A DNA stretch of 22,363 nucleotides from a virus, in the IMG/VR virus record IMGVR_UViG_3300025759_000777, positions 1-22,363 of that record; one strand, 5' to 3'. This document shows positions 1 through 22,363 of the stretch, piece after piece (the stretch's first letter is position 1; every line of letters begins with the position of its first letter). The position numbers and the translations under genes were made by a program. The notes below the pieces were generated by a model, which was not told where the DNA came from, did no database searches, and saw only the letters and a program-made list of their open reading frames with translations.

Positions 1-1854
1 TTTCGTGAAGGGTTTCCTGAAAAAATAGGTGGTTGGTCACAGTTTACAACAAATAGTTTTTTAGGAAGTTGTAGAGCGTTACACCAGTGGCTTGCTTTAG
101 ACCAATCCAGCTTAATAGGTATAGGGACTAGCCAAAAATACTACATAGAAAACGGGGGTATTTTTTATGATATAACCCCTGTTCGTGCAACAACCACTAA
201 TATTGCTACTTTTTCTGCTTCGGATGGCTCTTCTGAAATAACTGTAACAGATGCAGGGCATGGAGCGGCAGAAGGCGATTTTGTTATTTTTTCCGGAGTG
301 CAAGCCCTTTTTTCTAGCGGTGGGGAAATTACCGCAGATATTTTAAATCAAGAGTACAAAATAAAATCTATCACAGACGTTAATACATATGTAATAGAAG
401 CAAGAGAAGTTGCTTCTTTAAATAATATTACAATTGATGGGGTTTACACTCCAACTTTGGTAGTTGCTAATGCAAACGACACGGGGGATGGCACAGATCC
501 TGCTGGAGGAACAGGCGGTACAAATACAACAGTAGCTTCTTATCAACAGGCGGTGGGTAATGATTCTGCCGTAGCTGGCACAGGTTGGGGTGTGGGTGTT
601 TGGGGTAGAGGTGCTTGGGGCAGTGCCGCAGTAGTTAGTTTGTCTACTGACTATTTGCGTATTTGGGCGCATGACAATTTTGGAGAGGATTTAGTTTTAA
701 ATATCCGCGATGGTGCAATTTATTATTGGGATAAATCTTCAGGTTTTGGAGCTCGAGCAGTTGAAATAGGAACACTTGTTGGTTCTAATTCTGCCCCTCA
801 AATAGCTAAACAGGTTATGGTTTCTGACAAATCGCGGCACGTTATAGCTTTTGGTTGTGATCCAGAAGCAGATCCTGGAGTGCAAGACCCATTAGTTATA
901 AGGTTTAGCGACCGTGAATCGTTGACTGTTTGGAACACAGACCTTAATAATGAAGCTGGAGAATTAAGGATTAGCTCTGGCTCTGAAATAATCATGGCCG
1001 TAGAAACACGCCAAGAAATACTTGTTTTTACTGATTCATCTTTACACAGTATGCAATTTATTGGTCCTCCTGATATTTTTGGCATAAACCAAGTTGCAGA
1101 AAATATATCGGTAATTGGTCCGTTATCAGCTATGGCAGTTGAAGACGCAGTGTTTTGGATGGGTAATAAAGAATTTTACATATACACGGGTCAAGTCCAA
1201 AAACTGCCATGCGCTGTAAAAGATTATGTTTTTTCTGATTTTAACTATGATCAAAAATTAAAAGTCATAGCAGGATTAAATTCAAGGTACGACGAAATAT
1301 GGTGGTTTTATCCTTCAGCTTCTAGTGAAACCAATAACAAATATGTGGTTTATAACTACGCTCAAAAAATTTGGTACTATGGGACTATGTCAAGAACGTT
1401 TTGGTTAGATAAAGGTTACATTGGTTATCCAATAGCAACAGATTTAAACAATTATTTGTTGTACCATGAAATCGGATACCAAGATGCTTCTACAGACACA
1501 CCTGTTGCTTATGAATCATATGTAGAGTCTAGCCCTATAGACATTAGTGATGGAAATAATTTTATGCTTGTTTCTAAATTGATACCTGATGTCACTTTTA
1601 GAGGTTCAACTACGCCAGATGCTACTATTTCTTTTACTTTAACTATGGATGATTATCCTGGATCAGCTCTTGGGCAAACAAATACTTCGGCTACTAATAG
1701 AACAGCAACAACCCCTGTGGAGCAGTTTACAGATGAGGTGAATGTGCGGTTACGGGGACGTTCTGTAAAAGTAAAAGTATCCGATAATACGCAAAGTAAT
1801 CCATGGCGATTGGGTACGCCACGTTTAGATATCCGGCCAGATGGTAGACGCTAA
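1..1854 (+). CDS. Tail hub / packaged-DNA stabilisation-type virion protein (5' truncated)
   Basis: The frame is open from the first base, so the start lies outside the window; 617 residues are visible. I see no signal peptide or enzyme motif. The protein is rich in beta-type segments and aromatic residues. A short Gly/Trp-rich stretch (about window codons 160-210) separates an N-terminal part from a larger C-terminal part that contains TDSSLHSMQFIGPP and a Trp/Tyr-rich segment ending near TFWLD. This layout resembles phage tail-hub or tail-tube proteins of the P22 gp10 / T7 gp12 class that occur in environmental podophages. That match is by memory of the protein style, not by alignment. The stop codon overlaps the next ATG by one base, which suggests co-translation with the fibre-like gene. 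The first GTG in the window (298) is not a credible start, because the upstream codons read as normal protein. A structural virion role is likely; the exact position in the tail is uncertain. Confidence 0.6.
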   Translation, partial: FREGFPEKIGGWSQFTTNSFLGSCRALHQWLALDQSSLIGIGTSQKYYIENGGIFYDITPVRATTTNIATFSASDGSSEITVTDAGHGAAEGDFVIFSGVQALFSSGGEITADILNQEYKIKSITDVNTYVIEAREVASLNNITIDGVYTPTLVVANANDTGDGTDPAGGTGGTNTTVASYQQAVGNDSAVAGTGWGVGVWGRGAWGSAAVVSLSTDYLRIWAHDNFGEDLVLNIRDGAIYYWDKSSGFGARAVEIGTLVGSNSAPQIAKQVMVSDKSRHVIAFGCDPEADPGVQDPLVIRFSDRESLTVWNTDLNNEAGELRISSGSEIIMAVETRQEILVFTDSSLHSMQFIGPPDIFGINQVAENISVIGPLSAMAVEDAVFWMGNKEFYIYTGQVQKLPCAVKDYVFSDFNYDQKLKVIAGLNSRYDEIWWFYPSASSETNNKYVVYNYAQKIWYYGTMSRTFWLDKGYIGYPIATDLNNYLLYHEIGYQDASTDTPVAYESYVESSPIDISDGNNFMLVSKLIPDVTFRGSTTPDATISFTLTMDDYPGSALGQTNTSATNRTATTPVEQFTDEVNVRLRGRSVKVKVSDNTQSNPWRLGTPRLDIRPDGRR

Positions 1855-2981
1855 TGACTACGCGGAAGTTAATCTTACCTTTTATACCTAACCCCCCTGT
1901 TGAGTATGATCAAATTTATACTCAACAATCTATCCGTTCTTTAACCACTTATTTACGGAATATGCAGACTCCTGGTGATGCTAGGCATACTCAAATAGTC
2001 TTAACTAATGCTACTACTGATGGCACAACGGTAGAAGGCAATACTATTATTATTGATGATGCTACAGGGTATTTAACATTAAACATAGAAGGGGTAGCTG
2101 TTTCTGCAACAGGCGGAACAATTACGACATACAGTTCTGGCGGCATTGATTATAAAGTTCATACTTTTCTTTCTACTGATGATTTTGTTCTTACCACATA
2201 TGCTCTTGTAGATATTTTAGTTGTCGGCGGCGGTGGGTCAGGCGGTAAATCTGCTGAAGGTGGTGGCGGCGGTGGTGCGGGTGGTTTCATATCCGCTACA
2301 GGCTTGAGGCTGCCTCCTGGAACATATACAGCTACAGTAGGTGATGGTGGAGCAGTTCCTGTTTCTAACGGAGTAGGTAACAATGGTACAGATAGCTCTT
2401 TTATAGGGTTCGTTGCAAAAGGTGGTGGGGGCGGTGGTGCTCAAGAAAGTATAAATGCTGTTGATGGTGGCTCTGGTGGTGGCTCTGGTGGCCGTGATTC
2501 TGGGGGTACATCAGCAGGAGCCGATGCAGTACCATATAGTTGGCCTTATGTGTTTAGGTCACAAGAAGGTTATGTGGCTCCTACAAATTATGAAAATTTA
2601 TCTCAAGGTAATGATGGAGGCACGACTACTACAACATCTGGCGATATATCCTCGGGCGGTGGCGGTGCGGGAGCTGTAGGGGGTTCAGCCACTGTAGACT
2701 CTGGTCCGGCAGGGAATGGTGGTGATGGTGTTCAAAATGCGTTCCGTACAGGCAGTAATGTCTATTATGGCGGTGGCGGTGGTGGTGGAACAAATATAGC
2801 TGGTTCGGGTGGTCTTGGGGGACAAGGCGGCGGCGGTCGAGGAGCTCAAAGTGTTTCGCCTGTGATTTCAGCAGTAGCTGGAACAGCAAATACAGGTGGT
2901 GGTGGGGGCGGTGGCTCAACAGCTACATATGCTCCTGGAGCAGGTGGTTCTGGTATAGTTGTCGTACGGTACACAGTATAG
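1854..2981 (+). CDS. Glycine-rich tail fibre / adhesin-like protein
   Basis: 375 aa, starting at the ATG that overlaps the previous stop by one base. Residues 1-55 look like a virion-anchoring domain (PNPPVEYDQIY, then PGDARHTQIVLTN), similar in style to the N-termini of podophage minor tail proteins. A short beta-rich stretch follows (about 56-120). From about 121 to the end, runs of Gly (four to seven in a row) alternate with short polar loops, and the protein closes with SGIVVVRYTV. Gly-rich domains with this end are common in phage and bacterial surface proteins. In some phages, such as the S16 gp38 adhesin, Gly-rich segments form polyglycine-II bundles that display receptor-binding loops. 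A receptor-binding role here is inference. The GGN codon runs explain several spurious reverse-strand frames. Confidence is high that the gene is real and moderate on function. Confidence 0.65.
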   Translation: MTTRKLILPFIPNPPVEYDQIYTQQSIRSLTTYLRNMQTPGDARHTQIVLTNATTDGTTVEGNTIIIDDATGYLTLNIEGVAVSATGGTITTYSSGGIDYKVHTFLSTDDFVLTTYALVDILVVGGGGSGGKSAEGGGGGGAGGFISATGLRLPPGTYTATVGDGGAVPVSNGVGNNGTDSSFIGFVAKGGGGGGAQESINAVDGGSGGGSGGRDSGGTSAGADAVPYSWPYVFRSQEGYVAPTNYENLSQGNDGGTTTTTSGDISSGGGGAGAVGGSATVDSGPAGNGGDGVQNAFRTGSNVYYGGGGGGGTNIAGSGGLGGQGGGGRGAQSVSPVISAVAGTANTGGGGGGGSTATYAPGAGGSGIVVVRYTV

Positions 2982-2992
2982 GATCCAAAGGC

Positions 2993-3021
2993 TTGCGGAA
3001 TTTAATTTTGTTTTGTATGAT
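2993..3021 (+). promoter_or_regulatory. Candidate sigma70-type promoter for the internal virion genes
   Basis: TTGCGG (2993-2998) and TATGAT (3016-3021) are separated by exactly 17 bases of T-rich DNA. The -10 box differs from TATAAT at one position; the -35 keeps only TTG. It lies in the only gap of more than 10 bp inside the late block, upstream of the 526-aa gene. The predicted start near 3028 falls within the hairpin described next. Confidence 0.4.
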
Positions 3022-3054
3022 GCAAGGAGCGTATTCTCAGGCTCGCTTCCTGCA
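3021..3054 (+). other. Hairpin in the gap before the 526-aa virion gene
   Basis: The arms TGCAAGGAGCG (3021-3031) and CGCTTCCTGCA (3044-3054) pair over 11 positions with one mismatch and one G-T wobble, around a 12-base loop. No T-run follows on either strand, so it does not look like an intrinsic terminator. It may be an RNA processing or translation-control element, or an operator overlapping the candidate promoter. Confidence 0.45.
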
Positions 3055-3085
3055 CCGTACATGGTAAACGATATAGGAAGAGATC

Positions 3086-4666
3086 ATGCAAGAAGGTATT
3101 ATAGATCCCGGATTTGACAATTTTAGGCAAGCCGCGAACATATTAGCAAAATTTGGTAGGGAAGGTGATACCTATGTCGTTCACGCGGCACAGGGTGAAA
3201 CTGTTATCCCCGTAGAAGTTCTTGATGCTAATCCCAAAATGAAGAAAATGATCTTCCAACAAATGGAAGAAATGGGTCTAGAACCAGAACGTTATATAGT
3301 TGGTAATGAATTAAACAGTTTAAATCCTGTTACTGGTCAGCCCGAGTTTTTCTTTAAGGCTATAGGAAAGGCTCTTACTAAGACTTGGAAAAAAGTAAAA
3401 AATGTTGCTAAAAAAGTTGCTCCGGTATTATTACCTTTAGCGGCTCCTTTTCTTCTTCCTACGATGCCAGCTTTTTTGGCGTCTGGTATAGGTAGCTTTG
3501 GTGGTGCTCTTATTGGTGGCGCGGATCTTAAATCGGCACTTAAATCAGGTATTATGGCCGGAGTTACGGCTGGAGCTTTAAATAAACTTGCTGGTGGTAG
3601 TTTTGCGGGTAGCAGAACTAATCCAAATGCAAGTTTCTCAGATGCCGGTAAATCTATTAGTTCTGGCGAGGCTTTTAAGTTTTCAAATCCTTTTAGTAGC
3701 TCTCCAAGTACTGTGTCACAAGCTATTCAATCAACACCAGATGAGTTATCTTTTATGGCTGACGCAGGAACCACTTCTGTTCCAGACTCTAATGTTTTGT
3801 CTACTGATGAAATATTAAAACAAAATGTAGCAGATACTGCCGCAGTGCAGACCACACCAAAACCGACCGATTACTTAGCTAATCAGCCTAAGATTACTCC
3901 AGATACAGACTTAAACTTCTTTGAAAAATACATCTGGAATCCAGGAGAAAATGTAGCTGGATTAGATGCTTCAGGGAATTACATTACAAAAGGTGAAGCC
4001 ACATTAGAAGGTTTACTTTCCACAAACAGGACATCTATTAATCCAGAATATCAGGCTCTACAACAAGCCGCTAAACAAAATGCTCTAGCAGGTGTTTCTG
4101 ATGCGGCAAGACAAAAGGCAGTACAAGAAACGCTGTTGGAAGGCGCGAAAGCAGAGGCTCCTGGATTTTTGGCAAAATACGGTCCTGCAGGAGCAGTAGC
4201 GGGTGGTTCATATTTAGCTTACGATGCGCTTACCGCACCTGATCCAGAGGATGAGCCAGAAGGTCCGAGTTTTGAAGAACAGCAAAACAAACTTTATGAA
4301 GAAGCTATGGCAGAGCTGGATTCAGAAGGCGACCGTTATGTAGGCCGAGAAACTGGTCCAACTTCAGGTTTCCAAACATCAGGCTCTAATCTTGATAAAC
4401 TGTTAGCTCAATACTATGGCATAGGCGGTGGCGAAGAAGATGAAGTATCTGTATTTGACCGTCTTTATGGTCGGCCTATAAGAGCGGCCGGAGGTGGTGA
4501 AATCGTCGGTCCTGGAACACCAACCAGTGATTCTATCCCTGCTATGCTCAGTGACGGTGAGTTTGTAATGAACGCTAGAGCAGTACGCGGTGCTGGTAAT
4601 GGCGATAGGACAGCGGGTGCTAAACGTATGTACCAAATGATGCGTCAGCTTGAGGGTCGTGGGTAA
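3086..4666 (+). CDS. Internal virion / ejection-type structural protein with GE-V-P modules at both ends
   Basis: 526 aa; ATG preceded by AGGAAGA (3075-3081). The N-terminal 60 residues contain a GDT..H..QGETVIP segment (GETVIP at 37-42). Residues 93-110 are strongly basic, followed by a hydrophobic, Gly/Ala-rich stretch (about 111-170) that could insert in or cross a membrane. A long low-complexity Ser/Thr/Pro/Gln part follows. The last 61 residues carry a Gly-rich module, GGGEIVGPGTPTSDSIPAML, continuing into DGEFVMNARAV. Modules of this type are widespread near the ends of phage tape-measure and internal virion proteins. The gene is followed with a 1-nt overlap by the 283-aa gene, and it heads a run of four long proteins just before the lysozyme, the place where podophages keep their ejected core proteins. 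The function is inferred from context and composition. No enzyme motif is visible. Confidence 0.6.
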   Translation: MQEGIIDPGFDNFRQAANILAKFGREGDTYVVHAAQGETVIPVEVLDANPKMKKMIFQQMEEMGLEPERYIVGNELNSLNPVTGQPEFFFKAIGKALTKTWKKVKNVAKKVAPVLLPLAAPFLLPTMPAFLASGIGSFGGALIGGADLKSALKSGIMAGVTAGALNKLAGGSFAGSRTNPNASFSDAGKSISSGEAFKFSNPFSSSPSTVSQAIQSTPDELSFMADAGTTSVPDSNVLSTDEILKQNVADTAAVQTTPKPTDYLANQPKITPDTDLNFFEKYIWNPGENVAGLDASGNYITKGEATLEGLLSTNRTSINPEYQALQQAAKQNALAGVSDAARQKAVQETLLEGAKAEAPGFLAKYGPAGAVAGGSYLAYDALTAPDPEDEPEGPSFEEQQNKLYEEAMAELDSEGDRYVGRETGPTSGFQTSGSNLDKLLAQYYGIGGGEEDEVSVFDRLYGRPIRAAGGGEIVGPGTPTSDSIPAMLSDGEFVMNARAVRGAGNGDRTAGAKRMYQMMRQLEGRG

Positions 4667-5517
4667 TGGCAAAAAATACATCAACTGTTACCAATATTCA
4701 GCAATTAGATCCTAAAATTGCTAAAGAAGTCTATAAACTTTTAGAAAATGTAAAAGACGTAACCAAAGATTATCGTAGGGCAGATGTACCTGAACGCGAA
4801 GTAGCTGGGTTGACAGAAGCGCAAAAAGCCGCTCAAGACCTTTTAGCTTCTCAATTAGGCGGTGGCGTTGGCGGTTACAAACAGTTTATGGATCAAGCTG
4901 GTCAATATTTAGGCGGAACTGAGTTTGGTATCCAAGAGTCCGATATTAGCCAATTTATGAACCCTTATCAAGCGGCTATACAAAAAGAAATAGATACGTC
5001 TTTTGCAAAAGCACAGCAAGAACAAGCCGCACGTCAACAAGGACAGGGGTCGTACGGTGGTTCTAGAGCCGCTTTAGGTCAAGCCGCGTTAGAAGGTGAG
5101 CGTATGGATGCGTATGCTAAAGCCGCCGCAGATACATACGCCCAAGCTATTGACGCCGCCGCTAAATCAGAGGCGTTAGGGCTTGAGCAAGCTCTCAAAG
5201 GTGCTGGTATAGGCGAACTAGCCCAAATGTTAGGTGGTCGTGATATTGAAGCCTTGTATGGTATGGGTGAAAAAGAACGTCAGCTTATGCAAGCTGAATT
5301 AGAAGCAGGGCGGTTAAACACACTCGAAGAACAAAAACGCCCACTAGAATCATACGGATTCTTAAGTGATATTATCAGGGGTGTCCCGACTTCTCAATCT
5401 ACAGCTACGTCAGAAACAACACAAACGGCTGACCCAAGCCTCATGAACCAGATTTTAGGTGCGGGTATTGGCGGGTTAAGTATCTACGGTGGCTTGAATA
5501 AAATGGGCATAGTGTAA
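4666..5517 (+). CDS. Internal virion (DNA ejection)-type protein, Ala/Gln-rich
   Basis: 283 aa; ATG overlaps the previous stop by one base. The protein is largely helical and Ala/Gln-rich. It contains FMNPYQ (97-102), then a Gln/Ala-rich helix, then GSYGGSRA (128-135), then a second long Ala-rich helix (about 138-175). This NPY...GGSR pattern recurs in podophage proteins annotated as DNA-transfer or internal virion proteins. Near the C-terminus is a short hydrophobic Gly-rich stretch (about 265-277). Its size and place between two other core-type proteins suggest it belongs to the set ejected with the DNA, comparable in role to P22 gp7/gp20 or T7 gp14. No sequence identity with those is claimed. 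It could instead be a head-tail minor structural protein. Confidence 0.55.
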   Translation: MAKNTSTVTNIQQLDPKIAKEVYKLLENVKDVTKDYRRADVPEREVAGLTEAQKAAQDLLASQLGGGVGGYKQFMDQAGQYLGGTEFGIQESDISQFMNPYQAAIQKEIDTSFAKAQQEQAARQQGQGSYGGSRAALGQAALEGERMDAYAKAAADTYAQAIDAAAKSEALGLEQALKGAGIGELAQMLGGRDIEALYGMGEKERQLMQAELEAGRLNTLEEQKRPLESYGFLSDIIRGVPTSQSTATSETTQTADPSLMNQILGAGIGGLSIYGGLNKMGIV

Positions 5518-5521
5518 GCAC

Positions 5522-8035
5522 ATGATTGATCCAGTTTTACAAAGAAAAATGTTTTCTCCAAAACAGGAGGAAATGATCGATCAAGGCACAGAGGCTGTTG
5601 CAAGCGTAGCTGAAGGTCAAGGTATTACCTCAGGTCTTGTAGAAATGGCTGATGAAGCTCAACGAATAATGGATTCTGTGGACGAAGCTTCTGATTACGA
5701 ACAGTTGATGAATGCTCTTCGTGAAGAGCCCGCTTCTATGGAAGATCGGGTCGATGAGTTAGCTGAAGTAGTGGGCGAGGCAGATGCTAAGAAAACACCT
5801 GAATCAGTATTAGCTTTTATGCAACCTTTTTTGGGATTGTTAGAAACTTTCGAAAAAGGCTCACAAATGCAACAAGACCCTACTATGGGGGTTGGCATTA
5901 CCGCAGGGCTGGTAGATGAGCCTGTTCAAGCTCCTGGACAGGAAGAAGCTATGGCTCGTATGGCTATGGGCGAACAACCTGTTATGTTAAAGAATGGTGG
6001 TGATCCTGAGGATGCTGAGCAAGGTGAATCTGCACTTCCAAAGGGGTTTAATAAGGAGGCTCTCCCAGCCAGTTTTAATTTACAAAATTACCAAACTTTA
6101 ATGGACTTAGTTCCTCAAGCGACAGGATATGATGAATATTTAAAACAATATCAAGATTTATTAGGAAGTGATGCAACAGGGTATGAAACTGCTCCATATC
6201 TTTCTGGTCTGCAGTTAGCGGCGGCAATCGCAAACGCACCTAAAGGTGAGTTGTTGAGCAGGGTTCTTGATCCAAAAACTATTTCTGCGGTTTCTGATCC
6301 TATTTTGCAAGCGGCTCAAGCTAAAGCTAAACAAGATCAAGCTATTAAACTTAAAGCGGCTGAAGCGGCGAGTGCGAGTAAAACAGCCGCCCAAGAATCT
6401 AAATCAGACTTGCTAAAAACTTTTGCCACAGAAGCGGCAAAAGTACCTGACTTAAATATTCAAAAGCTAGATGATGGGTCGGTTATTGGTGTAAATGTAC
6501 GGACAGGTGCAGTTACCCCTCTACAAGAAGGTTCTATTAACTGGCAATCACAGAAACTTGACAATAATCAGGTAATGTTGTATAACCCTCGTGCCACCGC
6601 TGAAGAGATTGGTGTAGAGGGAAAAGGGTATAAACTTATAGGGACAGCTAAAGGTAATTTTGATCTAAAAATTACTAATACAGGTGATATTCTTAAATTC
6701 AACAAAGATACTGGGGTTATAACATTAGAAGCTCCTGAGGGCGTTGTTCGCCCATACAAAGTATTCCAAACCCCACAAGGTCAGTTCTTTAAATACGATG
6801 GTAAAGATGCTGTGCAAATTACAGCAGATGGCGTGGAAATGGGTCCAATGCCAACTGATCTCATACGCAATATTAAAGAGCTTGAATCTGCTCAAAAGGC
6901 TCTTGCTACTCTGGATCCAGATACAGATAGTGCGGCGTTTGAATCGGCGGCTCAAAAAATAGAAATATTGCAAAAACAACTTATGCCTAAAGATACTGAG
7001 TTTGAGCGACTCCTTGAAGACGGTGCTAACCTTGCTTATACCGCCGCTATTGAAACAGGCAAGTCTCCTACTGAGGCAGAAGCCGCTAAGACGAAGTTTA
7101 GAGCAAACGGTATTAACAACTACCTGAATGCTAAGACTACGCTGACAACTAATTACGACCCACGCAAATCTATTAACGATGTATTTGCAAAAATGTTGGG
7201 CGACGATATTACTAAACTTAACGAAAATGTTGCGTTGTCTGCAGATCTTGAAAACTATGCAAAGCAAGCGGCAACGGCTTCTGAAAACTTTGAAACAGGC
7301 GCACTCGCAGGAACTCGTTTGAATCTACAGAAATTTATCAAAGCTATTCCTGGTCTTGATACTTTTCTTAAAGAAGGTGTTTCAGGTGATGTTTACAATA
7401 CGATTATGGGTGGCGACCCTGTATCGGGTGAAGCGGCTCAGTTTGCGTCTAACCAGTTTGCATTGAGGATGTCACAGTTTATTCCTGGAAACCTCAACAA
7501 AGAAGAACTGGACATGGTTCAAGGTGCTGGTCCGAGTCTTTACACCACACCTGAAGGTCTTAAACTGCTGTCTAAAATCTACACCAAGGCCGCTAACCGC
7601 GCTAGGAACGAGCAAGCCTTCGTTACAAATTGGATGCAAAAAGACGGTGCTGAAATTGCTGATGCAGAGGGTAAATACCTTGCTCTTAGCAAGGCTCGCG
7701 CGGAGTGGAGAGCTAAACCAGAAAACAAAGTTGTGGATGCAGATGAAATTGCAAATCTGCCTTCCGCAAGTCTGTCTGGCGATATTAAAGCTCAAAGGGT
7801 TAATCCTGAAGGTGGCACAGATACTTTCAACCTTACCGATCGTCAATCGACGATGGCTAAATTTATCTCGGGGTTTGATTCTTTTGATAAGTTCAAAGCA
7901 AACGCAGGGCAGTTAGTTTCACTCGGTGTGCTAAGAGATCGTAGCGGCAAAGTGATTACAAATGTGCCGAGTGAAGATAGTTTGAAAAAACTGTGGGGTA
8001 CTTATTCAGGCATGACTTTCGTTGGGGGGCAGTAA
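5522..8035 (+). CDS. Large internal virion-type structural protein (837 aa)
   Basis: 837 aa. The first 170 residues are acidic with many Met/Gln/Glu and end in a GEQPVMLKNGG segment, again the Gly-rich style of phage core proteins. Residues about 258-300 form an Ala/Lys-rich helix likely to be a coiled coil. The middle (about 300-450) looks beta-rich, and the C-terminal half is helical. I see no catalytic motif. The first ATG (5522) is only 4 bases after the previous stop and has no clear Shine-Dalgarno sequence, so it probably relies on translational coupling. An in-frame ATG at 5573 has AGGAGG only 2 bases upstream, a spacing too short to be convincing. The next gene begins directly after this stop. 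The protein is likely a virion core or ejected protein, by position and size; the exact function is unknown. Confidence 0.55.
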   Translation: MIDPVLQRKMFSPKQEEMIDQGTEAVASVAEGQGITSGLVEMADEAQRIMDSVDEASDYEQLMNALREEPASMEDRVDELAEVVGEADAKKTPESVLAFMQPFLGLLETFEKGSQMQQDPTMGVGITAGLVDEPVQAPGQEEAMARMAMGEQPVMLKNGGDPEDAEQGESALPKGFNKEALPASFNLQNYQTLMDLVPQATGYDEYLKQYQDLLGSDATGYETAPYLSGLQLAAAIANAPKGELLSRVLDPKTISAVSDPILQAAQAKAKQDQAIKLKAAEAASASKTAAQESKSDLLKTFATEAAKVPDLNIQKLDDGSVIGVNVRTGAVTPLQEGSINWQSQKLDNNQVMLYNPRATAEEIGVEGKGYKLIGTAKGNFDLKITNTGDILKFNKDTGVITLEAPEGVVRPYKVFQTPQGQFFKYDGKDAVQITADGVEMGPMPTDLIRNIKELESAQKALATLDPDTDSAAFESAAQKIEILQKQLMPKDTEFERLLEDGANLAYTAAIETGKSPTEAEAAKTKFRANGINNYLNAKTTLTTNYDPRKSINDVFAKMLGDDITKLNENVALSADLENYAKQAATASENFETGALAGTRLNLQKFIKAIPGLDTFLKEGVSGDVYNTIMGGDPVSGEAAQFASNQFALRMSQFIPGNLNKEELDMVQGAGPSLYTTPEGLKLLSKIYTKAANRARNEQAFVTNWMQKDGAEIADAEGKYLALSKARAEWRAKPENKVVDADEIANLPSASLSGDIKAQRVNPEGGTDTFNLTDRQSTMAKFISGFDSFDKFKANAGQLVSLGVLRDRSGKVITNVPSEDSLKKLWGTYSGMTFVGGQ

Positions 8036-11000
8036 ATGGCCGATGATGATCTGGTAGTTGATACCGTAGATAGTAGCCCCAATAAACTCGAACCAAATAT
8101 TTTTACATTAGATGATGATGCTCTTGTTGTAGATACTGTTCCTGAGGCGTTTTTCACCCCAAGCGGTGCTAGGATTACACCTTACAGTTTAGAAGAAGTT
8201 CCAACTCGTCAAGTAGACCAAGAAACTATTGATGTAGTAAACCGTGCGGCTATTGAGTCACAATTTGCTCGGGATGTTGCTGGTGCTGTGGATGTTGGCA
8301 CTGGTCGCCCTGATGATTTTACACCGCTTACTGTTGAACCTGATATTGGTAAAGGCCAACTGCTCACCGACCAACCTTTCAAAAGTGATATTGAGCTTCA
8401 AGCATTAGAGCGCAACCGTGTTGAAAATTTGCTCATTGATCAATACAGAGATTATCAAGGTGGGGATGTAGTTGGTCCGATAAAATTAGGTGTACGCGAA
8501 GGTTTAGCTCGCCGTGGCAAGTTTGAAGACCGCAGGGGTTATTTCAAAAAGCATTACCCTGAAGGCCGTTATTTGCGGATGGATGTAGGTGGCGGTAAAA
8601 CAGTAGAACTGTATAGTCTTGTGCCAAATGGTGCGTTATACCGTGCTGACCCTACTTTTAACCCAGAAGCTCCTGGAGCAGGTAGAGAGTTTTTTGCTGA
8701 CCTACTTGATATAGAAGCTAACATATTAACACCTACAAATGCGGCGGCGGTCACAGCGGCAATCATTTTCCCACCTTCCGTGGGCGGAACAGCGGCGGTT
8801 GCTGGCACAACAACGGGAGCTAATGTATTTGAACAATGGGCGGTAAATGAAACAGGCCGTTCATTTGGCGACGTTATCAATGATACAAGTGTTTGGAAAG
8901 ATGCCGCTTTGGTAGGGGCTTTAGAAGCCGCTATTTTTAAGGTTTCACCAATAGCCGCTACCAGATTTAGGGCATTGTTTGGTGATACTGGTAGGACAGC
9001 CCTATTAGCTGGTAAAACCACACCAGAATCCATTGTAGGGCAGGAAGCCGCAGAACGGTTAGGCTTACCACTACTCACGGTTTCTCAGCTCACCGATAAT
9101 CCTGTTATTAAAAGGATTCAAGGTCAGGTCGCAGGGTTGTCTAAAACGCCGCAACAAGTGTTCAATAACCAGCAATCTAAATTGTGGCAGTTGTTAGACC
9201 AAAAGGCCAAATCACCAGATGGTTTAGAAGGGTTTACTGCGGCAGAACTACGCCAGTATTTAGATTTGTCTGCTCGTAGGCTCAGCACAGAGCTTGACAA
9301 TATGTATAAACTCCGTGCAGAAGGTGCGAATGTCGACACCAAAACGCTACAGAAAACGCAAGAAGATATCCGTATGCTTACAGGCCAGTTGGATAAAAGT
9401 CTGCGGGAAGTAACTGACGACGCATACCTTCGAGCTTTTGAAATTGCAGGAGGCGGCAGAGATATGCCTCCTGTTGTTTTTGATTTAGCTCCTGTTAAAG
9501 AGGTAGCCCAAAATATTCGGGTAGGCACACAAACTCGTGCTGGCACAACCGAAGCTAAAACAGAGGTTGTGGAAACAAGCGTGTTAGGTCCGGATGGTAA
9601 ACCTATTACCCGCACTGTCACTACACCAGCTAAAGAAATAACTGAAACGATTGAGTCAGTAGACCAACGGCTACTAAACATCGCTGATAAGTTTGAAAAT
9701 GTTTGGAATCAGGAAGTTACCACACTTTCAGTTAAAGATAAGGGCAAAGATTATAGTTTCAATTCTCTCAAACAACTTCAAGCTATGCGTAACGAAGTTT
9801 CTGATATTGCGTTTGGTGGGGGGCAAACTAATCAAAAAGCAGTCGAACTGTTAAAAGCCATAGATGAAGTTATGCAAAACCCTAGAGGTGGTAATACTGC
9901 ATGGAAAGAAGCATGGGAAGAAGCTACTGCGCTCTCTAAACTTGCTTCTGATGTTAAGAACGCCAGTAAGCTCCATACTTTTTTTGCAAGAAACACACAG
10001 GTAAATCCGGCTGAGCTTGGGCAAAAATTTTGGTCGGGTGAGTTTAACTCTTCCGATTGGAATGTAATGTATAACTGGCTGATTAGTTCTTCCAAAACCC
10101 CAGCAGGGCGGGATGCCGCTAACCAACTTATTCGCGATGTGCAAAATGGTTTTTTACAAGACCTTGCTTCAAAGCCTGAGTTAATTGACCAACGCATTCG
10201 TGACATGATAAAAAACGATGACGCGTTGTTTAAGAAACTTGTGCCTAATGAGGCTGATCGAAAAGCTCTAGAAGATATTGCACAACGCTCTGCATGGTTA
10301 AAGTCTGATGCCGTTAATGCGGCTTTAGAAAGAGATATGTTTAACGGTGAAAGAATCAAAACTCTTTTAGCGAAAATGACACAAGCTGAAGCACACAAGT
10401 TTATAGAAGCAAACGGTGGCTTTATGAGCAATAAAGCATTAAATATGCGAGCTTCTGTTTTTGATGATATCCTCAAAAAAGTAACGGTGTTCAATACCGA
10501 TATTGGTGCTGAAACCGTTGACCCTAGTGCATTGGCAAGAGAAATACAAAGTCTTATAAAATTTGAAGGAAAATATGAAGGTCTAGAGCCTTTATTTAAA
10601 AATCCGGATTATCCAGAGTATATGAAAGAGCTAGCTGACATCCGCACTTATGTAATGTATTCTAATCAACTTGAAGATTTGGGTTCAAGTTTGCAATCAG
10701 CTTCTGTTGTTGCTCAATTACAGGCACTAGATATTCGCGCTTTGAAAGCTCTTTTCCAAGCAAAATTCTTCGCTAAGTTTTTGGCTTCTCCACCTTCTGT
10801 TAACCAAATGAAAGATGTCCATAGTAGTAAGTCTTTCAAAATAGGTAAAGACTCAGTTTACGGTATTGTCCTTGATGATCTTCGCAGAGGCTTTGTAGAC
10901 CAAAGTGAGTCCCTGGAGGAAGAAACATTGCGGACTCGCCAAGCTCCAGCTTTAGGTGATGTATCATCGGTGGCTCCAACGCCTACAACACCGCCTACAA

Positions 11001-11185
11001 CAACGACAGTTAGTGCGCCTTCTATACCTACCCCTCCACCCACTGCTCTCAACATTCAAGCCCCTCCCCCTGCTCAGTCTCCTTCTGGGTCTAGCGGTGC
11101 AGACTTCGCTAGTTTATTCCCACGCGATGAGTTAGGTGGTGCTATAGCACAACGTCGTGGTCAAGGGATTATGAGTTTAGCGTAA
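8036..11185 (+). CDS. Very large internal virion / ejection-type protein (1049 aa)
   Basis: 1049 aa; ATG follows the previous stop directly, with a GGGGGG run just upstream (8025-8030) serving as a likely ribosome site. The acidic N-terminus holds two copies of a D-rich LVVDTV peptide (residues 6-11 and 30-35). A basic patch (about 159-172) is followed by a soluble domain and a hydrophobic Ala/Gly-rich stretch (about 234-265) that may contact membrane. The rest is predominantly helical. Residues 979-1021 are a Pro/Thr linker, then a compact tail with SLFPRDELGGAIAQRR. A short FP.D..G.AIA.RR tail after a Pro-rich hinge is a style I know from podophage internal virion proteins. The largest core protein placed just before lysis genes fits a T7 gp16-like role, but I see no transglycosylase motif. 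Function is inferred. Confidence 0.6.
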   Translation: MADDDLVVDTVDSSPNKLEPNIFTLDDDALVVDTVPEAFFTPSGARITPYSLEEVPTRQVDQETIDVVNRAAIESQFARDVAGAVDVGTGRPDDFTPLTVEPDIGKGQLLTDQPFKSDIELQALERNRVENLLIDQYRDYQGGDVVGPIKLGVREGLARRGKFEDRRGYFKKHYPEGRYLRMDVGGGKTVELYSLVPNGALYRADPTFNPEAPGAGREFFADLLDIEANILTPTNAAAVTAAIIFPPSVGGTAAVAGTTTGANVFEQWAVNETGRSFGDVINDTSVWKDAALVGALEAAIFKVSPIAATRFRALFGDTGRTALLAGKTTPESIVGQEAAERLGLPLLTVSQLTDNPVIKRIQGQVAGLSKTPQQVFNNQQSKLWQLLDQKAKSPDGLEGFTAAELRQYLDLSARRLSTELDNMYKLRAEGANVDTKTLQKTQEDIRMLTGQLDKSLREVTDDAYLRAFEIAGGGRDMPPVVFDLAPVKEVAQNIRVGTQTRAGTTEAKTEVVETSVLGPDGKPITRTVTTPAKEITETIESVDQRLLNIADKFENVWNQEVTTLSVKDKGKDYSFNSLKQLQAMRNEVSDIAFGGGQTNQKAVELLKAIDEVMQNPRGGNTAWKEAWEEATALSKLASDVKNASKLHTFFARNTQVNPAELGQKFWSGEFNSSDWNVMYNWLISSSKTPAGRDAANQLIRDVQNGFLQDLASKPELIDQRIRDMIKNDDALFKKLVPNEADRKALEDIAQRSAWLKSDAVNAALERDMFNGERIKTLLAKMTQAEAHKFIEANGGFMSNKALNMRASVFDDILKKVTVFNTDIGAETVDPSALAREIQSLIKFEGKYEGLEPLFKNPDYPEYMKELADIRTYVMYSNQLEDLGSSLQSASVVAQLQALDIRALKALFQAKFFAKFLASPPSVNQMKDVHSSKSFKIGKDSVYGIVLDDLRRGFVDQSESLEEETLRTRQAPALGDVSSVAPTPTTPPTTTTVSAPSIPTPPPTALNIQAPPPAQSPSGSSGADFASLFPRDELGGAIAQRRGQGIMSLA

Positions 11186-11631
11186 TGGATATAGATCAGT
11201 TAAGAAAAGAAATAGAAGCAGATGAAGGATGTGAGTATGAAATATACTTGGATCATTTGGGTCTGCCTACTTTTGGTATCGGCCATCTTGTTTTGGATAC
11301 TGATCCTGAACACGGAGCGGCGGTTGGCACACCTGTCTCAAAAGATAGGGTGTCAGAATGTTTTGATAAAGACGTACACTCAGTGCTTTCCGATTGTGAA
11401 AAATTGTATGAAGACTTTTCCACCCTCCCTGAAGAAGTGCAAAGAATTATTGCAAACATGATGTTCAATATGGGCAGACCTCGTTTATCAAAATTCAAAG
11501 GCATGAAGGCAGGTATTGATGCCCGTGATTGGAATCGCGCCGCAGATGAAATGGTAGATTCAAAGTGGTACAGACAAGTAACTAATCGTGCTGAACGGTT
11601 GGTGTCTCGCATGAGAGCCGTGGAGATGTAA
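11185..11631 (+). CDS. Endolysin, T4-type lysozyme (GH24)
   Basis: 148 aa; starts at the ATG overlapping the previous stop by one base. The T4 lysozyme catalytic signature is intact: E14 in DEG, D23 and T29, spaced 9 and 6 residues apart exactly as E11, D20 and T26 in T4 lysozyme, followed by FGIGHLV. The later NMMFNMGRPRLSKFKGM and W-rich C-terminal half are also typical of the family. It hydrolyses the beta-1,4 link between N-acetylmuramic acid and N-acetylglucosamine in peptidoglycan. There is no N-terminal signal or anchor segment, so it should be a classic cytoplasmic endolysin that needs a holin to reach the wall. The membrane protein encoded directly downstream is a candidate partner. 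The length is close to the 164 aa of T4 lysozyme. Confidence 0.93.
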   Translation: MDIDQLRKEIEADEGCEYEIYLDHLGLPTFGIGHLVLDTDPEHGAAVGTPVSKDRVSECFDKDVHSVLSDCEKLYEDFSTLPEEVQRIIANMMFNMGRPRLSKFKGMKAGIDARDWNRAADEMVDSKWYRQVTNRAERLVSRMRAVEM

Positions 11632-12129
11632 ATGGTTGTTGCAGAGGTACTAACCGGAATTGCGTTAGTGCAACAATCCGTCAAATTTATCAAAGATAAT
11701 ATCAGCACCGTTAAAGATATTGGCGATATTGCAAGCCAGATTGATGATTTGTTTACAGGTGAAAAGCAAGTCCAACAAGAACGAAATAAAAAATCTAAAA
11801 CGGGTTTAAGTGATCAATTTGGTGTCAATACAGTAGCTAAAGAAATCATTGATGCCAAACTTGCCGCAGAAAAAATGCACGAAGTAGCTGTTATGGTGGA
11901 TATGCGCTTTGGTCCTGGAACTTGGCAAAGTATACTAGCTGAACGTCAAAAAAGAATACAAGAGGCTAAAGAAGCGGCATTAGCCGCAAAACGAAAACGG
12001 CAAAAAGAGCATGATGAAATGATGGAAAATGTAAAAACAATTTTAATTGTTGGCGGTATCCTATTAGTAGCCGTTGTGATTATCGTAGGCACGATGATAT
12101 CAGTCGCCAATGCTGTTGGTTTTGTTTGA
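11632..12129 (+). CDS. Tail-anchored membrane protein after the lysozyme, candidate lysis accessory protein
   Basis: 165 aa; ATG directly follows the lysozyme stop. The protein has no N-terminal signal. Residues 1-40 are amphipathic, 42-60 charged. Residues 100-131 form a very basic helix (ILAERQKRIQEAKEA, then AKRKRQKEHDEMM). One strong hydrophobic segment, about 137-158 (ILIVGGILLVAVVIIVG), precedes a 7-residue tail. That is a C-tail-anchored topology with a long cytoplasmic domain. This is not the usual holin layout (several membrane segments) nor that of an i-spanin (N-terminal segment with a periplasmic coil). Its place next to the endolysin suggests a lysis or membrane role, and I believe similar unknown proteins occur in other marine podophages. 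A virion role is the main alternative. It ends 14 bp from the convergent helicase gene. Confidence 0.5.
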   Translation: MVVAEVLTGIALVQQSVKFIKDNISTVKDIGDIASQIDDLFTGEKQVQQERNKKSKTGLSDQFGVNTVAKEIIDAKLAAEKMHEVAVMVDMRFGPGTWQSILAERQKRIQEAKEAALAAKRKRQKEHDEMMENVKTILIVGGILLVAVVIIVGTMISVANAVGFV

Positions 12130-12143
12130 GAATAGAACCTTAC

Positions 12144-13580
12144 TTAAACAATCCAATCCCTGAAGTCTTCTGCAAGGACTTGACTTGCTATATTGATTTT
12201 ATTCCGCAGGGCTTTCAAGATACGCTCGTCGACTGTGTTTTCCGCCACAATATCGATGTATGTCACTTTGCTAGTTTGCCCGATACGATGCGCTCTATCC
12301 TCACTTTGTAACCGTATTTCAAGGTCAAAGTTATTGCTGTAATACACCACAGTCTTAGCTTCTGTCAGTGTTAAACCGTAACCTCCTGTTCGTGGTTGCC
12401 CTACAAAATACATAAGTGGGTCGTTAGGGTCTTGGAAACGGTTGACAATGTTCTGCCGCTCATCACTCTCTGTTTCCCCATAGTATGTAGCTACACTTTG
12501 CTCGCCGTATTCTTTTGCAATAGCTTGCTCAATATTCTTAATGTCGTGTGTGAAGTTAGCCCATATAATAACCTTGCCATCAACTTCTTCCAGCACCGAC
12601 ATAAGTTCTGGCAGTTTGGCTGAGTTAAAGGTTTTCATTTCGCCATCATCTAATCTTACATGGCCTGAACAAACCTGTTGTAAACGTAGTAGCTGTGTGA
12701 GGATAGTATCTGTAGTTACAGAGCCTTCTTCTAGCATTGCTAGGGCAAATGTTTTAAGGCTACTGTAGACTGATTTCTGTTCATCTGTAAGCTCGACTGC
12801 TCGTTTGATATATACTTTATCGGGCAAGTCTAAACAGTCTTCTTTCTTTACGCGGAAGCTGAAGTTTTCCAGTATGCCATTGAGTTTATCAAGGTTACGG
12901 TAGCCCACAACCTGATTAAAACTGTGCGCTCCCATGCTACGGCGTTGCACAACAGCATACTCGTATTGGAAGCTAAAGTAGCTACTATGGCCTAACAACC
13001 ACGAATCAAGGAACTCACATTGTGTGTATAAATCCATAGGGCTTTTGGTTACTGGTGAGCCTGTTAGGATACGCCTGTATCTGGCCGACTTACCAATTTT
13101 CACGATGTTTTTGGTGCGCTTGGCATCCTTGCTTTTTATGGTAGTGCTTTCATCTACAGCCATGAGTGCGCTGTGCGCTTGCAAAAACCGCTCGGCTATT
13201 TCACAGCCCTTTTTAGTGCTGAACGCCTCAACATTCATAACAAAAATCTTGAGATTATCATCTGGGAAAAACAATGTCTTTTGCTTTTCAAGCTGTGTTT
13301 TTGTTTGGCTAGGGTTCCACAATACCGTGTCATACATAACATGGTCAGGAATGTGCGTGGGCAGTTCGCCTTGCTCCCAGTTTCTATACACACCTTTGGG
13401 TGCGACAATAAGAGCGGCGGTAACTTCGCCACGGTCATACAGGACGCACATATTATCAATAAGCACTTTGGATTTGCCTGTTCCCATATCCATGAAATAG
13501 GCAAACTCGGTTTTGTTCCAAGACTTTTTCAGTGCTTCCAGCTGATGCTGGTAGGGTTGAAACTTAAATTTATAACGCAT
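12144..13580 (-). CDS. SNF2-family superfamily 2 DNA helicase/translocase
   Basis: 478 aa, the only minus-strand gene in the window. SF2 motifs are intact: motif I MGTGKS (32-37), motif Ia region IVAPKGVYRNW (58-68), motif II DEST (143-146), motif III TGSP (173-176), a C-terminal RecA lobe with VIIWANFTHD (337-346), motif V region GGYGLTLTEA (399-408), and motif VI SEDRAHRIGQ (426-435). RAHRIGQ is diagnostic for the SNF2 group, which move along duplex DNA using ATP rather than unwind it fully. It is a minimal two-lobe version with no accessory nuclease. Free-standing phage SNF2 proteins are usually placed with replication or recombination genes. The gene diverges from the replication block and converges on the late block. 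An extended -10 sequence lies upstream. The start ATG has the weak ribosome site AGAAAG. Confidence 0.9.
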   Translation of the reverse strand: MRYKFKFQPYQHQLEALKKSWNKTEFAYFMDMGTGKSKVLIDNMCVLYDRGEVTAALIVAPKGVYRNWEQGELPTHIPDHVMYDTVLWNPSQTKTQLEKQKTLFFPDDNLKIFVMNVEAFSTKKGCEIAERFLQAHSALMAVDESTTIKSKDAKRTKNIVKIGKSARYRRILTGSPVTKSPMDLYTQCEFLDSWLLGHSSYFSFQYEYAVVQRRSMGAHSFNQVVGYRNLDKLNGILENFSFRVKKEDCLDLPDKVYIKRAVELTDEQKSVYSSLKTFALAMLEEGSVTTDTILTQLLRLQQVCSGHVRLDDGEMKTFNSAKLPELMSVLEEVDGKVIIWANFTHDIKNIEQAIAKEYGEQSVATYYGETESDERQNIVNRFQDPNDPLMYFVGQPRTGGYGLTLTEAKTVVYYSNNFDLEIRLQSEDRAHRIGQTSKVTYIDIVAENTVDERILKALRNKINIASQVLAEDFRDWIV

Positions 13581-13607
13581 AACACCGCTTTCTAATGGGT
13601 ACTTTGT

Positions 13608-13616
13608 ATAATAGCA
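13608..13616 (-). promoter_or_regulatory. Candidate extended -10 promoter for the SNF2 helicase
   Basis: Read on the minus strand the bases are TGCTATTAT, an extended -10 (TGn followed by TATTAT, one mismatch to TATAAT). There is no recognisable -35, as is normal for extended -10 promoters. The expected start would leave a leader of about 20 bases before the helicase ATG. Confidence 0.35.
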
Positions 13617-13703
13617 CCCAAACCAAAATCTTGACTACACTTTTTGTATCTTGTTTTTATCCGCGCGACCAGTCAAAGTAAGCGTTTGTAAATTAACAAT
13701 TCC

Positions 13704-13724
13704 CAGATATCAGATATCAGATAT
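13704..13724 (+). repeat. Three tandem 7-bp CAGATAT iterons
   Basis: CAGATAT occurs three times head to tail (13704-13710, 13711-13717, 13718-13724). The last copy runs into GATAT-TAAA-ATATC (13720-13733), a small inverted repeat. The short tandem copies in AT-rich DNA next to replication genes could be protein-binding sites for an origin or for a repressor controlling the divergent promoters. Confidence 0.55.
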
Positions 13725-13842
13725 TAAAATATCGGATAGACCAGTATGATAACTTTTTTATTTAACTACTATATATAAAAGCGTATGGTAATTGTGTTGG
13801 GCAATCCCGCCCAGCGTAGAAAGCAAAGCGGAGTAGAAAGCC

Positions 13843-14166
13843 GTGACAGTCTACATTACACAAGAAGTGCGTGGTAGAGATATCACAGATGCAGTTGCTT
13901 TTGGTGACCTGCAAATACTTGTTCCGGCCAAGGAACAGGTTTCTTTTAGCACTCAGCCAACAGTTAGGCGCATTCATCGTGGCTTGCGTAACTTCAATGA
14001 TGACGACTACCTACTGCTCTCTGGCGACCCCTTATGTATAGGCATTGCCTGTGCTGAAGCGGCGCGGCGTAACAGTGGCAAGTTCAAAGCATTGAAGTGG
14101 GACAGGCTAGAGGAACGCTACTATCCGTTGGAAGTAGATCTATACCATAGGAAGGAGTCTGCCTAA
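13843..14166 (+). CDS. Conserved phage protein of unknown function, first gene of the early block
   Basis: 107 aa, starting at GTG (13843); the repeated TAGAAAGC element ends one base before it and contains the only Shine-Dalgarno-like bases. No ATG lies upstream in frame before the intergenic region. I do not recognise a domain. The N-terminus (MTVYITQEVRGRDITDA) and the middle (RGLRNFNDDDYLLLSGDP) read like a small alpha/beta protein, soluble and without cysteine pairs or a metal motif. Similar small proteins sit beside replication genes in environmental phages, which is a memory-based impression. The stop overlaps the next ATG by one base. As the first gene downstream of the divergent region it could be expressed early. 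Confidence 0.7.
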   Translation: MTVYITQEVRGRDITDAVAFGDLQILVPAKEQVSFSTQPTVRRIHRGLRNFNDDDYLLLSGDPLCIGIACAEAARRNSGKFKALKWDRLEERYYPLEVDLYHRKESA

Positions 14167-14711
14167 TGGACTTTGAAAGTGTGGCTGGAGACCTAACCAG
14201 CATTAATCAATCAGGTATCAGCACTATAAGCAACCTATGTAAACAACAAGTTATGTTGGAACAACGGATCGCTGATCTTGAGCAAGAGCTCAAAGATGCC
14301 AAGCGCGACCATCGCAAAATTGCTGAGGATTTGCTCCCAGCGGCAATGGATGAGCATGGTATGTCTGAGCTTAAAATGGATGATGGCAGTGAAATTAAGG
14401 TCGCACCTTATTACAGTGCCAGCATTGCTAAAGACCGTGCTGACGAAGCCTTTCATTGGCTTACTGAAGCGGGGCATGGTTCTCTAATAAAGAACCACGT
14501 TACTGCGGCCTTTGGTCGTGGTGAGGATAACCTCGCAAAAGATTTGCTTGCCGAGCTAGAACAGCGCGGTATGGCAACTCAAACAAAAACTTGGGTAGAA
14601 CCCATGACACTCAAGTCTTTTGTAAAGGAACAGGTAGAAAAAGGTGAAAATTTGCCGTATGACCTGTTGGGTATATTCGTGGGGCAAAGAGCCAAGATTA
14701 CTAGGAGGTAA
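14166..14711 (+). CDS. Conserved phage protein with N-terminal coiled coil, upstream of the SSB-like gene
   Basis: 181 aa; ATG overlaps the previous stop. Residues about 22-55 form a heptad-rich coiled coil (LEQRIADLEQELKDAKRDHR). A compact domain follows, with MDDGSEIKVAPYYSASI, then GHGSLIKNHVTAAFGRGED and KTWVEPMTLKSFVKEQVEKG, ending in the basic GQRAKITRR. I recognise this arrangement as a conserved phage family usually encoded just before an ssDNA-binding-type protein, but no biochemical role is known to me. The constant pairing suggests a part in replication or recombination. The Shine-Dalgarno sequence of the next gene lies inside its last codons. It has no membrane segment or enzyme motif. 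A nuclease-inhibitor (Gam-like) role is possible because of the coiled coil, but this is speculative. Confidence 0.7.
   Translation: MDFESVAGDLTSINQSGISTISNLCKQQVMLEQRIADLEQELKDAKRDHRKIAEDLLPAAMDEHGMSELKMDDGSEIKVAPYYSASIAKDRADEAFHWLTEAGHGSLIKNHVTAAFGRGEDNLAKDLLAELEQRGMATQTKTWVEPMTLKSFVKEQVEKGENLPYDLLGIFVGQRAKITRR
14703..14709 (+). promoter_or_regulatory. Consensus ribosome binding site for the SSB-like gene
   Basis: AGGAGGT, one of the best Shine-Dalgarno matches in the window, ends four bases before the ATG at 14714 and overlaps the last codons of the upstream gene. It fixes the start and suggests high expression, as expected for a stoichiometric ssDNA-coating protein. Confidence 0.8.
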
Positions 14712-14713
14712 AT

Positions 14714-15523
14714 ATGGCAACTGAAGTAGCAAAAAAGGAAGCCACTGCTCTTGCAGTAGCACAGTTTGAAGACCTTGGTGGTCTGGGTTTTGAGGAAACC
14801 AGTTCAGAGGATATGGCTATCCCCTTCCTGCGTATCCTTGCACAACTTAGCCCACAGGTTAATAAGCGTGATGGTGCGTATGTTGATGGTGCTGAAGCTG
14901 GCATGATCTTTAATACTGTAGCCAATAAAGCATACGATGGTGAACAGGGTATCACGGTTGTGCCGTGCTATTACAATCGCCGTTATGTTGAGTGGGCTCC
15001 GCGTGAAAAGGGTGGTGGGTATTATGGTTCTTACCAGCCAGACGATGCTATCGTTAACACCACCACTAAAAATGAGCGCGGTGAAGAGATTTTGCCTAAT
15101 GGCAATATCCTTACTAATACAGCTCAGTTTTTTGTAATCCTACTTGATGAAGATGGTCCACAGCGTTGCTTAATTACCATGTCTAGCACACAGCTGAAAA
15201 AAGCTCGCAAGTGGGTTACACAAATGCAGTCACTTACAGCAGAAGGCAAAAACGGTCCGTACACTTTGCCAATGATGTCCCACAAATATCAACTGTCTAC
15301 CGTTGCTGAAAGCAATGATAAAGGTAATTGGTTTGGCTGGGACATTAACAAAGTCGGTCCGATTGACCTGTCTAATGTTGGTGACAAAGCCGTGTTTGAA
15401 ATGGCAGTCGCGTTCGCCAAGTCTGTAAAGTCTGGTGAGGTAGAGGTTAAAGAGCAAGCCCCAGAGCAAACTCAAGCCCCTGCACCACAGTCACAACAAG
15501 ACGATGATGATGTGCCATTCTAA
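14714..15523 (+). CDS. Putative ssDNA-binding protein with acidic DDDDVPF tail
   Basis: 269 aa. The C-terminus is a Gln/Pro-rich flexible linker (about 240-262) followed by DDDDVPF. The same arrangement (linker, acid run, hydrophobic-Pro-Phe) is the protein-docking tail of bacterial SSB, which ends in DDDIPF, and acidic tails with a final Phe also occur in phage ssDNA-binding proteins such as T7 gp2.5. The body (about 30-230) has aromatic-rich beta segments (VVPCYYNRRYVEW, GGGYYGSYQ, WFGWDINKVG), plausible for an OB-fold. It does not match E. coli SSB by eye. A strong Shine-Dalgarno site and the position just before the primase support the role. It likely coats ssDNA during replication and recruits partners through the tail. 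Family assignment is moderate; the tail itself is clear. Confidence 0.72.
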   Translation: MATEVAKKEATALAVAQFEDLGGLGFEETSSEDMAIPFLRILAQLSPQVNKRDGAYVDGAEAGMIFNTVANKAYDGEQGITVVPCYYNRRYVEWAPREKGGGYYGSYQPDDAIVNTTTKNERGEEILPNGNILTNTAQFFVILLDEDGPQRCLITMSSTQLKKARKWVTQMQSLTAEGKNGPYTLPMMSHKYQLSTVAESNDKGNWFGWDINKVGPIDLSNVGDKAVFEMAVAFAKSVKSGEVEVKEQAPEQTQAPAPQSQQDDDDVPF

Positions 15524-15531
15524 GTTCAACT

Positions 15532-15631
15532 GCGGGGGTTGATCGCCCTGCGGTTGCGTGGAGGGGTAATGGGCAGTCTGACCCATTACTCGGGAGGGTA
15601 GCGTCTAGGTATTAACTAACACTACTCTCCC
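15532..15631 (+). other. Three consecutive hairpins between the SSB-like and primase genes
   Basis: The 137-bp gap (15524-15660) contains three hairpins in a row. The first pairs 15532-15537 with 15546-15551 (6 bp, one wobble). The second pairs 15564-15573 with 15582-15591 around the perfect core GTAATGGG/CCCATTAC, with an 8-base loop. The third pairs GGGAGGGTAG (15592-15601) with CTACTCTCCC (15622-15631), 10 bp with one wobble and a 20-base loop. The third is followed by a T-rich but interrupted stretch (15635-15647), so partial termination is possible. RNA processing or stabilisation of the SSB-like transcript is the alternative. Confidence 0.5.
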
Positions 15632-15660
15632 ACCCTCTTTATTTTATACTGGAGTAATAT

Positions 15661-17175
15661 ATGTCTTTAGCAGAGAAATTTCTAAAGCTATTTGATGGTA
15701 ATAAACGAGCGCATGGTGTGTTCAACCCTGACGAACAACGTGGGGATGGCAAGCGGCTTGGCGTTTATAAAATCATAAAACAGCCACCAACTGAAGAACT
15801 TTGGCAACAGCACTTAGATGGTAAGCAAGGGCTAGGCATTATTCCCATCAGGGATGACAACCTTTGTAAGTGGGGTGCCATTGATATTGACACATACGAT
15901 GTAGACCATAAGGCACTCGTCAAGAAACTTAAAGATGCTAAGATAGTCGGATGGGTAGGGCGTAGTAAATCTGGCGGCGCACATATTTATTTTTTCTTTA
16001 CGGATGCACTCAAAGCTGAGTCTGTGCAATCCAAACTTACCGAGTTGGCGGCTTCGTTAGGTCATGCCGAAGGTGAGATATTCCCTAAACAATCAACCAT
16101 TCTTGTAGATCGTGGTGACACAGGTAATGGCTTGAATATGCCATATTTCAAGGGCGACCTGAGTACGCGGTCGGTATACGACTTTAAGGGCGAGCTTATG
16201 ACCCCTGAAGAGTTTGTGACCAAAGCCACACGCTACTTGATCAAGCCTGAAGACTTTACTGGCTACCGTATATCCGAGCCAGAACCTAAGTTAAAAGATG
16301 GTCCCCCATGTTTGAATGAGCTTTGTCAACAGGGCTTTGGCGAAGGCTCACGAAACAATGCTCTCTTTAACTTGGGTGTGTATGCCCGAATGTTTGACGC
16401 TGATAATTGGGAAGCCTTGATACAGCGTTATAATGTTGAGTATTTGCACCCACCGCTTAGTCATACTGAGGTTGGCGCGGTTATCAAACAGTTACAGCGC
16501 AAGGATTATTATTACAAATGTGACGACCAGCCTATCAAACCTTTTTGTAATAAGGATATATGCGTTACTCGCAAGTTTGGCGTTGGTCCGGCTGGTGTGC
16601 AAAACCAGATGTCCAGCCTTACAAAGATTGATGGTGATCCACCTATTTGGATACTAGATGTAGACGGTCAGCGTGTTGAATTAAGCACAGATGGTTTGAT
16701 TAGCCAGACACGATTCCAAAAAGATTGTGTAGCGCAGATCAATAAACTGCCTATCGCAGTAAGCCAAAGAGCATGGCAGACCAGAATACAGTTATTGCTG
16801 GATAATTTAACCATTGTAGAAGTGCCACCTGATGCTACAATTAAAGGTGAGTTTGAAGACTTGTTGTCACAGTTCTGTACTGATAGAGCTAAAGGTACAG
16901 ACCGTGAAGACATATTGCAGGGCGTAGCCGTATGGGATGAGGGCAAAGTATTCTTCCAAGTCAAGGATATTAAAAAGCATCTGACCGTTAACGACTTTAA
17001 CCATTACACTTCAAACAAGATAACTTTACGACTCCAGGGAATGGAAGCAGAAAAAATGTTTTGGCGTGTAAAAGGCAAAGGGATTCATGTATGGTCATTA
17101 CCACAAGAGTTTTTTGCATCTAGCGACGAAATATTGGAACTGCCTGAACTGCCCCAACAGAACGACATATTATAA
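15661..17175 (+). CDS. Archaeo-eukaryotic-type DNA primase (AEP), primase-polymerase-like
   Basis: 504 aa; ATG preceded by GGAG (15651-15654) six bases away. The N-terminal catalytic domain shows the AEP signature: acidic DID (D75, D77) in WGAIDIDTYD, the SGGAH motif (104-108) in RSKSGGAHIYFFF, then EIFPKQ (139-144) and GNGLNMPYF (155-163), a region in the style of TOTE/primpol AEP domains. A helical PriCT-like segment follows (about 215-280, GSRNNALFNLGVYARM). Four cysteines, C217, C287, C296 and C301, the last two in FCNKDICVTRKFG, look like a metal or Fe-S site. The C-terminal 190 residues are beta-rich and unassigned. It should make primers for phage replication, acting with the SSB-like protein upstream and the helicase downstream, whose ATG overlaps its stop. 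No polymerase is present nearby, so polymerase activity by this enzyme is conceivable. Confidence 0.85.
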   Translation: MSLAEKFLKLFDGNKRAHGVFNPDEQRGDGKRLGVYKIIKQPPTEELWQQHLDGKQGLGIIPIRDDNLCKWGAIDIDTYDVDHKALVKKLKDAKIVGWVGRSKSGGAHIYFFFTDALKAESVQSKLTELAASLGHAEGEIFPKQSTILVDRGDTGNGLNMPYFKGDLSTRSVYDFKGELMTPEEFVTKATRYLIKPEDFTGYRISEPEPKLKDGPPCLNELCQQGFGEGSRNNALFNLGVYARMFDADNWEALIQRYNVEYLHPPLSHTEVGAVIKQLQRKDYYYKCDDQPIKPFCNKDICVTRKFGVGPAGVQNQMSSLTKIDGDPPIWILDVDGQRVELSTDGLISQTRFQKDCVAQINKLPIAVSQRAWQTRIQLLLDNLTIVEVPPDATIKGEFEDLLSQFCTDRAKGTDREDILQGVAVWDEGKVFFQVKDIKKHLTVNDFNHYTSNKITLRLQGMEAEKMFWRVKGKGIHVWSLPQEFFASSDEILELPELPQQNDIL

Positions 17176-18692
17176 TGAAAATTATACTCGGACCTCCAGG
17201 AACAGGGAAAACAACATACCTACTGAACAAGGTCGAAGAGTATCTTAGTAAAGGTGTCGCACCAGATCGTATAGGTTATTTTGGGTTTACTCGACGTGCC
17301 GCTAGTGAAGCTATAGACCGTGCTTGTGAAAAGTTTAGACTGCATAGGCGCGATCTACCGTTTTTCCGTACTCTTCACAGCCTTGCTTTTATGCAGATGG
17401 GTATTAACCATAACCAAATTCTTACCTCAGATAAGTTTACTGAAATCGGTGATTGGTTAAAAATCGGTGGTTTCTTTAATTCAGGGCTTACTGATCAAGG
17501 TCCGTATAAAGACTTTGGGTATGGGGATAAGTTCCTTGAGCTGATTAACATAGCTCGCATACAGCAACAGCCTCTGCGCGGCGTTTACAATGCCTCTACA
17601 GTGCCGCTAAAAACCGACTGGGCTAGGGTTGATTATGTAGACAGGGGGTTAAAGGCGTGGAAAGATAGATACCAACTGTTCGACTACACAGATATGCTAG
17701 AGCAGTTTTGCTACCGTCAGTTAGCACCGAAGCTAGAGGTAGTGTTTATTGATGAAGCGCAAGACCTGTCGCCACTGCAATGGAAAATGGTGCATTTGTT
17801 ACAGGCTAACTGCAAAGAGATATTTATAGCTGGCGATGACGACCAAGCCATATTCCGTTATGCGGGTGCAGATGTAGACTATTTCATAGGTCTGGAAGGT
17901 GATGTCACTGTGTTGGATCAAAGTTACAGGATACCCGCCCTGCATCACGCACTTAGCCAAAAAGTAATTCAGCGCGTCGTTGATCGTAGACCCAAACAAT
18001 TCAACCCACGGGATGAGGATGGGTTTGTCCATTGGCATCGACACTCCGAAGAAGTTAATATGTCCGAAGGTGAATGGCTGTTACTCAGCCGCACTACACG
18101 AGGTGCAAAGCAGATTGAGGAAGAGGTGCGTCGCCGTGGACATTTATACATTTACAATGGCAGTAAATCTATTGACGGTAAAGTTCTTGAATCGGTTCGG
18201 CTTTGGGAAAGCCTACGCGACGGTGGTATGCTAACTGCTGAACAAGTACGAACTGTCTACAGTCAAATGTTGTTAGGCACACAGGTAGAGTATGGACATA
18301 AAACCTTTAGTAAAGGACAGCCAGACCAGCGTTATGGGTTACAAGATCTATTGGACTTCCATGGATTACTGCACAGCCTTCCTTGGGATGAAGGGTTGGG
18401 CAAAATATCGGATAAAGATAAGCGTTACATTAAAGCCTGTCTACGCAAAGGTGAGTCCCTGACGCAAGAACCACGCATCCGAATCTCAACGATTCATTCA
18501 GCAAAGGGGGCTCAAGCAGATAATGTTATGGTTCTCACTGATACTATGCGTCGTTCCTATTCTATGTGGCGTAAGTTTGAAAACGAACATTTTGATGAAG
18601 CTCGCGTGTTTTATGTGGGTCTTACTCGCGCTCTACAACATTTACATTTGGTGCATCCCATGTTCAGCCGTGGCTATCAAATACCTGCGTGA
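17175..18692 (+). CDS. UvrD/PcrA-type superfamily 1 DNA helicase
   Basis: 505 aa, translationally coupled to the primase (1-nt overlap). All SF1A motifs are visible in order: Walker A GPPGTGKTT (6-14), motif Ia GYFGFTRRAASEA (34-46), motif II DEAQD (193-197), motif III GDDDQAIFRYAGAD (220-233), motif IV region LDQSYR (247-252), motif V STIHSAKGAQADNV (438-451), and motif VI FYVGLTRA (479-486). It is shorter than cellular UvrD (about 720 aa), with reduced 1B and 2B insertions, as usual for phage versions. It is expected to unwind DNA 3' to 5' using ATP during phage replication or recombination. Directly linked primase and helicase genes suggest they act at the same fork. The family is certain; the precise role is inferred. 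Confidence 0.93.
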   Translation: MKIILGPPGTGKTTYLLNKVEEYLSKGVAPDRIGYFGFTRRAASEAIDRACEKFRLHRRDLPFFRTLHSLAFMQMGINHNQILTSDKFTEIGDWLKIGGFFNSGLTDQGPYKDFGYGDKFLELINIARIQQQPLRGVYNASTVPLKTDWARVDYVDRGLKAWKDRYQLFDYTDMLEQFCYRQLAPKLEVVFIDEAQDLSPLQWKMVHLLQANCKEIFIAGDDDQAIFRYAGADVDYFIGLEGDVTVLDQSYRIPALHHALSQKVIQRVVDRRPKQFNPRDEDGFVHWHRHSEEVNMSEGEWLLLSRTTRGAKQIEEEVRRRGHLYIYNGSKSIDGKVLESVRLWESLRDGGMLTAEQVRTVYSQMLLGTQVEYGHKTFSKGQPDQRYGLQDLLDFHGLLHSLPWDEGLGKISDKDKRYIKACLRKGESLTQEPRIRISTIHSAKGAQADNVMVLTDTMRRSYSMWRKFENEHFDEARVFYVGLTRALQHLHLVHPMFSRGYQIPA

Positions 18693-18700
18693 TTATTAAA

Positions 18701-18729
18701 TTGTCAGGTTGACCTGTTATTGGTTTACA
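18701..18729 (+). promoter_or_regulatory. Candidate promoter with overlapping dyad
   Basis: TTGTCA (18701-18706, one mismatch to TTGACA) and TTTACA (18724-18729, a poor -10) are 17 bases apart in the 99-bp gap after the helicase. The dyad CAGGT-TG-ACCTG (18705-18716) overlaps the -35 and could be a repressor site or a small RNA hairpin. The weak -10 keeps confidence low. Confidence 0.3.
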
Positions 18730-18791
18730 TCCAACTGCTACACTTATTAAATATAGGTACAAACCAACCAGCCATAGAAGGGGCTAATTAC

Positions 18792-19058
18792 ATGGATGTT
18801 CCATACCTAACCAAAGAGCACTTCGTTACACTTAATGACCGTGCTATCCGCCGTAAGGCAAACCGTACCCTCAAGAGCAAGTTTCTTAACGCACTTGATG
18901 ATACGTTCAAATACCCCATTATACACACAACGCTACACAACGACGTTGAGATGCGTTGTCAGATTGCGTTTAATGCAATGGGGGAAACTTGTTGGCTTGA
19001 CATTTCGCTTGCCGACTTTGATGTGCTTCCAACTGTGGAAGCTGGTTATGACGCCTAG
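18792..19058 (+). CDS. Small conserved-looking phage protein of unknown function
   Basis: 88 aa from the ATG at 18792, which has GAAGGGG about 8 bases upstream. A longer reading from TTG (18720) is open but would run through the candidate promoter and has no ribosome site, so I prefer the ATG. I do not recognise the protein. It has a basic N-terminal part (LNDRAIRRKANRTLKSKF) and a mixed C-terminal half with two Cys, ending in an acidic tail. It is soluble, with no membrane segment. It is separated from the DUF932 gene by 21 bases that hold a ribosome site (GAAAGGAA), so the two are probably co-expressed. Confidence 0.65.
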   Translation: MDVPYLTKEHFVTLNDRAIRRKANRTLKSKFLNALDDTFKYPIIHTTLHNDVEMRCQIAFNAMGETCWLDISLADFDVLPTVEAGYDA

Positions 19059-19079
19059 TTTTGTAGAAAGGAAACAATC

Positions 19080-20111
19080 ATGGCACATATGGTAGAAACG
19101 ATGGCTTATGCAGGACAAGTTCCGTGGCATGGGCTTGGTGAAAAAGTTGAGCATAACCTTACTCCTGAGGAAATGCTTAAAGCGGCTGGCCTTGACTGGA
19201 CAGTTAGCAAGCGGCCTGTCTATTACGCTGACAAGCCTAACACTTGGAACCTCAATGACCCACGCGGTGAAGCCGAGATGCTTCGGGCTAACGACCATTA
19301 TGTAGTGGTGCGCGATACCGATAACCGTGTGCTGTCGCACTGCGGCGAAGGGTTTGTTCCATTCCAGAACCACGAAACAATGTCCTTCTTTAAAAAGTTT
19401 ACCGAAGCAGGACATATGGAAATGGATACTGCGGGTAGCCTTAGTGATGGCGAGCGCATTTGGGGCTTGGCTAAAATCAAGAAGGGCTTCAAGTTAGCGG
19501 GTGGCGATGAGATCGAGGGTTACTTGCTCATGGCTAACAGTCACAAGGTTGGCACTGCTATGACCGTTATGTTCACCCCTATCCGCGTGGTGTGTAATAA
19601 TACGATTACCCTTGCGCTCAGCCAAGAGGGTATGACGGGTAAGTTCCGCGTGTTGCATTTACAAATGTTTGACGAGGAAATTATGCAAGCCGCTGAAACA
19701 GCACTTGGTATTAGTGGTGAGCAAATGACACAGTTCCAACAGCAGTCCGAGTTCCTTGCTAAGCAACGAGCTACTAAGGAACAGGTTGATAATTTCATTG
19801 CTGAGTTGTTCCAGCCTAAACTTCTTATTGAACGCGCTAAGTCTAATGAGGCCGACTTACCACCGCTTCATGAGGAGTTTACCAAAACTTCCCAGTCTAT
19901 ACTGGAAGCTATTGAAACTTCTCCAGGACACGATATGTCTTCAGCCAAGGGGACTTGGTGGGGTGCGCTAAACGGTGTGACCTATGTTATGGATCACCAG
20001 AAGCGAGCTAAGACCCGTGACCACGCCCTTAACTCTGCATGGTTTGGCAATAACGCCCAAGTCAAGCGGAAGGCTATGGCAAAGGCTCTTGAATACGCCA
20101 AAGCCGCCTAA
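19080..20111 (+). CDS. DUF932 phage/plasmid-related protein
   Basis: 343 aa, with an AGAAAGGAA ribosome site just before the ATG. The N-terminus (VPWHGLGEKVEHNLTPEEML, then AGLDWTVSKRPVYY) and the middle (FTPIRVVCNNTITLAL) are the hallmarks of the DUF932 family found in phages, plasmids and near host defence or conjugation genes. No catalytic mechanism is established for this family as far as I know. The protein is full length for the group, soluble, and ends in a basic helical stretch (KRKAMAKALEYAKAA). It sits within the replication block, so a DNA-linked role is plausible. A gap with two strong hairpins follows it. Confidence 0.85.
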   Translation: MAHMVETMAYAGQVPWHGLGEKVEHNLTPEEMLKAAGLDWTVSKRPVYYADKPNTWNLNDPRGEAEMLRANDHYVVVRDTDNRVLSHCGEGFVPFQNHETMSFFKKFTEAGHMEMDTAGSLSDGERIWGLAKIKKGFKLAGGDEIEGYLLMANSHKVGTAMTVMFTPIRVVCNNTITLALSQEGMTGKFRVLHLQMFDEEIMQAAETALGISGEQMTQFQQQSEFLAKQRATKEQVDNFIAELFQPKLLIERAKSNEADLPPLHEEFTKTSQSILEAIETSPGHDMSSAKGTWWGALNGVTYVMDHQKRAKTRDHALNSAWFGNNAQVKRKAMAKALEYAKAA

Positions 20112-20117
20112 GAATGT

Positions 20118-20181
20118 GGGGGTGGGCAGAAGCTCACCTCTCGCCCGATGCCCTGCTAGGAGAGAACTTTTAGTGGGGCAT
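20118..20181 (+). other. Two strong hairpins after the DUF932 gene
   Basis: In the 146-bp gap, 20118-20127 pairs with 20132-20141 (10 bp, three wobbles, AGAA tetraloop), and 20148-20158 pairs with 20171-20181 (11 bp, two wobbles). No T-run follows, so termination is unlikely. A promoter-like sequence lies just downstream. Possible roles are an RNA 3'-end stabiliser, an RNase processing site, or a small structured RNA. Confidence 0.5.
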
Positions 20182-20196
20182 TGGAGTATTTAGGGC

Positions 20197-20224
20197 TTGC
20201 TTGATTCCCTATATATAGTAGAAT
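20197..20224 (+). promoter_or_regulatory. Candidate promoter for the unknown-protein/DNA-modification genes
   Basis: TTGCTT (20197-20202) and TAGAAT (20219-20224) are 16 bases apart. The -10 has one mismatch to TATAAT and the spacer is AT-rich. Transcription would start near 20231, giving a short leader with the AGAAAGGAG ribosome site (20242-20250) ahead of the ATG at 20258. It could drive the 20258 gene and the downstream modification genes. Confidence 0.45.
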
Positions 20225-20257
20225 AACAGTATAAGGCTTACAGAAAGGAGCTTTGAC

Positions 20258-20863
20258 ATGGCGGCAATCAAGACTTTTGCAGTATTGGAAAACCACAATG
20301 AATCTAACAGGAACGAGCCATATTCCTACTTTGTGTTCCCCTCATTGCGAGACCTTCGTAATTGTAAAGAGCTCAATGAGCATAGCATTGTGTTTTCAAA
20401 TGTGGAACAATTACAAAACACATTCACTGAGCAAGAGTTACTCAGTGTTTTGGAAGCCAGTAATATCCAACGCGAGACTACTGGCTATTTTAATTCGCAG
20501 GGCGTTTACAAAGAGTTTCACAAAATTGTAGCGACTCGCGCGAAAAAATATAAACCTGTTGAAAAGGAGACTAAAATGCAGGTGAACACTCCGTCGGCTG
20601 TCATGCCTACACCAACCGTTACTGTTGATGTACCCAAGCAAGAGCGCACCGCTCGGGTTAAGTATGATCCACAGGCAACGATTGTTATTACAGGTTCTAA
20701 CCCATACCGTGAAGGTAGCAATCGCTGGCATAACTTTGAAGCCCTTGCTAAGTCTGCTACCGTTGCTGATGCCTTGTCCGCTATGAAAGCGTTGACTCCT
20801 GGAGGCAACAGTGTTGATATTAAATTGGCGTTGGCAAAAGGCGTCATTAAGCTAGGGGACTAA
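20258..20863 (+). CDS. Unknown two-part phage protein with an internal start
   Basis: 201 aa, ATG behind AGAAAGGAG. I do not recognise the N-terminal part (1-100), which reads as a small alpha/beta domain (FAVLENHNESNRNEPYSYFV). A charged linker (ATRAKKYKPVEKETK) joins it to a Pro/Val-rich stretch and a C-terminal domain (about 137-201), which begins ATIVITGSNPYREGSNRWHNF and ends AKGVIKLGD. I have seen similar C-terminal domains alone in other phages, with no known role. Inside the linker, AAGGAG (20564-20569) lies six bases before an in-frame ATG (20576), giving a possible separate 95-aa product of the C-terminal domain. The gene ends four bases before the HMUDK_hel-type gene. Confidence 0.7.
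   Translation: MAAIKTFAVLENHNESNRNEPYSYFVFPSLRDLRNCKELNEHSIVFSNVEQLQNTFTEQELLSVLEASNIQRETTGYFNSQGVYKEFHKIVATRAKKYKPVEKETKMQVNTPSAVMPTPTVTVDVPKQERTARVKYDPQATIVITGSNPYREGSNRWHNFEALAKSATVADALSAMKALTPGGNSVDIKLALAKGVIKLGD
20564..20578 (+). promoter_or_regulatory. Internal ribosome binding site and ATG
   Basis: AAGGAG, six bases, ATG: this is as good as the site at the gene's own start (20242-20250). The ATG is in frame at codon 107 of the 20258 gene and lies exactly between the linker and the C-terminal half, so a shorter second product is plausible. Confidence 0.45.
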
Positions 20864-20867
20864 ACCT

Positions 20868-21773
20868 ATGGAGAACATAGAAAGGTTCTTTTACTGGATA
20901 AATGAGCGTCACGCTATTTACCAAAAGCGAGCCAAGGGGGTCAACCCCCCTTGGACTGACGACCACATTTTGCAGGACTACAAGTTCACAAACCCCTTCC
21001 GTGAAAACGACCGTGTTACTGTTTGGATGCGCCAAAACTGGACTAACCCAAATGCGAACCGTTCGCACAGTGAAATCGTGTTTAATTGTTGTTTGTTTCG
21101 CATGATTGGCACAAGCGAGTTTGCCGAAGAACATGGGTGGGTTGACGAAGATAAAGGATGGAATCCCGACCATACAAAAGAACTTATTGAGGCTAGGTTG
21201 TCCTCTGGTTTGCGGACATTCACTGGAGCTTATATAATCACTAATCAAGGTCTCAAAGCTCGTAAATCGGAGGTCGTCGTTGACCATTTCCTCAAACCTA
21301 TCTGGAAAGACAGGGTGCATTTATCGGGGGTCGCCGAGGAAACGCAATCGTTGCAAGCGACCCACAAAGCGATGGCTTCCCATCGGGGATGGGGAGGGGG
21401 AGGTTTTATGTCATACGAAGTGGTTACCGACCTCAACTACACACCTGTATTGGACAAGGCACAAGACCGTTTTAGTTGGGCAAACGCAGGTCCAGGAGCA
21501 AAGCGAGGACTGAACCGTATCCATGATAGGGTGCTCACTAAGTCTATGAACCAGACCCAAGCCAATACCGAAATGCAGGAGTTACTGGCTCAAGCACCAA
21601 ATTACATTCAATCTCATGTCCCCCTTGATGCAGTAGATATGCGAACTATTGAGCATAGCCTGTGCGAGTGGGATAAGTATGAGCGTGTGCGCCTTGGACA
21701 AGGTAAGCCGCGCAGTAAGTATCGGGCTAATGTTGGAATGTGGTTGGAGGCTCCTAATGGTGGGGTGGTGTAG
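20868..21773 (+). CDS. DNA thymine hypermodification protein, aGPT-Pplase / 5-hmdU DNA kinase helical (HMUDK_hel) family
   Basis: 301 aa; ATG with AGGGG upstream (20854-20858). The N-terminus shows the family signature: FYWINERHAIYQKRAKG (8-24), PWTDDHILQDYKFTN (28-42) and FRENDRVTVW (44-53). The second half has GGFMSYEVVTDLNYTPVL (177-194), AGPGAKRGLNRI (207-218), resembling a helix-hairpin-helix of glycosylase-like proteins, and EHSLCEWDKYERVRLGQGKP (262-281). Iyer and colleagues (2013) predicted this family to act in making alpha-glutamyl- or alpha-putrescinyl-thymine in phage DNA, and Pfam later tied it to the helical domain of 5-hydroxymethyl-dU DNA kinase. It should therefore modify hydroxymethylated pyrimidines within DNA. 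No P-loop kinase domain is fused here, so a partner enzyme must be encoded elsewhere. The name rests on motif recall; the biochemical step is inferred. Confidence 0.82.
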   Translation: MENIERFFYWINERHAIYQKRAKGVNPPWTDDHILQDYKFTNPFRENDRVTVWMRQNWTNPNANRSHSEIVFNCCLFRMIGTSEFAEEHGWVDEDKGWNPDHTKELIEARLSSGLRTFTGAYIITNQGLKARKSEVVVDHFLKPIWKDRVHLSGVAEETQSLQATHKAMASHRGWGGGGFMSYEVVTDLNYTPVLDKAQDRFSWANAGPGAKRGLNRIHDRVLTKSMNQTQANTEMQELLAQAPNYIQSHVPLDAVDMRTIEHSLCEWDKYERVRLGQGKPRSKYRANVGMWLEAPNGGVV

Positions 21774-21775
21774 AA

Positions 21776-22096
21776 ATGTTGTGTCCAAAATGCAGTGGCA
21801 AATCAACCGTCGCAGACAGCAGACTTACAGCGGACAAATCAGTCCGGAGGAAGCGAGTATGTCAGAAATGCAAGCACATCTATCGGACATTGGAAGTATT
21901 AGAGACATCCAAGCCCACCGTGCCGAAACCGAAGCCCGAGCAACCGAAGCCAAACAAAAAGAAACGGTTACGGTCGAGGACGAAGCCACAAAAGGTTTTT
22001 AGATATACTGAAGCAGACATTGACAACCTAACCGATGAAGAGTTAGAAGAAGCAATGGCCTCTGGTTCAATAAGATTTGATGAGGATGAGTTATGA
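21776..22096 (+). CDS. NrdR-like zinc-ribbon protein without an ATP-cone
   Basis: 106 aa; ATG two bases after the previous stop. CPKC (C3, C6) and CQKC (C29, C32) form a zinc ribbon. The segment between them (ADSRLTADKSVRRKRVCQKC) and the following HIYRTLEVLE match the N-terminal DNA-binding ribbon of NrdR, the ribonucleotide reductase repressor, in order and spacing. The ATP-cone that makes NrdR nucleotide-responsive is missing. Instead there is a Pro/Lys-rich linker (PKPKPEQPKPNKKKRLRSR) and an acidic tail (DIDNLTDEELEEAMASG, then DEDEL). It lies between two DNA-modification genes, and its stop overlaps the next start by four bases. It may be a DNA-binding adaptor or a regulator of phage or host genes; which one cannot be decided from sequence. 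Confidence 0.75.
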   Translation: MLCPKCSGKSTVADSRLTADKSVRRKRVCQKCKHIYRTLEVLETSKPTVPKPKPEQPKPNKKKRLRSRTKPQKVFRYTEADIDNLTDEELEEAMASGSIRFDEDEL

Positions 22097-22363
22097 TACC
22101 TATTTTTATCCCCACAAGGGGTAGGCTCAATAAGCAAACTACTTGGGAAAGTATTGGTCCGGAAGCAAGAGAAAGTGCGGTTCTGGTTTGCCCACAAGAA
22201 GAAGTGCAAGCACATATTAACAATGGTCGTTACTGCTTGAACCGTGGTGAAATCAAGGGCATAAACAATGTCCGCCAATTTATTGTAGATCACGCAGTGG
22301 AGCAGGAGTATGATAAAATTGTTATTTTGGATGACGATCTTATATTTGGTCGCCGCGCACATG
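22093..22363 (+). CDS. TET-associated-type glycosyltransferase (TAGT) for modified DNA bases (3' truncated)
   Basis: 90 codons are visible before the window ends; the ATG overlaps the previous stop (ATGA). The sequence opens MIPIFIPTRGRLNKQTTWES, followed by VLVCPQEE (30-37), KGINNVRQFIVDHA (55-68) and a DDD motif (D80-D82) in KIVILDDDLIFGRR. The beta-strand start, the GIxxxRQ segment and the DDD metal/nucleotide-sugar site are the features of the GT-A-fold TAGT family described for phages that carry TET/JBP dioxygenases; these enzymes are thought to add sugars to hydroxymethyl-pyrimidines in DNA. Coupling to the NrdR-like gene and closeness to the HMUDK_hel-type gene support a DNA rather than cell-surface substrate. 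It could be another GT-A enzyme; the C-terminal part is needed for certainty. Confidence 0.75.
   Translation, partial: MIPIFIPTRGRLNKQTTWESIGPEARESAVLVCPQEEVQAHINNGRYCLNRGEIKGINNVRQFIVDHAVEQEYDKIVILDDDLIFGRRAH

Follow-up and report, generated by a model that had tools for sequence, protein, structure and literature searches.

A probable thymine-glycosylation module joining an HMUDK_hel protein and a TAGT glycosyltransferase in an environmental tailed phage

The DNA of M6, SPO1-like and ViI-like phages is based on 5-hydroxymethyluracil (5hmU). In Pseudomonas phage M6 (gp51-gp59; 5-NedU), genes for an HMUDK_hel protein (HEL), a ThyA-like protein, a YfbR-like HD nucleotidase and PolA are clustered, as they are in the locus described here. 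M6 has in addition a P-loop kinase, an amino acid:DNA transferase (ADDT, gp51), a PLP enzyme and another radical SAM protein, and its HEL homologue gp55 adjoins the kinase gp54 (PF18748). Details of the M6 and ViI pathways have been published (PMC6449724). A report on HTVC023P-type pelagiphages describes a TS accompanied by aG/PT-PPlase1, with a nucleotidase and, like it, a putative glucosyltransferase encoded close to PolA in some phages; the cluster is understood there as a pathway of the M6 kind that the glycosyltransferase may have broadened (PMC9599517). TAGT glycosyltransferases occur as solitary genes in 288 of 753 genomes, where their role was left open (PMC13216743). For the cultured Brevibacterium phage LuckyBarnes, DNA glycosylation was predicted in the form of hmC, with a dCMP hydroxymethylase (PMC6588365).

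The locus studied here lies at the right end of the window, that is, the whole stretch of 22,363 nt that was analysed, itself a fragment of a virus record. The genes at this end of the window probably form the left side of a module for thymine glycosylation, carried by a tailed phage of roughly 60 kb. Judged from its sequence, this phage probably replaces thymine by 5hmU and attaches a sugar to it.

Genes of the window and of its continuation

Three tightly packed genes, all on the plus strand, end the window, and the 2-nt gap and 4-nt overlap originally described between them agree with the coordinates. The first (20868..21773) encodes HEL (301 aa), the second (21776..22096) an NrdR-type zinc-ribbon protein (106 aa) and the third (22093..22363) the N-terminal 90 of the 261 aa of a TAGT glycosyltransferase; the ORF of the latter (22093-22362) is open at the right end of the window and is thus a truncated gene. 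The family assignments made from the sequence were borne out by profile searches, with all three matches far above chance. HEL matched PF18723 with 1.7e-51 (175.7 bits, gathering 25) at positions 4-277 of 281, i.e. over 274 positions, and phrog_2396 with 2.5e-53. The zinc ribbon matched PF22811 (Zn_ribbon_NrdR, 4.6e-11), and TIGR00244 NrdR below cut-off only. The TAGT fragment of 90 aa matched PF20691 (9.1e-10) and phrog_842 (beta-glucosyl-HMC-alpha-glucosyltransferase, 1.5e-16), and the complete protein of the contig introduced below matched the whole PF20691 profile with 5.6e-14 (53 bits, gathering 27.5). An LDDD motif of the DxD type was invariant in 15 of 15 aligned TAGT sequences; the TAGT profile found no match in the PDB. 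The predicted base-modification cassette, in which a thymine-hypermodification family and a hydroxymethylpyrimidine glycosyltransferase are joined, was upheld. The 201-aa protein encoded directly upstream of HEL (20258..20863, plus strand) is its neighbour in most of the 80 loci compared and had no match in Pfam or PHROG.

As had been noted originally, the window revealed no gene for a hydroxymethylase, a TET/JBP enzyme or a kinase. A Tet_JBP search of 26 records gave no match, and no positive control matched either. Elsewhere in the window, a gene for a primase with an AEP-TOTE domain (6e-15) and PriCT_1 (15661-17175) adjoins a UvrD-like helicase gene, and an SNF2-like helicase gene on the minus strand (12144-13580) opposes the direction of its neighbours, an arrangement also seen in the 62-kb relative G002.

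The DNA to the right of 22363 could be read in contig L003, which is 99.98% identical to the window over 11,496 bases (window coordinate = L003 + 10867). The complete TAGT gene (L003:11226-12011, 261 aa) is followed by genes for a radical SAM/SPASM protein (11962-12996, 344 aa), a ThyA-like protein (13098-14114, 338 aa; PF00303, 1.8e-20), PolA (DNA polymerase A, 14656-16575) and an HD 5'-deoxynucleotidase of the YfbR type (16538-17065); a 163-aa protein and a 61-aa ORF lie between the ThyA-like gene and PolA. In window-equivalent coordinates the ThyA-like gene starts at ~23965, about 1.6 kb past the end of the window, so the original prediction had been right to place the hydroxymethyl source outside it. 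Across 80 relatives the order DUF932 - 201-aa protein - HEL - slot - ThyA-like protein - small protein - PolA - HD was nearly constant. Downstream of HD, a small protein kept in many relatives (L003:17395-17868) matched phrog_624, a DNA-binding protein (3e-47), and faintly a pyrimidine dimer DNA glycosylase.

The zinc ribbon was rejected as a core member, since it is absent from or relocated in many relatives: it is missing from the HEL-TAGT-radical SAM loci L061, L062, L067, L069, L071 and L075-L077, and is positioned after HD in L034, L042 and L045-L049. It is a loose companion, dispensable in relatives. In the radical SAM/SPASM protein, the CxxxCxxC motif and the SPASM cysteines were invariant. 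Its best solved relative by profile was BtrN, over the C-terminal cluster domain only, and every match to NCBIfam was below cut-off. By analogy, it might be guessed that this enzyme oxidises the attached sugar.

HEL and its exchangeable partner enzymes

The explanation favoured here, with somewhat better than even confidence, is a direct glycosylation of 5hmU in which HEL would be the DNA-side partner. On the best reading of these sequences, HEL would present 5hmU to the kinase where the phage is of the M6 type, but straight to the glycosyltransferase in the present locus, and here the product would be glycosylated 5hmU.

The AF2 model of HEL (pLDDT 89) was compared by Foldseek, and the HMUDK proteins of RSL1, PhiW-14 and SP10 were retrieved (5e-12 to 3e-9), that of SP10 being a fused kinase. 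ADDT was matched more weakly, as was an endonuclease III of viral origin (E 0.11); the top PDB match, DNA glycosylase MagIII, was insignificant (E 0.45), and a sequence search of HEL against the PDB gave nothing useful. A motif is common to M6 gp55 (GWGPFMAYEVVTDL) and ADDT (GFGPWIGFKIADM), and GWGPFMAYE resembles GIGPWTA; the common motif presumably resembles the helix-hairpin-helix of AlkA-type glycosylases. The model is compatible with a possible DNA-glycosylase-like HhH-GPD fold, in which case HEL would be a base-flipping protein that presents 5hmU to a partner enzyme. We propose that it serves as a 5hmU-DNA recognition or base-presenting subunit. Alternatively, HEL itself could catalyse a further step, a transfer or condensation at 5hmU like that of ADDT, with the glycosyltransferase supplying or capping the product. 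The very high conservation of the HEL motifs and the weak link to the ADDT family would suit such a role. However, these motifs do not change with the partner, be it a kinase or one of the different glycosyltransferases; a task on the DNA side that is common to all is the better fit, and a catalytic HEL is considered unlikely.

In the 80 relatives, the slot beside HEL was occupied by zinc ribbon-TAGT-radical SAM, by TAGT-radical SAM, or by one of the protein families c19, c30 and c75. TAGT and the radical SAM/SPASM gene stood together in 28 slot loci; in two TAGT loci the latter was missing, and their contigs end shortly after. Family c19 gave a GT4 match (7e-4) and a match to a GT-B structure profile (8e-4), each weak alone, and looks by sequence like a GT4-type GT-B enzyme. 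Homology of family c30 to c19 was seen by hhalign (2.4e-6), and the predicted c30 structure matched a GT-B UDP-sugar transferase (9e-11). The occupant c75 (four loci) is only a putative transferase, and an attempt to place it in a glycosyltransferase family reached no assignment. Two relatives have HEL directly beside the ThyA-like gene, with c19 located elsewhere in the locus.

Several further genes were observed around the slot. In seven relatives an FkbM-type methyltransferase gene lies beside it (L058:11991-12731, L080:4519-5142, L026, L028, L033, L050 and L055); the enzyme possibly methylates the transferred sugar. Near HD, two loci have cytidylyltransferase-like genes (L019:16399-16827, L042:15295-16119), one of which carries a fused mannose-6-phosphate isomerase/cupin domain; they may have a part in supplying nucleotide sugars. 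The presence of either gene would suit sugar chemistry. In L284, from a MAG labelled as an archaeon, HEL, a c19-type glycosyltransferase, a radical SAM/SPASM gene and a ThyA-like gene lie beside PolA; this is the only radical SAM/SPASM locus without TAGT among 173 HEL loci and may be a virus contig inside the MAG.

The original prediction had also suggested a base carrying a sugar plus a further group, or two alternative decorations. In its fullest form, 5hmU would be phosphorylated and extended as in M6 and ViI, and TAGT would place a sugar either on these bases or on others. In favour of this, HEL falls in the family that takes its name from the 5hmdU DNA kinase, and among isolates its closest relatives are found in M6-type phages. 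M6, too, has a radical SAM gene, although the one found here is from another subfamily (SPASM). However, neither the kinase (PF18748) nor ADDT (PF18724) was found above cut-off in any of 21 window-type records, although the M6 controls matched in both cases; three weak PF18724 matches in these records were HEL itself. The same held for all the glycosyltransferase-type records searched in full. Four 57-69-kb relatives had a UvrD-like helicase as their sole convincing Walker A/P-loop protein. In G002, where 40 larger proteins were scanned and ten were examined singly, the likely modification enzymes were only HEL, TAGT, radical SAM/SPASM, ThyA-like and HD; the result of the 40-protein scan stands among the matches listed (25 of 37 Pfam families), and among these no T4-type alpha- or beta-glucosyltransferase was seen. 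A Cpn10/GroES-like protein (4.7e-13) was also encoded there.

The distribution of partners over 173 HEL loci (the first set and those from viral and genome scans centred on M6, with profiles run on all ORFs) pointed the same way. A glycosyltransferase only, with neither kinase nor ADDT, was found in 135 loci, a kinase only in 28, both in none and neither in 10, several of which are short. After clustering at 70%, the counts were 20, 15, 0 and 7. Fisher tests on this exclusivity were strong, but they ignore the relatedness of the loci, and the raw counts overstate the independent events. In a tree of HEL with 85 representatives and many weak branches, 19 changes among five partner types were needed, and only 2 of them were between kinase and glycosyltransferase. 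The kinase/glycosyltransferase split is therefore old and rare, and the type of glycosyltransferase changes often, most cleanly in the starred sister pairs L042 (c30)/L066 (c19) and L050/L052. Gene content and family membership, the lack of the kinase family, the exclusivity and the repeated swapping beside a constant HEL-ThyA-PolA-HD core are direct observations on these loci. On the missing families and the exclusivity, an M6-like kinase and amino-acid route was rejected, and its combination with a sugar is held to be very unlikely. That a host kinase may stand in for the phage enzyme was counted against the direct glycosylation of 5hmU, and a further group on the base may still be present because of the radical SAM/SPASM gene.

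A third possibility is that 5hmdU is glycosylated as a nucleotide, prior to its incorporation, or that the acceptor of the glycosyltransferase is something other than DNA, with HEL as an unrelated neighbour. Phage SP-15 does make its thymine derivative before incorporation (PMC5977210). Against this, in every one of the 135 glycosyltransferase loci, which come from diverse phages, HEL and the transferase share a strand (median gap 36 b), and the linkage is reciprocal, with HEL present in 68 of 76 loci in a search started from TAGT. Among the eight HEL-less loci, TAGT lies no more than about 600 b from the start in five, two gave the weakest matches, and a true absence is seen in one, ctUhy936 (L114, MW202897). 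This third possibility is accordingly judged improbable. In ctUhy936, TAGT is followed by a pyrimidine hydroxymethylase of the Asn type and HD, with no HEL in the record, so HEL is not always needed. HEL is also absent from HTVC023P, 023Pt_psg01 and DSL-LC04, which makes them unsuitable as test phages.

The hydroxymethyl source and the proposed pathway

The ThyA-like protein was closest to the M6-type proteins (43-45% identity), then to those of SPO1-like Goe16 and ViI-like Det7, with only remote similarity to T4 td. At the position of pyrimidine recognition, T4 dCMP hydroxymethylase (gp42) and MilA have Asp, whereas true thymidylate synthase has Asn. In the G..G[AS]N motif, Asn was found in 141 of 141 readable HEL-linked ThyA-like proteins and the Asp of T4 gp42 in none; Asn is also present in the M6 and Goe16 proteins, and the motif of all these proteins is one residue longer than in thymidylate synthase. 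By these sequence characters, the missing hydroxymethyl source is a dUMP-type relative of ThyA. Because of the Asn motif and of the nearest relatives in M6, SPO1-like and ViI-like phages, its product would be 5hmdUMP. The reading of the base as glycosylated 5-hydroxymethylcytosine made by a dCMP hydroxymethylase, as in T-even phages, is consistent with TAGT being known from hmC decoration in T2/T6 (PMC13216743), with the annotation of LuckyBarnes gp41 (PMC6588365) and with CMP hydroxymethylase MilA being the best solved relative, but it was rejected as scarcely credible on Asn instead of Asp, on the nearest relatives from 5hmU phages and on HEL belonging to thymidine pathways.

In the direct glycosylation of 5hmU, the ThyA-like enzyme would hydroxymethylate dUMP, and the HD nucleotidase, going by its family, would lower normal dTMP. 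PolA would then incorporate 5hmdU, and HEL would bind the DNA and present 5hmU. The neighbouring glycosyltransferase, here TAGT, would move a hexose from a host nucleotide sugar onto the 5-hydroxymethyl group, and this transfer would proceed without the phosphorylation step used in M6/ViI-type phages. In the clade of the window, the radical SAM/SPASM enzyme could, more speculatively, alter the sugar or the base further. A wider version, thought rather unlikely, would make HEL a general base-presenting adaptor for kinase, GT-A and GT-B enzymes, with the SPASM enzyme working on the DNA-linked sugar and yielding a glycosylated thymine unseen in viruses. The analogy is BtrN, which oxidises an aminocyclitol.

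Comparison with known systems

If the proposed pathway is true, many environmental phages carry base J-like glycosylated 5hmU without the kinase step of M6/ViI, and the HMUDK_hel family, named after the kinase, has a wider job. Such DNA could be expected to withstand many restriction enzymes, and glycosylases of its own and type IV restriction enzymes would be likely to attack it.

In contrast to M6, the window type combines TAGT with radical SAM/SPASM and has neither kinase nor ADDT. Its PolA is 51-56% identical to that of the HTVC023P-type group. The gene combination itself was partly noted earlier in these pelagiphages, while kinase/glycosyltransferase exclusivity, swapping, GT-B families and radical SAM/SPASM were not found in the available part of that report (PMC9599517). 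As far as was found, the exclusivity, the swapping of glycosyltransferases with GT-B families and the dUMP-type enzyme in all readable cases are apparently new, as is the finding that LuckyBarnes combines HEL with TAGT and lacks the kinase family.

The TAGT of T2/T6 (beta-glucosyl-HMC-alpha-glucosyltransferase) belongs to the same PF20691 family, but it adds a second glucose to glucosyl-hmC, whereas the window TAGT stands with a dUMP-type hydroxymethylase. The latter falls in the solitary class of PMC13216743, for which an explanation is offered here, and the cultured LuckyBarnes makes it testable. This phage has HEL (gp38, annotated as hypothetical), TAGT (gp39 and gp40), a ThyA-like protein with Asn (gp41) and PolA, and neither PF18748 nor PF18724 was found in it. 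It differs in having two TAGTs and in that no radical SAM/SPASM or HD gene was found nearby. Its gp41 (L367, NC_047851, 12456-14009), apparently the gene described as dCMP hydroxymethylase, carries WGWSGIN with the Asn typical of dUMP enzymes and, on this motif, was likely misassigned.
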